Shown: piece after piece, positions 1 to 64,000 of the stretch
Numbering within the stretch: the stretch's first letter is position 1
Layout of the letters: every line of letters begins with the position of its first letter
Source: Streptomyces coryli
GTDB taxonomy: Bacteria; Actinomycetota; Actinomycetes; Streptomycetales; Streptomycetaceae
DNA: 64,000 bases
Reading direction: 5' to 3'
NCBI RefSeq assembly: GCF_011044975.1
Contig: NZ_JAAKZV010000007.1
Location: 1 to 64,000 of the forward strand
Translations under genes and position numbers: made by a program
Notes under the pieces: model-generated
The model's database searches: none
What the model was told of the DNA's origin: nothing
What the model saw: the letters and a program-made list of their open reading frames with translations, nothing else

Positions 1-12
1 CCCCGCCCGGAA

Positions 13-116
13 CGAACCGCCGCCCGGCTGACGAAGGCGCCCTCGCCCCTTTCCCTACCGCCCGACGCGAACCGCCGCCCGGCAGGCAAAGGCGCCCCCG
101 GCCCCTCTCCCTTCCG
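13..116. repeat. Degenerate 55-bp tandem duplication
   Basis: The 15-mer CGAACCGCCGCCCGG occurs at 13-27 and again at 68-82, and similarity continues for roughly 45-48 bases after each copy (GCGCCC, GCCCCT, TCCCT and CCG blocks in the same order). No gene was recognised in 1-553. The first copy lies near the window edge, so more copies may lie outside. Function unknown. Confidence 0.6.
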
Positions 117-155
117 TAGCCAGCCTTCCAACTCGCACCGAGCAAGACGCCGAGC

Positions 156-244
156 CGGCGACGCTGCCGTCACCATCCGATACCAACTCACCCGCTTCAA
201 CCGAGCGGACGGCTTGGCATCGGATGGTGACGGCCGCGTCGCCG
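156..244. repeat. 26-base inverted repeat with 37-base spacer
   Basis: The arms 156-181 and 219-244 are reverse complements over 26 bases with a single mismatch (T165). The core is GCCGTCACCATCCGAT. The spacer holds a smaller CCGCT/AGCGG stem. There is no T-run, so a simple Rho-independent terminator is unlikely. It could be a mobile-element scar, an operator or an RNA cruciform upstream of the aminoglycoside acetyltransferase gene. Confidence 0.7.
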
Positions 245-392
245 TCGTACGCGCAATCCCGGTGCCGGTCGGAAGGCGTGCTACGGAAGGGGGGAACGGC
301 GGGGCGCGTTAGCCTGCCGGGCGGCGGTTTCCGGTTGCAGGGCGGCTGGCGAGGCCGGTGGCGGGCGGCGTTGCCTGGCTGCGGTTTCCCGG

Positions 393-490
393 ATGCGCTT
401 GCCGGGTGGCGGTTCCCAGGCCCCGGTTCGCGGGCTGCGCTTGTCGGGCACAGGCTCCCAGGCACCCGTTCCCAGGCTGCGCTTGCCGGC
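393..490. repeat. 42-bp tandem repeats upstream of AAC(3) gene
   Basis: Units begin at 393, 435 and 477 with TGCGCTTG(C/T)CGG, exactly 42 bases apart. The first two units are similar over the full length (a CCCAGGC block, then CGTTC or GGTTCGC) and the third only over its first 14 bases or so. A more diverged relative (CTGCCGGGCGGCGGTTTCCGG) lies at about 314-334. The unit is a multiple of three and stays in frame with the downstream coding region, but coding was not assumed because the residues are low complexity. Confidence 0.6.
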
Positions 491-553
491 CCCGAAGCCC
501 GCAGCCTGACCGCCAAGCCCCCCATCGCACCGGATAATTCCTCCGTGGACGAA

Positions 554-1393
554 ATGGACCTGCTCACCCACTCCAAGGGCCCGCTAACCCGAAGCCGGCT
601 CACCCAGGACCTCACCGCCCTAGGCATCACCCCCGGCGACATAGTCATGTTCCACACCCGCCTCTCCGCCCTCGGCTACGTCGCCGGCGGGCCGCCCACC
701 CTCATCGGCGCCCTCCAAGACGCCGTAGGCCCGCACGGCACCCTCATGGTGACCTGCGGCTGGAACGACGCCCCGCCGTACGACTTCGTCACCTGGCCGC
801 AGGAGTGGCAGGACGCAATCCGGGCGGAGCACCCCGCGTACGACCCCGCCGTCAGCGAATCCGACCACAACAACGGCCGCCTCCCGGAAGCCCTGCGCCG
901 CTGGCCCGGCGCCGTCCGCAGCCGTCACCCCGACGTGAGTTTCGCGGCCCTTGGCGCGGCCGCCGTCGACCTGATGGCCGACCACCCCTGGGACGATCCG
1001 CACGGCCCCGGCAGCCCCCTCGCCCGACTCGTCGCCCACGGCGGTCGGGTGCTGATCCTGGGCGCGCCCCTCGACACGATGACGCTGCTGCACCACGCCG
1101 AGGCCCTCGCCGACGCCCCCGGCAAGCGCTACGTGGACTACGAGCAGCCCATCCTGATCGACGGTGAACGGGTCTGGCGTCGCTTCCACGACATCGACTC
1201 GGAGGAGGAGGCCTTCGATTACTCGGTGGCGGTGCCGGAAGGCCTCGAGCCGTTCGAGGCCATCGCCAGCGAGATGCTCGCCGCGGGCCTCGGCCGGCAG
1301 GGGCGGGTCGGTGCGGCCGAGAGCTATCTCTTCGAGGCTGCGGAGACGGTCGACTTCGCGGTCAGCTGGATGGAGAACAGGCTGCGCCGCTAA
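554..1393 (+). CDS. AAC(3)-family aminoglycoside N-acetyltransferase
   Basis: A 279-residue protein, the usual length for AAC(3) enzymes, which transfer acetyl from acetyl-CoA to the 3-amino group of aminoglycosides. The family signature near the N-terminus (LSALGYVAGGP, about residues 32-42) and the later SRHPDVSFAALG stretch match the family. The frame stays open upstream to 224, but that part is repetitive low-complexity DNA; ATG at 554 gives the family length, with GTG at 545 as an alternative. The last 32 bases overlap the 3' end of the convergent nuclease-like gene. A second AAC(3) homologue lies at 48489-49325. Many environmental AAC(3)-like proteins do not confer resistance, so the true substrate is uncertain. 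Confidence 0.85.
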   Translation: MDLLTHSKGPLTRSRLTQDLTALGITPGDIVMFHTRLSALGYVAGGPPTLIGALQDAVGPHGTLMVTCGWNDAPPYDFVTWPQEWQDAIRAEHPAYDPAVSESDHNNGRLPEALRRWPGAVRSRHPDVSFAALGAAAVDLMADHPWDDPHGPGSPLARLVAHGGRVLILGAPLDTMTLLHHAEALADAPGKRYVDYEQPILIDGERVWRRFHDIDSEEEAFDYSVAVPEGLEPFEAIASEMLAAGLGRQGRVGAAESYLFEAAETVDFAVSWMENRLRR

Positions 1394-2162
1394 CGGGCTG
1401 CAGGTCCGCCATCAGGCCGTAGTGATCGCTCGGCCAGACCCCGCCCACCGGCTCGTCGAAGACGCGCTCGGACCACATCCTGGGCGGGGGCGGCGGGATG
1501 CGCCGGAACGGCCACCACGCATCCTCCATAAGCCCGTTCTCCGGCGTATACGTCACCGGAGCCGCCTCGCCAGGTCGTGCCTCAGCCCACGCGTCGCGGA
1601 AGCACACACTCATCCCCTCCAGGGACTGCCGCCCGTACCAGAAGCGCATACTGGCCGCGTCCGGGTCGGCATCCATATCGCCGACCAGCACCACGCTCCG
1701 TTCCGGCCGCCCCGCCAGAAACCGCGCCGCGACCACGGCCTGCAGCTCCCGCTCTCGCTCATGATCGATCTGGTAGTCCGGAAAGTGGTTGACCAGCAAC
1801 AGCGGTGCGAACGGCTGCTGCGCCTCCACCCGGGCCACCAGCCCACTGCACGCGAAGTCCCCGGTACGAGACGTGACCTTGTAATCCAGCTCGTGCACCT
1901 CGCTCATCGGCCGACGCGAGGCCACCGAGATGCCCTGCCCGTCGGCCTCGCGGGCGGTCGAGTGCGCCACGTCGTAACCCTCGCCGAGCAGCTCCCGGAC
2001 CTGGTCGTAGCCATCAGTCACGATCGTCTCCTGAAGCGCCACGAGATCCGGCCGCAGCCGCGCGAACCCCTCGGCCAGCACCTTCCGCCGGGCCGGCCAG
2101 TCGCCTCGGACCCCCCACACGTTGAGCGTCACCGCCGGGGTGCCCCGGAACCCACACGTCAT
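1362..2162 (-). CDS. Endonuclease/exonuclease/phosphatase (EEP) family protein
   Basis: A 266-residue cytoplasmic protein with the EEP fold motifs: LNVWG near residue 13, LQET (metal-binding Glu, about residue 44), VNHFPD, a VGDMDADPD block equivalent to the usual GDFN, and the closing SDHYG (about residue 245) with the catalytic Asp-His. EEP members hydrolyse phosphodiester or phosphomonoester bonds in nucleic acids, lipids or inositol phosphates; the specificity cannot be told here. No signal peptide is seen, unlike the secreted EEP protein at 47456-48376. It is convergent with the AAC(3) gene and overlaps it by 32 bases. Confidence 0.8.
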   Translation of the reverse strand: MTCGFRGTPAVTLNVWGVRGDWPARRKVLAEGFARLRPDLVALQETIVTDGYDQVRELLGEGYDVAHSTAREADGQGISVASRRPMSEVHELDYKVTSRTGDFACSGLVARVEAQQPFAPLLLVNHFPDYQIDHERERELQAVVAARFLAGRPERSVVLVGDMDADPDAASMRFWYGRQSLEGMSVCFRDAWAEARPGEAAPVTYTPENGLMEDAWWPFRRIPPPPPRMWSERVFDEPVGGVWPSDHYGLMADLQPVSGAACSPSS

Positions 2163-2224
2163 GCAGCGCGCATAAGCGAGGCAGCCGCACGGCGGAGGCT
2201 GAACGGACCGGAGCAGCTGAGCGG

Positions 2225-2503
2225 CTAGGCGTCGGCGTCGTTGACGAGGCCGAAGGACTCGGGGAACTCCTCCAGGAACTCGCGCCGCTCGGGGTCGCTC
2301 TCCTCCTGCGCCATGGTGCCCAGCAGCTCCACCAGCTCCGCTCGCCGGCCCTGCGGGAGCCCACCCAGCGACGCGGCGGCGTTCTCGAGGACCTTCACCG
2401 CGTCATCCGGATTCATCTGCTCCTCGTCCGTGCCCTCGATGTACCACATGACATCGACCAGGGTCTCGGCGAGCGTCCGGGTCACCGACGGATCTGACCG
2501 CAT
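2225..2503 (-). CDS. Small acidic protein, unknown function
   Basis: A 92-residue, Glu/Asp-rich, apparently helical protein. The start ATG (2501-2503) overlaps the stop of the upstream TetR gene as TGATG, so translation is probably coupled and the two proteins are made together. No domain was recognised. The composition (DEEQMNPDD, PERREFLEEF) suggests a soluble protein without membrane segments. A partner or accessory of the regulator is possible but is only inferred from the overlap. Confidence 0.65.
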   Translation of the reverse strand: MRSDPSVTRTLAETLVDVMWYIEGTDEEQMNPDDAVKVLENAAASLGGLPQGRRAELVELLGTMAQEESDPERREFLEEFPESFGLVNDADA

Positions 2504-3108
2504 CACGCCTCCTCCGCCTCCAGCCGCCCGGCAAGGTCCGGATCCGCCGTCGACAATAGTGCGGTCAGCGACCCCATCAGCAGCTCGATCAGCTCCTCGC
2601 GCGGCAGCGGCCGGTCCCGGGCCCACTCCAGCGCCGTGTCCTCGACCAGGCTGAACCAGCCGCGGACCAGCAGGCGTACTCGCGGAGTCTCCGACTCCGG
2701 CCCCAGCGCGTCGTGGACGCGGCCGGTGAAGGCGGCGCGCGTGTCCTCGTGGACCTGGATGACGTAGTCCGCGCCGCCCGCCGTGCCGCGCATCAGGGCC
2801 AGGTACGGCTCGCGGCGGCGTTCCAGGAAGGCGACGAAGGCGTCCAGGGACTGGTGCAGTTGGGCGGCCGGCGCCGCCTCCGGGTCCGGCGCCGTCTGCT
2901 TCAGCAGGCGCCTCGCGGCGGCCTCCAGCACCGCGACGTAGAAGTCCTTCTTCGTCGGGAAGTAGTGGAAGAGCAGGCCCCGCGAGATGCCCGCCTCGGT
3001 GGCGACCTCGTCCAGCGACAGCTCGTGGATGGGGCGTTCCACCAGCTTCTGCAGGCCGATGCCGATGAGCTGGCGGCGGCGGTCGTCGGCGGACAGGCGT
3101 TGCGTCAT
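2503..3108 (-). CDS. TetR/AcrR-family transcriptional regulator
   Basis: About 201 residues with an N-terminal TetR helix-turn-helix (LSLDEVATEAGISRGLLFHY, about residues 29-48) and a C-terminal ligand-binding domain. ATG at 3108 was preferred because AGGGTGAG precedes it; a GTG at 3117 is also possible. It is divergent from the acyl-CoA dehydrogenase operon, and the intergenic gap holds two TGAGCANTGCTCA palindromes. The layout is that of a repressor acting on itself and on the fatty-acid-like catabolic operon, probably released by an acyl-CoA or related ligand (inferred). Confidence 0.9.
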   Translation of the reverse strand: MTQRLSADDRRRQLIGIGLQKLVERPIHELSLDEVATEAGISRGLLFHYFPTKKDFYVAVLEAAARRLLKQTAPDPEAAPAAQLHQSLDAFVAFLERRREPYLALMRGTAGGADYVIQVHEDTRAAFTGRVHDALGPESETPRVRLLVRGWFSLVEDTALEWARDRPLPREELIELLMGSLTALLSTADPDLAGRLEAEEA

Positions 3109-3122
3109 GGATCTCACCCTAC

Positions 3123-3163
3123 TGAGCAGTGCTCAACACGCTACGCTTCTTGAGCACTGCTCA
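3123..3163. promoter_or_regulatory. Twin TetR operators TGAGCA-N-TGCTCA
   Basis: Two 13-bp perfect palindromes, TGAGCAGTGCTCA (3123-3135) and TGAGCACTGCTCA (3151-3163), lie 28 bp centre to centre between the tetR start and the acyl-CoA dehydrogenase start. The second extends to 15 bp (TTGAGCACTGCTCAA). The identical half-sites and position make them the likely binding sites of the adjacent TetR protein. They leave little room for a promoter, so binding should block both directions. Confidence 0.85.
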
Positions 3164-3179
3164 ACAGCCGGAGGCGACC

Positions 3180-4400
3180 ATGGACTTCACCCCCTCGGAG
3201 CGGGCCCAGGACTACACCGAGCGCGTGCGCGCCTTCATGGCCGCGGAGATCGCCCCCGTCGAGGAGGGCTACCTGCGCGAGCTCCTCGCCCTCCCCGAAG
3301 CCGAGCGCTGGCAGGTGCTGCCCGTCATCGATGAGCTGAAGGCGAAGGCGCGGGCGGCGGGCCTGTGGAATCTCTTCCTGCCGGACGACAAGGAGGGCGC
3401 GGGACTGACGGCCAGCGAATACGCGCCCATCGCCGAGCTGATGGGCCGCTCCTTCATCGCCGCCGAGATCTTCAACTGCAACGCCCCCGACAGCGGCAAC
3501 ATGGAGGTTCTCCACCACCACGGCTCGGCCGAGCAGCAGGAGCGCTGGCTGCGGCCGCTGCTGGACGGGCGGATACGGTCGGCCTTCTGCATGACCGAGC
3601 CGGACACGGCCTCCTCCGATCCGGGCAACCTCATCGCGACCGCCGTCCTCGACGGCGACGAGGTCGTCCTCAACGGCCGCAAGTGGTTCGCCACCGGCAT
3701 CGGCCACCCGCGCTGCGAGGTCATCCTCTATCTCGGCCGCACCGACCCGTCCGCCCACCGCTACGAGCAGCACTCCATCGTCGCCGTACCGAAGAATGCG
3801 CCAGGTGTCACCGTCGAGCGGATGCTCCCGGTGATGGGGCGTTACGACGAGCCAGGCGGCCACGGCGAGGTGTCCTTCGACGACGTCCGGCTCCCGGCGA
3901 GCGCCATCGTCGGCGGCCCGGGCCAGGGCTTCGCCATCGGGCAGGGCCGCCTCGGGCCCGGCCGGATCCACCACTGTATGCGGCTGATCGGCGTCGCCGA
4001 GATGGCCCTCGAGGCCGCCTGCCGCCGTGCCGCCGAACGCACCGCCTTCCGCAAGCCTCTCGCCAACCTCGGCGGCAACCGCGAGCGGATCGCGAACGCC
4101 CGTATCGCCATCGAGCAGTGCCGCCTCCTCGTCCTCTATACCGCCTGGCTCCTCGACACCCAGGGGCAGTTGGCCGCGCTGTCGTACATCTCCCAGATCA
4201 AGGCGGCCGTGCCGCTGATGACGCAGGAGGTCGTCGACATGGCGATCCAGCTGCACGGCGGCGCCGGGCTCTCGGACGACCACCCCCTCTCCGCCGCCTG
4301 GACGATGGCCCGGGCGCTGCGGCTGGCGGACGGTCCGGACGAGGTGCATCGCGGGGTGGTCGCGCGGATGGAGCTGGGCAAGTACGGGATGGAGCGCTGA
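3180..4400 (+). CDS. Acyl-CoA dehydrogenase, ACAD10/11-like
   Basis: A 406-residue flavoprotein of the acyl-CoA dehydrogenase family, which introduces a 2,3-double bond into acyl-CoA thioesters. Family blocks include FCMTEPDTASSDPG (about residues 138-151), the flavin-binding KWFATG stretch, LHGGAGLSDD, and a C-terminal DGPDEVHR containing the expected catalytic Glu. The start at 3180 follows GGAGGCGACC; upstream in-frame codons fall inside the operators. The stop overlaps the next start (TGATG at 4398-4402). In animals ACAD10/11 a kinase-like domain is fused to this dehydrogenase; here the two are adjacent coupled genes. Confidence 0.9.
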   Translation: MDFTPSERAQDYTERVRAFMAAEIAPVEEGYLRELLALPEAERWQVLPVIDELKAKARAAGLWNLFLPDDKEGAGLTASEYAPIAELMGRSFIAAEIFNCNAPDSGNMEVLHHHGSAEQQERWLRPLLDGRIRSAFCMTEPDTASSDPGNLIATAVLDGDEVVLNGRKWFATGIGHPRCEVILYLGRTDPSAHRYEQHSIVAVPKNAPGVTVERMLPVMGRYDEPGGHGEVSFDDVRLPASAIVGGPGQGFAIGQGRLGPGRIHHCMRLIGVAEMALEAACRRAAERTAFRKPLANLGGNRERIANARIAIEQCRLLVLYTAWLLDTQGQLAALSYISQIKAAVPLMTQEVVDMAIQLHGGAGLSDDHPLSAAWTMARALRLADGPDEVHRGVVARMELGKYGMER

Positions 4401-5482
4401 TGGCTGCCGGTCGGGTGGACGAGCCCCGGCCCGTACGGGACGAGGACGCCTTCGACGTGGCGGCCGTGCACGGCTGGCTGGGGGAGCGGGCGCCGGGGGA
4501 GGAGCCGCCGCAGGTGCGGCAGTTCTCCGGCGGCGCCTCCAACCTCACGTATCTGCTGCGCTATCCGGCGGGCGGCGAGCTGATCCTGCGGCGGCCGCCC
4601 ACCGGCACCAAGGCGCGCTCGGCGCACGACATGCGGCGCGAGCATCTGATCCAGTCGCGGCTGGCGCCGGTCTTCCCGTATGTGCCGCGGATGGTCGGGC
4701 TGTGCACCGACGAGGCGGTGATCGGCAGCGAGTTCTACGTCATGGAGCGGCTGCCCGGCGTCATCCTGCGGCGCGAGCTGCCGGCCGGCACCACGCTCGA
4801 CCCGGGGCAGGCTTCGGGGCTTTGCCGCAACGTCCTCGACCGGCTGGTGGACCTGCACGGCGTGGACCCGCGGGCCGCCGGGCTCGCGGAGATCGGGAGA
4901 GGCGACGGCTACGTTCGGCGGCAGGTGTCGGGCTGGTCGGACCGCTACCGCCGGGCCCGTACCCGTAATGTCCCGTCCTTCCGCCGCGTCATGGACTGGC
5001 TGGACGCGAACCAGCCGCCGGACGCGGGCGCCCGCCTGATCCACAACGACTACCGGCTCGACAACATCGTCCTCGACCCCGAGTTGCCCTGGGACCGCCG
5101 CGAGGCCGTCCGCGGCATCCTCGACTGGGAGATGGCCACCATCGGCGACCCGCTGATGGACCTGGGCGGCGCGCTCGCCTACTGGGCGGAGGCCGGCGAC
5201 GGCCCGGTCGCCACCCGGCTGCGCACCCAGCCGACGCACCTGCCGGGGATGCTCACGCGGCGCGAGGCGGTGGCGTATTACTGCGAGAAGGCCGGGCTGC
5301 CGGCCGACAACTGGGCCTTCTACGAGGTCTTCGGGCTCTTCCGGCTCGCGGTGATCATCCAGCAGATCTACTTCCGCTACCACCACCGCCAGACCCGCAA
5401 CCCGCGCTTCAAGAACTACTGGATCGCCTGCCACTGGCTGCACCACCGCGCCCGGCGCGCGATCCGCGGCAGCGGCATCTAG
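4400..5482 (+). CDS. Phosphotransferase (APH/ACAD10-11 kinase-like)
   Basis: A 360-residue protein with the aminoglycoside-phosphotransferase/choline-kinase fold. The catalytic loop is LIHNDYRLDN (about residues 213-222) and the metal-binding GILDWE is at 239-244, followed by GDPLMDLG. The start overlaps the stop of the acyl-CoA dehydrogenase gene by one base. Its relatives are the N-terminal domains of ACAD10/11, which phosphorylate 4-hydroxyacyl substrates so the dehydrogenase can act; that role is a reasonable inference. Aminoglycoside modification is less likely given the neighbour. It is convergent with the thioesterase gene, one base apart. Confidence 0.85.
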   Translation: MAAGRVDEPRPVRDEDAFDVAAVHGWLGERAPGEEPPQVRQFSGGASNLTYLLRYPAGGELILRRPPTGTKARSAHDMRREHLIQSRLAPVFPYVPRMVGLCTDEAVIGSEFYVMERLPGVILRRELPAGTTLDPGQASGLCRNVLDRLVDLHGVDPRAAGLAEIGRGDGYVRRQVSGWSDRYRRARTRNVPSFRRVMDWLDANQPPDAGARLIHNDYRLDNIVLDPELPWDRREAVRGILDWEMATIGDPLMDLGGALAYWAEAGDGPVATRLRTQPTHLPGMLTRREAVAYYCEKAGLPADNWAFYEVFGLFRLAVIIQQIYFRYHHRQTRNPRFKNYWIACHWLHHRARRAIRGSGI

Positions 5483-5483
5483 G

Positions 5484-5951
5484 TCACACCGCGCCGGGCG
5501 CGTCGGCCAGCGGGATGACCCGGGCGGTCGCCGTCGCGGTGGCGATGAGGACCCCGTCGGGGCGGGTCAGTTCGGCCGACAGGCGTGCCAGGTCGCCGTC
5601 CCGGTGCAGTACGCGGCCGGTGGCGAGCAGGCGTCCGGGGCGGGCCGGGCGGAGGAAGTCGGTCTTCATCTCCAGGGTGGACTGGAATTCGTCCGGTTCC
5701 AGGGTGGCGAGCAGCGCCGGTCCGAGGGTGTCGTACAGCATCGCGGCGACGAAGGCGCCGAGGATGTTCCCGGCCGGATTGGTGAACTCCTCGGTCGCCG
5801 TAAAGGCCAGCTCGATGGTGCCGGCCTCGGGGTCGGCGGCCACGAACTCTAAGCCCAGCGTGCGGGCCGCGGGCGGCATCGGCAGCCGCCCGTGCACCCC
5901 GTCCCAGAAAGGGCCGGTGCGGTCGGCGCCGGTTTTGCGGATGTCGCGCAC
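5484..5951 (-). CDS. PaaI-like hotdog thioesterase
   Basis: About 155 residues. The block PAGNILGAFVAAMLYDTLGPA (about residues 59-79) matches the PaaI/YbgC-type hotdog fold, where the Gly and Asp residues hold the acyl-CoA. It probably hydrolyses an acyl-CoA. The GTG at 5951 is the most upstream sensible start, without a strong ribosome site; an internal ATG at about residue 25 is too late to keep the first strand. It lies tail to tail with the acyl-CoA dehydrogenase operon, which fits a role in the same acyl metabolism. Confidence 0.75.
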   Translation of the reverse strand: MRDIRKTGADRTGPFWDGVHGRLPMPPAARTLGLEFVAADPEAGTIELAFTATEEFTNPAGNILGAFVAAMLYDTLGPALLATLEPDEFQSTLEMKTDFLRPARPGRLLATGRVLHRDGDLARLSAELTRPDGVLIATATATARVIPLADAPGAV

Positions 5952-6025
5952 GAGGGCAAGCCTACGAGGCGTACGGCACGGATGTCTGCAGACGCCGCGC
6001 AGGCTGTTGTTGGTGCTTCGCGGCC

Positions 6026-7726
6026 TTAAAGCTTCCGCATGAAGGCGTACCGCAGCCGGTGATACTCCGCGCCCGGGTCGTAGAACGTCTGCCGCATCTT
6101 CGCCAGCTCGTTTTCCCGGTAAGCCGCGAGCGGGCGGGCCTCCTCGTGCTTCGCCCGGTGGTCTGCCTTCCCGCGCAGCCAGTCCGCCAGTTCGGGCGAG
6201 CCGGCCATCCGCTCCGCGACCGCCTCGACCTCTCCGGTGAAGGCGTCCGGCGAGGCCGGGATCACGTAGTCGACGAGTCCGAGCTCGCGCGCCCGCCGGG
6301 CGCTTACCGGACGGGCCTCGGTCAGCAGCGACCGCGCCTGCTCGACGCCCGTGCGCAGCGGCAGCGTGTACGTCCAGTACTCCGACCCGGTCAGGCCCAT
6401 CTTCCGGTAGTGCGGGTTGAGTACGACCCCCTCGCGCGCCCACACCTCGTCGGCGGCCAGCGCGAGCATCACGCCGCCGGCCGCCGCATTGCCGCCCAGC
6501 GCCGCGACCGTGACCTTGTCCGTGGTGGTGAGGACGGCGTGCACCAGGTCGTTCATCGCGTTGATGTTCCGCCATGACTCGTCTGCCGGGGACGGGGCCG
6601 CCTCGATCACGCCGAGGTGGATGCCGTTGGAGAAGAAGTCCCGGGTGCCGCCGAGCACGAGCACGTCCGTAGGCCGGGACCACGCGTGCTCGTACGCGGA
6701 GAGCAGCCGTGCGCACTGCGCAGTGGCCATTCCGCCCGATGGGAAGGAGAAGTGCAGATACCCGACCGACCCCCGCTCCCGGTAGCGGATGTCCGTCCAG
6801 GTGCCGGGACCCGCCGACAGCGGCGCCGGCACCTCCGGCAGCCGCTTGGCCGCCGGGCCGAGGGCGAGGGTGGCCGGGACCTTGTACGTCGCCGGGCCGC
6901 CCGGCGTGCGTCGCGGCCGCAGCTGGGTCAGCCACACCGCGCCGTCCGCCGTCGCCCGGCACACCGCGCCGGCCCGCCGGGCCAGCAACTCGCCGGGGCG
7001 GCCGCGCAGTTCATCCTCTTCGTGGCCCCCGTAGAGGAAGAACTCCCGGCCGTCCAGCTCGTCCAGCACACCCGGAAAGGAATCGGCGGCCCGCAGCTTG
7101 CGCAGCACGATCTCGGTCGAGTCCAGCGCCCAGTCGATGCTGCGGATGTGCTGCCGCAGATACGGGCGGAGCCCGCCGGTCACCGCGGCCGTGCCCGCGC
7201 GTGCCGCCAAGGCGCTCTCCAGCGGCTCCGGTACGTACGTGCGCAGCGCGAACCGCTCCACCGCCAGGTGCACCGCGGCCAGCGCGGCATCGGCGATCTC
7301 CCCGCGGTACAGGTCGCTCTTCGCGACCCGGGGCAGCGGGCACTCCACCGACGCCCACACGTCCCCGGCGTCGAACTCCCGCGCCGCCTGCAGCACCGTC
7401 ACACCCCAGCGGTCCGCGCCCTCGGTGATCGCCCAGTCCAGGGAGGAAGGGCCGCGGTCGCCGACCGGGCCCGGATGCACGATGAGGCACACCCGGGACG
7501 CCCAGACGTCCTCGGGCAGCGCCGTCTTGAGCATCGGCGCGACGATCAGGTGCGGCAGGTGCCGCTCTATGGCGGTGCGTAGCGCGTCGTCGTCGCTCAT
7601 CACGTGCGACGCGACAGTATGGCCGCGGTCGGTGAGTTCGGCGTCCACCCGCTGGGTGAGGCTGTTGTAGGCGCTCGCGACGAGGAGGATGCGCAGGCCG
7701 GCTGCGGGCGCGGCGGAGCTGGGCAT
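6026..7726 (-). CDS. hoxX: HoxX-like hydrogenase maturation protein (CO synthase)
   Basis: A 566-residue two-domain protein. Residues ~10-260 resemble formyl-tetrahydrofolate-dependent formyltransferases, with HPGPVGDRGPSSLDW at 84-98. Residues ~330-540 are a crotonase domain with FFSNGIHLGVIEA at 364-376 and GGNAAAGG, ALAADEVWAREG and VVLNPHY between about 411 and 440, all characteristic of HoxX. HoxX makes CO from a formyl group through formyl-CoA to supply the CO ligand of [NiFe] hydrogenase under oxic conditions. No hydrogenase or hyp genes lie in this window. The start ATG at 7726 follows GGAAGG. The MHYT gene lies immediately upstream on the same strand with a 56-base gap, so they probably form one transcript. 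Confidence 0.88.
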   Translation of the reverse strand: MPSSAAPAAGLRILLVASAYNSLTQRVDAELTDRGHTVASHVMSDDDALRTAIERHLPHLIVAPMLKTALPEDVWASRVCLIVHPGPVGDRGPSSLDWAITEGADRWGVTVLQAAREFDAGDVWASVECPLPRVAKSDLYRGEIADAALAAVHLAVERFALRTYVPEPLESALAARAGTAAVTGGLRPYLRQHIRSIDWALDSTEIVLRKLRAADSFPGVLDELDGREFFLYGGHEEDELRGRPGELLARRAGAVCRATADGAVWLTQLRPRRTPGGPATYKVPATLALGPAAKRLPEVPAPLSAGPGTWTDIRYRERGSVGYLHFSFPSGGMATAQCARLLSAYEHAWSRPTDVLVLGGTRDFFSNGIHLGVIEAAPSPADESWRNINAMNDLVHAVLTTTDKVTVAALGGNAAAGGVMLALAADEVWAREGVVLNPHYRKMGLTGSEYWTYTLPLRTGVEQARSLLTEARPVSARRARELGLVDYVIPASPDAFTGEVEAVAERMAGSPELADWLRGKADHRAKHEEARPLAAYRENELAKMRQTFYDPGAEYHRLRYAFMRKL

Positions 7727-7782
7727 GACGGCGGACCTTCCGGGGGGAGTTGCGGTGGGGCGTCGGCGGGTACGGGACGGGG

Positions 7783-8577
7783 TCAGTCGACCGTGCCGGA
7801 GAAACCGGCGGCGGGTGCGCGTTCCGCGCGTTCTCTGCGCCACTGCTCGCGGTCCACCGGGTCCATGCAGACCATCAGGCCGACGAAGAACAGCAGCAGC
7901 ACCGGGCCCACCAGCATCGGCGCGAGCACGGCGACCGGCTGCCGGCCCGCCTCGGCGATGCCGCCGGCGGCGGAGATCCGCAGCGCGGCCATGCCGGTGT
8001 AATGCATGCCGGAGACGGCGGCGCCCATGATCAGGGAACAGCCCACGGCGGCGCCGAAGTTGGTGACCGTGACGGCCAGCCACAGCGCCACGGTGGCGGC
8101 GACGACCGCGATGACCACCGACACGATCAGGATCGTGGTGTCGTACGAGATATGCCCGGCAAAACGCATGCCCGCCATGCCGAGGTAATGCATGGCGGCG
8201 ACGCCGAGGCCGGTGAGCACACCGCCGGTGAGCAACGGCACGGGGCCCCGGCCGCCGTAACCGACGACGAAAGCGCCGATGCCGACGACCACGATGGCCA
8301 CGGCGAGGCTGGCGAAGGTGACCGGGACGTCGTAGTCGATGTCCATGGATTCGATGCTGAATCCGGTCATAGCGATGAAATGCATCGTCCAAATGCCGGT
8401 GCCCAGCGCGATGGCGCCGAGGACCAGCCACCGGGCTCTCGCCGCGGTGGTGTGGGTCATGGCACGCAGCGTGCAGCGCAGGCCGAGCGCGGCGCCCAGA
8501 CAGGCCACCGCGTACGCCGCGATGGGCGTTATCGGGCCGTAGGTGAAGTCGTTCACCGGGACCGCGGATAGGTGCAT
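7783..8577 (-). CDS. MHYT-domain integral membrane sensor protein
   Basis: A 264-residue protein with about seven hydrophobic segments and three copies of the MHYT motif: MHFIAM at 65-70, MHYLGM at 129-134 and MHYTGM at 191-196. In the family the His and Met residues are proposed to bind copper and sense O2, CO or NO. Unlike many MHYT proteins it has no GGDEF, EAL or kinase output domain; the C-terminal tail after the last helix is only about 35 residues. It precedes hoxX on the same strand. Coupling a CO-producing enzyme with a putative diatomic-gas-binding membrane protein is suggestive (inferred). Confidence 0.9.
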   Translation of the reverse strand: MHLSAVPVNDFTYGPITPIAAYAVACLGAALGLRCTLRAMTHTTAARARWLVLGAIALGTGIWTMHFIAMTGFSIESMDIDYDVPVTFASLAVAIVVVGIGAFVVGYGGRGPVPLLTGGVLTGLGVAAMHYLGMAGMRFAGHISYDTTILIVSVVIAVVAATVALWLAVTVTNFGAAVGCSLIMGAAVSGMHYTGMAALRISAAGGIAEAGRQPVAVLAPMLVGPVLLLFFVGLMVCMDPVDREQWRRERAERAPAAGFSGTVD

Positions 8578-8741
8578 GCCGGCTCCTTCGGGGGTGGGGG
8601 AAACCGGCGGCAGAAGCTAGCAGGAGGTTAGTGGCGGGTGTGAGTGAGCAGAGTGCTCAAGAAGTATTTGGATTTGCTGACCGAATGAGCATCCGGCGCG
8701 TAAGCCCGGGCTCGCGCAAGGGTCGCTGAATTCGGTTCCAC

Positions 8742-8773
8742 GGAAGCCTTGTTGTCTATGTCACAGGGCTTCC
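8742..8773. terminator. Possible hairpin downstream of PIG-L remnant
   Basis: GGAAGCCTTGT (8742-8752) and ACAGGGCTTCC (8763-8773) pair with one mismatch around a 10-base loop. It lies between the PIG-L remnant and the MHYT gene, both on the minus strand, where a terminator would be expected. No T-run follows. The rest of 8578-8815 shows nothing else recognisable. Confidence 0.4.
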
Positions 8774-8815
8774 TCACGAAATGGTCGCAACTATTTCACT
8801 CGGTGCCGCAGGTCT

Positions 8816-9341
8816 TCACGGGACCGCCAGCGCACAGGCCCGCTCGCTGCCGGAGGCGCGACCGTGCTTGGTCATCAGCTCGGTGTAGTAATCGATGTAC
8901 TTCTCGGACACCGGCAGATAGCGGTCGGGGGTGAAGCCCTCCGCGTCCTCGCGGTTCTCGGCGTGGAACAGCGGCAGGTCAGGATGCGCCATTGTCCGCG
9001 CTCGCTCGGCGAGCTGAGCGGTGTTCCGGTGGTCGGGATGCCCGCTGCGCCGCCAGTGCGTGACGACCGACTGCGGCGCCACCTCGCGGATCACTTCCGC
9101 AACCCGCTCCGCCACGTTTCCCCGGCGTCAGCGCCAGGATTACCGCCCGGCCGCCGCCCAGGATGTGCTCGGCGAGCATCGGCCCCGCGGTGAGATCCAT
9201 GTCGCCGATATGCGCGCCGATGGCCAGGACGGGGCCGCCGAAGCCCTGTATGGCGAGAGCCCGCGACGCGGGGCCCAGCAGCGAGGCGGCTGCCGCGCCT
9301 GCGGCCGAGGCGAGGAGGGTTCTGCGACTCAAGGAGGACAT
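8816..9341 (-). pseudogene. PIG-L (LmbE) deacetylase, deleted and frameshifted
   Basis: The N-terminal piece (start 9341) carries a Tat signal (RRTLLASAAGAAAASLLG) and the start of a PIG-L domain (GGPVLAIGAHIGDMDLTAG ... LALTPGKRG). Reading then shifts frame near 9115, where VAERVAEVIREVAPQSVVTHW and GHPDH continue the same domain. The roughly 50 residues that normally separate these blocks, including the middle of the deacetylase site, are missing, and the C-terminus also appears short. PIG-L proteins remove acetyl groups from N-acetyl sugars. This copy is most likely inactive. A sequencing error could explain the frameshift but not the missing segment. Confidence 0.8.
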
Positions 9342-9369
9342 TGGGTCGAAATTAACACCCTCTGGTCAT

Positions 9370-10368
9370 TCAGGGCATCCAGCGCGCCAGTAGCTCCTCC
9401 TTGATCGCGGCCCGGGTGCCGAAGACCTGCAGGAAACCGGCCTCGCGCAGCAGCCGTTGGCCCGGCCGGCCGCGCAGCACGGAGCTTGCGCCGCGCGCCA
9501 CGACCACGGCGGCGGCTCGGCGAAGGGCCAGAGCGGCGGCGTCGGCGCGCGCGGCCGCCATCGCCTCGGCGTCGGCCATATCGAGCGCGCGGCGGCAGGC
9601 GTCCAGCTCCGGGTCGGTGTCCCCGGTGCCGATGCCGAGCAGCGTGCCGCAGCGGCTCGCGAGGCCGAGGGACAGGGAGCCGTTGGTGCGCAGGCCCTGC
9701 GCGTCGCGGGCCGGCCAGTCGGCGTACGGGAGGGTGCCGGTGACCCGCTCCTCGGGCACGTACAGACCGTCGAAGCGCAGCTCGGCGGTGCGCGCGGCAT
9801 CGACCGCGCTGAGCGGCAGCGGCTGCGCCGACAGCCCGTCGCCCTCCGCCGCGTCGAGGAACATCCACACGATCCGGTCGTCGGCGTCCCGCGCCGCCGC
9901 GTACAGCGTGTCGACCAGGCCCCACCCGGTGACGAACGGCGAGGCCCCGGTCAGCCGGTACCCGCCCGCAACCGCCTCCGCCCGCAGCCGCGGCTCTCCC
10001 GGCAGCTGCCCGGCGAGCGCGAGCCCGGCCCGGCGCCGCCCGGTGGCGAGCGGCTGCAGCCAGTTCTCGCGAATGCCCGGCCGCTCGGAAGCGGCCGCGG
10101 CTCGCACCGCGCCATGGTGCTGCAGCCACACAAAAGCCGTGGCCAGACACCCGCTCGCGACCACCTCCACCACCCGCGCGAACCCCGCCAGATCCAGCTC
10201 CTCCGGCCCACCGGCCTCGGGCGGTGCGGCGATCCCGTACAGCCCGGCCTCGGCCAGCGGCTCGAAGTGGCCCGGCGGGAAAGCCTCTTCGGCGTCCACA
10301 CGGTCAGCCGCGGGATAGAGCACGTCATCGGCGAGCGTCCGGGCGCGCTTGAGGAGGTCGGCGGTCAC
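9370..10368 (-). CDS. Short acyl-CoA dehydrogenase-like flavoprotein
   Basis: A 332-residue protein with the helical N-terminal and beta domains of acyl-CoA dehydrogenases (LAEAGLYGIAAPPEAGG, about residues 38-54; FVTGWGLVDTLYAA in the beta domain). It is shorter than the usual 380-400 residues, and no clear catalytic Glu region is seen in the C-terminal bundle, so it may be an oxygenase-like or degenerate member. GTG at 10368 is chosen because GGAAGGA precedes it. The start lies within the 3' end of the upstream remnant on the same strand. Substrate unknown. Confidence 0.75.
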   Translation of the reverse strand: MTADLLKRARTLADDVLYPAADRVDAEEAFPPGHFEPLAEAGLYGIAAPPEAGGPEELDLAGFARVVEVVASGCLATAFVWLQHHGAVRAAAASERPGIRENWLQPLATGRRRAGLALAGQLPGEPRLRAEAVAGGYRLTGASPFVTGWGLVDTLYAAARDADDRIVWMFLDAAEGDGLSAQPLPLSAVDAARTAELRFDGLYVPEERVTGTLPYADWPARDAQGLRTNGSLSLGLASRCGTLLGIGTGDTDPELDACRRALDMADAEAMAAARADAAALALRRAAAVVVARGASSVLRGRPGQRLLREAGFLQVFGTRAAIKEELLARWMP

Positions 10369-11340
10369 GCGTGGGTCCTTCCGGTACGGGAGGCAGCGGC
10401 CGCTCTTGATCGTACGGGTGCCGCGTCGTCCCGCCGGAGGCGTAGCGCCGGGCCAGGGCGTGGAAGGCTTGCTTGGGTTCCCAGTGCCAGTCGGAGGACG
10501 GGTCCTCGGGCGTGTCCCGGATCGTCTTGACCAGCGCATAGCTGGCCATGTCGAGGTCGTGCCGGGGTTCGCCCGGCCAGTGCGGGGTCTCGGGGGTGAC
10601 GAACTCGAAGGCCATCGCCTCGTGCAGCCCCATGGCCTCGAAGACGTCGAAGAGTTCGGTGACGTACCGGGCCTGGGTCTCTTCGCTGCGGACCAGGGGC
10701 TTGCTGAGTTGCGGTGGCTGCTTGGTGTAGTCGATGACCTGCCAGGCCATGCCGCCGGCGTCCGGGGCGCCCCGATACGCGCAGGTGCCGAACTCGGCGA
10801 TGGCGACGGGTTTGCCGAAGCGCTGGTAGCGGCGCAGCTCGCGCACGTAGTCCTGGCGGCGCGCGTGGTGGGAGTAGTAGTCGATGCCGACGATGTCGAA
10901 CTGGTCCCAGTCCACCTGATCGTCCTGCGCGGCGGCGTAGCTCAGCGGGCCGTGGAAGACGGACCTGCCGACGGCGGCGGCTCGCGCGGTGAAGCGGTCG
11001 AGCCGCCGCTGCACTTGCTCGGGGTCGATGGTGCCGCTGGTGAGGTTCTCGATCCGTTCCACGGCGTCGTCGCCGGGGATGATGCCGGGCACGAACAGCC
11101 AGAACTCGCACCCGACGCTCAGCTCGACCGACGCCCCCTGGCGCCGGAGGCCTTCCGCCTGCCGCCCGACCGCGGCCAGATGATCGAGGATCTCCCGCTG
11201 CGGCCGGTCGCCCAAGGTGGGTTCGGCGCGTACGTGCAGCCCTTGCTCGGCCACCTCTTGCGCGGTGAGTGTCAGCCGCTCGACGCGGTGGCCGGGTTCT
11301 CGCCCGGCCCGACGGTGTAGCACGCGCCGCGGTACCGCAC
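10325..11340 (-). pseudogene. TIM-barrel 'abortive infection-like' protein, internal deletion and frameshift
   Basis: Most of a glycosidase-like TIM-barrel protein is readable in one frame: LSVGCEFWLFVPGIIPGDD, DWDQFDIVGIDYYS, GKPVAIAEFGTCAYRGAPD, DLDMASYALVKTIRD and WEPKQAFHALARRY. These are the blocks of an actinomycete family often labelled abortive phage infection protein. The expected N-terminus (V-R-Y-R-G-A-C-Y-T-V-G from GTG at 11340) is in a different frame that stops at 11272-11274. The roughly 30 residues normally between the two parts are absent, so a deletion also shifted the frame. The 3' end runs into the following gene by 44 bases. The original function is unproven; phage defence is only a label. 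Confidence 0.75.
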
Positions 11341-11509
11341 GCCGCACCGCCCACCGCCCGGCGACGACGATGCGGCAACCGCCAGGCTCTGGTCCGCGGT
11401 GCTTTTCGCATGCTGCCGACGCTATGGAGAGCGGCCCGGGGCGCGCCTCGGCCGGCCGGCCAGGACCGCTCGGCCATCCGGCCAGATGCGCAGTTGACGC
11501 GACAGGCCG

Positions 11510-12529
11510 CTAGCGCCGCCGCGGCGCCGTCGAGCCGCGGACCACCAGCTCCGGGTGGAAGACGAACTCGCGGTTCGGGGCCGGGGTGCCGCCCGACATC
11601 TCGTCCAGGAGGGCGCGGACCGCGGCCTCGCCCATGGCACGTACCGGCTGGCGGACCGTCGTCAGCGGGGGATCGGTGAAGGCGATGAGAGGGGAGTCGT
11701 CATAGCCGACGACGGAGAGGGCGCCGGGGACCGGGAGGTCGCGTTCGCGGGCGGCGCGGATGGCGCCCAGCGCCATCAGGTCGCTGGCGCAGACGATCGC
11801 CGTGCAGCCGCGGTCGATCAAGGCCGCCGCGGCGGCGTGGCCGCCCTCAAGGGTGTAGAGCGAGTACTCGATCAGGTCGTCCGCGTCCGTGCTCGACAGC
11901 CCGAACAGCTCGGCGTTCGACTTGCGGAAGCCTTCGGCCTTGCGCTGTACGGGGACGAAGCGCTCCTGGCCGAGCGCGAGGCCGATGCGTTCGTGGCCGA
12001 GGTCGGCGAGGTGGGCGACCGCGAGGCGCATGGCCTCGCGGTCGTCCGGGGAGACGAAGGTGCCCTTCACGTCGGGGGAGTAGCCGTTGATCATGACGTG
12101 CGGCACGCCGCGGCCGCGCAGCAGCGCGTACCGCTTCATGTCGGCCGTCGTGTCCGCGTGCAGCCCGGAGACGAAGACCATGCCGTCCGCGCCGCGCTCC
12201 ACCAGCAGCTCGGTGAGCTCGTCCTCGGTCGCCCCGCCCGGCGCCTGGGTGGCCAGCAGCGGGGTCCAGCCGTTCTGGATCAGGACCTGGCAGATGACCT
12301 GGGCGAAGGCGGGGAAGATCGGGTTGTCGAGCTCGGGCATGATCAGGCCCACCAGGCCGGCGCTGCGCTTGCGGAGCTTCACCGGGCGCTCGTAGCCGAG
12401 GACGTCGAGCGCCGCGAGCACGGCGTCGCGGGTGGCGACGGCAACGCCCGGGCGGTCGTTGAGAACCCGGCTCACCGTCGCCTCGCTGACGCCGGCCTGG
12501 GCGGCTATGTCGGAAAGACGGGCGGTCAC
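11510..12529 (-). CDS. malR: MalR/Reg1 LacI-family maltose regulator
   Basis: A 339-residue LacI-family repressor with the N-terminal helix-turn-helix (LSDIAAQAGVSEATVSRVLN, about residues 5-24) and a periplasmic-binding-like effector domain. It is closely similar across its length to the streptomycete Reg1/MalR proteins as I recall them (for example TEDELTELLVERG and PPLTTVRQPVRAMG). MalR represses malEFG and alpha-amylase and is released by maltodextrins. It follows aglA on the same strand with a 19-base gap, so it is probably the last gene of the operon it controls, which would give negative feedback. Confidence 0.92.
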   Translation of the reverse strand: MTARLSDIAAQAGVSEATVSRVLNDRPGVAVATRDAVLAALDVLGYERPVKLRKRSAGLVGLIMPELDNPIFPAFAQVICQVLIQNGWTPLLATQAPGGATEDELTELLVERGADGMVFVSGLHADTTADMKRYALLRGRGVPHVMINGYSPDVKGTFVSPDDREAMRLAVAHLADLGHERIGLALGQERFVPVQRKAEGFRKSNAELFGLSSTDADDLIEYSLYTLEGGHAAAAALIDRGCTAIVCASDLMALGAIRAARERDLPVPGALSVVGYDDSPLIAFTDPPLTTVRQPVRAMGEAAVRALLDEMSGGTPAPNREFVFHPELVVRGSTAPRRR

Positions 12530-12548
12530 AGCGTCGACTTTATCGTCC

Positions 12549-14099
12549 TCACGCCGCCGGCCCCCACCATGCGCAGGTGTCGGCCGGGATACGGATCGTG
12601 GCGCCGTCGGCCAGGACCGGTCCTGAGGCCAGCAGCAGCCGTCCTTCCGGCGCGACCGGCACCTCGGCCTCCGTTTCACCGGCATTGGCGATGCAGGTGA
12701 AGCCGTCCCCGCGGCCGAAGGCGAGAACGCCGGGCGGGGTGTCCTCCCGCCAGGTCAGGGGGCCGTGCAGGCGGCGGCGCTCGGTGAGGGCGGCGCGGTA
12801 GAGCGCCAGCGTGGAGCCGGCGTCGGCGGACTGGGCCGCGACCGACAGCCCGTCCCAGCCCTCCGGCTGCGGCAGCCAGCTGCCGCCGGTGCCGAAGCCG
12901 TACGGGGCGGCGTCGCCGGACCAGGGCAGCGGGACGCGGCAGCCGTCGCGCAGGCCGTCCTGGCCGGTGGCGCGGTGGAAGGCGGGGTCCTGGCGGGCGG
13001 CGTCCGGGAGGTCGGTGACCTCGGGGAGGCCGAGTTCCTCGCCCTGGTAGACGTACGCCGAGCCGGGCAGCGCCAGCGACAGCAGGGCGGCCGCGCGGGC
13101 GCGGGCGAGCGAGCCGTAGCGGGTGCGCGGGCGGACCACGTCGTGGTTGCCGAGCACCCAGGTGGGCGGGGCGCCGACCTGCTCGGTGGTGGCGAGGGAG
13201 TCGTCGATCGCCGAGCGCAGGGCGGCCGGCTGCCAGGGGCAGTCCACGAAATGGAAGTTGAAGGCCTGGTGGAGTTCGTCCGGGCGTACGTAGAGGGCCA
13301 GTCGCTCGGGAGTGGGCGCCCAGGCCTCGGCGACGCCGATGCGGTCGCCGTCGTAGGAGTCGAGGAGCTTGCGCCAGGCGCGGTAGATGTCGTGCACCGG
13401 GTCCTGGTCGAAGAACGGGAGCACCTGCTTGCCGATCAGCCGGGCCTGCTCGCCGTGGCCGATGTCGGGCAGTCCCGGCGCCTTGACCATGCCGTGGGCG
13501 ACGTCGATACGGAACCCGTCGACGCCGCGGTCGAGCCAGAAGCGCAGGATGTCCTCGAACTCGGCGCGGACCTCCGGGTGGTCCCAGTTCAGGTCGGGCT
13601 GCTCCGGAGCGAAGAGGTGCAGATACCAGGAGCCGTCGGGCGTGCGGGTCCAGGCGGGGCCGCCGAAGACGGACTCCCAGTCGTTGGGCGGCTCGGGGCT
13701 CGGCGGCCGGAAGTGGTAGCGGTCGCGGCCGGATCCGCCGAGCGCCTCCTGGAACCACGGGTGCCGGTCCGAGGTGTGGTTCGGCACGATGTCGACGAGG
13801 ACGCGCAGGCCGAGGCGGTGGGCGTCGGCGATGAAGTCCTCGGCGTCGGTGAGCGCGCCGTACATCGGGTCGACGGCCCGGTAGTCGGCGACGTCGTAGC
13901 CGCCGTCGGCCTGCGGGGAGGCGTAGAAGGGGGTCAGCCAGACCGCGTCCACACCCAGCTCGGCCAGGTACGGCAGCCGGCTGCGGGCGCCGGCGAGATC
14001 GCCGTTGCCGTCGCCGTCGGCGTCCGCGAAGGACCGTACGTAGATCTGGTAGATGACCGCGTCCCGCCACCAGCCGGCGGCAGAGTTGTCGAATGTCAT
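12549..14099 (-). CDS. aglA: Alpha-glucosidase, GH13 (maltodextrin)
   Basis: A 516-residue cytoplasmic GH13 enzyme that releases glucose from imported maltodextrins. The conserved regions are present: DIVPNHTSDRHPWF (region I), DGFRIDVAHG with the catalytic nucleophile Asp, GVAEAWAP with the acid/base Glu, and VLGNHDVVRP with the transition-state Asp. No signal peptide. It lies 10 bases downstream of malG and 19 bases upstream of malR on the same strand, typical of the streptomycete malEFG-aglA operon. Confidence 0.93.
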   Translation of the reverse strand: MTFDNSAAGWWRDAVIYQIYVRSFADADGDGNGDLAGARSRLPYLAELGVDAVWLTPFYASPQADGGYDVADYRAVDPMYGALTDAEDFIADAHRLGLRVLVDIVPNHTSDRHPWFQEALGGSGRDRYHFRPPSPEPPNDWESVFGGPAWTRTPDGSWYLHLFAPEQPDLNWDHPEVRAEFEDILRFWLDRGVDGFRIDVAHGMVKAPGLPDIGHGEQARLIGKQVLPFFDQDPVHDIYRAWRKLLDSYDGDRIGVAEAWAPTPERLALYVRPDELHQAFNFHFVDCPWQPAALRSAIDDSLATTEQVGAPPTWVLGNHDVVRPRTRYGSLARARAAALLSLALPGSAYVYQGEELGLPEVTDLPDAARQDPAFHRATGQDGLRDGCRVPLPWSGDAAPYGFGTGGSWLPQPEGWDGLSVAAQSADAGSTLALYRAALTERRRLHGPLTWREDTPPGVLAFGRGDGFTCIANAGETEAEVPVAPEGRLLLASGPVLADGATIRIPADTCAWWGPAA

Positions 14100-14109
14100 G
14101 GTGCGGGGG

Positions 14110-14955
14110 TCAGCCTTTCGTTCCGCCGGCCGTCAGGCCGGTGACCAGGTGGCGTTGGGCGTAGAAGAACACGGCGGCGGCCGGGATCGCGATCAGCACC
14201 GAGGCGGCGGTGAGCGCGCCCCATTCGCTGGTGTGCTGGCCGACGAAGCCCTGCAGGCCGGTGGCCAGGGTCTTCTGCTTGTCGGAGGAGAGGAAGGCGG
14301 TGGCGAAGGCGACTTCGCCCCAGGCGGTGATGAAGGCGTAGAAGCCCGCGACCGCCAGGCCGGGGCGGGCCAGCGGCAGTACGAGGCGGAAGAAGGTGCC
14401 GAACGGGGTCAGCCCGTCCACCATCCCGGCCTCGTCGATCTCCGTCGGGATGGTGTCGAAGTAGCCCTTCATCAGCCAGGCGCACAGCGGCACGGCGGTG
14501 GAGCAGTACGCCAGCACCAGGCCGAGGGCGGAGTCGATCAGACCGAGGGTGCTGAAGGTGGTGTAGAGCGGCACGATCAGCACGGCGATCGGGAACATCT
14601 GCGTGACCAGGAACAGCCACATCAGCGGGGCCCGGCCGGGGAAGCGCAGCCGGGAGGCGGCGTAGCCGGCGCTCGCGGAGATGAGCACGGCGATCACCGT
14701 GGTGAGTCCGGCGACGATCACCGAATTGAGGAACCAGCGGGGGAAGGCCGTATCGGCGACCACGTAGCGGAAGTTGGTCAGGCTCAGCCCGCCGTCGAAG
14801 CTCGCCGGGTCCTTCCAGCCGTCGGGGCCGCGCAGCGATACGTACAGCACCCAGGCGATCGGGATGACGGCGCACAGGCAGGCGGCGATGACGGTCAGGT
14901 GGAGGGCGATCGAGGAGCGGCGGCTGCGCTCTCGTAGCGCATGGGTGGCGGTCAC
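14110..14955 (-). CDS. malG: Maltose ABC transporter permease MalG
   Basis: A 281-residue inner-membrane permease with six predicted helices and the EAA loop (EIDEAGMVDGLTPFGTFFRL) that docks the ATPase. GTG at 14955 overlaps the stop of malF as GTGA. Maltose importers need a separate MsiK-type ATPase, which is not in this window; streptomycetes share one ATPase among several sugar importers. Confidence 0.93.
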   Translation of the reverse strand: MTATHALRERSRRSSIALHLTVIAACLCAVIPIAWVLYVSLRGPDGWKDPASFDGGLSLTNFRYVVADTAFPRWFLNSVIVAGLTTVIAVLISASAGYAASRLRFPGRAPLMWLFLVTQMFPIAVLIVPLYTTFSTLGLIDSALGLVLAYCSTAVPLCAWLMKGYFDTIPTEIDEAGMVDGLTPFGTFFRLVLPLARPGLAVAGFYAFITAWGEVAFATAFLSSDKQKTLATGLQGFVGQHTSEWGALTAASVLIAIPAAAVFFYAQRHLVTGLTAGGTKG

Positions 14956-15947
14956 AGCACGGCCTCCTGCCGCTTGAGGGCGCGGCGGTACGCGCCGGCG
15001 AAGACGAGCAGCATCGAGAGGATGATGACGCCGTACGTGGCCGACATGGCGTAGTCGCGGACGTCGGCGAAGGCGAGCTTGAAGGCGTACGTGGCGAGGA
15101 TGTCGGTGTCGGCGCCGGCGTTGCGGCCGATCACCAGGTAGATCACCGGGAATTGGTTGAAGGTCCAGATCGTGCCCAGCAGGATCACCGTCGAGCTCAC
15201 CGAGCGCAGCCCCGGCAGTGTCACGTACCGGAAACGCTGCCACGGGCTCGCGCCGTCCATCTCCGCGGACTCGTGCAGCTCGCGCGGGATGGCCTGCAGG
15301 CCGCCGAGGATGGCGAGCATCATGAACGGGACGCCCAGCCAGACGTTCACCGCGACCACCGAGACCTTCTGCAGGAACGGGTCGCCGAGCCAGTTGAGGC
15401 CGTTCATGCCGAGGCCGTTGAGTACGGCGTTGATCAGCCCCGACTCGCTGTTGAAGAGCAGCCGCCAGGCGAAGGCGGCGACGAAGGCGGGCACCGCCCA
15501 GGGGAGGATGAGCAGCACCCGGTACAGGGAGCGCCAGCGCATGGCGCGGTTGAGGAGCATCGCCAGGCCGAGGCCGATGCCGTAGTGCAGCGTCACGCAG
15601 GCGACCGTCCAGATCACCGTCCAGGCCAGCCGCGGGTAGAAGTGGCCCTCCGCGCCGGACAGGACGTCCAGGTAATTGGCGAGACCGGTGAAGCCGTAGG
15701 TGGCGGGGATCTTGTTGACCCCGTAGGTGCCGCCCATATTGGACTCGGTGGCGTCGGTCAGCGACAGCCACACGCCGCGGCCGAGCGGGTAGCCGACGAC
15801 CACCGTGAGGACGGCGAGGGCGGGCAGCACCATGGCCCAGGCGTACCAGTGGCGGTCGAAGGAGCGGCGCAGGGTGCGCCATGGCCCGTTACGGGCCGCG
15901 GGCTGCTCGCGCCCGGCGGCGCGGGCGGGTTCGGTGAGGGTGGACAA
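14952..15947 (-). CDS. malF: Maltose ABC transporter permease MalF
   Basis: A 331-residue permease with hydrophobic segments from about residue 35 on and an EAA-type loop (ELHESAEMDGASPWQRFRYV). It works with MalG to move maltodextrins delivered by the MalE lipoprotein. It lies 27 bases downstream of malE and overlaps malG by four bases, so translation is coupled. Confidence 0.93.
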   Translation of the reverse strand: MSTLTEPARAAGREQPAARNGPWRTLRRSFDRHWYAWAMVLPALAVLTVVVGYPLGRGVWLSLTDATESNMGGTYGVNKIPATYGFTGLANYLDVLSGAEGHFYPRLAWTVIWTVACVTLHYGIGLGLAMLLNRAMRWRSLYRVLLILPWAVPAFVAAFAWRLLFNSESGLINAVLNGLGMNGLNWLGDPFLQKVSVVAVNVWLGVPFMMLAILGGLQAIPRELHESAEMDGASPWQRFRYVTLPGLRSVSSTVILLGTIWTFNQFPVIYLVIGRNAGADTDILATYAFKLAFADVRDYAMSATYGVIILSMLLVFAGAYRRALKRQEAVL

Positions 15948-15974
15948 GGCGGTTCCTCCTGGCGGCGGTCCTGA

Positions 15975-17282
15975 TCAGCGGGTGGAGAAGTCCTTGAGGT
16001 AGCTGGACTTCCATTCCTTCGCGGTGGCGTCGAGGCCGTCCTGGACCGAGGAGGAGCCGGTGAGGATCTTGGCGTAGTTCTGGTTGAAGGAGGCGAAGAG
16101 CTCGCCGGAGACGGTGATCTGCGGGCGGGGCTTCGCGGATTCGAGGGCTTTACGGAAGGCGGCGCGCACCGGGTCGGCGGTGACCTCGCCGCGGTAGGCG
16201 GACTCGCGGGTGGGAAGCGTGCTGTTGGCGACGGCGGCCTTGGCCTGGCTGTCGGCTGAGTTCATGAACTTAACGAAGAGGTACGAGGCGTCGAGCTTCT
16301 CGGACGCCGCGTACACGGCGAGGTTATGGCCTCCCGTAGGGGCGCCGGCCGTCTTGCTGCCGCCGGGGATGGGGGCGATGCCGAGGTTCTCCGGCTTGCC
16401 CTTGAAGGCCGGGGACTTGAGCAGCCCGGCGGTCGCCCACGGGCCGTCGACGATCATCGCGAGCTTGCCGGAGCCCATCTGGGCCTGCATGTTGTTGTAT
16501 CCCTCGGTGGTGTCCGGGCGCTTGGCCGCGCCGGAGTCGATGAGGCTCGTGGCGGCCTCGATGCCCTTGACCGAGGCGGGGGAGTTGACGGTGATCTTCT
16601 TGGCCGCGGCGTCGACCATGTCGCCGCCCTCGCCGTACAGGAACGGCCAGGAGTAGTAGCTGTCCGGGTTGACGTAGGTGGCGGTGACGCCCGGGGTCTT
16701 CGCCTTGAGCTTCTTCGCGGCCGCCTCGATCTCCTTCCAGGTCTTCGGTGGCTCGCTGATCCCGGCCTTCTTCAGGATCGCCTTGTTGTAGAGCAGGCCG
16801 AGCGTGTCGGTGACCTGCGGCACCGCGTAGGTGCGGCCCTCGAACCGGGCGCCCTGCAGCGGCCCCTCGAGGTAGTCGTCCTTGCCGGCCACGGCCGGGG
16901 TGTCGTCGAGCGGGGCGAGATAGCCGAGCGCGGCGAAGCCGGGGGTCCAGCCGACCTCGGAGCGCAGCACGTCGGGCGCGCCCTTCTTGGCGCGGGCCGC
17001 GGTCTTGAACTTCTGCTGCGCCTGGTCGAAGGGGACCTCGACGCGCTTCACGTCGATCTTCGGGTACTTCTTCTCGAAGGCGGCCACGAGCTTCTCGTAC
17101 ACGGGCGCCTCCGCCTTGCCCGCGGTGTCCCACCACGTGATCGAACCGGACACGTCCGCCGGGTTCTTGGCGCCGCCGCCCTCGCTGTCGCTGCCGCCGC
17201 AGGCGGTCGCGGCGAGCGCGAGCGCGGCGAGGGCGGCGGTCCAGGGGAGGGCGGAGCGGCGCAGACGTATGCCCTGATGCAT
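15975..17282 (-). CDS. malE: Maltose/maltodextrin-binding lipoprotein MalE
   Basis: A 435-residue extracellular solute-binding protein. The N-terminus is a lipoprotein signal with lipobox LAATAC, so the mature Cys is at about residue 28. Binding-protein blocks such as GSITWWDT, the solute contact stretch ITVNSPASVKG, and MIVDGPWATAG are present. First gene of the malEFG-aglA-malR operon; its promoter region faces the alpha-amylase gene and holds CTTGCA motifs. Confidence 0.93.
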   Translation of the reverse strand: MHQGIRLRRSALPWTAALAALALAATACGGSDSEGGGAKNPADVSGSITWWDTAGKAEAPVYEKLVAAFEKKYPKIDVKRVEVPFDQAQQKFKTAARAKKGAPDVLRSEVGWTPGFAALGYLAPLDDTPAVAGKDDYLEGPLQGARFEGRTYAVPQVTDTLGLLYNKAILKKAGISEPPKTWKEIEAAAKKLKAKTPGVTATYVNPDSYYSWPFLYGEGGDMVDAAAKKITVNSPASVKGIEAATSLIDSGAAKRPDTTEGYNNMQAQMGSGKLAMIVDGPWATAGLLKSPAFKGKPENLGIAPIPGGSKTAGAPTGGHNLAVYAASEKLDASYLFVKFMNSADSQAKAAVANSTLPTRESAYRGEVTADPVRAAFRKALESAKPRPQITVSGELFASFNQNYAKILTGSSSVQDGLDATAKEWKSSYLKDFSTR

Positions 17283-17348
17283 GAGAGGTCTCCTCGACGT
17301 TGCGGGCCGTGGCAGGCGAGGCCCGGTTGCGTGCGAGAAGTTAACACG

Positions 17349-17376
17349 CTTGCAGCCTTGCAGAAAGGTCTTGCAA
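17349..17376. promoter_or_regulatory. CTTGCA direct repeats at malE promoter (MalR sites)
   Basis: CTTGCAG occurs at 17349-17355 and 17357-17363, and CTTGCAA at 17370-17376, between malE and the amylase gene. CTTGCA-type heptamers are the reported recognition element of Reg1/MalR in streptomycetes (from memory). Their position about 70-95 bases upstream of the malE start fits repression of the mal operon. Confidence 0.75.
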
Positions 17377-17461
17377 CAACCTTTCTTGGTTTGGGTAGCG
17401 GGTGTTGACCCTTGTGCGATGCGCTTCTACGGTCCTCCTTGCGATCGCACGCCGATGCTTG

Positions 17462-17475
17462 TGCAAGATCTTGCA
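17462..17475. promoter_or_regulatory. Palindrome TGCAAGATCTTGCA upstream of alpha-amylase
   Basis: A perfect 14-bp palindrome, 50 bases before the amylase start. Its half-site CTTGCA is the same as in the repeats on the malE side, but arranged head to head. It probably is the amylase-side MalR operator, overlapping or just downstream of the promoter. Confidence 0.8.
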
Positions 17476-17525
17476 TACAGCAGCCGAAGGGTTCACCAGC
17501 CCCCACCCGTAAAGGAGTGACCCCC

Positions 17526-18929
17526 GTGCGCCAGCTCACCAGACGGATCACGCTGCCCCTCGCGGCCACCTCACTGGCCGCCGCGGCCGGCCTGTCCTCG
17601 CCGTCCGCCACGGCGGCGGAGGACCCGGCCAAGGACGTCATCGCCAACCTGTGGTCGTGGAACTGGAAGTCGGTCGGCAGCGAGTGCACCGACGTCCTCG
17701 GCCCGGCCGGCTACGGCGCCGTATGGGTGGCCCCGCCGGCCGAGTCCCTCGCCCACCCCGACGGCCACTGGTGGGACATCTACCAGCCGTACAGCTACCA
17801 GCTCAGCGGCCGCTTCGGCAGCGAGGCCGACTTCGCCGCCATGGCCGACGCCTGCAACGCCGCCGGCGTGAAGGTCTACACGGACGCGGTCGTCAACCAC
17901 ACCGGCGCCCAGACCGGCACCGGCTACGCGGGCACCAAGGTCACCGACAAATACCGGCCCGCTATGTACGAGAAGGCCGACTACAACGTCGACGCCTGCG
18001 ACCGCACCATCACCAACTGGGACGACAAGTGGGAGGTCCAGCACTGCGAGCTACTCGAGCTGCCCGACCTGAAGACGTCCAGCGTGTCCGTACGCGAGAA
18101 GCTCACCGGCTATCTCAACTCCCAGATCAAGCTGGGGGTGTCGGGCTTCCGGGTGGACGCCGCCAAGCACATCCCGGCCGATGAGCTCCAGTCGGTCGTC
18201 GACGGCCTGCAGACCACCGCCGACGGGTCGAAGCCGTACGTCTTCCACGAGGTCTACCCGGGCAAGACGCCCACCCCCGACGAGTACTACGGCAGCGGCG
18301 ACGTCCTCGACTTCGCGTACGCCGACCAGCTCAAGGCCGCCTTCCAGGGCGACATCGCGAGTCTTAAGGACTTCGGCGGCGACAACCTGCTGCCCGGCGA
18401 GAACGCCGTCTCCTTCGTCACCAACCACGACACCGAGCGCAACGGCCGCCACCTGACGTACAAGGACGGCGACACGGCCGTGCTCGCCAACGTCTTCCAG
18501 CTCGGCTGGAAGCGCGCCACCCCGGCCGTCTACGCCGGCTTCACCTTCACCGACCCCGAGGGCTCACCGCCCGCCGACGGCAACGGGTTCGTCACCGACA
18601 CCAAGTGCGGCGACGGCTGGTACTGCCTCGACCGCGACCCGCGCGTCACCGGCATGGTCGGCTGGCGGGCCGCGGTCGGGGACGCCGACGTGACGGACTT
18701 CCAGTCGCCGCAGGCGAACGTGATCGGCTTCGGCCGCGGCGCGAAGGGCTTCGTGGCGATCAACAACTCGGGCTCGGCGGCGACGGCGGAGTTCAGCACG
18801 GCCGTGCCCGACGGGACGTACGCCAACGCGCTGGACGACGGCGAGACCAAGGTGACCGTCTCCGGCGGCAAGGCGAAGCTCGACCTCCCCGCGAAGGGCG
18901 CGGTCGCCTTTCACCCGGAGGCGGGCTGA
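17526..18929 (+). CDS. Secreted alpha-amylase, GH13
   Basis: A 467-residue exported endo-amylase that breaks starch to maltodextrins for MalEFG import. Residues 1 to about 30 form a signal peptide with an RR pair and an ATAAED cleavage region. Catalytic blocks: GVKVYTDAVVNHT, GFRVDAAKHI (nucleophile), YVFHEVYPG (acid/base) and FVTNHDTERN. The start GTG at 17526 follows AAAGGAGTG. No starch-binding domain is evident; the C-terminal sheet domain ends at the stop. The last 19 bases overlap the convergent nucleoside hydrolase gene. Controlled by the MalR-type palindrome upstream. Confidence 0.93.
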   Translation: MRQLTRRITLPLAATSLAAAAGLSSPSATAAEDPAKDVIANLWSWNWKSVGSECTDVLGPAGYGAVWVAPPAESLAHPDGHWWDIYQPYSYQLSGRFGSEADFAAMADACNAAGVKVYTDAVVNHTGAQTGTGYAGTKVTDKYRPAMYEKADYNVDACDRTITNWDDKWEVQHCELLELPDLKTSSVSVREKLTGYLNSQIKLGVSGFRVDAAKHIPADELQSVVDGLQTTADGSKPYVFHEVYPGKTPTPDEYYGSGDVLDFAYADQLKAAFQGDIASLKDFGGDNLLPGENAVSFVTNHDTERNGRHLTYKDGDTAVLANVFQLGWKRATPAVYAGFTFTDPEGSPPADGNGFVTDTKCGDGWYCLDRDPRVTGMVGWRAAVGDADVTDFQSPQANVIGFGRGAKGFVAINNSGSAATAEFSTAVPDGTYANALDDGETKVTVSGGKAKLDLPAKGAVAFHPEAG

Positions 18930-19885
18930 CCGAACGCTGCTCGCAGGAACTCGCGGTAGACCTGTCCCGAAGCCCGCAGCGCGACCGTGGCGTTGGGCGG
19001 CTGCGGGCACCACGGCCGGGTGTCGACGATCAGCTCGCCGAGGGTCCGGCCGCCGCTCGTCTCGACGCTCGCGTGCGCCCGCACGGTCTCGGTGAAGAGC
19101 TCTGGCCGTACGAGATAGGCCACCGTCATCGGGTCGTGCACGGGTGACGCGACCTCGCCGCCGCCTTCCTCCCCGGAGGCGGCGGCCTGGTCGTGCTCCA
19201 GGCGGTGGCGGATGAGCTGTGCGGCGCCCCGGGCGGCCGGCGTACCGATCCCGTCCAGCACGTCGCAATCAGCGCCCGACAGCGGCGCGCTGTGGGTGGC
19301 GTCGAGCGTGACGATCACGACGTCCCTGATGCCGGCGCTGAGGACCGCCTCGGCGGCCTCCGGGTCCACCCAGAAGTTGAACTCGGCCGATGCCGTGACG
19401 TTCCCATTGCCGTGCGCCCCGCCCATGATCACCAGTCGCGGGATACGCGCGGCCAGCCGCGGCTCGGTGGCCAGGGCGAGGGCGACGTTGGTGAGCGGCC
19501 CGGTGGCCACGAGCGCCACATCGGCGTTGGCATCATCCATGTACGCGTCGATGAGGAAGGAGACGGCACCCTGGTCCTCGGCCCGCGACACCGCCACCGG
19601 GAAGTCGAGGTACTCCGGGTGAAGCTGGCTGGCCCGATTGAGCACGGCGCGCGGGACCGGGAAGTCGGGCCGTACGAACGGCCGCGTGGCGCCCGCGTAC
19701 ACCGGCACCCGGGCGCCCGCGTGGTCCAGGACCCGCAGCGTGTTCTCGGTCGTGTGCGCCACGTCCACATTGCCGTTGACCGTGGTGATGGCGATCGGGT
19801 GCAGCTCCGGGTGCGCCGTGGCCGCGAAGATCGCGACCGCGTCGTCGGAACCCGTATCGCAGTCGTGGATGAACCTGACGGCCAC
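18911..19885 (-). CDS. Inosine-uridine-preferring nucleoside hydrolase
   Basis: A 324-residue protein of the IunH/CU-NH family, which cleaves N-glycosidic bonds of ribonucleosides for salvage. The N-terminal metal-binding DCDTGSDDA motif is clear (residues 8-16, a conservative variant of DTDPGIDDA), followed by TVNGNVDVAHTTEN and ATGPLTNVALAL. No signal peptide. It converges on the amylase gene with a 19-base overlap. Substrate preference among purine and pyrimidine nucleosides cannot be told. Confidence 0.88.
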   Translation of the reverse strand: MAVRFIHDCDTGSDDAVAIFAATAHPELHPIAITTVNGNVDVAHTTENTLRVLDHAGARVPVYAGATRPFVRPDFPVPRAVLNRASQLHPEYLDFPVAVSRAEDQGAVSFLIDAYMDDANADVALVATGPLTNVALALATEPRLAARIPRLVIMGGAHGNGNVTASAEFNFWVDPEAAEAVLSAGIRDVVIVTLDATHSAPLSGADCDVLDGIGTPAARGAAQLIRHRLEHDQAAASGEEGGGEVASPVHDPMTVAYLVRPELFTETVRAHASVETSGGRTLGELIVDTRPWCPQPPNATVALRASGQVYREFLRAAFGQPASG

Positions 19886-19933
19886 GGTGCCTCCTCATCT
19901 CCGGCCGGATGCGCTGTCCGCCATCCAACCCGA

Positions 19934-20872
19934 TCACCGCGGCGCCAGCACCACCCACACCGGACCGGGCGCGAACCGCAGCCGGCCGCCGTCCTTCGCC
20001 GTGTACGTCGTCCCGCCCCCGGCCGACGGCCGCGACCAGCGCGCGTCGTACGCCCGCCCGTCGCGCAGCACCACGGCGGAGCCGGATCCGGTGGTCTCGG
20101 TGTACGGCGTGACGTTGCCGCCGCGGTCGCTGAAGCGGGACGGGCGCACCTTCACCTTCTGGATCACGACGGTCGCCGCGGAGACCCGGCCGCCGTCGGT
20201 GGTACGGGCCGGGGCGCCGTCCATCGCGACCAGCCAGCGGCGGTCGTCGGCGGACCAGGAGAACTGATAGGCCGCCGCCGGGAAGCGGACCCGCTCCTCG
20301 GTCACGGCCCGCCCGCCCTTCGGCGTCGGGCCGAAGCGGAAGCCGATGTCCTGCGCGCGGCTCGCCCCGTCGGCGGCGTCGAGGGCGCGCTCGGGGCGGA
20401 CGAAGAGATTGTGCGGTGCCGGGCGGTCCTTGCCGCGGTAGTACGCCTTCGAGGAGGCCGTCACCTCTTGCAGCGGCGCCGAGTGGATCAGCGGCAGCAG
20501 CTTGCCCTGCGCGCCGGAGTAGGCCAGCGCCGGGCGGTCGAACTGCCGCAGCAGCTCCAGGTCCGACTCGCGGGCGCTGCGCACCGGGCCGACCACGTCG
20601 GGTATCCGGGACGCGTACACGGCGAGCAGCCGGGTCAGCCCCGCCTCGACCTGCTCGACGTAGACGATGTCGGCCGAGCCGAGGCCGGTGTGCGGGCGGG
20701 CGGCCCGTACGTTGTCCACCTTCACGGCCAGCACCGGGCCGTTGCCGTTGGGTTTGCCGGTGAGCCAGGACTTCCCGGACGACTTCTCGTCGTCCAGTGG
20801 CTTGCAGCCGATCAGGACGGCGAGCAGCACTCCGGCCACGGCGAGCGCGTGTAAGCGACGTATCCCCGACAT
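19934..20872 (-). CDS. DUF3048 (YerB-like) lipoprotein
   Basis: A 312-residue exported protein with lipobox VLIGC (mature Cys at about residue 23). DUF3048 blocks: VLAVKVDNVRAARPHTGLG, ADIVYVEQVEAGLTRLLAVY, GPVRSARESDLELL and RPAPHNLFV. The family is common in Gram-positives and probably acts at the cell wall, but its role is unknown. Leu7, at the beginning of the signal peptide, is encoded by TTA (20852-20854), the rare codon read by the bldA tRNA in Streptomyces. Confidence 0.88.
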   Translation of the reverse strand: MSGIRRLHALAVAGVLLAVLIGCKPLDDEKSSGKSWLTGKPNGNGPVLAVKVDNVRAARPHTGLGSADIVYVEQVEAGLTRLLAVYASRIPDVVGPVRSARESDLELLRQFDRPALAYSGAQGKLLPLIHSAPLQEVTASSKAYYRGKDRPAPHNLFVRPERALDAADGASRAQDIGFRFGPTPKGGRAVTEERVRFPAAAYQFSWSADDRRWLVAMDGAPARTTDGGRVSAATVVIQKVKVRPSRFSDRGGNVTPYTETTGSGSAVVLRDGRAYDARWSRPSAGGGTTYTAKDGGRLRFAPGPVWVVLAPR

Positions 20873-20920
20873 GGCCTCACCCTTCCCGCGCTGCCGCGCG
20901 GCAACCGGATCAGCCGCCCG

Positions 20921-22006
20921 CTACCCCCACCAGAACGCGACCGCGATCATCGCGTACAGCGTCACCAGCGTCGCGCCCTCGAGCCAGTCTGAGGCGCCGT
21001 CGAGCACGACAAGTACCGTGATGAACACGGCGATCAGCAGCACGGCCAGCAGCAGCGGCGGCAGCACCAGCGTGAACGACGCGCCGACCAGCGGAGAGAG
21101 CAGCACCAGTGCAGGCGCGACCATCATCGCGACCTGCACGGGGCTCTGCAGGATCACGGACATGGCGACGTCCGGCTTGTTGCGGTACGCCAGTTGCACG
21201 CCGACGACGTTCTCCACGGCGTTGCCCGCGATGGCCACGATCACCAGACCGGCGAAGGCCTGCGAGATGCCGAGCGAGTCCATCGCGGGGGTGAGCGCGT
21301 CGACGAACCAGTCCGACACGAAGGCGGCGGCCACACCCGCGAAAGCCAGCATCCCGATGGCGACCTTGAGCGGCCAGCGCGGCCCTTCATGGTCCGCGGG
21401 AGCCTCGTTCACCCGTCCGGCCTCGCCCTCCGGGCGCTTCAGCGAGGCGGGGAGGGACGCGGCGAAGAGCAGGAGAAGAAGGATGGAGACCACGATCGAC
21501 AGGGTGCGCTCGTGGCCGGCCGCCGGCGTGTGCAGCTGTGCGGTGAGCGCCGGTACGGTCAGCGCGGCGACCGACAGCACCAGCATCTGGCAGATCCGGC
21601 GCACCGACGCCTGCTCGAACTTCTGCGTGCCGTTCTTGAGCCCGCCGGCGATGAAGGCGAGGCCGAGGACGAGGAGCACGTTGGCGAGGATCGAGCCGAC
21701 GATGGTGGCGGTGGCCACCTCGTACAGCTTGCTCTTGAGGGCGAAGAGCACCACGAACAACTCCGGCAGATTCCCCAGCGCACTCTGCAGCACCCCGGTG
21801 GCCCCCGCCCCGAGCCGGTCCCCGAGCGCCTCGACACTGCGCCCCACCAGCGCGGCCAGCAGGGCGAGGGCGATCGCGCTGACGGCGAACGGGGCGACGG
21901 TGCCCCCGATACTGGCGAAGTGCGCGACCGCCGCGGCGGCCATCGCGGCGACGGCGACGGCCAGCAGCCGCGTGTCGGAGCGGGTGAGGTGCATGGTCGC
22001 GATCAT
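20921..22006 (-). CDS. Ca2+/H+ antiporter (CaCA family)
   Basis: A 361-residue membrane protein with about eleven helices and the two alpha repeats of cation/Ca2+ exchangers: ALGNLPELFVVLFALK and TIVGSILANVLLVLG in the first half, VIVAIAGNAVENVVGVQLAY and SVILQSPVQVAMMVAP in the second. It most likely expels calcium in exchange for protons. Two in-frame ATGs (22006 and 21994) are possible. A long palindrome sits right before the start. Confidence 0.88.
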   Translation of the reverse strand: MIATMHLTRSDTRLLAVAVAAMAAAAVAHFASIGGTVAPFAVSAIALALLAALVGRSVEALGDRLGAGATGVLQSALGNLPELFVVLFALKSKLYEVATATIVGSILANVLLVLGLAFIAGGLKNGTQKFEQASVRRICQMLVLSVAALTVPALTAQLHTPAAGHERTLSIVVSILLLLLFAASLPASLKRPEGEAGRVNEAPADHEGPRWPLKVAIGMLAFAGVAAAFVSDWFVDALTPAMDSLGISQAFAGLVIVAIAGNAVENVVGVQLAYRNKPDVAMSVILQSPVQVAMMVAPALVLLSPLVGASFTLVLPPLLLAVLLIAVFITVLVVLDGASDWLEGATLVTLYAMIAVAFWWG

Positions 22007-22011
22007 GCGAT

Positions 22012-22038
22012 GCGCTGCCTGTCGATCGACGGCAGCGC
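22012..22038. promoter_or_regulatory. 27-base near-perfect palindrome before antiporter start
   Basis: GCGCTGCC-T-GTCGA pairs with TCGAC-GGCAGCGC, one unpaired T apart. It begins six bases upstream of the antiporter start codon, in the place of the ribosome binding site. It could be a regulator site or an RNA hairpin that limits translation, or a terminator for the genes upstream on the same strand. Confidence 0.55.
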
Positions 22039-22084
22039 GAATCCTCGGCGCGCCGGGTCGCTCATCCGACAGGTGTGCGCGGCC

Positions 22085-22714
22085 TCACTTGTCGGGGACG
22101 ACCGTCAGCCCCGCGATGAGCTCCTCGATGTCCGGACGCATCCGCATCGCCTCGTCGCGGCCGGCGGGGTTGCACCACAGGTCGACGGCCACTCCGGCGT
22201 CCGCGACATACCAGACGTACTCGAGCGTGGTCGACGGCTCATCGTCGTCGTAACGCGTCAGCCGCAGGGCCCGCAGGCCGGGTGCGCCACCCGGCCCGGT
22301 GAACGCCTCGAGCAGGGGCGGCTCGACGTCGTCACCATCGTTGAGCCCCATGCTGTCGCGCAGCTCCTCGACCCCGCCGTCCTCGGCCGTCTCGAGCATG
22401 TAGTGGACGGGCACCGGGCTGACGAACGGGTCCGGCTGGTAGAGGAAGGAACCGGCGCTCGCGGGGTAGTTCTTCTTCAGTGCGCCTATGCGGCGCGCCG
22501 TCTCGGCGAATATCCGGCGGTAGCCCCGGAGACGCCGGTCGCGCCGAGGCATCCCGTACACGTCCTCCCAGCGGCCCATCGCCACGTACGTGCCCCAGGC
22601 GGCGTATGACCGACAGCCCTTCGGTAGCTTGTCCGGGACAGCGATCCAGGGGCGGGGCAGCCGTCCGGGGGCGAAACTCACGAGATACACGAGCAGCGAC
22701 GCTACCGTCCCCAC
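22085..22714 (-). CDS. Hypothetical protein
   Basis: A 209-residue protein without a recognised domain. The C-terminal half has alternating strands with a TLEYVWYVADAGVAVDLWCN stretch and could be a small alpha/beta fold. Its start overlaps the upstream methyltransferase by 13 bases, so they are probably cotranscribed. The start is uncertain, since the first residues are hydrophobic and may be untranslated. Confidence 0.65.
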   Translation of the reverse strand: MGTVASLLVYLVSFAPGRLPRPWIAVPDKLPKGCRSYAAWGTYVAMGRWEDVYGMPRRDRRLRGYRRIFAETARRIGALKKNYPASAGSFLYQPDPFVSPVPVHYMLETAEDGGVEELRDSMGLNDGDDVEPPLLEAFTGPGGAPGLRALRLTRYDDDEPSTTLEYVWYVADAGVAVDLWCNPAGRDEAMRMRPDIEELIAGLTVVPDK

Positions 22715-23535
22715 ACATAGACCTCGGCCCCGGGCTGTCGCACCGAGAAGCGTCCCTCCGGGGACGCCGTCCGCAGGAGCTCCCGCAGTTCGGTTTCGAA
22801 GTCCGGGAGGCGGTCGCCGAACAGGTGCGGGGCGGCGAAGGACATCGAGAAGACCGAGGCCACGATGTCGTCGATGGTGCGTTCCAGTGGTTGGCCGCCG
22901 GGGATGGCGAGGTGTTGCGGGCCCGTGAAGCCTGCCGCCGCGAAGACCGCCTCCTCGCCTCCGGGGGTGCCCTGCGGGAGCGAGCCGCGGCCGGCTCGTC
23001 GGACCGGGCCGAGCCAGGAGCGTACGAGGGCGTCGATCTCCGGCTGCGGGACCGGGGGATGGGGGGGCCCGGCCGGGCCGCCGGGGTCGTCCTTCTGGTC
23101 GGAGACGTGCAGCAGGACGCCGCCGGGGCGCAGCATGTCCCGTACGGTCGCCGCCACCCGCGGCTGGTCCATCCAGTGGAAGGACTGGGCGAAGACCGCC
23201 GCGTCAATGGCCCCGAGGCCGGCGGGCAGTTCCTCGGCGCGGAGTTGCAGCCACGCGGTTTTCCCGGCGACTCCCTCCTTCGCGGCTCGCTGCTCGGCTT
23301 CGGTGATCATGCCGTGGTCCGGGTCCACGCCGACGACCTCGTCGAAGAGGTGCGCCAGCGTGAGCGCGACGATGCCAGGACCGCAACCGACGTCGAGCAG
23401 CCGCCCGCGCCGGTCGGGGCGCAGCGCCCCGGCGATCGCATCCGCCAGCCCGGGTGCGTACGGGAGGCGGCCACGCTCGTAATAGGCGGCCGTGCCCGCG
23501 AAGAGGGTCTCGTCCCACTCCCAGCCTTCGATCAC
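22702..23535 (-). CDS. SAM-dependent methyltransferase
   Basis: A 277-residue class I methyltransferase. Motif I is RLLDVGCGPGIVALTLA (about residues 45-61), motif II VVGVDPDHGMITEA, and a later FAQSFHWMD (about residue 116) is typical of the Methyltransf_11 family. The acceptor is unknown. It lies just downstream of a P450 on the same strand (13-base gap) and overlaps the next gene. Confidence 0.85.
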   Translation of the reverse strand: MIEGWEWDETLFAGTAAYYERGRLPYAPGLADAIAGALRPDRRGRLLDVGCGPGIVALTLAHLFDEVVGVDPDHGMITEAEQRAAKEGVAGKTAWLQLRAEELPAGLGAIDAAVFAQSFHWMDQPRVAATVRDMLRPGGVLLHVSDQKDDPGGPAGPPHPPVPQPEIDALVRSWLGPVRRAGRGSLPQGTPGGEEAVFAAAGFTGPQHLAIPGGQPLERTIDDIVASVFSMSFAAPHLFGDRLPDFETELRELLRTASPEGRFSVRQPGAEVYVWGR

Positions 23536-23548
23536 GACGCCTCCGTTC

Positions 23549-24871
23549 TTACGGGCCCACCGCCACCGGCAGCCGCTCGTAGCCGCGCAGCACCCGGGTT
23601 CTGCGGCGCTGCGGCACCCCGGACACCCGTAGCCCGGGAAAGCGCTCGTAGAGCATACGCAGCGCGACCCGCGCCTCCAGCCGCGCCAGGCCCGCGCCCA
23701 GGCAGTAGTGGACGCCGGAGGAAAAGGCGATGTGGTCGGCGGCGTTGGGGCGGGTCACGGCGAAGGTGTGCGGGTCGTCGAAGACCGCCGGGTCGCGGTT
23801 CGCGCCGGCCAGCAGCAGGATCAGCGACTGGCCGCGGCCGAGCCGGACGCCCTCGATGACGGCGTCCTCGTACGCGACGCGCATGGTGAGCTGCACGGGG
23901 GAGTCGTAGCGCAGCACCTCGTCGACGGCGTTACCCCACAGGTCCGGGTCGCCCTTGAGCTTGCTCAGTTGCGCGGGGTGGCGGTCGAGGAGGGCCACCG
24001 CATTGCTGATCAGGCTGACCGTGGTCTCGAAGCCGGCCGCCAGGACCAGCAGGCCCACGGCGCGCAGCTCGACCTCGTCGAGCGCGTCGTCGCCGCCGAG
24101 GACCGCGAGCCGGCTCAGGAGGTCGTCGCCGGGGTCCGCGCGGAGCCGGCGCACATGCGCCGTGAACCAGTCCGCTAGCGCCACCATCGCCCGTTCCGCC
24201 TCGCGGAACTGGCGCCAGGACAGGCCGGGATCGAGCAGCAGCGCCGCCGAGTCGCCCCAGCGCAGCAGGTCCTGCCGGTCCTTGGGGTCGACGCCGAGCA
24301 GGTCGCCGATCACCGCCACCGGCAGCTGCGACGCGTACCGGGCGACCAGGTCGAAGCCGCCCACCGACGCCAGCGCGGCCAGCAGCTCGTCCGCGGTCTC
24401 CGCGATCCGGTCCTCCAGCACCGCTACGTGCCGCGGGGTGAAGGCCTTCGCGACCAGCCTGCGGTAGCGCGTGTGCTGCGGCGGGTCGACGGCGAGCATC
24501 GACGGCGGGTCCACCGGGCCGCGGGCCCGGTCCCGCGTGACCCGGTCGAGCAACCGCCGCAGGTGCGGCGGCAGTTCACCGTGGCCGCCGCCGACGCCGA
24601 AGCTGTCGCTGCGCAGCACCGCGTTCGCGGCGGCGTGGCCCGGCACCGCCCCGAGCGCTCCGGTGAGGACCACGGGACCGCGCCGCCGGAGCCCGTCGGC
24701 TATCGCCATCGCGTCGTCGCGGCCCGGGTCCATCAGCAGCGGGGCGACCGGATCCCCGCGCAGCGACGCCAGCCGCAGCGCGCCGCGGGGCAGCCCCTGC
24801 GAGAGCCCCCAGCGCGCGGCCGAGGCCGCCCGTTCCCGTGCCGCACTCCGCAAACCCTGCTCCGGACTCAT
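23549..24871 (-). CDS. Cytochrome P450
   Basis: A 440-residue class I P450. Diagnostic parts: I-helix oxygen-binding AAGFETTVS, the K-helix EVLRYDSP, and the haem loop FSSGVHYCLGAG with the Cys ligand at about residue 390. The start overlaps the stop of the phosphotriesterase-like gene as ATGA, so translation is coupled. It needs ferredoxin and ferredoxin reductase, which are not next to it. The reaction is not predictable from sequence; the coupled partner suggests a joint pathway on a lactone or ester. Confidence 0.92.
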   Translation of the reverse strand: MSPEQGLRSAARERAASAARWGLSQGLPRGALRLASLRGDPVAPLLMDPGRDDAMAIADGLRRRGPVVLTGALGAVPGHAAANAVLRSDSFGVGGGHGELPPHLRRLLDRVTRDRARGPVDPPSMLAVDPPQHTRYRRLVAKAFTPRHVAVLEDRIAETADELLAALASVGGFDLVARYASQLPVAVIGDLLGVDPKDRQDLLRWGDSAALLLDPGLSWRQFREAERAMVALADWFTAHVRRLRADPGDDLLSRLAVLGGDDALDEVELRAVGLLVLAAGFETTVSLISNAVALLDRHPAQLSKLKGDPDLWGNAVDEVLRYDSPVQLTMRVAYEDAVIEGVRLGRGQSLILLLAGANRDPAVFDDPHTFAVTRPNAADHIAFSSGVHYCLGAGLARLEARVALRMLYERFPGLRVSGVPQRRRTRVLRGYERLPVAVGP

Positions 24872-25869
24872 CGGCTCCCCTTCCGTCGTCCGTCCGACGA
24901 TGCCAGCACCCGCCGCGGCACGTCCTCCAGCATGGTGGTGATCTGCTTCTCCGTGACGCCGCGTTCGCGGACGTACGGCAGCACCTCCTCGCCGAGGTGC
25001 AGGTAGTGCCACTGGGTGAGCAGCCGCAGGACGTCCGGGTCGATCCAGTCGTTGTAGCAGGCCGCGTCCTGCGAGAGCACCATGCTGTCGGCGTAGCCGC
25101 GGCGGCACATCTCGACCAGTGTGGCGGCCCGTTCCTCGAAGGTGAGGTCCACATTGATGCCGAAGCGGTCCATGCCGAGGACGAAGCCGGCATCCGCGAG
25201 CCGCGCGAGGTGGTCGCAGTCGGTCGTATCGCCGCTGTGGCCGAGGACGATGCGGCCCGGGTCGACGCCCTCCTCGTCGCACAGCACCCGCTTGACGTGC
25301 GTGCCGCTGCGGGTGGTGGGGTGCGTATGCACGGTGATCGGGACGCCCGTGCGGTGATGGGCGCGGGCCACCGCGCGCATGATCCGCTCGACGTCGGGCG
25401 TCATGCCCTCGGCGTCTATCGCGCACTTGAGCATCCCGGCGCGGACGCCCGTATCCGCGATGCCGTCGGTGATGTCGGCGGTGAACATGTCCACCATCGG
25501 GTCCGGCACGTCCGCGCCGAGCATGTCGTTCAGCGCCGGGCCGCGGTAGCGGAAGTAGAGCGGGGCGCTGTCGTACGTATAGATCCCGGTCGCGACGATG
25601 ATGTTGAGCTCGGGCACGCGCTCGGCGACCCGCTGGATCAGCGGGATGTTGCGGCCCAGGCCGACCACGGTCGGGTCCACGACGGTGCGGACGCCCTGGG
25701 CCGCCAGCTCGCCGAGCTTCTTGGCCGCCTGGGCGACGCGGGTGTCGTCGTCGCCCCAGTCGGTGGGGTGGTTGGCCTGCACATCGGCGGTGGCGATGAA
25801 GATGTGCTCGTGCATGTACGTACGTCCGAGATCGCCGCTGCCGACCTCGCCCAGCACTGTCGGGATCAT
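24868..25869 (-). CDS. Phosphotriesterase-family (PTE) hydrolase
   Basis: A 333-residue amidohydrolase-superfamily enzyme with all metal ligands visible: H20 and H22 (MHEHIF), the bridging carboxylated Lys candidate K148 (GMLKCA), H181/H183 (VHTHP), H211 (LGHSGD) and D268 (SQDAAC). Family members act as lactonases or esterases more often than true phosphotriesterases. First gene of a coupled pair with the P450, divergent from the RibD-like gene. Specificity unknown. Confidence 0.9.
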   Translation of the reverse strand: MIPTVLGEVGSGDLGRTYMHEHIFIATADVQANHPTDWGDDDTRVAQAAKKLGELAAQGVRTVVDPTVVGLGRNIPLIQRVAERVPELNIIVATGIYTYDSAPLYFRYRGPALNDMLGADVPDPMVDMFTADITDGIADTGVRAGMLKCAIDAEGMTPDVERIMRAVARAHHRTGVPITVHTHPTTRSGTHVKRVLCDEEGVDPGRIVLGHSGDTTDCDHLARLADAGFVLGMDRFGINVDLTFEERAATLVEMCRRGYADSMVLSQDAACYNDWIDPDVLRLLTQWHYLHLGEEVLPYVRERGVTEKQITTMLEDVPRRVLASSDGRRKGSR

Positions 25870-25954
25870 GAAACCTCCAGGACCGATGAGTTTCTGTACG
25901 ACCTGGAGTCAGTCATGCATAGTCGGGTTCACCGAACAACAGAGGAGACCGCAC

Positions 25955-26527
25955 ATGCGCACCCTGATCAGCACGGCCTTCGTCTCACTGGACGGCGTCG
26001 TCGAGGCCCCGGGCGGGGAGCCCGGCTACCGCAACTCGGGCTGGACCTTCAAGGGCGTCGAGTTCGTGCCGGAGGCCTTCGAGATCAAGGGCCGCGAGCA
26101 GGACGAGACCTCCGCGCTGCTGCTGGGCCGCACCAGCTATGAGGCGTTCAGCCCGGTCTGGCCGAAGATGGAGGAGTTCGCCAGCCTGGTCGACAAGCCC
26201 AAGTACGTCGTCTCCACCACGCTCAAGGAGGACGACCTCGTCGACAACTGGGGCCCGACCACCATCCTGCGCTCGCTCGACGAGGTGGCCGAGCTGAAGA
26301 AGACCGACGGCGGCAACATCGTCATGCACGGCAGCGCGACGCTGAACCACGGTCTCTCCGACGCGGGCCTCATCGACCGCTACCACCTGCTGGTCTTCCC
26401 GCTCCTCCTCGGCGCCGGCAAGCGGCTCTTCAGCGAGACCGACAAGGACACCCAGCACCTGAAGCTGGTGGAGGCCGAGTCGTACGCGAACGGCCTGCAG
26501 AAGAACGTCTTCGACGTGGTCCGTTGA
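25955..26527 (+). CDS. Dihydrofolate reductase/RibD-C family protein
   Basis: A 190-residue NADPH-dependent reductase fold. Blocks: TAFVSLDGVVEAPGG at the N-terminus, LLLGRTSYEAF (about residues 54-64) and GGNIVMHGSATLNHGL, as in YwjB/YyaP-like proteins. Its substrate is not folate with certainty; streptomycetes carry many paralogues. A strong ribosome site AGAGGAG precedes ATG 25955. It ends 8 bases from the convergent secreted protein gene. Confidence 0.88.
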   Translation: MRTLISTAFVSLDGVVEAPGGEPGYRNSGWTFKGVEFVPEAFEIKGREQDETSALLLGRTSYEAFSPVWPKMEEFASLVDKPKYVVSTTLKEDDLVDNWGPTTILRSLDEVAELKKTDGGNIVMHGSATLNHGLSDAGLIDRYHLLVFPLLLGAGKRLFSETDKDTQHLKLVEAESYANGLQKNVFDVVR

Positions 26528-26534
26528 GGACGTA

Positions 26535-27509
26535 TCAGTCGAGGATGCGGAAGACGCCGATGTCGTCGGCGAGGGCTCCCTGGTCCGGCGAGGTCTGATT
26601 CAGGGAGCCTTCGACCCCGATCCAGCCGTGGAAGGTGCCGTTGTCGTCGATGGCCTGCAGCATCGGCTTGACGTGCGAGTTGCCGCTGTAGCAGTACTCG
26701 CCGCGGTCGATGGCGTGCTGCAGCCGCCAGCCCCACAGGGTGTCGCGGCGGTGCCCTATGGGGGAGCGGGCGGGGGAGATGTAGTACTCCGTGGCGCCCG
26801 CTCCGCCGCCGTTGGTCTCGCCGCCGATGCAGCTGCCCTCGGTGCACTTCTTCCAGTTCTGCAGCCAGAAGGGGCTGCCGTCGCCGTGATCGATATACGG
26901 GTCGGCGCTGACCTCGCTGGTCTTCCACAGGTAGTAGCGGTGGATCATCTTCGACCAGTCCGTGCCGGCCAGTGACGCGAGCGGGACCCGCTTGTCCCAG
27001 GCCCAGTTGGAGCCGGCGCCGAAGCCGTGCGTGGCGCCGTAATTGCTGCCCGCGATCTCGGCATTGGCGAGCGCCCCGCCCGCCTTTGAGGTGAGGGTCC
27101 AGTCCTCGGTCTGCCCGCCGTTCCAGGCGACGTGCAGCCGGTCGCCGCTGACGGAGTAGGTGCCGGTGAGGGTGCTGGAGGCGGCGGTGGACTGGTAGCC
27201 GCCGGCCGTCTGCACGTAGCAGTCGCGGGCCGTGCAGCCGCTCGCCTTGATGCCGGTGGAGGCGCGGGTGACCCGCTTGGTCTGCGACCAGTGCCAGTGG
27301 GTCTCGCTGACCTTGCCGTCGGCGGAGAAGGTGTACTGGCCGAGCCGGACCCAGTTCTTCGTCGACCCGGCCTTCAGCCCGCCGACGGCGATGGTGAACC
27401 GCGCCTTGCCGAGCGGGAGTTCGGCGGCGTGCACGGTGGTGGCGGGCAGGAAGGTGGCGGCGACGGCTGCGATGACGAACAGCGCGAGCGCGGTGAAGCG
27501 GCGGCGCAT
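26535..27509 (-). CDS. Secreted hypothetical protein
   Basis: A 324-residue protein with a clean Sec signal (MRRRFTALALFVIAAVAATF ... VHAAE, cleavage near residue 29). The mature part is Trp/Gly rich (HWHWSQ, DWSKMIHRYYLWK, TLWGWRLQHAIDRG) with four or more Cys, in pairs (SGCTARDC, KKCTEGSC) that suggest disulfides. No known domain was recognised. A sugar- or cell-surface-binding role is possible but not supported by motifs. Confidence 0.72.
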   Translation of the reverse strand: MRRRFTALALFVIAAVAATFLPATTVHAAELPLGKARFTIAVGGLKAGSTKNWVRLGQYTFSADGKVSETHWHWSQTKRVTRASTGIKASGCTARDCYVQTAGGYQSTAASSTLTGTYSVSGDRLHVAWNGGQTEDWTLTSKAGGALANAEIAGSNYGATHGFGAGSNWAWDKRVPLASLAGTDWSKMIHRYYLWKTSEVSADPYIDHGDGSPFWLQNWKKCTEGSCIGGETNGGGAGATEYYISPARSPIGHRRDTLWGWRLQHAIDRGEYCYSGNSHVKPMLQAIDDNGTFHGWIGVEGSLNQTSPDQGALADDIGVFRILD

Positions 27510-27638
27510 GACATCCTCCCGGACGACGGTGGGGGATTCGGTCTGGGCCGTAAGCCCACCGCGAAGCTAGCGTCGCCGGCTTGCGCGCCGGTTGCGCGAC
27601 GGAGGCGTCGGTGATGACCGCACAGGGCTGTCCACCAC

Positions 27639-27655
27639 TGTTGCTCTGGGCAACA
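27639..27655. promoter_or_regulatory. TGTTGC-N5-GCAACA inverted repeat
   Basis: Six-base arms (27639-27644 and 27650-27655) end 10 bases before the FAD oxidoreductase start codon. It lies where the ribosome site should be, and no clear Shine-Dalgarno is seen, so it may be an operator near a leaderless start. Confidence 0.4.
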
Positions 27656-27665
27656 ATTCTGGCTC

Positions 27666-29678
27666 ATGGGACCTGAGCTGACGCGCCGCAGACTGCTGAT
27701 AGCCGCCGGCGCGGGGACGGCCGCGTTCGCCCTCGACGGGACGTTACGCACCGCTGCCGCCGCCGCGCCGACCGACACCGATCTGGTGGTGTACGGCGGC
27801 ACTTCCGCCGGCATCGCCGCCGCCGTGCAGGCGCGGCGGATGGGCGCCACGGTGGTGCTGCTGGAGCCCGGCCGGCACCTCGGCGGCCTGACCACCGGCG
27901 GCCTCGGCGCCACCGACACCGGGAACGGCGGGGCCATCGGCGGGATCGCCGGGGAGTTCTACCGCCGTATCCACGCCGCGTACAACGGCACCCCGGTCAC
28001 TCCGGACTCGCCCGCCCGCTACGTCTTCGAACCGCATGTCGCCGCCGCCGTCTTCGCCGAGCTGCTCGACGAGGCGGGGGTGCCGGTGGTGCGCGAGGCG
28101 CGGCTCGCCTCGGTGGAGAAGCGCGGGAACCGGCTGCTGCGGCTGATCACCGCGGGCGGGACCGCGTACCGCGGCCGGATGTTCATCGACGCCACCTACG
28201 AGGGCGACCTGATGGCGAAGGCCGGAGTGGCCTTCACGACGGGCCGCGAGGGCAACGCCAAGTACGACGAGACCCTCAACGGCGTCCAGCACCGCACCGG
28301 CCACCAGTTCGTCCACCGCGTGGACCCGTACGTGACCCCGGGCAGCCCGTCGAGCGGCCTGCTGCCGGGCGTATCAAGCGCCGCCCTCGCGCCCAACGGC
28401 ACCGCGGACGACAAGATCCAGGCCTACAACTACCGCATGTGCCTCACCAAGGCCGCCGACCGCATCCGCTTCCCGAAGCCGTCCGGCTACGAGCCGATGC
28501 GCTACGAGCTGCTGCTGCGCTATATCCAGGCGGGCTGGACCGGACCGTTCTTCACGACGACGCAGATGGGCGGCGGCAAGACCGACTCCAACAACAACGG
28601 CGCGTTCTCGACGGACCACATCGGCTTCAACTACGGCTATCCGCTGGGCTCGTACGCCCAGCGCGAGTCGATTGCCGTCGAGCACCGCACCTACCAGCAG
28701 GGCTTCATGTGGTTCCTCGCGAACGACCCGCGGGTGCCCGAGTCGATCCGCACATCGGTCGGCGCGTGGGGGCTGCCGGCGGATGAGTTCACCGGCTACG
28801 GCGGCTGGCCGCCGCAGCTGTACGTGCGCGAGGCGCGGCGGATGGTGTCGTCGTACGTGATGACCGAGCACGAGTGCCGCGGCCGGGTGAAGGTGCCGGA
28901 CCCGGTCGGGCTCGCTTCGTACACGATGGACTCGCACAACTGCCAGCGCCTGGTCGTCGACGGCGCGGCCCGCAACGAGGGCGACGTCCAGGTCGGCGTG
29001 CCCGCCCCGTACGGGATCAGCTACCGCTCGATCGTCCCCGTCGAGTCGCAGTGCGCGAACCTCCTCGTCCCGGTGGCGCTCGCGGCCTCGCACATCGCGT
29101 ACGGATCGATCCGCATGGAACCGGTCTTCATGATCCTCGCCCAGTCGGCGGCGACGGCGGCCCGCATGGCCATCGACACGAACGCGCCGGTCCAGCGCGT
29201 CCCGTACGCGAATCTCGGGACCCGCCTGCGCGCCGACGGCCAACTGCTGGACTGGCCGCCGACCGTGCCCGGCCAGGTCGTGGTCGACAACGCCTCACCG
29301 AGCGGCGTCACGACCGACGGCGTCTGGACGTCCAGCACCTCCATCCCCGGCTACTACGGCACCGACTACCTCCACGACGGCAACGGCAACAAGGGCATCA
29401 CCCGGCTCCGCTTCCGCCCTGACCTGCCGGATGCCGGCACGTGGACGGTGGCGCTGCGCTGGACCGCCGACCCGAACCGGGCTAGCAACGTGCCGGTGGA
29501 CGTGGAGACCAGTGCGGGCACCACCACCAAGACCGTGGACCAGCGCACCCAGGGCGGCCAGTGGGTGCTGCTGGGGAGCTGGGACTTCACCGCGGGCACC
29601 GGCGGCAGCGTGCTCATCCGCACGGACGGCACGGACGGTTATGTGGTCGCGGACGCCGTGCGGTTCACGCCGACGTGA
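27666..29678 (+). CDS. Tat-exported FAD oxidoreductase with golvesin-like C-terminus
   Basis: A 670-residue secreted flavoprotein. It has a twin-arginine signal (TRRRLLIAAGAGTAAFA), then an FAD_oxidored domain with the dinucleotide fold VVYGGTSAGIAAAVQARRMG (about residues 39-58) and LLEPGRHLGGLTTGG. The last ~135 residues (from VVDNASPSG) look like the golvesin C-terminal/xanthan-lyase-type beta-sandwich that binds carbohydrate (SIPGYYGTDYLHD, GTWTVALRW, YVVADAVRF). Proteins of this class occur in glycan-degradation loci. Leu27, within the signal peptide, is a TTA codon (27744-27746), a likely bldA-dependence mark. Enzymatic substrate unknown. Confidence 0.85.
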   Translation: MGPELTRRRLLIAAGAGTAAFALDGTLRTAAAAAPTDTDLVVYGGTSAGIAAAVQARRMGATVVLLEPGRHLGGLTTGGLGATDTGNGGAIGGIAGEFYRRIHAAYNGTPVTPDSPARYVFEPHVAAAVFAELLDEAGVPVVREARLASVEKRGNRLLRLITAGGTAYRGRMFIDATYEGDLMAKAGVAFTTGREGNAKYDETLNGVQHRTGHQFVHRVDPYVTPGSPSSGLLPGVSSAALAPNGTADDKIQAYNYRMCLTKAADRIRFPKPSGYEPMRYELLLRYIQAGWTGPFFTTTQMGGGKTDSNNNGAFSTDHIGFNYGYPLGSYAQRESIAVEHRTYQQGFMWFLANDPRVPESIRTSVGAWGLPADEFTGYGGWPPQLYVREARRMVSSYVMTEHECRGRVKVPDPVGLASYTMDSHNCQRLVVDGAARNEGDVQVGVPAPYGISYRSIVPVESQCANLLVPVALAASHIAYGSIRMEPVFMILAQSAATAARMAIDTNAPVQRVPYANLGTRLRADGQLLDWPPTVPGQVVVDNASPSGVTTDGVWTSSTSIPGYYGTDYLHDGNGNKGITRLRFRPDLPDAGTWTVALRWTADPNRASNVPVDVETSAGTTTKTVDQRTQGGQWVLLGSWDFTAGTGGSVLIRTDGTDGYVVADAVRFTPT

Positions 29679-29703
29679 CGTGTCGTCGGAGTAGGCGCGG
29701 TGG

Positions 29704-30000
29704 TCAGCGCAGGTGGTCCTCCACCCGCTCGACCTTCGCCTCGAGCTGTCCGGTGTAGCCGGGGCGGATGTCGGCCTTCAGGACCAGGGAGACCCGTGCG
29801 GAGCCCTGGCCGGCGGCCTCAACTGCGCGTTTGACGACGTCCATCACCTCGTCCCACTCGCCTTCGATGTTGGTGAACATCGCGTTGGTGGAGTTCGGCA
29901 GGCCCGAGTCCCGGACCACCTGCACGGCCCGGGCCACGGCCTCACTGACGCCGCCGTCCGGGTCGTCGCCGGACGGGCTGACGCTGAATGCGACGAGCAT
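29704..30000 (-). CDS. MTH1187-family thiamine-binding protein (DUF77)
   Basis: A 98-residue ferredoxin-like-fold protein typical of the MTH1187/YkoF family, which binds thiamine or related pyrimidines. Blocks: VAFSVSPSG at the N-terminus, RAVQVVRDSGLPNSTNAM and GEWDEVMDVVKRAVE. ATG at 30000 follows AAAGGA. It is 27 bases downstream of uppP on the same strand, but no functional link is obvious. Confidence 0.85.
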   Translation of the reverse strand: MLVAFSVSPSGDDPDGGVSEAVARAVQVVRDSGLPNSTNAMFTNIEGEWDEVMDVVKRAVEAAGQGSARVSLVLKADIRPGYTGQLEAKVERVEDHLR

Positions 30001-30027
30001 GACGTTCCTTTCTCCGTTTCGGCCCTG

Positions 30028-30906
30028 CTAGTGCACCGCTTCGCCCGCGTGCGGCTCCAGGACGCCGAAGAGGATCAGGGCGAAGATGAGCAGGCCCAGC
30101 AGGACGCGGTAGATCACGAAGGGCAGGAAGGAGTGGGTCGTGATGAAGCGCATCAACCAGGCGATCACCGCGTAGCCCACGAAGAAGGCGATCACTGTCG
30201 CGAGGATGATCGTGCCCCACTGGACGTTCGGCTGTTCCGCTACGTCCTTGAGCTCGAAGAGGCCCGAGGCCAACACCGCCGGGATCGCCAGGAGGAATGA
30301 GTAGCGGGCCGCCGCCTCGCGGTTGTAGCCGAGGAAGAGGCCGCCGGTGATCGTGGCGCCGGAGCGGGAGACGCCCGGGACCAGGGCCAGCGCCTGTGCG
30401 GCGCCGAAGAGGAGGCCGTCGCGGGTGTTGAGGTCCTGGAGGGACTTGCGCTGAGTGGGAGCGCGGTGCTTGCCGCCGATGTCGCCGTCGCGGGAGGCGC
30501 GCCAGTCGGCGAAGCCGAGGAGGAGGCCCATGAGGATCAGGGTGGTGGCGGTGAGGCGCAGGTCGCGGAAGGGTCCCTCGATCGAGTCCTTGAAGACGAG
30601 GCCGAGTACCCCGATCGGGATCGAGCCGATGATCACCAGCCAGCCCATCTTGGCGTCGTGGTCGCCGCGCAGGGACTTGTTGACCAGCGAGCGGGACCAG
30701 GCCGAGATGATCCGGACGATGTCCTTGCGGAAGTAGATGATCACCGCCAGCTCGGTGCCGATCTGCGTGATCGCGGTGAAGGCGGCGCCGGGGTCCTGCC
30801 AGCCGGCGAAGGCGGCGGTCAGGCGCAGGTGGGCGCTGGAAGAGATCGGGAGGAATTCCGTCAGCCCCTGGACGAGACCGAGGATGACTGATTCGAACCA
30901 GGTCAT
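30028..30906 (-). CDS. uppP: Undecaprenyl-diphosphate phosphatase
   Basis: A 292-residue membrane enzyme that recycles the undecaprenyl carrier for cell-wall synthesis. Signature blocks: GLVQGLTEFLPISSSAHL (about residues 10-27, active-site Glu and Ser) and LVPGVSRSGATI (about residues 173-184). It also gives low-level bacitracin resistance when abundant. Streptomycetes usually carry more than one copy. Confidence 0.95.
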   Translation of the reverse strand: MTWFESVILGLVQGLTEFLPISSSAHLRLTAAFAGWQDPGAAFTAITQIGTELAVIIYFRKDIVRIISAWSRSLVNKSLRGDHDAKMGWLVIIGSIPIGVLGLVFKDSIEGPFRDLRLTATTLILMGLLLGFADWRASRDGDIGGKHRAPTQRKSLQDLNTRDGLLFGAAQALALVPGVSRSGATITGGLFLGYNREAAARYSFLLAIPAVLASGLFELKDVAEQPNVQWGTIILATVIAFFVGYAVIAWLMRFITTHSFLPFVIYRVLLGLLIFALILFGVLEPHAGEAVH

Positions 30907-30978
30907 AGGAGGGGCTGCACAGTCCTTACGAAACGAAACGGAACGAAGCGTCGCCGGGGCCAGGGGCCGGAAGAGATC

Positions 30979-31737
30979 CTATGGGCCCGGGGTGAGGACG
31001 CCGACCGCAGGGTCGGCCACCGGCGCCGCGGCCCGCGCCGCCGCGCCCCGCCGGCGCCGCCGCCAGGCCACGCCCGCCCCCACACCCGCACTGATCACGA
31101 TGAAGCCGAGCGCGGCGAAGAAGCCGGGGGAGAGGGGGTCGGAGGCGCTGGATCCGGCGACCACGTACGCCGCCGTGTTCGGCACGCAGCCGACCGCCGT
31201 CGCCAGCAGGAACGGCGTCCACCCCATCCGGGAGACGGCCGCACAGTAGTTCGCCGCGGCGAACGGCACCCCCGGGAAGACCCGCAGCGCCAGCATCGAC
31301 CGGAAGCCGCGCCGGCTCAGCTGCCGGTCCGCCGCCGCCAGCCACCGCGCCCGCTGCACCGGTCCGCGCAGCGCTGCCTGCCCGAGCACCCGCCCGAGGC
31401 CGAAGGAGATCCCGGCCCCGAGCACCGTGCCCGCGACCGCCGCGGCCAGCCCGCCCTGCAGGCCGAAGAGCGCACCGGAGGCGAGGTTCAGCAGGGGCCG
31501 CGGCACGAGAGCCGCCGTGCACAGTCCGTAAGCGAGCCCGAAGAACGCCACCGCGGGCGCGCCGGTGACGGCGAGCAGCCGGCCGTTGGAGATCAGCTCA
31601 TGCGGCTGGAAGACGGCCACCGCGACCGCGGCGGCCGCGAGCAGCGCGACGAGCAGCCCCAGGCGGGACCACGGGTGGGTCACGGCCCGGAGGCAGGCTG
31701 CGGGGAGGCCGTCGGAAGCGGCGACGGGTCGGTCCAT
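30979..31737 (-). CDS. TVP38/TMEM64 family (DedA-like) membrane protein
   Basis: A 252-residue protein with about six hydrophobic segments and VTT/DedA core motifs: GLAYGLCTAALVPRPLLNLASG, GALFGLQGGLAAAVAGTVLGAG and FRSMLALRVFPGVPFAAANYCAA. Homologues move phospholipid or undecaprenyl phosphate across the membrane, which would fit the uppP neighbour (inferred). The tail is Arg/Ala rich. Confidence 0.85.
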   Translation of the reverse strand: MDRPVAASDGLPAACLRAVTHPWSRLGLLVALLAAAAVAVAVFQPHELISNGRLLAVTGAPAVAFFGLAYGLCTAALVPRPLLNLASGALFGLQGGLAAAVAGTVLGAGISFGLGRVLGQAALRGPVQRARWLAAADRQLSRRGFRSMLALRVFPGVPFAAANYCAAVSRMGWTPFLLATAVGCVPNTAAYVVAGSSASDPLSPGFFAALGFIVISAGVGAGVAWRRRRRGAAARAAAPVADPAVGVLTPGP

Positions 31738-31813
31738 CGCTGGAGCCTAACCGACGATACGTCCGGAGTGCCGTGACGGAGACGACCGGGACAGGCTCGT
31801 TACGGTGGCGGGC

Positions 31814-32488
31814 ATGCTGGCAGACACCGTCCTCACCCGGCTCACGGCGGCGTATCCGACGGCCGCCGATCCGGTACGGGCCGAGCAGACCGTCGCGTAC
31901 ATGAAGGGCGTCGTCCCCTTCCTCGGCATCCCCGCCCCGGAGCGGCGCGCGCTCGACCGCACGGTTCTGGCCGGGCTGCCGCGCCCGGACGAGGAGGACT
32001 GCGCGGAGATCGCGCTGCGCTGCTGGCAGCTGCCCGAGCGCGAGTACCACCTCTTCGCCGTCGACTATCTGCGCCGCTATGTGAAGCGGCTGAGCTCCGG
32101 CTTCCTGCCCACCGTGCGCGAGCTGATCACTCACCGCTCCTGGTGGGACACGGTGGACGCGCTCGCCGCGCACGTCGTCGGCGGTCTCGTCGCCGCCGAC
32201 CCGAAGCTGGCCGCCGACATGGACCGCTGGATCGAGGACGACGACCTCTGGGTCGCCCGTACCGCCCTGCTCCACCAGCTCCGCTTCAAAGCCGCCACCG
32301 ACACCGACCGCCTCTTCGGCTACTGCCTGCGCCGCGCGAACCACCCCGACTTCTTCATCCGCAAGGCGATCGGCTGGTGCCTGCGCGAGTACGCCAAGAC
32401 CGATCCGGCGGCCGTCCGCACCTTCGTCACCGCGCACCGCGGCGAGCTGTCGCCGCTGTCCGTACGCGAGGCGCTCAAGAACCTCTGA
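31814..32488 (+). CDS. AlkD-like DNA alkylation repair protein
   Basis: About 224 residues of HEAT-like helical repeats, as in AlkC/AlkD DNA glycosylases that remove 3-methyladenine and related bases. Blocks: FLGIPAPERRALDR, SWWDTVDALAAHVVGG, FFIRKAIGWCLREYAKTDP and SVREALKNL. ATG 31814 was used; GTG 31805 in the same frame is an alternative. It is divergent from the TVP38-like gene. Confidence 0.88.
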   Translation: MLADTVLTRLTAAYPTAADPVRAEQTVAYMKGVVPFLGIPAPERRALDRTVLAGLPRPDEEDCAEIALRCWQLPEREYHLFAVDYLRRYVKRLSSGFLPTVRELITHRSWWDTVDALAAHVVGGLVAADPKLAADMDRWIEDDDLWVARTALLHQLRFKAATDTDRLFGYCLRRANHPDFFIRKAIGWCLREYAKTDPAAVRTFVTAHRGELSPLSVREALKNL

Positions 32489-32660
32489 AGAAAACCCTTC
32501 GACGTCGCACCCCGCCATGCGCGATCATCAGCGGCATGTTCCGGCACGCCTTCTCCGCGACCACGTCTGCAGCAGCAGACGCGCTGAAGGCTGCCCTGGA
32601 CTTCTTCGCAGCAGCAGCAGCCGACGGCGCCCGAGGCTGACCCTTCCCGGATAGCGATCC

Positions 32661-32704
32661 GCGGACCCCCGAGGGGGAGGGTCGGCGGGACGCGCGGGGT
32701 CCGC
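32661..32704. promoter_or_regulatory. Inverted repeat in the tuf3 leader
   Basis: GCGGACCCC (32661-32669) pairs perfectly with GGGGTCCGC (32696-32704), 35 bases before the tuf3 ATG. A second short stem GTCTGC-AGCA-GCAGAC lies at about 32567-32582. The 250-base gap holds a 34-codon Ala-rich reading frame (32536-32640) without a convincing ribosome site, not called as a gene. A role in leader control of tuf3 is possible. Confidence 0.45.
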
Positions 32705-32738
32705 AGCTGCCAGACATCATCAGTTGCGAGGAAGAGAC

Positions 32739-33914
32739 ATGCCCAAGCAGGCATACGTGCGCACCAAGCCGCACCTCAACATCGGCACCATGGGCCACGT
32801 CGACCACGGCAAGACGACGCTCACCGCCGCGATCACCAAGGTGCTCAGCGAGCGCGCCGGCGGCTCCGGCTCCTTCGTCCCGTTCGACCGTATCGACCGG
32901 GCCCCGGAGGAGGCGGCGCGCGGCATCACGATCAACATCGCGCACGTCGAGTACGAGACCCAGACCCGGCACTACGCCCACGTCGACATGCCCGGGCACG
33001 CCGACTACGTCAAGAACATGGTCACCGGCGCCGCCCAGCTGGACGGCGCGATCCTGGTCGTCTCGGCGACCGACGGCGTCATGCCGCAAACCGCCGAGCA
33101 CGTCCTGCTCGCCCGCCAGGTCGGCGTCGAGCACGTCGTCGTCGCGCTGAACAAGGCCGACGCCGGCGACCCCGAGCTGACCGACCTGGTCGAGCTGGAG
33201 GTCCGCGAGCTGCTGGCGAAGCACGGCTTCGACGGCGACGGCGTCCCGGTCGTACGGGTCTCCGGGCTCAAGGCGCTCGAGGGCGACCCGCGATGGTCGG
33301 CGGCGATCGAGGCGCTGCTCGACGCGGTCGACGTGTACGTGCCCATGCCGGAGCGGTACACGGACGCGCCGTTCCTGCTGCCGGTGGAGAACGTGCTCAC
33401 CATCACCGGGCGCGGCACGGTCGTCACGGGCGCGGTCGAGCGCGGCACGGTGCGCGTCGGCGACAAGGTCGAGGTGCTGGGCGCGGAGATCGAGACGACG
33501 GTCACCGGCCTGGAGACCTTCGGCAAGCCGATGGAGTCCGCCGAGGCCGGCGACAACGTCGCGCTGCTGCTGCGCGGCGTCGCCCGGGACGCGGTGCGCC
33601 GCGGGCACATCGTCGCCGAGCCCGGCAGCGTGGCGCCGCGGCGGCGGTTCACCGCGCAGGTGTACCTGCTGCCCGCGGCGGAGGGCGGCCGGCACTCCGC
33701 GATCGTCACCGGCTACCGGCCGCAGTTCTACATCCGCACCGCGGACGTGGTCGGCGACATCGACCTCGGCGAGGCGGGCGTCGCCCGGCCCGGCGACACG
33801 GTCGAGCTGTCGGTCCAGCTCGGCCGCGAGGTGCCGCTCGAGCCGGGGCTGACCTTCGCCATCCGCGAGGGCGGCCGCACGGTGGGGGCGGGCACGGTCA
33901 CGGAGGTGCGGTAG
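32739..33914 (+). CDS. tuf3: Elongation factor Tu, third type (EF-Tu3)
   Basis: A 391-residue EF-Tu with intact G motifs: GHVDHGKT, the [12 protein letters not shown] switch and NKAD. It carries delivery of aminoacyl-tRNA to the ribosome. It differs from the main streptomycete EF-Tu in many conserved places (for example [21 protein letters not shown]) and resembles the divergent Tuf3 of S. coelicolor, reported to be poorly expressed and stringently induced. Only streptomycete-type genomes carry tuf3, which supports the taxonomic call. It stands alone, not next to rpsL/fusA. ATG 32739 has GAGGAAGAG upstream. Confidence 0.93.
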
Positions 33915-33942
33915 GGCCGCCTCCGTAACGCCCCTGCCACGA

Positions 33943-33979
33943 CCGCTGCCGCATCCGCATCGCGCGGGTGCGGCAGCGG
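33943..33979 (+). terminator. Hairpin downstream of tuf3
   Basis: CCGCTGCCGCA (33943-33953) pairs with TGCGGCAGCGG (33969-33979) around a 15-base loop, 29 bases after the tuf3 stop. No T-run, as is common in streptomycetes. The stop region itself also forms a CGG...CCG stem (about 33901-33925). Confidence 0.6.
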
Positions 33980-33992
33980 TGACAATAGGGCG

Positions 33993-34874
33993 GTGGATAC
34001 GGACGACGAGCTGACGGACGATGAGCTGACGGACGAGCCGATACCCGTCACCGCCGCGGTCGACGGCGGCACGGCCAAGCTGCTGCCCGATGTCGACCGG
34101 CCGAACGCGTGGCTGCTCACGGTGGACGGCGCGCCGCAGTCGTACGTCGATCTCGACGACCCGACGTACCTGGAATTCGAGTACGCGCGCCGCGTCGCGC
34201 ACGTCATCGACGCGACCTTCGCCGAGGGCCGTCCGCTCGACGTCCTGCACCTCGGCGGTGGTGCGCTCACCCTGCCGCGCCGGCTGGTGGCCACCCGCCC
34301 CGGCTCCCGGCAGCTCGTCGTCGACAACGACCGCCCGCTGCTCCGCCTCATCACCGACCACCTGCCGCTGCCGGCCGACAGCGGGGTCACGCTGCTGGCG
34401 GAGGACGCCCGTACGGCGCTCGAGCAGGTGCCGGCGGGCGCGTACGACCTGATCATCGCGGACGTGTACGGGGGCTCGCGGTCCCCGGCCCGTATCGCCT
34501 CCGCCGAATACGCGCTGGCCGCCGCGACCGCGCTGCGCCCCGACGGCATCTACATCGCCAACCTCGCCGACTCGGCCCCTTTCCGCTTCCTCGGCTCCCA
34601 ACTCGCCAACGCCGCCCCCGTCTTCGCGGGCCGCTGCCTCATCGCCGAACCGGGCGTCCTGCGCGGCCGTCGCTTCGGCAACGCGCTGCTGGTGGCGGCC
34701 CACCAGGAGCCGGAGGTGGGCGAGTTCGCCCGCCGGGTGGCAGCGGACCCATTCCCGGCACGGGTGGTCCACGGCGCCTCCCTCGACCGACTGTGCCCGG
34801 GCGCTCAGCCGGTGGCAGACGCAGACGCGGTCCCGTCCCCGGAACCGCCGCGGGGCGCCTTCACGGTGGGCTGA
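33993..34874 (+). CDS. Spermidine synthase-like protein
   Basis: A 293-residue protein of the spermidine/spermine synthase superfamily: VLHLGGGALTLPRRL (about residues 84-98, SAM-site glycine motif) and YDLIIADVYGG. The N-terminal 20 residues are a very acidic repeat of DELTD. Lacking the aminopropyl-specific loop of true SpeE in plain view, it may be an aminopropyl transferase of unknown specificity. It overlaps the convergent MFS gene by 70 bases. Start GTG 33993 is set by the frame and not by a strong ribosome site. Confidence 0.75.
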   Translation: MDTDDELTDDELTDEPIPVTAAVDGGTAKLLPDVDRPNAWLLTVDGAPQSYVDLDDPTYLEFEYARRVAHVIDATFAEGRPLDVLHLGGGALTLPRRLVATRPGSRQLVVDNDRPLLRLITDHLPLPADSGVTLLAEDARTALEQVPAGAYDLIIADVYGGSRSPARIASAEYALAAATALRPDGIYIANLADSAPFRFLGSQLANAAPVFAGRCLIAEPGVLRGRRFGNALLVAAHQEPEVGEFARRVAADPFPARVVHGASLDRLCPGAQPVADADAVPSPEPPRGAFTVG

Positions 34875-36100
34875 GCGGCGACGGGCACCTGCTCGCGGCG
34901 GGTGAGGGTGCGTACTTCGGGGATGAAGAGGACCGCGGCGGTCAGGAGCACGATCAGCGCCGAGCAGCCCCACAGCGCGCCGTCGATTCCCAGGACGCCC
35001 ATCGCGGGGCCGGCGAGCGCTGTGGCCAGCGGGATGCCGGCCAGCGAGCCGAGCATGTCGTACGACGCCACTCGCGACAGTTTCTCTTCGGGTATCTCCT
35101 GGTGCAGGGCCATCATCCAGGTCACCGCGAACATTTCGACGGACAGTCCGCTGACGAACATCACCGCGGCGAGCGGCATCGGTTGCAGCGGCAGCGCGAG
35201 TGCGGCCGAGGGCAGCGCGAGGGGGAAGACGGAGAGGATGCCGGCGAGGAGAATCCGCTTGGGTTTGTAGCGGGTCATCAGCAGGGCCCCGCCCACGGTC
35301 CCGGCCCCGAAGGCGGCGAGGGCGTAGCCCCACGGTGCCGCGCCGCCCAGGCTGTCGCGGGCGACCAGCGGTCCGTACACCGACTCGGCGGCGGCTACCA
35401 CGGCGTTGACGACGGCGAATTGCACCACGATGGACCACAGCCAGGGCCGGCTGATCACTTCGCGCCAGCCGTCGCGCAGGTCGCGCAGCATGCCGGGGCC
35501 CGGCTCGCGTTCCGGGATGTGGCTGACGTCGAGGAAGGTCCGTAGCGCGCCGGCGACGGCGAAGGCCGCGGCGTCGACGGCGAGCACCCAGCCGGGGCCG
35601 ATGGCGGCGACGAGGGCGCCGCCGAGGGCCGCGCCGCCGATGTTGGCGCCGTTGACCCCCAGCCGGAACAGGGCGAATGCCTTGCCGGCCTGGTCGCCGG
35701 TCACCGACGACAGGAGCATGCCCTCGGCGGCCGGCGCGAAGAAGGCCTGGCCGGTGCCGCCGAGGGCGCTGAGGAGTGCCATCTGCCAGAGCTGGGCGGT
35801 GCCGTTGATGACGAGGATCGCGAAGATGGCTTGCGAGACGCAGTTGAGGACGTTGGCCGCGACCATCACCCGGTGCCGCGGCAGGCGGTCGGCTATCGCG
35901 CCGCCGATCAGCAGGAAGACCACGAGCGGGATGGTCCGCGCGGCGGCGACGAGCCCCACGTCCCCGGCGCTTCCGCCGGCCTCCAGGACGGCGAAGGCGG
36001 AGGCGATGAGTGCGCCGGAGGCGCCGAGTCCGGTGACGACGGCGGCGGCTGCGAGGAGGCGGTAGTTGCGCGGCGAGGCGACTGGTGGGGGAGCGGTCAC
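34805..36100 (-). CDS. MFS transporter
   Basis: A 431-residue protein with about twelve helices typical of the MFS-3 type exporters of actinomycetes (IADRLPRHRVMVAANVLN between helices 2 and 3; ALGGTGQAFFAPAAEGML). Substrate unknown; drug or metabolite efflux is the usual guess. The last 70 bases, coding for a hydrophilic tail, overlap the spermidine synthase-like gene on the other strand. Confidence 0.87.
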   Translation of the reverse strand: MTAPPPVASPRNYRLLAAAAVVTGLGASGALIASAFAVLEAGGSAGDVGLVAAARTIPLVVFLLIGGAIADRLPRHRVMVAANVLNCVSQAIFAILVINGTAQLWQMALLSALGGTGQAFFAPAAEGMLLSSVTGDQAGKAFALFRLGVNGANIGGAALGGALVAAIGPGWVLAVDAAAFAVAGALRTFLDVSHIPEREPGPGMLRDLRDGWREVISRPWLWSIVVQFAVVNAVVAAAESVYGPLVARDSLGGAAPWGYALAAFGAGTVGGALLMTRYKPKRILLAGILSVFPLALPSAALALPLQPMPLAAVMFVSGLSVEMFAVTWMMALHQEIPEEKLSRVASYDMLGSLAGIPLATALAGPAMGVLGIDGALWGCSALIVLLTAAVLFIPEVRTLTRREQVPVAAQPTVKAPRGGSGDGTASASATG

Positions 36101-36166
36101 GCCCGAACTATCTCCTGGTTTATGGGTACTTCGCCAGCTGATTTCTGAGACGGCGGGGCTTTCCGC

Positions 36167-36195
36167 TTGACGTCATGATCAAGAGTGGCTATCCA
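36167..36195 (+). promoter_or_regulatory. Possible promoter of the SH3-like gene
   Basis: TTGACG (36167-36172) is 17 bases from TATCCA (36190-36195), about 35 bases before the GTG start at 36231. The -35 matches the major sigma factor well, and the -10 moderately. Confidence 0.4.
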
Positions 36196-36230
36196 TAGGT
36201 CTCGACCATTCATAGCTGGAAAGGGTAAGC

Positions 36231-36581
36231 GTGCGGCGTCTAATCGCCAGCGCTGCGACGGCACTTGCCGTCGGTGCGGTTCTGGCCGGTGGCAGTCCGG
36301 CGGTCGCCGATTCGGCGACATCGAATGGTGACGTGGCCACCATGGGGCAATTCACCTGCGAGGAGTGGGGCCGGTACGGGGTGACTGACCGCCGTACTCC
36401 CGTGCACGTGGGGCCGAGCGGGTCCTCGACGGTCACCGGCTAGATAGCCGGCGGCGAGCGGGTCCGCGGATACTGCCGCTGCATCAACAGCGCGGGGAAT
36501 GTCTGGTACGAGATAACCGGCAATCTGGGCAACGACTTGGAAGAGAAGGACGCCCGGTTCATCTACTCCGGTTACCTGTAA
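36231..36581 (+). pseudogene. Secreted SH3-like protein interrupted by TAG
   Basis: Codons 1-70 encode a signal peptide (LIASAATALAVGAVLAG ... AVADS) and the first half of a bacterial SH3-type domain (PVHVGPSGSSTVTG). A TAG at 36441-36443 stops it, yet the same frame continues with IAGGERVRGYCRCINSAG and NVWYEITGNL to TAA at 36579-36581. The continuation matches the domain and the downstream paralogue, so the reading is broken by a single nonsense codon. GTG 36231 follows AAAGGG. A sequencing error or stop-codon readthrough cannot be excluded. Confidence 0.75.
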
Positions 36582-36590
36582 GGGGGAAAT

Positions 36591-36861
36591 GTGCGCAAGG
36601 CTGTCCTTGCCGCGGCCGCGGTTGCGGTCGGCGTCATCGCCGGCGGGACCGCAGTCGCCAGTCTGACGGCGGATTCCCGTATGTGAGTGGTGGAACAAGC
36701 CCGGTGTGACCGACCGTCGCACCGCGTACTACCTCGACGCGGGCAGGGAGATCACGGGCTACTACCGGTGCATCAACAGCCACGGCAACGTGTGGTACGA
36801 AATAACCGGAAAGCTGGAGGAAAACGGCGGCGGTCATTTCGTCTACTCGGGCAATCTGTAG
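36591..36861 (+). pseudogene. SH3-like paralogue with frameshift
   Basis: A second copy starts with GTG 36591 ten bases after the first and encodes a signal peptide (VRKAVLAAAAVAVGVIAGG ... VASLTADS) before a stop at about 36684-36686. The mature part reads in the +1 frame: CEWWNKPGVTDRRTAYYLD, then GYYRCINSHGNVWYEITGK, ending at TAG 36859-36861. The frames differ by one base near 36679. The shared CINS-GNVWYEITG block shows both come from one gene duplicated in tandem. Both copies are broken, by different lesions. Confidence 0.75.
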
Positions 36862-36876
36862 ACAGGTAGACCCACT

Positions 36877-36913
36877 GAAGCGGACGGAACACGTGTCGTG
36901 TTCCGTCCGCTTC
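36877..36913. terminator. 17-bp perfect hairpin, bidirectional terminator
   Basis: GAAGCGGACGGAACACG (36877-36893) pairs without mismatch with 36897-36913 around a 3-base loop (TGT). It lies between the SH3-like remnants and the convergent gene at 36927, so it can end transcription from both sides. Confidence 0.9.
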
Positions 36914-36926
36914 GGCCGTCTTCAGG

Positions 36927-37922
36927 TCACTGCTCGAGCGGGCGCAGGCTCTTCATCATCTTCTCGATGGTGCTCTGCGGGACCTCGTCCTTCACCTTGA
37001 AGTCGGTGAGAAGGACAAAGGTCTTGAGCTCGCCTTCCTTGTCCTCGAAGCTGAAGGCGACTGCCTTGCCGTTCTGTCCGGTGCACTTATTGGTCTTCGT
37101 CGCTCCCGTGGTGGTCGCGATGACGTACTTCCCGGACGTGCCGTACGAGTTCGAGAAAGCCTTGGGCTTGGTGTATTCGAGCTTGCCGGCCTTGACTTCC
37201 TTCTTGGGGTCTTTGTAATACCCGTACGCGGCCCAGGCCATGGCCTCGTTAGTGGCCGCTTCGCCGGTGTTCTTCGCCCCCTGCGCGCCCTTGGTGCCGA
37301 CCGAGGCTCGCGTATAGGTGTCGTCTCCGGACTTGCACCACTTCTGCTTGAACACCGCCGGAGCCGAGAAGGATACGGCCGGCCCGGGGAAATCCGACTT
37401 GTCGTACGGGTCCTCAAGACCCCAACCGGTGTCGGCGCCCAGCACCTCCCAGCTCGGCGGGACGTCGAAGAGCGTGCCGTGCTTGGGGTTGGAAACCGGC
37501 TTCCAGCCCGGGACTACGGCCTTCAGGCCGCCGTTTGCGCCGTCGCTGCGTGGGTCGTCGGAGGTGCTCTGGCTGGGCTCGTCGGTCTTCTTTGTTGCCT
37601 TGGGTGACTTCGAGGTGCCCGCGACCGGGTCCTTGCCGCCGTCGTCGCGGTTCATCAGGACGACGCCGACCACCACCGCCGCGGCCAGGACCGCGACCGC
37701 TGTGACTATTGCCACTATGGAGGAGGTCTTCGGGCCCTGCTTCTGGGGCGGCTGCATGCCGCCGGGGGGTGTGGGGGGTGACCAGCCGGGGGCCGGCTGT
37801 TGGTACGGGTTCGGCTGCTGCCCGTACGGCTGTTGCTGGCCGTACTGCGGGGGCTGCTGGTACGGATTGGGTCCCTGTTGGTTCGGGTGCTGCTCGCCCC
37901 CGGGCTGCTGTCCTTGCCACAT
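36927..37922 (-). CDS. Membrane-anchored protein with Q/P-rich N-terminus
   Basis: About 331 residues: a cytoplasmic Gln/Pro/Tyr-rich tail (repeats of NPYQQP and YGQQ, about residues 10-45), one transmembrane segment (SSIVAIVTAVAVLAAAVVVGVVLMN) and an extracellular domain of unknown type that starts after a Ser/Thr/Asp-rich linker. The extracellular part has a pair of Cys (KWCKSG and NKCTGQ). Such proteins occur in many streptomycetes and are probably extracytoplasmic sensors or solute-handling proteins. The start (ATG 37922 or 37934) is uncertain; no clear ribosome site was seen. Confidence 0.75.
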   Translation of the reverse strand: MWQGQQPGGEQHPNQQGPNPYQQPPQYGQQQPYGQQPNPYQQPAPGWSPPTPPGGMQPPQKQGPKTSSIVAIVTAVAVLAAAVVVGVVLMNRDDGGKDPVAGTSKSPKATKKTDEPSQSTSDDPRSDGANGGLKAVVPGWKPVSNPKHGTLFDVPPSWEVLGADTGWGLEDPYDKSDFPGPAVSFSAPAVFKQKWCKSGDDTYTRASVGTKGAQGAKNTGEAATNEAMAWAAYGYYKDPKKEVKAGKLEYTKPKAFSNSYGTSGKYVIATTTGATKTNKCTGQNGKAVAFSFEDKEGELKTFVLLTDFKVKDEVPQSTIEKMMKSLRPLEQ

Positions 37923-37986
37923 GGGCAGCACCATATCCGGCGGCGCCGCCGGGCCGCGCTTGCTACTGGCTGGTAACGTGCGGCGC

Positions 37987-38451
37987 ATGCCCGAGACTCT
38001 GCCGGATATCGGCGAAATGATGGCGGCCACCGTGCCCATGGCCCGCACCCTCAATCTCGTCTTCGAGGAGACGGGCGCCGAGCGCGCGACCGTCCGCCTG
38101 CCCGACCAGCCCGCGTACCACAATCACGTCGGCGGGCCGCACGCCGGCGCGATGTTCACGCTCGCCGAGACGGCCAGCGGTGCCATCGTTCTCGCGGCGT
38201 TCGGCGACCAGTTGCAGCGGGCGGTGCCGCTCGCCGTGCGGGCCGAGATCGGCTACGCCAAGCTGGCCATGGGGGACGTCACCGCCACCGCGCGGCTCGG
38301 CCGTCCGGCCGCCGAGGTCGTCGCGGAGCTGGATGCGGGCAGTCGGCCGGAGTTCCCGGTCGAGGTGGACATCACGCGGGCGGACGGGGCCGTTACCGGG
38401 CAGATGCGGATCATCTGGACGTTGCGTCCTAATGACCCCAAGACCCCCTGA
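37987..38451 (+). CDS. DUF4442/hotdog-fold thioesterase-like protein
   Basis: A 154-residue hotdog-fold protein. HNHVGGPHAGAMFTLAETASG (about residues 45-65) is the substrate-binding helix of DUF4442/PaaI proteins. Probably hydrolyses a fatty acyl- or aryl-CoA. It is divergent from the Q/P-rich protein and convergent with the carbonic-anhydrase-like gene (11-base gap). Confidence 0.8.
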   Translation: MPETLPDIGEMMAATVPMARTLNLVFEETGAERATVRLPDQPAYHNHVGGPHAGAMFTLAETASGAIVLAAFGDQLQRAVPLAVRAEIGYAKLAMGDVTATARLGRPAAEVVAELDAGSRPEFPVEVDITRADGAVTGQMRIIWTLRPNDPKTP

Positions 38452-38462
38452 GTCTGCCTGAC

Positions 38463-38987
38463 TCAGGCGTTCTCGCCATGCAGCCGGGCCAGGCCCACGT
38501 ACCCCTCCGCGTTCAGCCGGATGTGGTCGCGCTCCTCGTCCGTCAGCGGGCGCCGCACCTTCGCCGGGACGCCGGCGACCAGCGAGCCCGGCGGCACCTG
38601 CATGCCCTGCGGCACCAGTGCCTGTGCCGCGACCAGCGAACCGGTGCCGATCACCGCGCCGTTGAGCACCGTCGCGCCCATGCCGATGAGGACGTCGTCC
38701 TCGATGGTGCAGCCGTGCACCACCGCGTTGTGGCCGATGGTGACCCGGTCGCCGATGGTGACCGGGAAGCCGGGGTCGCAGTGGACGCTGGAGTTGTCCT
38801 GGACGTTGCTGTCGGCGCCGAGCGTGATCGGGCCGCAGTCGGCGCGCAGTACGGCGTGGTACCAGACGCTCGAGCCGGCGGCGAGCGTCACCTCGCCGAC
38901 CACGACGGCGGTGGGGGCGGTGTACGCCTCGGGGTCGACCTTCGGTTCCTTGCCGCCGACGCCGGTGATCAAAGCCCGCTCCGCCAT
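38463..38987 (-). CDS. Gamma carbonic anhydrase-like protein
   Basis: A 174-residue left-handed beta-helix protein of the gamma-CA/PaaY type. Metal ligands are visible in SSVHCDPG, TIGHNAVVHG (two His) and the LIGMGATVLNGA turns. Some members are true carbonic anhydrases; others are thioesterases or structural, so activity is not certain. Confidence 0.88.
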   Translation of the reverse strand: MAERALITGVGGKEPKVDPEAYTAPTAVVVGEVTLAAGSSVWYHAVLRADCGPITLGADSNVQDNSSVHCDPGFPVTIGDRVTIGHNAVVHGCTIEDDVLIGMGATVLNGAVIGTGSLVAAQALVPQGMQVPPGSLVAGVPAKVRRPLTDEERDHIRLNAEGYVGLARLHGENA

Positions 38988-39037
38988 CGCTCTGCTCGCT
39001 CTCTTCCGCTGGGAAAACCGCTTCGGGGGGTGTCCTC

Positions 39038-39835
39038 GTGCCGCGCCCTACCGCACAGTACGGTGTCCGGGTGCCGACCGAGCGAAGCAGCCCCCTGAGC
39101 CGGGCGCTGTCCCGTGCCGTGCACCGCGGCTGGCGCTGGGTGCAGCGCACGGGGGCGGTGACTGCCCAGCGCCCCGGGCCGTATCGCTTCCGCCGGATCG
39201 GGCACGGCACCAAGCTCGCCTTCCCGCAGGGGACGGTCTTCGGCGAGCCGTGGATCGAGCTCGGCGACCACTGCATCGTCGGGCAGCATGTCACCCTCAC
39301 CGCCGGGCTGATGCCCGATCTCGACCTTGGTACGGACACGGTGCTGCGGATCGGCAACGGGGTGGTGCTGGGGCGCGGCAGTCATGTGGTGGGGGACCGG
39401 CCGGTGGATATCGGTGACGACGTCTTCTGCGGGCCGTATGTCTACATCACCACGACGAATCACAGCTACGACGATCCGCACGAGCCCGTCGGCAAGCAGT
39501 GGCCGCGGACCGCGCCCGTCGTGATCGGGGCGGGCAGCTGGCTCGGGGCCGGGGCGCTGATCCTGCCGGGTGCGCGGCTGGGGCGGAATGTGGTCGTCGC
39601 GGCCGGTTCGGTCGTACGGGGCGAGGTACCCGACCATGCCGTGGTCGCGGGAGCGCCGGCGAAGGTCGTACGCCGCTGGGATCCGGAGGCCGGCTGGCAG
39701 CCGCCGCTGCGGACGCCGCCGCCGCGGCCGATCCCGGAGGGGATCACGCCCGAGGAGCTCCTTGCCCTCGCCGACTGGGACCCGTCCGGATGGGACGGCA
39801 GCGGCGAAAAGGGGACACTGGACCCGTCGAGCTGA
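39038..39835 (+). CDS. LbH/hexapeptide-repeat acyltransferase
   Basis: A 265-residue left-handed beta-helix O-acetyltransferase-like protein (HCIVGQHVTLTAG, GNGVVLGRGSHVVGD, TTTNHSYDDPHEPVGKQ with the conserved catalytic His, LGAGALILPGARLG). It probably acetylates a sugar. The start GTG 39038 has GGGGGGTG in front; GTG 39071 is an alternative. A 30-residue membrane peptide gene follows after 13 bases. Confidence 0.82.
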   Translation: MPRPTAQYGVRVPTERSSPLSRALSRAVHRGWRWVQRTGAVTAQRPGPYRFRRIGHGTKLAFPQGTVFGEPWIELGDHCIVGQHVTLTAGLMPDLDLGTDTVLRIGNGVVLGRGSHVVGDRPVDIGDDVFCGPYVYITTTNHSYDDPHEPVGKQWPRTAPVVIGAGSWLGAGALILPGARLGRNVVVAAGSVVRGEVPDHAVVAGAPAKVVRRWDPEAGWQPPLRTPPPRPIPEGITPEELLALADWDPSGWDGSGEKGTLDPSS

Positions 39836-39848
39836 GGAGGTGGCCGCG

Positions 39849-39941
39849 GTGAATAACCGCACGCTGCGCATCCTGCTCACGGTGGTCGTCGTCATCCACG
39901 CCATCGCGCTCGCGCTCTACGCGTGGCGCAACCACTGGTGA
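39849..39941 (+). CDS. 30-residue single-helix membrane peptide
   Basis: GTG 39849 is preceded at good distance by AGGAGG, one of the best ribosome sites in the window. It encodes 30 residues: a short basic start (MNNRTLR), a hydrophobic span (ILLTVVVVIHAIALALYA) and WRNHW. It lies 13 bases after the acyltransferase and may be cotranslated. Small enough to be missed by gene finders. Function unknown. Confidence 0.65.
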   Translation: MNNRTLRILLTVVVVIHAIALALYAWRNHW

Positions 39942-39961
39942 CTCAGCCACTGGTGACTCAT
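39932..39961. repeat. 15-bp tandem duplication at convergent stops
   Basis: CCACTGGTGACTCA occurs at 39932-39945 and 39947-39960. The first copy contains the stop (TGA) of the membrane peptide gene, the second the stop of the EamA gene on the other strand. A small duplication, probably recent. Confidence 0.7.
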
Positions 39962-40824
39962 CCGGACGCCAGCAGCACCGTCCCCGCGAGCGCGAGTCCC
40001 GCGCCCGCGGCCTGGATCCCGCGCAGCCGCTCGTGCAGCAGGCCGCGCGCGGCCAGCGCGGTCACCACCGGGTAGAGCGAGGCGAGCACGGCCGCCACCG
40101 TGACCGGGCCTGAGCGGGTGGCCAGCGCGTAGGTGCCGTTCGCGGCCACGTCCGCCAGGCCGACGAAGGCGAGCGCGGGGAGGGCCGGTATGAGCGAGCG
40201 GGCACCGCCCTCCGGGAAGGCCGCGCCGCCGCGCAGGGTGCCGGCCCACAGGACCGGGGCGCCGACCGCGACGTTGACCACCCGCTGCACGAACAGCGCC
40301 AGGAACAGCCCGTTGAGGGTGGTGGACGCCTCCGCGATGAAGGCCATCGTGGCGCCGAAGCCGAGCGCCGCGACGAGCGTGAGCCAGACCGTCTGCCGCT
40401 GCACCGGCGCCCCGCGCAGCTGCGGGCCCGCCGCCAGCACCACGCCGGTGACGGCCACGGCTATCCCGCCCAGCTGCAGCAGGTCGGGACGTTCCGCGTG
40501 GATCACCAGGCCGGCGCCGAACGGCACCACGACGCCGACCGTGCCCAGCGGCGAGACCACGCCCATCGGGCCGAGGGCGAGCGCCTTGTAGAAGCAGAAC
40601 ATCGCGAGCGGGCCGACCGCCCCGGCCGCGACCGCGAACCAGAGCCGGTCGCTCGCCTCGCTCCACGCGCCCGTCGCCAGCACGATCACGCCGAGCGCGG
40701 CCACCGCGATGGTCTGCGAGACGACCACGACGGTGAGCGCCTTGATACGTCGCGTCAGGATCCCGCCGCCGAAGTCGGCGAAGCCCCACAGGAGGCTGGT
40801 GGCGAGGGCGAGAACCGCTGACAT
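39958..40824 (-). CDS. EamA/DMT-family transporter
   Basis: A 288-residue protein with ten hydrophobic segments in two EamA repeats (SLLWGFADFGGG, KALALGPMGVVSPLG; then GFGATMAFIAEAST and RSGPVTVAAVLASLYPVVTALA). Drug/metabolite transporters of this class export amino acids or other metabolites. Divergent from an XRE-cupin regulator, a common arrangement in which the regulator controls the exporter. Confidence 0.88.
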   Translation of the reverse strand: MSAVLALATSLLWGFADFGGGILTRRIKALTVVVVSQTIAVAALGVIVLATGAWSEASDRLWFAVAAGAVGPLAMFCFYKALALGPMGVVSPLGTVGVVVPFGAGLVIHAERPDLLQLGGIAVAVTGVVLAAGPQLRGAPVQRQTVWLTLVAALGFGATMAFIAEASTTLNGLFLALFVQRVVNVAVGAPVLWAGTLRGGAAFPEGGARSLIPALPALAFVGLADVAANGTYALATRSGPVTVAAVLASLYPVVTALAARGLLHERLRGIQAAGAGLALAGTVLLASG

Positions 40825-40841
40825 GGAGGTGACCTGCCTTG

Positions 40842-40884
40842 AGTACAGTGTGGTGGACGGTGAAGTACAGCAGACCGTAGTACA
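40842..40884. promoter_or_regulatory. Three AGTACA repeats between EamA and XRE genes
   Basis: AGTACA occurs at 40842-40847, 40864-40869 and 40879-40884, in the divergent intergenic region. Spacing of about 22 and 15 bases is compatible with an operator array for the neighbouring XRE regulator. The link is positional only. Confidence 0.5.
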
Positions 40885-40924
40885 TTGAAGTGAACTTGGC
40901 CATCCAGAATAATGGACGGACGTT

Positions 40925-41497
40925 GTGACGGACCTCGATCACCTCACGCAGTCGCTGGCGCGCAACCTCCACCGCTACCGCGCGGAGGCCGGTCTGACCC
41001 TGGAGGCCCTCGCCGCACGGGCAGGGGTCAGCCGCGGCATGATCATCCAGATCGAGCAGGCGCGGACGAACCCCAGCGTGGCGACCACCTTCAAGCTCGC
41101 CGACGCGCTCGGCGTCAGCCTGACGGCGCTGCTCGACTACGAAACCGGCCCGCAGGTGCGGGTGATGGCGCCCAAGCAGCAGGTGCAGATGTGGTCGACG
41201 GAGGCGGGCAGCTCCTCGCGGCTGCTGGTCGACGCGCAGGCGCCGGGCCCGTTCGAGCTGTGGACGTGGCGGCTGGCGCCGGGCGACGCGAGCGCCTCCG
41301 ATCCGCACCCGCCGGGCACGGTCGAGCTGCTGCACGTAACCGCCGGTGAACTGACCCTCGTCGTCGACGACGAGCCGTATCCGGTGCCCGCCGGACACTC
41401 GGCGAGCTTCGAGGGCAGCCGCCCGCATACGTACCGCAACGACGGTGACCAGCCTGTGGACATGACCCTGGCCGTCTCGATCCCCGCCGTACGCTGA
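40925..41497 (+). CDS. XRE-family regulator with cupin domain
   Basis: A 190-residue protein with an N-terminal XRE helix-turn-helix (LTLEALAARAGVSRGMIIQI, about residues 24-43) and a C-terminal cupin-2 sensor domain (ELLHVTAGELTLVVDDE, then PVPAGHSASFEG). Such regulators sense small polar molecules and commonly control efflux and catabolism. GTG 40925 is the start. It faces the EamA gene across AGTACA repeats. Confidence 0.9.
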   Translation: MTDLDHLTQSLARNLHRYRAEAGLTLEALAARAGVSRGMIIQIEQARTNPSVATTFKLADALGVSLTALLDYETGPQVRVMAPKQQVQMWSTEAGSSSRLLVDAQAPGPFELWTWRLAPGDASASDPHPPGTVELLHVTAGELTLVVDDEPYPVPAGHSASFEGSRPHTYRNDGDQPVDMTLAVSIPAVR

Positions 41498-41502
41498 AAG
41501 CC

Positions 41503-42057
41503 ATGCGTCCGCCGATCGGAAACTTCAGCGAAGCCCACCCTGCCCCCGAGGTCCTCGACCGCCTCGCCGAGCCCGTGGCCGCCGCGGTGCGCGCCTGGCG
41601 TCAGGTCGTACCGGCCGCGGAGCTGCTCTACGTCGACAGCGACCCGGAGGTCGCCGACACCGCCGTCTTCTGCGAGACCTACGGCGAGGAGCTGCTGGAG
41701 CAGTCGGCCAACTGCGTGATCACCGCGGGCAAGCGCGGCGGCGAGCTCAGCTACGCGGCCTGCGTGGTGCTGTCCACCACCCGCGTCGATGTCAACGGCG
41801 TGGTGCGCAAGCAGCTCGGCGCCCGCAAGGCGTCGTTCGCGCCCATGGACACCGCGGTCGGCGAGACCGGGATGGAGTACGGCGGCATCACCCCGATCGG
41901 GCTGCCGCGCGACTGGCCGGTGCTCGTCGACGCCCGGGTCGCGGACGCGCCGCACCTGGTCATCGGCAGCGGGCTGCGCCGCGGCAAGCTCATCGTCCCG
42001 GGCAAGGCCCTCGCCGGGCTGCCGGGCGCGGTGGTGATCGAGGGGCTCGGGGCGTGA
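41503..42057 (+). CDS. YbaK/ProX-type aminoacyl-tRNA deacylase-like protein
   Basis: A 184-residue protein of the YbaK/EbsC fold that clears mischarged tRNA or related ester substrates (SANCVITAGKR, VRKQLGARKASFAPMDTAV, GMEYGGITPIGLP, GSGLRRGKLIVPGKAL). The conserved Lys and the GGITPIGLP motif of editing domains are present. It is followed, with a GTGA overlap, by a GNAT gene. Confidence 0.85.
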   Translation: MRPPIGNFSEAHPAPEVLDRLAEPVAAAVRAWRQVVPAAELLYVDSDPEVADTAVFCETYGEELLEQSANCVITAGKRGGELSYAACVVLSTTRVDVNGVVRKQLGARKASFAPMDTAVGETGMEYGGITPIGLPRDWPVLVDARVADAPHLVIGSGLRRGKLIVPGKALAGLPGAVVIEGLGA

Positions 42058-42530
42058 CCGCCGCGGTGCGGCGGGCGCGGCCGGAGGACGCCGCCGAACT
42101 GGTGCGGCTGCGGCGCGAGATGTTCCAGGCCATGAAGGGGCGCGACGAGCCGGGGCCCTGGGAGGCCGACGCCCGCGCGATGCTGCGGCGGCAGCTCGCC
42201 GACCCGGGAACGCGTACCGGTGCCTTCGTCATCGACGGGCCCGGCGGCACCCTCGCCGCCTGCGCCGTCGGCACCATCGAGGAGCGGCTGCCTGCGCCCG
42301 GCCACCCGGACGGGCGTTTCGGCTTCGTCTTCAACGTCTGCACCGACCCGGAGCACCGCGGCCGCGGCCACGCCCGCGCGGTCACCCGGGAGCTGCTGTC
42401 GTGGTTCGCCGAGCAGGGCGTCACCCGCGTCGACCTGCACGCCACCAAGGACGCCGAGCAGCTCTACCGCGAGTTCGGCTTCGCCGAGCATCCCATCGCC
42501 CTCTCGCTCGACCTCCCGGCCGGCCCGTAG
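42054..42530 (+). CDS. GNAT-family N-acetyltransferase
   Basis: A 158-residue protein with the acetyl-CoA-binding pattern EHRGRGHARAVTRELL (about residues 101-116) of the GNAT fold. The start GTG 42054 overlaps the YbaK-like stop. Substrate unknown. Confidence 0.88.
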   Translation: MTAAVRRARPEDAAELVRLRREMFQAMKGRDEPGPWEADARAMLRRQLADPGTRTGAFVIDGPGGTLAACAVGTIEERLPAPGHPDGRFGFVFNVCTDPEHRGRGHARAVTRELLSWFAEQGVTRVDLHATKDAEQLYREFGFAEHPIALSLDLPAGP

Positions 42531-42579
42531 CACCGGATCCCGCCGCGCGGGCGCGCCCGCTGCCTCCTACCGTGGGGGG

Positions 42580-43389
42580 ATGGGCACGTGGTTCGACCAG
42601 CACATCGCAGGTTCGGGCCGGCTGCCGCTCTTCGCCTTCTTCGTCGGGCTCATCGCCGCCTTCGCGGCCATCCGCGTCAGCGTCCGCATGATCCGCGCGG
42701 GCGTGCGCTGGTGGCCGGGGAACATCAAGGCCGGCGAGACGCACATCCACCATGTCGTCTTCGGCGTGGTCTTCATGGTCATCGGCGGCGCCATCGGCCT
42801 CGCCCTGCCGGACGAACTCACCGGCTGGCGGACCGGCGTGGCGGCGATCTTCGGCATCGGGACCGGGCTGGTGCTGGACGAGTTCGCGCTGATCCTGCAC
42901 CTGGAGGACGTCTACTGGACCCGGCGCGGCCGCACCTCCATCGATGCCGTCTTCGTCGCCGTCGCGCTGATCGGGATGATCCTGCTCGGGCTGCAGCCGA
43001 TCGGCCTGGACGACTGGGAGCTCTACGGCCGCAAGGCGCACCCGGTGCCGTTCATCACCACCCTGCTCGGCTCCTTCGCGCTGGCCGTGATCACCCTGCT
43101 CAAGGGGAAGATCTGGACCGGGCTGCTGGGCATCTTCCTGCCGCCGCTGCTGGTCATCGGCGCGATCCGGCTCAGCCGGCCGCGTGCGCCGTGGGCCCGA
43201 TGGCGTTACGGCGACCGGCCGCGCAAGCAGCAGCGGGCCGAACGGCGCGAGCGGCGGCTGCGGGAGCCGGTGGTGGGGGCGAAGGTGTGGGTGCAGGAGC
43301 TGCTCGCCGGGCGGCACGATCTGCCGGAGCGGCCGGGTCGCGGCGACGCCGACCGCCGCCGCGACGAGGACCGCTCAGGGCGTCCCTGA
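42580..43389 (+). CDS. Multi-spanning membrane protein, unknown function
   Basis: A 269-residue protein with about six hydrophobic helices. It has a His-rich turn GETHIHHVVFGV (about residues 49-60), LVLDEFALILHLEDVYW and a strongly basic C-terminal tail. Homologues are common in actinomycetes without assigned function. The start ATG 42580 has a G-run directly in front; a later start is not excluded. Confidence 0.72.
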   Translation: MGTWFDQHIAGSGRLPLFAFFVGLIAAFAAIRVSVRMIRAGVRWWPGNIKAGETHIHHVVFGVVFMVIGGAIGLALPDELTGWRTGVAAIFGIGTGLVLDEFALILHLEDVYWTRRGRTSIDAVFVAVALIGMILLGLQPIGLDDWELYGRKAHPVPFITTLLGSFALAVITLLKGKIWTGLLGIFLPPLLVIGAIRLSRPRAPWARWRYGDRPRKQQRAERRERRLREPVVGAKVWVQELLAGRHDLPERPGRGDADRRRDEDRSGRP

Positions 43390-43393
43390 TCGT

Positions 43394-44068
43394 TCACGGC
43401 GCCCCTGACCGCTCACCGCGACCCGCCCGCCCGCGCCGCCTCCGCAGCCGCTCGTCCGCCGCCGCGAACACGAGCGCCGCCGCGATCCCGACCAGGTGCT
43501 CCTTCGCCGCCAGGTTCGGCTCCACGATCAGCTCCAGCAGCATCAGCCCCGGCACCAGCACGAGCAGCAGGCGCGACCGCCACCGCCAGGCCAGCACCAT
43601 CGCGATCCCGACCACCGCCGCCGAAGGGCCGGTGTCCCGCTCGTGCGCGACGGACGCCGCGAGACCGCCGGGCACGTCGGGGCCGAGCCATACGCCCAGC
43701 CGGGCGTAGAGCGTCCCGGCCAGCGTGGCGACCAGCGCCACGGCCAGCGTGCGCCACCCGCCCAGTGCGAGTCCGCCGAGACCGAACGCGACCAGGACCT
43801 GCAGCACCGCACCCCAGGACGGCAGATCAGGCGCGGGCACGAACATCGAGAGCGGGGTGCGCGCCAGCGCCGTGGGCAGCGGCAGCGACGGCCGTACCAC
43901 CGCCGCCCGCTCGATGAAGTCCGCGCCGGACTCGCTCTGCTGCCCGTACGAGAACATCAGCACCAGGGCCGCGCACACCGCCCCCAGCCACATGCCCCGC
44001 AGCCCGCCGCCGGTCCGCCACGCTTCGCGCAGCCCGCCGGCCAGCCGCCGCCACTCCTCGCGCAGCAC
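43394..44068 (-). CDS. Rhomboid-like membrane protein
   Basis: A 224-residue protein with about six helices. The order HERDTGPSAAVVG (Ser in a G-P-S-A turn) and NLAAKEHLVGIAAALV (His in a later helix) recalls the Ser-His dyad of rhomboid proteases, though the classic GxSG is not intact. Eleven bases downstream of lysX on the same strand, so probably translated with it. Called by pattern only; a non-catalytic member is equally possible. Confidence 0.55.
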   Translation of the reverse strand: MLREEWRRLAGGLREAWRTGGGLRGMWLGAVCAALVLMFSYGQQSESGADFIERAAVVRPSLPLPTALARTPLSMFVPAPDLPSWGAVLQVLVAFGLGGLALGGWRTLAVALVATLAGTLYARLGVWLGPDVPGGLAASVAHERDTGPSAAVVGIAMVLAWRWRSRLLLVLVPGLMLLELIVEPNLAAKEHLVGIAAALVFAAADERLRRRRGRAGRGERSGAP

Positions 44069-44079
44069 GCGCCCGGCCC

Positions 44080-47000
44080 TCAGCGCCGCCGCACCAGCGG
44101 GAACGGCAGCGTCTCCCGGATGGACAGACCGGTCAGGAACATCACGAGGCGGTCCACGCCGATACCCAGTCCGCCGGTGGGCGGCATCGCGTACTCGAGC
44201 GCGGTGAGGAAGTCCTCGTCCAGCTCCATCGCCTCCGGGTCGCCGCCGGCCGCGAGCAGCGACTGCTCGGTGAGTCGGCGGCGCTGGTCGACCGGGTCGG
44301 TGAGCTCGGAGTAGGCGGTGCCCAGCTCGGTGCCGAAGGCGACCAGGTCCCAGCGCTCGGCGAGGCGGTCGTCGGTGCGGTGCTTGCGGGTGAGCGGGGA
44401 GACGTCGGTGGGGAAGTCCTTGTAGAAGACCGGGAGTTGGGTGCGCTCCTCGACGAGGCGCTCGTACATCTCCAGGATCAGGTCGCCATGGCCCATCCGG
44501 TCCGTGTACGGCACCTGGGCGCGGTCGCACAGCGCCCGCAGCCGGGTGTCGGGGGTGCCGGGTTCGACTTCCTCGCCGAGCGCCTCGGAGATCGACCCGT
44601 AGACGGTCCTGACCGGCCACTCGCCCGCCAGATCGTGCTCGGTGACCTTGCCGTCCTCGTCCGTGCGCCGGGCGACAGGGCTGCCGTACGCGGCCGTCGC
44701 GGCGCCCTGGATGAGCTCGCGGGTGAGGTCGAGCATCACGTCGTAGTCGGCGAAGGCCTGGTAGGCCTCCAGCATGGTGAATTCGGGGTTGTGCTTGTAG
44801 GACGTGCCCTCGTTGCGGAAGGTCCGGCCCAGCTCGAAGACCTTCTCCATGCCGCCGACGCACAGCCGCTTCAGATACAGCTCCGGCGCGATGCGCAGAT
44901 ACAGGTCGAGGTCGTAGGCGTTGATGTGGGTGGTGAACGGGCGGGCGTTGGCGCCGCCGTGCACCTGCTGCAGCATCGGCGTCTCGACCTCGAGGTAGCC
45001 GCGGTCGAGGAGCCCCTGGCGCAGCGCCTGTACGGCCGTGCTGCGGGTGCGCACCACGTCGCGGGCGGCCGGGTTGACCGCCAGGTCGACGTAGCGGCGG
45101 CGCACCCGCGCCTCGGCGTCGGCGAGGCCGCGGCGCTTGTCGGGGAGCGGGTGCAGGCACTTGCCGGTCAGCCGCCAGGAGGTGACGAAGACGGACAGCT
45201 CGCCGCGGTCGGTGGTGCCGACCTCGCCGTCCGCCTCGATGTGGTCGCCGAGGTCGAGCCCGGCGAGCTGCGCCATGCCGTCCGCGCCGGCGCCGTCGCG
45301 GCTGAGCACCAGCTGCAGGTCGCCCGACCAGTCGCGCAGCGCCAGGAAGGCGATGCCGCCGTGGTCGCGGACCAGCAGCACCCGCCCGGCGACCCGCACC
45401 CGATCGCCGGTCCTGCTCCCCGCCGCCAGGCCGGGGTGGGCGCGGCGGATCTCGTCGAGCGTGTGGGTGCGCGAGGCCGTCACCGGATACGGGTCCACGC
45501 CCGCCGCCCGCAGCCGGGCCAGCTTGTCCAGGCGCACCCGGACCTGTTCCGGCGGCCGTACGGACGGGGCGCTGACGAGCGGGGCGATCCCGTGTGCCGC
45601 CGCCACCTCCTCCTCGCTCAGCGGCGGCAGTTCGCCGAGCGCGGCCGGCGGCCGCACGCCGGTGCGCGGGGCCTCGCGGCGCCACGGGAGGTCGACGAAG
45701 CCCTCCGCGATTCCGGCCGCCAGGCTGATCCGGCCGAGGGCGCCCGGTTCGCCGTAACAGAGGAAGCGCGGCAGCCAGCGCGGGCGGTACTTCACGTTCG
45801 ACCGGTAGAGCGCCTCCAGCTGCCACCACTTGGAGAAGAACAGCAGCAGATGCCGCCACAGCCGCAGCACGGGTCCGGCCCCGATGCGGGCGCCTTCCTC
45901 GAAGACGGAGCGGAAGACGGCGAAGTTGAGGGAGGCCCGCCGGATGCCGAGCTGCGGGCCCTGTTCGGCGAGCTGGGCGACCATGAACTCCATCACGCCG
46001 TTGGGCGAGGAGCGGTCGCGACGCATCACGTCGAGCGACACCCCGTCCCGTCCCCACGGCACGAAGGACAGCAGCGCGGCCGGGTTCCCCTCGGCCGTAC
46101 GGGCCTCGACCAGCAGGCACTCGCCGTCGGCGAAGTCGCCGAGGCGGCCGAGCGCCATGGAGAAGCCACGCTCCGTCTCGGTGTCGCGCCACGCGTCGGC
46201 GAGGCGGATGACCTCGTCCATCTCGGCGTCGGTCAGCTCGCGGTGGCGGCGGATGCGGACGGTCATGCCGGTGCGCGCCACCCGGCCGACGGCCTGCCGC
46301 ACGCCGCGCATCTCGCGGTCGTTCAGGCGGAAGTCGTCGAAGACCAGCACCGCCTCGTCGCCGAGCTGCAGCGCGCCGAGCCGGGCCCGGTTGTACGCGC
46401 GGGCGCCCGCCTCGCTCGCGCCCATCGCCGCCGGGGTCCAGGCGTACGAGCGGGCCACCGCCAGCCAGGCGTCGATCGCCGCGCCCCAGGCCTCGGGGTC
46501 GCCGACGGGGTCGCCGCCGGCCAGGCAGACGCCGGCCTCGACGCGATAGGTGACACAGGCCTTGCCGCTGGGCGCGAAAACGGCGTTTCTGTCGCGGCGG
46601 GTGGCGAAGTAGCCGAGTGAGTCGTCGGAGCCGTAACGGGCCAGCAGTGCGCGGATGCGCACCTCGTCCTCGGCGTCGAGCCCGGCGCGGGCGCGCTGCG
46701 AGCGGAACAGGGTGGCGGCGGCGGCGAGCAGCGCGAGGGCGCCGAACAGGCCGAGGAGGAAGTGCAGGATGCGGGCCGGCCGGCCGTCGAAGTTATGGGC
46801 GCCGGAGAGCCCGCCGAAGACCTCGTTCGCCGCCCAGCCGAGCCGCTGCCCGGCCGGCAGCCCGCCGGGGAAGACGGTGACGAGGCCCCACCCGGCGAGC
46901 ACGGCGAGGGCGAGCCCGCCGGCCAGCACCGCCAGCGCCCGCCAGAACGCACCGCGCCGCACCCGCGCGGCGAACTGCTCCCGGGCCAGCAGCAGCACCG

Positions 47001-47376
47001 CCAGCACGACCGCGGCGAGGAGGAAGGGGGCGAGCGCGTCGCCGACGTCGTGCTCGACGACGAGCACCAGCGCGGCGATGGCGAGCAGCACACCCCAGTA
47101 GCAGGCGAGCACCCACCAGGCGGCGCGCTTCCGTGCGGAGGTGGCCACGGCCAGCAGCATCAGGAAGGCGGCGTAGGCGAGATTGGGGGAGGCCGGAAAG
47201 ATCCAGTCATCGATGAAGTGCGTGACCGGCCGCAGCAACCGCCGCAACGGCCCGATCAGCGCGGTCACGGCGCAATACAGCCCAAGCGTCCCGAGCGCGC
47301 CCCCCGCCCACCGCGGCACGCGGTCGGCGAGCCGGGCCGGGCGGGACGCGGCGGGGGTGCCGTGCGTCGCGCTCAT
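44080..47376 (-). CDS. lysX: Bifunctional LysX (lysyl-tRNA synthetase / phosphatidylglycerol lysyltransferase)
   Basis: A 1098-residue fusion. The first ~230 residues are membrane helices, followed by an MprF-type DUF2156 lysyltransferase domain (VARSYAWTPAAMGASEAGAR; GVSLDVMRRDRSSPNGVMEF), an OB-fold anticodon-like domain (about 620-740) and a class II LysRS catalytic core (YLEVETPMLQQVHGGANARP; motif 2 FRNEGTSYKHNPEF; motif 3 GLGIGVDRLVMF). It charges tRNA with lysine and transfers it to phosphatidylglycerol, giving cationic lipid and resistance to cationic peptides. The separate housekeeping LysRS must lie elsewhere. Confidence 0.93.
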   Translation of the reverse strand: MSATHGTPAASRPARLADRVPRWAGGALGTLGLYCAVTALIGPLRRLLRPVTHFIDDWIFPASPNLAYAAFLMLLAVATSARKRAAWWVLACYWGVLLAIAALVLVVEHDVGDALAPFLLAAVVLAVLLLAREQFAARVRRGAFWRALAVLAGGLALAVLAGWGLVTVFPGGLPAGQRLGWAANEVFGGLSGAHNFDGRPARILHFLLGLFGALALLAAAATLFRSQRARAGLDAEDEVRIRALLARYGSDDSLGYFATRRDRNAVFAPSGKACVTYRVEAGVCLAGGDPVGDPEAWGAAIDAWLAVARSYAWTPAAMGASEAGARAYNRARLGALQLGDEAVLVFDDFRLNDREMRGVRQAVGRVARTGMTVRIRRHRELTDAEMDEVIRLADAWRDTETERGFSMALGRLGDFADGECLLVEARTAEGNPAALLSFVPWGRDGVSLDVMRRDRSSPNGVMEFMVAQLAEQGPQLGIRRASLNFAVFRSVFEEGARIGAGPVLRLWRHLLLFFSKWWQLEALYRSNVKYRPRWLPRFLCYGEPGALGRISLAAGIAEGFVDLPWRREAPRTGVRPPAALGELPPLSEEEVAAAHGIAPLVSAPSVRPPEQVRVRLDKLARLRAAGVDPYPVTASRTHTLDEIRRAHPGLAAGSRTGDRVRVAGRVLLVRDHGGIAFLALRDWSGDLQLVLSRDGAGADGMAQLAGLDLGDHIEADGEVGTTDRGELSVFVTSWRLTGKCLHPLPDKRRGLADAEARVRRRYVDLAVNPAARDVVRTRSTAVQALRQGLLDRGYLEVETPMLQQVHGGANARPFTTHINAYDLDLYLRIAPELYLKRLCVGGMEKVFELGRTFRNEGTSYKHNPEFTMLEAYQAFADYDVMLDLTRELIQGAATAAYGSPVARRTDEDGKVTEHDLAGEWPVRTVYGSISEALGEEVEPGTPDTRLRALCDRAQVPYTDRMGHGDLILEMYERLVEERTQLPVFYKDFPTDVSPLTRKHRTDDRLAERWDLVAFGTELGTAYSELTDPVDQRRRLTEQSLLAAGGDPEAMELDEDFLTALEYAMPPTGGLGIGVDRLVMFLTGLSIRETLPFPLVRRR

Positions 47377-47390
47377 GGCTGCTCCGGGCG

Positions 47391-47416
47391 GATTTGCGTA
47401 CAGGTTGGGGCAAATC
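47391..47416. promoter_or_regulatory. GATTTGC inverted repeat upstream of lysX
   Basis: GATTTGC (47391-47397) and GCAAATC (47410-47416) form a 7-bp inverted repeat starting 15 bases before the lysX start. Possible regulator site in the short promoter region. Confidence 0.4.
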
Positions 47417-47455
47417 TACCCAGGCGGGCGACGGGGCGCGATCCGAGTGCCGCGC

Positions 47456-48376
47456 TCACAGCACGAGATCGGCGGCCACTGGCAGGTGGTCGCTGGCGGC
47501 CTGGGCGGTGGTGAGGAGGTGGGTGGCGGTGGTGCGGACTGTTGGGCTGGTGAGGATCCAGTCGATGCGGTCGCCGTCCGGGGTCAGGGGGCGCCAGCCG
47601 TGGTACGTGCCGTACAGGGTGCCGCGGCTTTCTGCGGTGTCCCAGGTGTCGGTGAGGCCCGCGCTGCGGAGGAGGGTTTCGTAGGCCGGGTTGGCGTGGG
47701 CCGCGGCGTTGAAGTCGCCGGTCACGATGCAGGGGAGTTGTGGGCGGAACTGGCGGAGGCGGCGGGCGATCAGGGCGGCGGAGCGTTCGCGGGAGGGCTG
47801 GCTTATGTGGTCCAGGTGGGTGTTGACCGCGTAGAAGCGGCGGCCCGTGATGCGGTCGGCGAAGCGGACCCAGGTGACCATGCGGATGTTGTCGTTGCCC
47901 CAGGTGTTCGACGCGATGCGGTCCGGGGTGTCGGAGAGCCAGTAGTGGCCGTAGTCGCGCGGGTCGAGGCGGCGGGTGTCGTAGAAGACCGCCATGTACT
48001 CGCCGCGGCTGCCGCCCTCGGAGCCGGTGCCGATCCAGTCGTAGCAGGGGCCGAGGTCGGTCTGTATGTCGCGGAGCTGGTGGAACTTGCCCTCCTGGGT
48101 GCCTATCAGGTGCGGGGCGTGGGTGCAGAGCAGCGCGGACAGGAGGGGGCGGCGCTCGGCCCAGGAGTGGGGTATCTCGTCGGAGGCGTAGCGGACGTTG
48201 AAGCTGAGGGTGCGGAGCGCCGGGCCGGTGGCGAGGGGCGGGGCGCCGCCCGCGGGCACCCGGGCGGCGGCCTGTGCGAGGGAGGCGGCGGGGCCGAGGT
48301 GCGGGGCGAGGGCGCCGGCGGCGGCAGCGCCCAGCAGCCGGCGGCGGGTGACCAGCGGGGCGGACCGTTCGGCCAT
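47456..48376 (-). CDS. Tat-exported EEP-family phosphatase/nuclease
   Basis: A 306-residue secreted protein with a Tat-like signal (VTRRRLLGAAAAGALAP). EEP core: LSFNVRYASDE, GTQEGKFHQL, VNTHLDHISQPSRE, VTGDFNAAAH and the final ASDHLPVAADL. Secreted EEP proteins of this type act on DNA, nucleotides or phospholipids; the target is not predictable. The second EEP gene at 1362-2162 lacks a signal. Confidence 0.88.
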   Translation of the reverse strand: MAERSAPLVTRRRLLGAAAAGALAPHLGPAASLAQAAARVPAGGAPPLATGPALRTLSFNVRYASDEIPHSWAERRPLLSALLCTHAPHLIGTQEGKFHQLRDIQTDLGPCYDWIGTGSEGGSRGEYMAVFYDTRRLDPRDYGHYWLSDTPDRIASNTWGNDNIRMVTWVRFADRITGRRFYAVNTHLDHISQPSRERSAALIARRLRQFRPQLPCIVTGDFNAAAHANPAYETLLRSAGLTDTWDTAESRGTLYGTYHGWRPLTPDGDRIDWILTSPTVRTTATHLLTTAQAASDHLPVAADLVL

Positions 48377-48488
48377 GGTGGGCGGCTCCGGAAGGCGGGC
48401 GGACTCTGCCCGGTCACGCTATGGCGGCACCGGTGGCCGCGCGCGCCGGACGCGGCGGCCGGGGGACGTAGGACTCGGGACCCGGGAT

Positions 48489-49325
48489 TCAGCCGTTGCG
48501 CCGCGGGCCGTGGGCGGTCAGCCATTGTTCGGCGTACGCGACGGCCGGCTCGAGGTCGAAGAGGCGGGTGGTGGCCGCGCCGACCGTCCCGCGCCGTACC
48601 GGGTGGTCGCGTTCGAAGTCGGCGCCGAGCAGCTCGAAGCAGTCGCTGTCCGCGACGGTGTCCCGGACGGTGAGCCAGCGGCGGCCCTGCGGTGTCGTCA
48701 CCGCGAAGGACACGTCCTCGGCCGCGGGGTCGGGGACCCGGTATTCGGCCAGGTGGAAACAGGTGCAGGTGCCGAAGCCCGCGCCCAGGAGCAGCACCCG
48801 CGCGCCGGCCGCTTCCAGCCGCGCCAGCGGGCTGTGCTCGCCGAAGCGGCAGTCCAGCGCGTGCCCGCGGGTGATCTCGCCGGCCCGCGGGCCGATCGCG
48901 GCGAACGACGTCTGCGGGTGGTCGCTGCGCACCGCGCCGGGCCAGGTCCGTACGGTCTCCGGGATCACCCCGATCCCGGTGGTGGGGGTGATGAGCGGGT
49001 CGTACGCGGGCATGGCCGCCCGGATGACCGGCCACCACTCCGCCACGACCGGGGGGTTGGACCAGTCCGCGGGGTCGGAGTTCTCGCCCGTGAGCGCCGG
49101 CACCACCAGCGTCCCGCCGCTGCCGAGCACCGCCAGCAGCGCCTGGACCACCGCCACCGGGCCGCCCGCGACCCAGCCGAGCGCGCTGAGCGACGAGTGC
49201 ACCAGCAGCGTCTCGCCGGATTGGACGCCGAGGGCTTCCAGGTCGGCGGTGATCGTCTCGCGGGTGCAGAGCGGGCCGGCGGGTGCGGCGGGGCCGGCGG
49301 GGGCGGCGGAAGATGGTGTGGTCAT
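48489..49325 (-). CDS. AAC(3)-family aminoglycoside N-acetyltransferase, second copy
   Basis: A 278-residue AAC(3) homologue with the classic HSSLSALGWVAGGP motif (about residues 43-56), ENSDPADWSNPPVVAEWWP, HPQTSFAAIGP and GVIPETVR. It is nearer to known AAC(3) than the first copy at 554-1393 (HTRLSALGYVAGGP). The Pro/Ala-rich first ~18 residues are low complexity. It is divergent in position from the EEP gene by 112 bases with no recognised element in between. Substrate uncertain. Confidence 0.87.
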   Translation of the reverse strand: MTTPSSAAPAGPAAPAGPLCTRETITADLEALGVQSGETLLVHSSLSALGWVAGGPVAVVQALLAVLGSGGTLVVPALTGENSDPADWSNPPVVAEWWPVIRAAMPAYDPLITPTTGIGVIPETVRTWPGAVRSDHPQTSFAAIGPRAGEITRGHALDCRFGEHSPLARLEAAGARVLLLGAGFGTCTCFHLAEYRVPDPAAEDVSFAVTTPQGRRWLTVRDTVADSDCFELLGADFERDHPVRRGTVGAATTRLFDLEPAVAYAEQWLTAHGPRRNG

Positions 49326-49350
49326 GATCAGAGGTTAGGCCCGCGGGAGT

Positions 49351-52300
49351 TCAGTCGGCCGCCAGATCCCAGTCGAGTTCCCAGAGCCGGATGCCGTCGT
49401 CGCCCGCCGAGATGAGGTTGCGCTGGTCGGCGGTGAGCTCGAGGTGCCTGATGCGTTCCTGGTGGCCTTCGAGAGTGTGCAGGCAGCGTCCGTCGGCGAC
49501 GTCCCACATCCGTACGGTCCGGTCGTGGCCGGCCGAGAACGCGAACCGGGCGTCGGGAGTGAACCGCACGGCGGAGATCCAGCCCTCGTGCCCTTCGAAG
49601 ACGCGCAGGCAGCGCTTCGTTCCGGCGTCCCACAGCCGGATCCGGTCGTCGTCCACGCACGTGGACATGGCCAGGCGGCCGTCGGCGCTGAGGCACGTCG
49701 ACAGGATCGGCTCGCGGGGCCCGGACCAGGTCCGCAGGCACGTACCGGCGCCGAGGTCCCACAGGCGCACCACGCCTCTGGTGTCGCCGACCGCGGCGAG
49801 CCGTCCGTCGGCGGAGAGGGAGATCTCGTCGATCGCGCCGCGCTGCTCGGCCGGGGTGTGCACGCAGCGGTCGGCGTCCAGATCCCACCGCCGGATGACG
49901 CCGTCCACGCTCCCGAACAGGACGTGCCTGGCGTCGCCGATGAGCAGGACGGTGCGCATCATCTCCGGGTCCGGAACCACCTGGTGACGCTCGCCGCTGT
50001 CCAGCCGCCATCGGGTGATCGCGCGCGGTTTGGTGCCGTAGCACAGGGCATGCCGGCCGTCGTCGCTCAGCGCCACCTCGCCGACCCGGCCCTGGTGGTC
50101 GTCGAGCACCTGCGTGCACTCGCCGCGGTCCAGGTCCCAGATCCGGATGGTGCCGTCGCCCTGGCCGCTGATGGCGAGCCGGGCGTGGGCGGCGGTGCCG
50201 ATCGCGGTGATGGCGCCGTAGGAGAGCGGGCCGGCGTCCAGCGGCCGCGACCAGGCCGCGCGCAGTCCCACGCGGCGTACCGTGCGGCCGAGTTCGTGCC
50301 AGGCGGCCAGGACTTGGGGCGCGCGTTCGTAGCCGGGGATCGCCCGCGCGCGGGTGAGCAGGTCGAGGGCGGGCCGGCTGCGGCCGTCCGACAGCGCCTG
50401 GCGGGCTTCGGCGAGGAGTTCCTCGGCCTGGCCGCCGAGCCGGCTCACCTCCGCGTATTCGCGTGGCTTGATCACGAGAGGCTCGGCGGCATAGCCGGCG
50501 TCGGGCAGCCGCCAGTGGTGCATGGGCAGTTCGGGGTGCCCGCCGACGGAGACGCCGAACCGGCCGTCGTGGTCCGGGAATCCGACATGATGCATGCCGT
50601 ACTCATCGGTGGTGAAGGTGCGCAGGCACCGGCCGCTGTCCAGCTCCCAGATCCGGATGGTGTGGTCGCCGGTGGTGCCCGAGAGCAGCCGGCGTCCATC
50701 GCCGCTCAGCGCCACATGGCTGGCCGCGGCGGTCTGGCCCGTCAGCGTACGGACCAGCCGGCCGCTCGCCACCTCCCACACTTGGATCACACAGTCCCGG
50801 ACGGCGATCGCGGCGAGCCGGCCGTCGGGACTGAAACACATCGCATGCGCCGGTGAGTCGGCGGCCAGTACCTGGCACCCGCCATCGGTCATGCTCCACA
50901 GCCGCGCGCCATTCTCCTCGGCGGTGAGCACGTGCCGGCCGTCGGCGCTCACCTCGTACAGCGAGTCGTCCAGCGCGCCGTCGAACGCGGGCCCGAGCGA
51001 CCACCGGTAGGCGCCGGTGCGCGGCTCCCAGACCTGGACGCGGCCGTCCGCGCCCTTCCACACGCCGATGCGCCCGTCGGCGCTCAGCCTGACCGGGCAC
51101 CCCGTCAGGTGGGCGACGCCGGGGATGAGGCCGGCGCGCGTGCCCGCCCGGAGATCCCAGAACTGCACCGTGCCGTCGCGGCTCATGGACAGGGCGTACG
51201 ACCCGTCCGGGGTGAGATCGACGCCGAGCACCTGCGTGCGGTGGCCCTTGACGGCCTGCAGCTGTTCGCCGGTGGCCGTGTCCCACAGCCGGAGCACGCC
51301 GTCCCAGTGGCCGCTCAGTGCGAGCCGCGCGTCGGAGGAGAAGTGGATCGGGAGGTAGCCCATCACCTCGTGCCGGGCGAGGAGTTCGACGGGGGCGAAC
51401 GGGACGGCGAACGGCTCGCGCACGACACGGGTCCCGGTGCGGCGGGCATCGGCCACGCTCCCGGAGGCCGCGACCCGCAGCGCCGCCTGCACGTCGTCGT
51501 CGTTGCTGTCGTCGCTGGTGTCGTCGGGACGCTCGCGGGCGACGTCGTCGAGGAGGCGGCGGGCCGCTTCGAGATCGCCGCGTTCGAGATGGATACGGGC
51601 CAGGTGCAGGCGTATCTGCCAGGAGGTGGCGGGCTCTTGAGGGATCGCCTCCAGCTGGGCGACGAGTTCCACGTCGGTGATCGCGCCGGTCCGCCAGCGC
51701 AGCAGGCCGCCGTTGTACGCGGCGCCGAGGTGGTGCGGATCGACGGCGAGCGCCTCGGCGAAGGCCTGCCCGGCGTCGGCGGTCCGGTCCAGGTCCAGGA
51801 GGGAGAGGCCGCGGTTGTTGAGCTCGTCGGCGCGGAGATCGGCCTCCCGCGGCGTGGGGCGCGGATACGCCGAGCCGGTCGCCTGCTCGTAGATGCCGGT
51901 CAGCACGTCCGCGATGTCCGCCATCGAGGGCGGCCGGTCGGCCGGGTCCTGGCGCAGGCATCGCCGGAGGAGGTTGCCGGCCTCCGGCGGCGGCGCGACC
52001 GGATTCCCGGGGTCGGCGAGGTAGTCGTCCAACGCCATACCGGCGACCGACCCGGCCGACCAGTGCACGCCGCCGGTGAACATCTCCAGCACCGAGACCG
52101 CGAAGCTGTAGACGTCGCTGCGCCGCCCGACGGGCCGGCCCGCGAGCTGCTCCGGCGAGGCGTAGGCGACCGTCATGCCGCCCGTCGGCACCAGAATGCT
52201 GGCATCCGGCGCCGTTTCGAGGGTCGTTGGGGCGACGACGGCTTTGGAGCGGGCGAGGCCGAAGTCGGTGATCTTGGCGGCACCCGCGCCGTCGAGCAGC

Positions 52301-52767
52301 ACGTTGGCCGGCTTCACGTCCTGGTGCACCAGGTCCCGGCGGTGGGCGTGCTCGAGCCCGCGGGCCAACTGCACCGCCGTGTCGAGGACGCGGGCGAGAG
52401 CCTGCGCGGGGCCCCCGGCGTAGAGCCGCCCGTCGCCGATCCACTCCGCGAGGCTGCCGCCGTCGACGTACTCGGCGAACACCCGGGGGACGCCGTCCAG
52501 CACGCGCACGTAATGGCAGGCGCAGACATTCGGATGCAGCCCGAGCGACACCCACGCCTCGGCCTCCCTGACGAACAGCTCCTGATCGCCGGGGCGTTGG
52601 AAGAGCTCCGGCCGCGAGCTCTTCACCGCCATGTCGATGCCCCAGGCGAGGTGCCGGACCCGGTGCACGACGCCCATCCCGCCCCGGCCGAGCTCGCCGA
52701 TCACCCGGTAGCGGCCGTCGACGGTCTCGCCGGCCGACCAGATGGCGGACGAAGTAGGTGCCTTCAC
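49351..52767 (-). CDS. Ser/Thr protein kinase with WD40 propellers
   Basis: An 1138-residue soluble protein. Kinase domain about 20-290: Gly loop GELGRGGMG, K49 (AVKSS), catalytic loop HQDVKPAN (148-155) and DFG 168-170; the HRD Arg is Gln, so it is a non-RD kinase that may not need activation-loop phosphorylation. Residues ~310-430 look like TPR-type helices (AGQAFAEALAVDPHHLGAAY), and from ~480 to the end there are at least ten WD40 blades in two blocks (LRLWDTATGE, VQFWDLRAGT, IRIWELDSG, IRIWDLDRGE, VRLWDLGAG, VRMWDVADG). No transmembrane helix. The propellers probably recruit substrates. Confidence 0.9.
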   Translation of the reverse strand: MKAPTSSAIWSAGETVDGRYRVIGELGRGGMGVVHRVRHLAWGIDMAVKSSRPELFQRPGDQELFVREAEAWVSLGLHPNVCACHYVRVLDGVPRVFAEYVDGGSLAEWIGDGRLYAGGPAQALARVLDTAVQLARGLEHAHRRDLVHQDVKPANVLLDGAGAAKITDFGLARSKAVVAPTTLETAPDASILVPTGGMTVAYASPEQLAGRPVGRRSDVYSFAVSVLEMFTGGVHWSAGSVAGMALDDYLADPGNPVAPPPEAGNLLRRCLRQDPADRPPSMADIADVLTGIYEQATGSAYPRPTPREADLRADELNNRGLSLLDLDRTADAGQAFAEALAVDPHHLGAAYNGGLLRWRTGAITDVELVAQLEAIPQEPATSWQIRLHLARIHLERGDLEAARRLLDDVARERPDDTSDDSNDDDVQAALRVAASGSVADARRTGTRVVREPFAVPFAPVELLARHEVMGYLPIHFSSDARLALSGHWDGVLRLWDTATGEQLQAVKGHRTQVLGVDLTPDGSYALSMSRDGTVQFWDLRAGTRAGLIPGVAHLTGCPVRLSADGRIGVWKGADGRVQVWEPRTGAYRWSLGPAFDGALDDSLYEVSADGRHVLTAEENGARLWSMTDGGCQVLAADSPAHAMCFSPDGRLAAIAVRDCVIQVWEVASGRLVRTLTGQTAAASHVALSGDGRRLLSGTTGDHTIRIWELDSGRCLRTFTTDEYGMHHVGFPDHDGRFGVSVGGHPELPMHHWRLPDAGYAAEPLVIKPREYAEVSRLGGQAEELLAEARQALSDGRSRPALDLLTRARAIPGYERAPQVLAAWHELGRTVRRVGLRAAWSRPLDAGPLSYGAITAIGTAAHARLAISGQGDGTIRIWDLDRGECTQVLDDHQGRVGEVALSDDGRHALCYGTKPRAITRWRLDSGERHQVVPDPEMMRTVLLIGDARHVLFGSVDGVIRRWDLDADRCVHTPAEQRGAIDEISLSADGRLAAVGDTRGVVRLWDLGAGTCLRTWSGPREPILSTCLSADGRLAMSTCVDDDRIRLWDAGTKRCLRVFEGHEGWISAVRFTPDARFAFSAGHDRTVRMWDVADGRCLHTLEGHQERIRHLELTADQRNLISAGDDGIRLWELDWDLAAD

Positions 52768-52815
52768 TGCTCTTCCCCCTGCTGGTGACGACTGGCGCCG
52801 GAGCCGGTTGGTGAC

Positions 52816-52842
52816 GGTAACTTACCGATGGGTACGTCACCG
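52816..52842. promoter_or_regulatory. Dyad-symmetric operator-like region before AGPS-like gene
   Basis: GGTAACTTACC (52816-52826) is a perfect palindrome with central C. It overlaps TACC-GATG-GGTA, and a GGTGACG/CGTCACC pair flanks both. Nested dyads of this type are typical of TetR-class operators, but no such regulator lies next to it. It is between the divergent kinase and oxidase genes. Confidence 0.6.
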
Positions 52843-52864
52843 GACTCCGTTGGGAGCAACAATC

Positions 52865-54478
52865 ATGCCCGCCACCACGACCCGTCCAGGCGCCTCCCGC
52901 ACCCGTTCCTGGTGGGGCTGGGGATACGTCGACTCCCACCCCGACGACGCCGAATGCATCTCCTTGGGCGCCCTGTTGCCGGGCACCCTGGCCCGCCCGC
53001 TGCCGATACCGCGGGTCGCCGACCTGTCCATCGGCCGCCCCGTCATCACGCCTGCGCCCGCCCTGGCGCATCTGGTCACGGCCGCTCCCGAAGCGCGCGC
53101 CGCGCACGCCATGGGAAAGGCCTACCGCGATGTCATGCGGGCCCTGCGCGGCCGGCCCGGCCGGATCCCGGACCTGGTCGCCCGCCCGGCCGGCGACCAG
53201 GACGTGGCCGATCTGCTGGAGTGGGCGGGAGAGCAGGGGGTCGCCGTCGTCCCCTTCGGTGGCGGCTCGTCGGTGGTCGGTGGCGTGGAGTACCGGGGCG
53301 ACGCCCACCGAGCCGTGCTGTCACTGGACTTGACCGCCATGGACCGGGTCCTGGAGATCGACGCCGACAGCCGTGCCGCCCGCATCCAGGCCGGAGCCCT
53401 CGGCCCCCTGCTGGAGGATCAGCTGCGGCCGCACGGCCTCACCCTCCGCCACTTCCCGCAGAGCTTCGAGTTCTCCACCCTCGGCGGCTGGCTGGCCACC
53501 CGGGCCGGAGGCCACTACGCCACCGGCCGCACGCACATCGACGATTTCGTGCAGTCCCTGCGCGTGGTCACCCCCGCCGGGGCGGGCACATCCTGGCGGC
53601 TGCCAGGCTCCGGCGCCGGGCCCTCGCCCGACCGGCTGTTCCTCGGTTCCGAGGGCACCCTCGGCGTCATCACCGAGGCGTGGATGCGCCTGCAGGAACG
53701 CCCCCGGCACAAGGCGTCGGCCTCGGTGGCCTTCGCCGACTTCCACCGCGCGCTGGAGGCGGTGCGTGCCATCGCCCAGTCCGACCTGGCTCCCGCGAAC
53801 TGCCGCCTGCTCGACCCCGGGGAGGCCGCGATGTCCGGTGCCTCGCAGGACGGTTCCACCGTTCTGGTGCTGGGCTTCGAGTCCGCCACCGCCCCCGTCG
53901 GCTCCCTCCTCGCGACCGCCCTGGACCTGGCCCGCAGTTACGGCGGCCGGAGCGAGGAGCCGACCGACGGCTCCGACGCCGCGGCCGACGGGGCCGACGG
54001 GGCCGTGAGCGCCTGGCGGTCGGCGTTCCTGCGGATGCCCTATCTCCGGGACGGCCTGGCCCGCATGGGCGCGGTCGTCGAGACCTTCGAGACCGCGGCC
54101 ACCTGGGACCGCATCCCCGCTCTGATCGACGCGGTCCGTACCGAGGTCGGGGCCGCCGCGGCGAAAGCCACCGGCCACCCGGCCACCCTCAACTGCCGCC
54201 TGACCCACGTGTACCCCGACGGCGCCGCCCCCTACTTCACCGTGGCCGTGGCCGGACGCCCCGGCGACGAGATCGCGATCTGGGATGACATCAAAGCTGT
54301 AGCCAACGATGTCCTGCACCGGCACCGCGCCACGATCACTCACCACCACGCCGTCGGCCGCGACCACCGCTCGGGCTATGACCGCCAGCGCCCGGAGCCG
54401 TTCGCGCTGGCGCTGCGCGCCGCCAAAGGCGCGCTGGACCCGCACCACATCCTCAACCCCGGCGTCCTGATCGACTGA
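52865..54478 (+). CDS. FAD-linked oxidase, alkyldihydroxyacetonephosphate synthase-like
   Basis: A 537-residue flavoprotein with the PCMH FAD domain (VAVVPFGGGSSVVGGVEYR, about residues 122-140) and a C-terminal FAD-oxidase cap ending in HHAVGRDHRSGY and GALDPHHILNPGVL. The order of blocks follows AGPS and glycolate/lactate-type oxidases. In bacteria such proteins occur in ether-lipid and in general hydroxy-acid metabolism. ATG 52865 has GGGAG upstream. It overlaps the convergent lactonase-like gene by 26 bases. Confidence 0.86.
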   Translation: MPATTTRPGASRTRSWWGWGYVDSHPDDAECISLGALLPGTLARPLPIPRVADLSIGRPVITPAPALAHLVTAAPEARAAHAMGKAYRDVMRALRGRPGRIPDLVARPAGDQDVADLLEWAGEQGVAVVPFGGGSSVVGGVEYRGDAHRAVLSLDLTAMDRVLEIDADSRAARIQAGALGPLLEDQLRPHGLTLRHFPQSFEFSTLGGWLATRAGGHYATGRTHIDDFVQSLRVVTPAGAGTSWRLPGSGAGPSPDRLFLGSEGTLGVITEAWMRLQERPRHKASASVAFADFHRALEAVRAIAQSDLAPANCRLLDPGEAAMSGASQDGSTVLVLGFESATAPVGSLLATALDLARSYGGRSEEPTDGSDAAADGADGAVSAWRSAFLRMPYLRDGLARMGAVVETFETAATWDRIPALIDAVRTEVGAAAAKATGHPATLNCRLTHVYPDGAAPYFTVAVAGRPGDEIAIWDDIKAVANDVLHRHRATITHHHAVGRDHRSGYDRQRPEPFALALRAAKGALDPHHILNPGVLID

Positions 54479-55337
54479 CGGGCCAGCCCGGGCCGACCGG
54501 CATGCGGTACGCCCGGCAGGCCGCGTTCGCGAAGATCTCGCTCCGGTCCTGCGGGGAGAGCCCCGCGCACAGCTGCTCGGTGACCTCGAGCACCCGGCCG
54601 TACGACGCCGTGAGCAGGCAGACGGGCCAGTCGGAGCCGAACAGCAAGCGCCGCGGGCCGAAGATCTCCAGGGCTGTGTCCGTGCAGGTCCTGACGTCAC
54701 GGCCGGGGGTGGTGAGCAGGCCGGACAGTTTGCAGAAGACCCGCGGCCCGGCGTCCGCCAGCTGCCGCAGTGACCGCGCCCAGGCGCGGTGCGCCTCCGC
54801 GTCGTCCGCCGGTGGCTGGCCCAGGTGGTTGAGGACGAAGGTGGTGCCGGGGCAGGCGCGCACGGCCGCGACCGCGGTGGGCAGTTGCCAGGGGCGGACG
54901 AGGAGGTCGAAGGCGAGGTTCGCGGTGCCGGTGGCGCGCAGGCCGCGCAGCACCGCTGGGCGGGTGAGCCAGTCCGGGTCCGGCTCGGCCTGGACGGGAT
55001 GACGGATGCCGACCAGGGCGGCGCCGCCGGGCAGTTCGCGCAGCGCGGTGAGGTGCTCGGTCACCGCCGGGGAGGCCAGGTCGGTCCACCCGACGACACC
55101 CGCGATGGGGCCGGGCGCGGCGGCGTGCGCGAGCAGTTCCGCGGTCTCCTCCGGCGCCGGCTGCGTCTGTACGAGGACGGTGCGGCCGACGCCCGTGGCC
55201 CGTAGCAGCGGTGCCAGGTCGTCCGGCCCGTAGCTGCGCCGGATCGGCGCGAGGGCGGGGGCGTCGAGCCAGGGCTGGTGCCGTATGGAGAGATCCCACA
55301 GATGGTGGTGCGCGTCGACGCGCCAGGCCTCGCTCAC
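54453..55337 (-). CDS. COG3618-type amidohydrolase (sugar lactonase-like)
   Basis: A 294-residue TIM-barrel amidohydrolase that begins VDAHHHLWD, the signature of the L-fuconolactonase/2-pyrone-dicarboxylate lactonase group. The C-terminal LLFGSDWPVCLL holds another metal-site Asp. GTG 55337 overlaps the stop of the upstream oxidoreductase-esterase fusion as GTGA. In the pectin locus it would open a lactone made by one of the Gfo/Idh dehydrogenases, for example from rhamnose or galactose oxidation (inferred). Confidence 0.85.
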   Translation of the reverse strand: MSEAWRVDAHHHLWDLSIRHQPWLDAPALAPIRRSYGPDDLAPLLRATGVGRTVLVQTQPAPEETAELLAHAAAPGPIAGVVGWTDLASPAVTEHLTALRELPGGAALVGIRHPVQAEPDPDWLTRPAVLRGLRATGTANLAFDLLVRPWQLPTAVAAVRACPGTTFVLNHLGQPPADDAEAHRAWARSLRQLADAGPRVFCKLSGLLTTPGRDVRTCTDTALEIFGPRRLLFGSDWPVCLLTASYGRVLEVTEQLCAGLSPQDRSEIFANAACRAYRMPVGPGWPVSRSGRRG

Positions 55338-57232
55338 CGTGGCGGCTCCTGCTCCCAGGTGAGCCCGGACTCGGGTATGTCCTCGTCCTCCAGCCGGCGT
55401 ACGTCCGCGGGGGCCAGGAGGCCCGCCGCCCGCAGGCCCCGCGCCACGAGGCGGGCGATCTCGATGGCGCCGCGCGACCGGACGTGGGTGTCGTCCTGGG
55501 CGCCGCGGGGGTGGTTGGGGTGGTCGCCGGGGCCGAGCCACAGGAAGGCGTCCTTGCTTGCCTCGGGGCCCAGTTGCTGCCAGAGCGCGTGGCTGGCGGC
55601 CTGTACGTCGATCAGCGCCACCTGCTCCTCGGCAGCTACGGAGCGCGCCGTCTCCGCGTAGGGGCCGTGCGTTTGCTGCGCGCTGCCGTCGGGGCCGAAG
55701 CTGCGGCGCTCGACCGGGGTGAGCAGCACCGGCACCGCGCGGGCGGCGCGTACGGCCGCGACTAGGCGCAGGAGGTGGTGGCGGTAGGTGGTGGCGGGGT
55801 CCGTGTAGCGGGTGGGGTCTTCCGCCTTCTGGTCGTTGTGCCCGAACTGGATCAGCACCAGGTCGCCCGGCCGCAGCGTGTCGACCAGCGCGTCGAGACG
55901 TCCCTCCGCCAGAAAGCTCAACGAACTGCGGCCATCGCGGGCGTGGTTGGCCACCGCGAGGTCGCGCCCGAGGAAGAGGGGGAGCGCCATGCCCCAGCCG
56001 GCCATCGGAGCGGCGGAGGCGGGTTTGGCGGCGGCGGTGGAGTCACCGGCGATGTGTACGGTGCGGGGTCTCCCGCGCGCCGCCCAGGGGGCGTCCAGCT
56101 CGGAGAACAGGGACAGCCGTGCCGCGCTCGCCTCGACCAGGGCGCTGATGCCCGGGATCACGCGGCGAGGAGCGGCCCCCGAGGTGTCGGTACGCCAGAA
56201 CTCCGGTGGCAGCGGCGTCGGTTCCGGCGCCGTGCGGATCTCCTCGACCACGCGCATGAAGCCCCCGCTGCGCTCCAGCGGGCTCAGCAGCGCGCTGCCG
56301 TGCCCGAGGTGGGCGACGAGATTCTCCAGCAGGTCGGTGCGCGGATGGACGCTCTCCTCCGGCGGGTGGCCGTCGCGCTCCAGCAGCACCTGGTCGTCGG
56401 TGTAGCGGAGCGTGATCCGGCCCCGGTCGCCGTGCACCACCACATACGGCGGCGAGTTGCGCTCGGCGCAGAGTGTGGCGGCGACGGTGACCGTCGTGCC
56501 GCGGGTGGTGCCGATCCGTACGCAGGCGGTGTCGTCCGCCTCGATGTCGTGGGCCCGGTAGAGCTCCGGTTCCACCGTGGCGACGTCCTCCTCGCGGTCG
56601 CTGCCGTCGAGCCGCAGCGCGGTGGCCACCGCGTGGGCGAGGGGGTTGGTGAGCACGCCGTCGACCACCTCCCCGGCCCCCAGCCGGCGCCGTCCGGCCC
56701 AGGGAGCGCGCGCGTAGTACCGGCCGTCGCGCACCCACGCCCCGGCCGCACCGATGCCGCGCACCCGCCCGATCGCGCCGTCGGCCACCAGCCGCCGGAC
56801 CGCCTCCAGGGCCGCGGAGCCGCACGACTGGAAGCCGACCTGGCAGACCCGGCCGTGCTCCTTGAACGCGGTGGTGAGCTGCCTGAAGCCGGCCAGCGAC
56901 GGCGCGGGCGGCTTCTCCAGCAGCACGTGCGACCCGGCCCGTACGGCGGTGAGGGCGAGGCCGACGTGGGTGTGGATGGGCGTGCTGACGATCGTGATCG
57001 TGGGGCGGGTCTGCTCCAGGAGCTTTGCCAGGTCGGGGGATTGGGGCGGTCCGCCGAGGGCCGCGAGCTCCTCGCCCGCGAGCGGCTTCGGGTCGCATAC
57101 GCCGACCACCCGGACCTGCCCGGCGGCCGTCAGCCGGGCCAGGTTGTCCCGGTGCAGGCGGCCGTAGCCATGGGCGCCCGCGAGGACGACCGGGAGCGGC
57201 TCATCCACCTGCGGACTCGCTGGCTGCGTCAT
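55334..57232 (-). CDS. Fusion: Gfo/Idh/MocA oxidoreductase + rhamnogalacturonan acetylesterase
   Basis: About 632 residues. Residues 1 to about 370 are an NAD(P)-binding Gfo/Idh/MocA oxidoreductase (VVLAGAHGYGRLHRDNLARL; VLLEKPPAPS). From about residue 385 an SGNH esterase of the rhamnogalacturonan acetylesterase type follows: block I IAGDSTAAA, block III FGHNDQK and block V DDTHVRSRGA with the catalytic Asp-His. RGAE removes acetyl groups from rhamnogalacturonan or its fragments. No signal peptide precedes it, so it acts on imported oligomers in the cytoplasm. ATG 57232 chosen over 57259. It shares a regulatory gap with the pectinesterase gene. Confidence 0.88.
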   Translation of the reverse strand: MTQPASPQVDEPLPVVLAGAHGYGRLHRDNLARLTAAGQVRVVGVCDPKPLAGEELAALGGPPQSPDLAKLLEQTRPTITIVSTPIHTHVGLALTAVRAGSHVLLEKPPAPSLAGFRQLTTAFKEHGRVCQVGFQSCGSAALEAVRRLVADGAIGRVRGIGAAGAWVRDGRYYARAPWAGRRRLGAGEVVDGVLTNPLAHAVATALRLDGSDREEDVATVEPELYRAHDIEADDTACVRIGTTRGTTVTVAATLCAERNSPPYVVVHGDRGRITLRYTDDQVLLERDGHPPEESVHPRTDLLENLVAHLGHGSALLSPLERSGGFMRVVEEIRTAPEPTPLPPEFWRTDTSGAAPRRVIPGISALVEASAARLSLFSELDAPWAARGRPRTVHIAGDSTAAAKPASAAPMAGWGMALPLFLGRDLAVANHARDGRSSLSFLAEGRLDALVDTLRPGDLVLIQFGHNDQKAEDPTRYTDPATTYRHHLLRLVAAVRAARAVPVLLTPVERRSFGPDGSAQQTHGPYAETARSVAAEEQVALIDVQAASHALWQQLGPEASKDAFLWLGPGDHPNHPRGAQDDTHVRSRGAIEIARLVARGLRAAGLLAPADVRRLEDEDIPESGLTWEQEPPR

Positions 57233-57283
57233 CGCGGACTCCCGCCGAAGGGTGGTCATGGACGCGTCACTGTGCTTCCATGC

Positions 57284-57295
57284 CTGGCATACCAG
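57284..57295. promoter_or_regulatory. CTGGCATACCAG palindrome (GntR/FCD operator candidate)
   Basis: CTGG and CCAG flank CATA in the short gap between the divergent fusion gene and the pectinesterase gene. TGGCATACCA differs by one base from the TGGTATACCA core of ExuR/UxuR-class (GntR/FCD) hexuronate operators. The nearby GntR/FCD regulator (62842-63999) is the obvious candidate protein. Confidence 0.7.
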
Positions 57296-57348
57296 AGGAA
57301 TGCCACCCGCATGCTAGCAGCGCGGCGCCCACGTAAGGAGCCCGTCCC

Positions 57349-58803
57349 ATGCGCCAGTTACGGTCACTGCCGGCCCTCGTCGCGGTTCTCTGCGCCCTCG
57401 CGGCGCTGCTCGTCGGCGCTCCTACTGCGCAGGCGCGGAGCGCGCCGGTGCTGCAGCCGCAGGGTCTCGACGAGGCGGTCTGCACCGACACCCCGCTGCG
57501 GATGACCTTCGACCGGAACGTACAGCTCGGCACCAGCGGCCAGTTGCAGGTGCATCACGCCGACGGCACCCTCGTGGACGTCGTGGATCTGGCCGACCCC
57601 GGCACGTATCAGAAGAGCATCGGCGGTGCGCTCACCGACTACGGCGAGGTGCACCGCTGGTTCTACGAGCCGGTGGTGCTCGACGGTCGCACCGCCTCCG
57701 TCCACCTCCACTACCCGCTGGACCCGCGGCAGGAGTACTACGTCACCGTCGACGAGGGCTTCTTCCGCGGCGAGCCGGCCATCGACGACCCGCAGACCTG
57801 GCGTTTCCGCACCAGGGACCACCCCGCGGCCGGCGCCTCCCGGCTGACCGTCGACCAGGGCGGCGGCGGGGACTTCTGCACCGTGCAGGGCGCCGTCGAC
57901 TTCGTGCCGCAGCACAACACCCAGGACGTCCGCATCGACGTCGGGCCCGGGACGTATCGCGAGATCGTCTACGTCCCGCAGACCAAGCCGCACCTGTCGG
58001 TCCGCGGCAGCGGCGCCGGCCGTACCGTCATCGGCTATCCCAACAACAGCGTGCTCAACGGCGACGCCGCCATGTCCGACGTACCGGCCCGGCAGAGCTA
58101 CTGCCCGCGCCGGGTGCTGCCGCAGCCCGATCGCTTCAATTGCTGGCGCGCGGCCTTCGGCGTCGACGCCGACGACTTCCGGCTGGCGGACGCCACCATT
58201 CACAACACGACGCCCAAGGGCGGCTCCCAGGCCGAGGCGTTCCGCGGCAACGGCGACCGGATCGTGCTGGAGCGGGTGCGGGTGCTCAGCTATCAGGACA
58301 GCCTGCGGCTGCAGGGGCGGGCGTTCGTCACCGACAGCTATGTCGAGGGCGACGTGGACTTCGTGTGGGGGACCGGCGGCGTCTTCGTCCAGGACTCCGA
58401 GCTGAAGTCGCTCGGCACCGGATACGTCAGCCAGATCCGTAATGCCGACGACGGGCCCGGCAACGTCTTCCTCCGGACGCGGCTGACCCGCGCCGCCGAC
58501 GTCCCCGACGGGAGCGTGCTGCTCGGCCGGATCGACAGCCGCTTCCCCGGCAGCCAGGTGGTGTTCCTGGACTCGCCGATGGACGCGCACATCGACGCCG
58601 TCGGGTGGGGGCTGACCGGCTTCGACTGCGCGGCGGGCGAGCGGCTGCGGTTCTGGGAGCACGGCAGCACCGATCTCGACGGCCACGCGCTCGACGTCTC
58701 CGGCCGGCTGCCCTGCTCCCGGCAGCTCGCCGCCGCGGAGGCGGCCAAATGGCGGGACCCCGGCACGCTGCTCGACGGCTGGGACCCGCGCACCTCCGAG
58801 TGA
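57349..58803 (+). CDS. Secreted pectinesterase, CE8
   Basis: A 484-residue exported enzyme: signal peptide (ALVAVLCALAALLVGAPTAQA), an Ig-like (SbsA/Big_5) domain to about residue 155, then the CE8 beta-helix. Catalytic motifs: GGSQAEAFR (oxyanion Gln), SYQDSLRLQG, GDVDFVWG (nucleophile Asp, usually GTVDFIFG) and LLGRIDS. It removes methyl esters from pectin, opening it to GH28 and lyases. Codon 4 is TTA (57358-57360), a likely bldA-dependent control. ATG 57349 has AAGGAG. Confidence 0.92.
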   Translation: MRQLRSLPALVAVLCALAALLVGAPTAQARSAPVLQPQGLDEAVCTDTPLRMTFDRNVQLGTSGQLQVHHADGTLVDVVDLADPGTYQKSIGGALTDYGEVHRWFYEPVVLDGRTASVHLHYPLDPRQEYYVTVDEGFFRGEPAIDDPQTWRFRTRDHPAAGASRLTVDQGGGGDFCTVQGAVDFVPQHNTQDVRIDVGPGTYREIVYVPQTKPHLSVRGSGAGRTVIGYPNNSVLNGDAAMSDVPARQSYCPRRVLPQPDRFNCWRAAFGVDADDFRLADATIHNTTPKGGSQAEAFRGNGDRIVLERVRVLSYQDSLRLQGRAFVTDSYVEGDVDFVWGTGGVFVQDSELKSLGTGYVSQIRNADDGPGNVFLRTRLTRAADVPDGSVLLGRIDSRFPGSQVVFLDSPMDAHIDAVGWGLTGFDCAAGERLRFWEHGSTDLDGHALDVSGRLPCSRQLAAAEAAKWRDPGTLLDGWDPRTSE

Positions 58804-58846
58804 CCTCAGCATCCCGACGACCTTCCCCGGCAGGTGAGTTACGCCC

Positions 58847-60046
58847 ATGTCCACGCTGTCCCGCAGAACCCTCCTGGGTGCCCTCGGCACCGCGACCGCC
58901 GTCGGCGCACTGCCCGCGGCGACCCACGCCGCCGCGGCCCCCGTCGGCAGCACGCCGGCCCGGGCCCGCCCGGTGGCCCCGGTCAACGCCGAGGTGGCCG
59001 CCGCGCACCCGCTCACGTACAAGACGCTGCCGCAGGAGGTGGTCGGCGTCGATGTCGAGGAGCTGATGAAGGTCCACACCGAGACCGACGCCGACGCGCT
59101 GCGTGCCGCGCTGGTACGGGAGGTGTGGAAGTCCGCGGACGGGCGGCTGCCCGGGGCGCTGCCGGATGTGGCCGAGGGCGTCGAGGCGCCCGAGCTGCCC
59201 GGCTTCACCGGGGTGCGGCGCATCGACCGGCTGACGGTGCGGATGCCGTACGGGCTGCGCTCGATCGTCTTCCTGCTGCTGCCGCACAGCAGCGACCACG
59301 GCCGGGTCGCGCTCTACCACAACGGCCATGGCGAGGAGCCGAGCACGATGCAGCGCACCGCCCAGGCGCTGCTGGACGCCGGGTACACCGTGCTGCTTTT
59401 CGCGATGCCGCTCTATCACTGGAATCCCAGGGAGCTGACCGATCCGGCGGACTCGTCCCGTACGGTCACGGTCGAGTCGCACAACGACCTCGGGCCGTGG
59501 GAGACCGCGGACTTCTCTACGCTGCGCTTCTTCCTGGAGCCGCCGGCCGTGGCTCTCAACCATGTCGTCGCGGCCCACCAGCCGCCGTCGGTGCAGATGA
59601 TCGGGCTGTCCGGCGGCGGCTGGGCGGCGACCGTCTATCCGGCGCTCGACACCCGGGTGACCCGGAGCTATCCGACGGCCGGGTCGCTGCCGTTCTTCCT
59701 GCGCCCGGCGCCGCCGAAGCCGAGCCCGACGACCGGCGACTGGGAGCAGCGCAAGGACCGGCATCCGGCGTTCTACGGGCTGACCGACTACCTCGATCTG
59801 TACGCGTTGGCGGCGACGGGGCGGCACCGGCGGCAGATGCAGATCCTCAACCGGTTCGACGACTGCTGTTTCAACGCCGTGGGCCACCGCGCCTATGAGG
59901 CGGTGGTGCGGCACCGTGTCCAGGTCATCGGGGACGGGCACTGGGAGCTGCTGGAGGACGCCACCCACGGCGACCACACCATCAGCCCGTATGCGCTGTC
60001 GGTCATTCTCTGGGACCTGGACACGGCCTGCGCCCACCAGCCGTAG
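58847..60046 (+). CDS. Secreted alpha/beta hydrolase
   Basis: A 399-residue exported protein with a Tat signal (SRRTLLGALGTATAVGALP). The nucleophile elbow GLSGGGWAA, a variant GxSxG, lies about residue 250, and LLEDATHGDHT near the end holds a His candidate. The expected acid may be in the DRHPAFYGLTDY area. Forty-three bases after the pectinesterase gene, so likely cotranscribed; it may be a sugar or phenolic esterase that finishes pectin or xylan side-group removal. Substrate not determined. Confidence 0.78.
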   Translation: MSTLSRRTLLGALGTATAVGALPAATHAAAAPVGSTPARARPVAPVNAEVAAAHPLTYKTLPQEVVGVDVEELMKVHTETDADALRAALVREVWKSADGRLPGALPDVAEGVEAPELPGFTGVRRIDRLTVRMPYGLRSIVFLLLPHSSDHGRVALYHNGHGEEPSTMQRTAQALLDAGYTVLLFAMPLYHWNPRELTDPADSSRTVTVESHNDLGPWETADFSTLRFFLEPPAVALNHVVAAHQPPSVQMIGLSGGGWAATVYPALDTRVTRSYPTAGSLPFFLRPAPPKPSPTTGDWEQRKDRHPAFYGLTDYLDLYALAATGRHRRQMQILNRFDDCCFNAVGHRAYEAVVRHRVQVIGDGHWELLEDATHGDHTISPYALSVILWDLDTACAHQP

Positions 60047-60053
60047 CGTCGCC

Positions 60054-60141
60054 GGTCAGCCGGTCAGCCGGTCAGCCGGTCAGCCGGTCAGCCGGTCAGC
60101 CGGTCAGCCGGTCAGCCGGTCAGCCGGTCAGCCGGTCAGCG
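60054..60141. repeat. Eleven-copy 8-bp tandem repeat (GGTCAGCC)
   Basis: Ten perfect units run from 60054 to 60133, followed by one with a final change (GGTCAGCG). The array lies at the convergent 3' ends of the alpha/beta hydrolase and oxidoreductase genes; the stop of the latter (TCA, 60128-60130) is inside it. With a unit not divisible by three and perfect repetition, the copy number is likely to vary between strains. Confidence 0.95.
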
Positions 60142-61471
60142 GCACGAGCGCGTCGGTCGCCACGGCGGTGCCCGTGGCGAACGACTCGTTCGCGGCCAGG
60201 CCGGTAACCAGGGCCAGGGCGCCGTCGAGGGCGGTGGCGGGCTTCCCGTCGCCGTCCTCGGTGCGCTGAGCGTCGGCGGCGGGGCCAAACAGCGCCGTCA
60301 GCATCCGCTCGTCGCCGCCGCCGTGACCGGCGTGGTCGTACTCCGGCAGCGGGACTTCCTCCGGCTCCTGCCACAGGCGGCGCAGCAGGATGCGTGGGCC
60401 GCCCGCGTTGGCCATGGCCTTGTCGCCGTGGATGGCGCCCTTGCCGGAGGAGGTGCGCAGCCGGGGCGGCTGCCAGCGGCTCTCCTCGACCTCAAGCTCG
60501 AGGCGGCCGCCGGTGCCGTTGAAGGCGACGCGGTAGCCCTCCCAGGGGGAGTAGGCGGTGAGGTGGTACGTCATGGAGGCCCCGGTGTCGTAGCGCACCA
60601 GCACCGACATGTCGTCCTCGATGGTGATGTCGTCGCCGAAGACATTGCGGTCGCGCAGGTAGCCGTCGTGCGGTTCGGCGTCGAGGTAGAGGGAGCGCAG
60701 GGCGGGGTTCTCGGCGAGCGGCAGCGCGAACGGGTCGCCGTCGGACTCGGGGGCGCCGTGGGCGCGTTCGTAGTCGCGGCGGTAGCCGCTGCGCTCGCCG
60801 GCGGCGCGGCCGTAGAACGCCAGCCGGCCGTGGCCGTAGACCTGCTGCGGGCGGGCGCCGAGCCACCAGTTGACGAGGTCGAAGTGGTGACTCGCCTTGT
60901 GCACCATCAGGCCGCCGCTCTTGTCCTTCTCGCGGTGCCAGCGGCGGAAGTAGTCGGCCCCGTGCCGGGTGTCGAGCAGCCACTCGAAGTGCACCGACAG
61001 GACGTCGCCGATGGCGCCGTCCGCGAGCAGCCGGTGGACCTCGGCGTGGACGGGGTTGTAGCGGTAGTTGAAGGCGACGGCGAGGTCGCCGCCGGTGTCG
61101 TCGACCGTCTGCAGGATGCGGCGGCAGCGGGGCGCGTCCGTCGTCATCGGCTTCTCCGTCACCACGCGGCAGCCGGCGCGCAGGGCGGGGACTATGTAGG
61201 CGTCGTGGAGCGAGTCCACGGTGGTGACCACCACTTCCCGGATGTCCTCGGTGCGCAGCCGCCGCTCGAAGTCGTCCGGGGTCCAGGCCGCCGCCTCCGG
61301 CTCGCCGGCCTCGGCCAGCAGCCGCTGGTGGTGGGCGATCCTGGCGGGGTTGGGGTCGCACAGCGCCGCCACCGTCAGGTGCGGGCGGCGGGCGAGTGCG
61401 GTGGTGAACATCTGGGCGCGTGAGCCGGTGCCCACCACGACGGCGCGGGCGGGTTCCGTGCTTGCTGCCAT
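60128..61471 (-). CDS. Gfo/Idh/MocA-family oxidoreductase
   Basis: A 447-residue NAD(P)-dependent dehydrogenase: Rossmann VVGTGSRAQMF (about residues 12-22), EKPMT and FNYRYNPVHAEVHRLL typical of the family, then the C-terminal domain with HKASHHFDLVNWWLG. The catalytic His/Lys pair is presumably K106 and the HH around 196. It probably oxidises or epimerises a pectin-derived sugar. The stop is in the 8-bp tandem repeat. Directly upstream of it on the strand is GH28, four bases apart. Confidence 0.9.
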   Translation of the reverse strand: MAASTEPARAVVVGTGSRAQMFTTALARRPHLTVAALCDPNPARIAHHQRLLAEAGEPEAAAWTPDDFERRLRTEDIREVVVTTVDSLHDAYIVPALRAGCRVVTEKPMTTDAPRCRRILQTVDDTGGDLAVAFNYRYNPVHAEVHRLLADGAIGDVLSVHFEWLLDTRHGADYFRRWHREKDKSGGLMVHKASHHFDLVNWWLGARPQQVYGHGRLAFYGRAAGERSGYRRDYERAHGAPESDGDPFALPLAENPALRSLYLDAEPHDGYLRDRNVFGDDITIEDDMSVLVRYDTGASMTYHLTAYSPWEGYRVAFNGTGGRLELEVEESRWQPPRLRTSSGKGAIHGDKAMANAGGPRILLRRLWQEPEEVPLPEYDHAGHGGGDERMLTALFGPAADAQRTEDGDGKPATALDGALALVTGLAANESFATGTAVATDALVPLTG

Positions 61472-61474
61472 GTT

Positions 61475-62845
61475 TCAGGCCTCCTGGGGTTTGCCGTTGA
61501 CGGTCACGTCGTGCAGCGATAGATCCGTTACGGATTCGAGGTGGATGTCCTGCGCGGCGGCGCCGAAGGCGAGTTCTGACAGCCGCACGTCGCGTACGGG
61601 CGCCTGCGGGCGGGCCCGGATGCGCACGGGGTACTCGCACGCTCCCGGAACCGACCAGCGCGCCGCCGACAGCCGGGAGACCTCGGCGAAGTGCTCGCCG
61701 CCGGTGCCGCCGGCGTACTGGAAGGTCACCTCGAAGGGGACGTAGGTCCAGCCCGGCGCGGTCACATCGGTGACCCGGATGTCGCGCACGTAACCGCCTC
61801 GGGTGGGCGTGGACTTGACGTTGAGGATCCAGCCTACGGACGCCTCGTCCAGCTCCGGATCAAGGGGTAGGTGCAGCCGCCTGGCCAGTACGTCCGATAC
61901 GCCGCCGCTCATCTCGCTGCCGATCGCCACGGCCGCGCCGCCGCTGAGGTAGACGCAGTCCTCGATCAGGATGTGCCGGGAGGGGACGCCGACCCGCCAT
62001 CCGTCCTGGTCGCGCCCGGACTTGATGGCGATGCAGTCGTCGTCGGTGGCGAAGGTGACGCGGCGGATGGCGACGTTCTCGCACGAGTCGGGGTTGCAGC
62101 CGTCGCTGTTCGGGCCGTGGCAGGCGATGGTGACGTCGCGGACGGTGATGTCCCGGCTGAGGACCGGGTGGATGTTCCAGAACGGGGAGTTGCGCAGGGT
62201 CACGCCCTCGATGAGGACGTTGCGGCAGGAGTGCGGCTGGATGAAGCTCGGGCGCAGGTAGTGGCCCGCGCCCAGGACCCGGTCGGCCACTGGGACGCCC
62301 TCGGCGCCCCAGCGCTGCAGCAGCTCCCAGTCGTCGCGCTCGTGCGGCATGCCGGGCTCCCAGCCGAACTGTCCGGAGCCCTTCCACGGCCACCAGTGCT
62401 GGTTGTCGCCCTGGGCGTCGAGCACGCCGCGGCCGGTGACGGCGATGTCGTGGGCCTCGTATGCGTAGATCAGCGGGGAGTAGTTGTGGACCTCGATGCC
62501 CTGCCAGCGGGTGCGTACGGACGGGAGATAGGCGGCCGGGTCGGTGCTGAACAGCACCGTGGCGCCCTCGGCTAGGTGCAGGTCCACGCCGCTGAGCAGG
62601 CGTATCGCGCCGGTGGCCCAGCGGCCGGCGGGGACCAGGACGCGGCCGCCGCCGGCGGCGTGGCAGGCCTCGATCGCGGCGCGGAAGGCGGCCGTGCAGT
62701 CGGTGCTGCCGTTGCCTGCGGCGCCATAGTCGGTGACCGGGAAGTGCGGTTCCGTGGCCGCCGCGGCCGTGGCACCGGCGAGCGGGACGGCAGCGGCCGC
62801 CAGGGCGCCGAGCCGTAACGCGGTCCTGCGCGTGGGTCTGCTCAT
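61475..62845 (-). CDS. Secreted GH28 family glycosidase
   Basis: A 456-residue exported beta-helix enzyme with a Tat-like signal (RRTALRLGALAAAAVPLAG). GH28 acids are conserved in NSDG (246-249, usually NTD) and ATDDDCIAIKSG (about 267-278). The GHG His, normally before IGSE, is Gly303, and the RIK motif reads NVK at 342-344. This loss points to a rhamnogalacturonan- or other non-polygalacturonan specificity. Codon 10 is TTA (62816-62818). The start ATG 62845 overlaps the regulator stop (ATGA). Confidence 0.88.
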   Translation of the reverse strand: MSRPTRRTALRLGALAAAAVPLAGATAAAATEPHFPVTDYGAAGNGSTDCTAAFRAAIEACHAAGGGRVLVPAGRWATGAIRLLSGVDLHLAEGATVLFSTDPAAYLPSVRTRWQGIEVHNYSPLIYAYEAHDIAVTGRGVLDAQGDNQHWWPWKGSGQFGWEPGMPHERDDWELLQRWGAEGVPVADRVLGAGHYLRPSFIQPHSCRNVLIEGVTLRNSPFWNIHPVLSRDITVRDVTIACHGPNSDGCNPDSCENVAIRRVTFATDDDCIAIKSGRDQDGWRVGVPSRHILIEDCVYLSGGAAVAIGSEMSGGVSDVLARRLHLPLDPELDEASVGWILNVKSTPTRGGYVRDIRVTDVTAPGWTYVPFEVTFQYAGGTGGEHFAEVSRLSAARWSVPGACEYPVRIRARPQAPVRDVRLSELAFGAAAQDIHLESVTDLSLHDVTVNGKPQEA

Positions 62846-63999
62846 GGAAGGTCTCCTCGCGGTCCGGGGGCGGGGTGCTCGCGGTGGTAGCGGGACGCCT
62901 CGCCGGCGGCGTGCGCGGCGAACATCGGCCCCGCGGTGTCGGGGTCGCCGTGCTCCAGGGCCGCCACCAGTTCCGCGTGGTACTCCGCCATGGCGCCCCA
63001 GTCGCCGACGTAGAGCGGATTGCCGACCACGTGCAGGCCCCACATGCTGGACTCGATCATCTGCCACAGCCGGGTCAGCGCGGAGTTGCCGGCGGCCTCG
63101 CACACATGCCGGTGGAAGGACATGTCGGCCTCCCGGAAGGCGCCGATGTCGCCGGTCTCCGCGCACCGCCGCAGCCGGTCCACGTCGTCGCCGAGCAGGC
63201 GCAGCTGCTCGGGGGTGAGCCGGCCGGTGGCCCGGCGGGCCGCGTACTCCTCGAACATCACCCGGATGTCGCGGACTTCCTGGGCCTGCCGCTCGGAGAC
63301 GTGCGCGACGTAGGTGCCCCGGTGCGGCTGGGAGCTCACCAGGCCCTCGTGCGCCAGCCGCTTGATCGCCTCGCGGGCCGGCGCCTGGCTGGTGCCGACG
63401 CGCTTGGCGACCTCGGCCTCGACGAGCCGCTGGCCCGGGGCGAGTTCGCCGCCGACGATCCAGCTGCGCAGCAGCCCGTAGACGTGGTCGGAGAGCAGCC
63501 GGCGGGGGACGTGATCGGAGCCCGGCATCTCGACGGCGGGGGCGGCCGGCGGGACCGCGGCGCGCGGCGGCGCGGGTGGCGGCGGCAGCCGGCGCTGCTG
63601 CTCCTGCCAGATGCGGGCGACGGTGGACTGGGACAGGCCCAGGGTGCGGGCCAGGGCGCGGGTGGACGGCACCGGGCCGCCGTCCCTGGCCTGCTCGACC
63701 AGCCGCGCGATCTGCTGCTCCGCGTCATGCCGGCTGCTGGTGCGCGGGCGGCCTGAGCGCGGCGCGTCGCCGAGGCCGGAGATGCCGTGACTCAGATAGC
63801 GCTCCCGCCACTTGGCGACGGTGGCCGGGCTGACCTGCAGCCGCTTGGCGACCTCGGCGTTCGCCAGGCCCTCGGCACAGGCGAGGATGATCCGGCTGCG
63901 CAGCCGGAGCGTCTCCGGCGGCCGGTCGGACCATTCGCGCAGCGCCGTCCGGTCCTCGTCGCTGAGCCGCGGGAACTGCCGCGTATCAGGCATGTCCAC
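62842..63999 (-). CDS. GntR/FCD regulator with N-terminal transposase-type HTH
   Basis: Up to 385 residues, starting near the window edge (GTG 63999 or ATG 63993). Residues ~20-80 resemble the N-terminal IS630/Tc1-type transposase HTH (RLRSRIILACAEGLANAEVA; VAKRLQVSPATVAKWRERYL; LGDAPRSGRPRTS). A second HTH-like stretch and a Pro-rich linker lead to a GntR winged helix (LSDHVYGLLRSWIVGGELAP; VGTSQAPAREAIKRLAHEG) and an FCD effector domain (VRDIRVMFEEYAARRA; FHRHVCEAAGNSALTRLW). FCD regulators bind sugar acids. Operon-leading gene of the GH28 block; it probably senses a pectin-derived acid and binds the CTGG-CATA-CCAG site. Confidence 0.9.
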   Translation of the reverse strand: MDMPDTRQFPRLSDEDRTALREWSDRPPETLRLRSRIILACAEGLANAEVAKRLQVSPATVAKWRERYLSHGISGLGDAPRSGRPRTSSRHDAEQQIARLVEQARDGGPVPSTRALARTLGLSQSTVARIWQEQQRRLPPPPAPPRAAVPPAAPAVEMPGSDHVPRRLLSDHVYGLLRSWIVGGELAPGQRLVEAEVAKRVGTSQAPAREAIKRLAHEGLVSSQPHRGTYVAHVSERQAQEVRDIRVMFEEYAARRATGRLTPEQLRLLGDDVDRLRRCAETGDIGAFREADMSFHRHVCEAAGNSALTRLWQMIESSMWGLHVVGNPLYVGDWGAMAEYHAELVAALEHGDPDTAGPMFAAHAAGEASRYHREHPAPGPRGDLP

Positions 64000-64000
64000 G

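Follow-up and report, generated by a model that had tools for sequence, protein, structure and literature searches.

The closest described systems are genes for cellulose degradation. In Streptomyces halstedii JM8, genes for an endoglucanase and a cellulose-binding protein are reportedly co-regulated by a TTA codon, as the title of a 1997 report by Garda has it. In Streptomyces scabies, scab51081 (GH5) and celS2 (LPMO), two secreted cellulose-degradation genes, have TTA at nucleotides 13 and 22 and CebR boxes at -54 and -177, and have been proposed as bldA targets (PMC5332605). A review gives TTA in celB for 6 of 13 and in celS2 for 7 of 14 Streptomyces species (PMC4255298 Table 2), in adpA for all streptomycetes analysed, and with a bias to gene starts in streptomycetes generally (PMC4255298). 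A survey of 213 species counted 51 to 505 TTA ORFs in each, found most TTA codons poorly conserved, and reported TTA ORFs as over-represented on the chromosome arms in 105 of the 213 (PMC10327506). Decoding of UUA by the bldA tRNA and the late accumulation of this tRNA are established (PMC4932002, PMC4255298), bldA is dispensable for the expression of some TTA genes (PMC5133688, PMC4932002), and effects on co-transcribed genes have been proposed for a bldA mutant (PMC2000904). Searches of the open literature yielded no printed TTA or bldA case for a pectinase, pectate lyase or polygalacturonase.

We describe here a streptomycete pectin locus in which two genes for secreted enzymes have a TTA codon in the leader. 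The locus is part of a 64-kb stretch of DNA, the whole of which was analysed and is referred to below as the window, and has the following features.

55334 to 57232, minus strand: fusion of a Gfo/Idh domain with a GDSL esterase domain (PF01408, PF13472), no TTA
57271 to 57281, plus strand: conserved block TGTGCTTCCAT, before the palindrome
57285 to 57294, no strand assigned: palindrome TGGCATACCA upstream of CE8, a probable operator for a regulator, recognised by conservation
57335 to 57340, plus strand: AAGGAG ribosome-binding site of CE8, identical and equally spaced in L001, L002 and L003
57349 to 58803, plus strand: CE8 pectinesterase gene, 484 aa, Sec-type leader by a crude leader rule
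57358 to 57360, plus strand: TTA, codon 4 of CE8, read in the sequence
58847 to 60046, plus strand: third secreted product, Tat-type leader MSTLSRRTLLGAL and GLSGGG motif (read by eye), no TTA
60128 to 61471, minus strand: Gfo/Idh/MocA oxidoreductase downstream of GH28 (PF01408, PF02894), no TTA
61475 to 62845, minus strand: GH28 pectinase gene, 456 aa, Tat-type leader
62816 to 62818, minus strand: TTA, codon 10 of GH28, read in the sequence
62842 to 63999, minus strand: regulator, a transposase-type helix-turn-helix joined to GntR-FCD, no TTA

The CE8 product matches PF01095 (E 1.1e-24, 87.2 bits against a Pfam cut-off of 27) and is predicted to have pectinesterase activity. GH28 matches PF00295 (E 1.6e-18, 67.4 bits against a Pfam cut-off of 22.9); the nearest NCBIfam model, that of the alpha-D-galacturonidase BT4155, scores 267.7 bits and is below its cut-off of 800. 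The third secreted product has neither a Pfam nor an NCBIfam match, and its orthologues adjoin CE8 in relatives. Its leader and that of the gene at 19934-20872 were missed by the crude leader rule and read by eye. The gene at 55334-57232 runs divergent from CE8. At the other end of the locus the regulator gene and the start of GH28 share an ATGA and the Gfo/Idh gene starts 3 bases after GH28, and from this overlap and short gap we infer that regulator, GH28 and Gfo/Idh gene likely form one operon. A perfect 8-bp tandem repeat of GCCGGTCA (11.2 copies, 60051-60140) sits between two convergent gene ends and extends into the Gfo/Idh gene at its 3' end.

The regulator has features of separate interest. 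Its helix-turn-helix part resembles the NCBIfam model transpos_IS630 (E 8e-22, 78 bits against a cut-off of 100), also matches Pfam HTH_29 and HTH_23, and is possibly a domesticated transposase domain. The joined helix-turn-helix and GntR-FCD form, 384-415 aa long, was present in all eight relatives scanned for it (L001, L002, L003, L005, L006, L153, L170 and L172). In MP131-18 it is the locus regulator (L001:14229-15428) that has a TTA, at codon 391 of 399, and both enzymes are free of it. A further peculiarity concerns the Actinoallomurus and Kribbella loci (L009-L018), where the open CE8 frame is longer at its upstream end by roughly 330 codons or more, and this extension holds a GDSL-like stretch, FYGDSIT, read by eye; CE8 may be fused to an esterase in these loci.

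Both TTA codons are in frame within the true coding sequence, in CE8 (ATG at 57349, then CGC, CAG and TTA) with a conserved start and ribosome-binding site, and in GH28 behind an ATG at 62845-62843 on the minus strand. Translation of CE8 from GTG 57448 would place the TTA outside the coding region; this start was picked by the first version of our home-made gene finder and has GGAG 7 bases before it. It would also strip CE8 of its leader, and the CE8 protein aligns with those of L001 and L002 from residue 1. Since AAGGAG lies at equal distance before an ATG in all three nearest relatives (L001-L003), ATG 57349 is well supported and we regard the GTG start as highly improbable. Codon 4 of CE8 is TTC in these three relatives. 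Codon 10 of GH28 encodes what we take to be the leucine of the twin-arginine motif TRRTAL, and its equivalent is CTG or CTC in all eight other orthologues compared codon by codon. The base following both TTA codons is C, a base that also comes after 19 of 27 background TTA codons and is therefore uninformative.

The original prediction had placed TTA at CE8 codon 4 and GH28 codon 10 and had found none in the other genes of the locus that it examined, and our analysis bears out both statements, the latter for all four genes (55334-57232, 58847-60046, 60128-61471 and 62842-63999). Its description of the pair as both secreted pectin enzymes is incomplete in that it left out the third secreted product, which has no TTA.

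How far the two codons are shared was examined in orthologues. A scan of genome contigs brought up 29 CE8 loci, led by that of Streptomyces sp. MP131-18 (79% identity), and the nearest orthologues point to Streptomyces as the source of the window. When 392 genomes of the genus were searched, 196 had any CE8-like match and 5 a close one, near full-length in 4 and partial in the fifth, and GH28 was matched in 17 at E 1e-60 and closely in 7, one of them truncated by a contig end. Further searches, with genomes partly shared between them, yielded 2 close CE8 matches in 296 relatives, 3 for GH28 in 394 genomes of the family, and 2 close matches for each gene in plasmid records. Of the other GH28 orthologues, 10 have a readable start and none of these has TTA, which leaves the copy in the window as the one case in 11. 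For CE8, TTA is found in 4 of 11 other orthologues, all from one clade, at codon 12 in or43 and NBC_00184 and at codon 5 in NBC_01669 and NBC_00841; the CE8 genes of MP131-18, SBT349, S. hoynatensis, Streptosporangium KLBMP 9127, S. longispororuber, NBC_01016 and G359 lack it. Two incomplete copies, CE8 of G219 (L034) and GH28 of G013 (L065/L176), fall outside these start counts, and their partial sequence contains no TTA. In neither GH28 nor CE8 do most orthologues share a TTA site, as they do in adpA.

Presence of TTA changes twice on a CE8 gene tree built with the first 60 codons left out. Within the TTA-containing clade the genes of or43 and NBC_01669 are 96.9% identical despite having TTA at different codons: codon 5 is TTC in G359, TTA in NBC_01669 and TCA in or43, and codon 12 is GTA in G359 and NBC_01669 and TTA in or43. 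Read by the shortest path, TTA would have been gained at codon 5 in the ancestor of the clade, then lost there and gained at codon 12 in or43/NBC_00184. The residue match between the leaders of the two CE8 clades is unsure, with MAFFT pairing codon 4 of the window gene with codon 12 of or43, and a reading by motif (FRPL with FRQL) pairing it with codon 5 of the other clade. TTA has arisen in CE8 in two separate lineages and always within the first 12 codons, which is a hint of selection. The locus itself is found about 0.39 Mb from a contig end in G001, 0.08-0.10 Mb from it in G359, and on linear plasmids of 267 kb and 1.51 Mb in Streptomyces NBC_00184 and NBC_00841 (L179, L180).

Whether two TTA genes in one locus are unusual depends on the rate against which they are set. 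Our background comprised 80 stretches of 20 kb (1.6 Mb) from the relatives G001 and G359, called with the home-made gene finder; it leans to the chromosome arms (40 of the 60 G001 stretches), and the homologous locus is part of it. TTA occurred in 19 of 809 called genes of G001 and 7 of 275 of G359, or 26 of 1084 altogether, with 9 of the 1084 having it in codons 2-15. Within the G001 sample the arms showed no enrichment in TTA genes over the centre (12/511 against 7/298). At this background rate at least two TTA genes among the six of the locus would have a probability of 0.008. The window is, though, itself rich in TTA genes relative to the background (P 0.009 for 5 or more): six of its 53 genes were called with TTA and five of these are credible, CE8, GH28 and the following three.

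5484 to 5951, minus strand: thioesterase-family gene, TTA at codon 34 (called with TTA in two of three gene-finder listings)
19934 to 20872, minus strand: DUF3048 protein with a lipoprotein-type leader read by eye, TTA at codon 7
27666 to 29678, plus strand: FAD oxidoreductase with a Tat leader and a golvesin domain, TTA at codon 27

The sixth, 36927-38039 with TTA at codon 22, was set aside as a gene without Pfam match that is probably a false upstream extension. The gene at 32739-33914 on the plus strand, going by the first part of its translation, is elongation-factor-Tu-like and may encode a second Tu.

With the window's own rate of 5 in 53, two TTA genes among six have a probability of 0.093 (0.131 with 6), and random placing of 5 in 53 puts two into some six-gene run in 91% of draws. 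Because the window is itself TTA-rich, the pair in the locus is not striking. Two of the three other credible TTA genes of the window also have their TTA in an export leader, so the pattern is not about pectin. The start rule of the finder was revised in knowledge of the CE8 case, and so the window TTA count may be slightly favoured; the revised rule was applied to window and background alike, and genes scoring under 25 were dropped. In relatives, an excess of TTA across the locus is not established (8/147 genes against 26/1084, P 0.054). This count leaves out the window, NBC_00184, NBC_00841 and Streptosporangium L004 (whose locus has one TTA gene, at codon 12), has the G001 and G359 loci on both of its sides, and takes in genes far from CE8 through L170, L171, L174 and L175.

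The position of the codons was considered in the same sample. Counted per leucine, TTA is 27 times as frequent in codons 2-15 (9 of 1276 leucines) as beyond codon 100 (8 of 30197), and other A/T-rich leucine codons are also raised at gene starts, TTG 2.6, CTT 3.0 and CTA 3.9 times. Against 3.4 start-region TTA codons expected from the rises of TTG and CTA, 9 were seen (P 0.009), a figure that start miscalls may inflate. An excess in leaders is not established: TTA lies in codons 2-15 of 3/114 leader genes and 6/970 others (Fisher P 0.059), with leaders called by a crude home-made rule.

Pectinases as a class give no lean towards selection for UUA, unlike the codon turnover in CE8, as judged from their best-scoring loci. 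Among up to 93 other Streptomyces pectinase genes from such loci, TTA was present in codons 2-15 of none, in codons 2-35 of one (L260, codon 18) and anywhere in two. These loci were the best-scoring matches, at most 30 from each search, with two partly overlapping GH28 lists. Genes were called at 25 of 25 loci for CE8 paralogues, 29 of 30 for PL1 and 21 of 30 for the GH28 family, and 18 of 23 GH28 paralogues were counted (four uncalled, one duplicate). A leader was recognised in 22/25 CE8 paralogues, 8/18 GH28 paralogues, 24/29 PL1 genes and 7/21 of the GH28 family; with so few leaders recognised some GH28 starts may be wrong, and the control is weaker for GH28.

A conserved feature of the locus lies upstream of CE8. 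A palindrome of the form TGGYATRCCA is found there in all 12 orthologues compared, and the block TGTGCTTCCAT before it is exact in 11 of the 12 upstream regions, that of L004 differing. The palindrome is the sole match in the window at up to one mismatch. A shuffled window gives 2.6 matches on average, so the match alone proves nothing and it is the conservation that carries weight. We infer that the palindrome is the site of the GntR-FCD regulator of the locus, and that transcription through this regulator and site would be the main, conserved layer of control. Since the palindrome is kept in 12 of 12, control independent of the GntR regulator, which the original prediction had put forward, is unlikely to be the main layer.

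On this footing the UUA codons would form a strain-level second layer, in GH28 without sign of long-term selection. One tRNA-Leu(UAA) was identified in the relative G001 among 11 long tRNA genes examined, of 56 tRNA matches, and the 64-kb window contains no tRNA gene. Both enzymes probably need the bldA tRNA for their translation. That tRNA, the one that reads UUA, is scarce in early growth, and we therefore think it likely that a UUA in the leader would stall translation of both enzymes until late growth. The stall in GH28 could also lower expression of the Gfo/Idh gene just downstream. Our preferred reading, to which we give a probability of about 0.7, is one of lineage-specific TTA gains that probably put both enzymes under bldA dependence atop conserved GntR-type transcriptional control.

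A stronger claim, made in the original prediction, is that a selected and coordinated bldA gate on pectin breakdown was set in both depolymerising enzymes. A leader TTA in both of these and in none of the four other locus genes speaks for such a gate, as does the appearance of TTA in two lineages of the CE8 family. It is difficult to reconcile with a GH28 TTA in 1 of 11 orthologues, the window's own, with a third secreted product that lacks TTA, with the absence of TTA from codons 2-15 of up to 93 other best-scoring Streptomyces pectinase genes, or with P 0.093 given the window's own TTA rate. The prediction had proposed comparing homologues for gain and loss; that comparison shows TTA coming and going in CE8 (4 of 11 others) and a single case in GH28 (0 of 10 others), and leader TTA codons also occur in unrelated genes of the window, all of which goes against a coordinated, pectin-specific gate. 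We judge it improbable. There is a small chance, which we hold as a tentative idea and rather doubt, that UUA is favoured within the first dozen codons of CE8 with its exact place drifting, so that a bldA gate is kept by turnover. Such a gate would be invisible to tests that want a conserved codon position, and surveys counting position-conserved TTA alone would underestimate selected bldA control.

At the other extreme, the codons could have no regulatory meaning, A/T-rich codon choice being relaxed at gene starts, TTA arising by drift and UUA being read well enough. The accompanying rises of TTG, CTT and CTA (2.6, 3.0 and 3.9 times) fit this explanation, and so does the placing of the GH28 TTA at a leucine for which the eight relatives compared use CTG or CTC. 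The rise of TTA itself is 27 times, with 9 seen against 3.4 expected (P 0.009, again subject to inflation by start miscalls), and established bldA biology predicts an effect of UUA. We consider drift without consequence unlikely, with an appreciable chance of being right. The orthologues show early TTA codons coming and going between close strains while the upstream palindrome stays. On the sequence evidence, both TTA codons are real; they are changes specific to a lineage, and the two genes that have them code for accessory secreted enzymes in the pectin locus of a streptomycete. The repeated gain of TTA within the first 12 codons of the CE8 family is a small lead worth keeping, for which the or43/NBC clade offers a natural pair for testing UUA turnover.

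Set beside the known systems, the locus extends the printed early-TTA examples among cellulose genes to pectin enzymes. It resembles scab51081 and celS2 of S. scabies, which are likewise genes of secreted polysaccharide-attacking enzymes with TTA in the first codons and a repressor box upstream; there the substrate is cellulose and the boxes are those of CebR, here it is pectin and the regulator is of the GntR-FCD type, and bldA control is a proposal in both. The data on celB and celS2 orthologues show TTA in some species, the same gain-and-loss pattern as in CE8, with the difference that it recurs there in more species, whereas the GH28 TTA is confined to one strain. Like each of the two enzyme genes, adpA has one UUA, and its translation is bldA-dependent; its TTA is conserved, and neither the CE8 nor the GH28 codon is. 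S. halstedii JM8 resembles the present case in having two clustered genes directed at a plant polymer, the substrate there being cellulose. Seen in this company, the pectin locus looks like a further example of a known, fast-changing Streptomyces habit and not a new control system.
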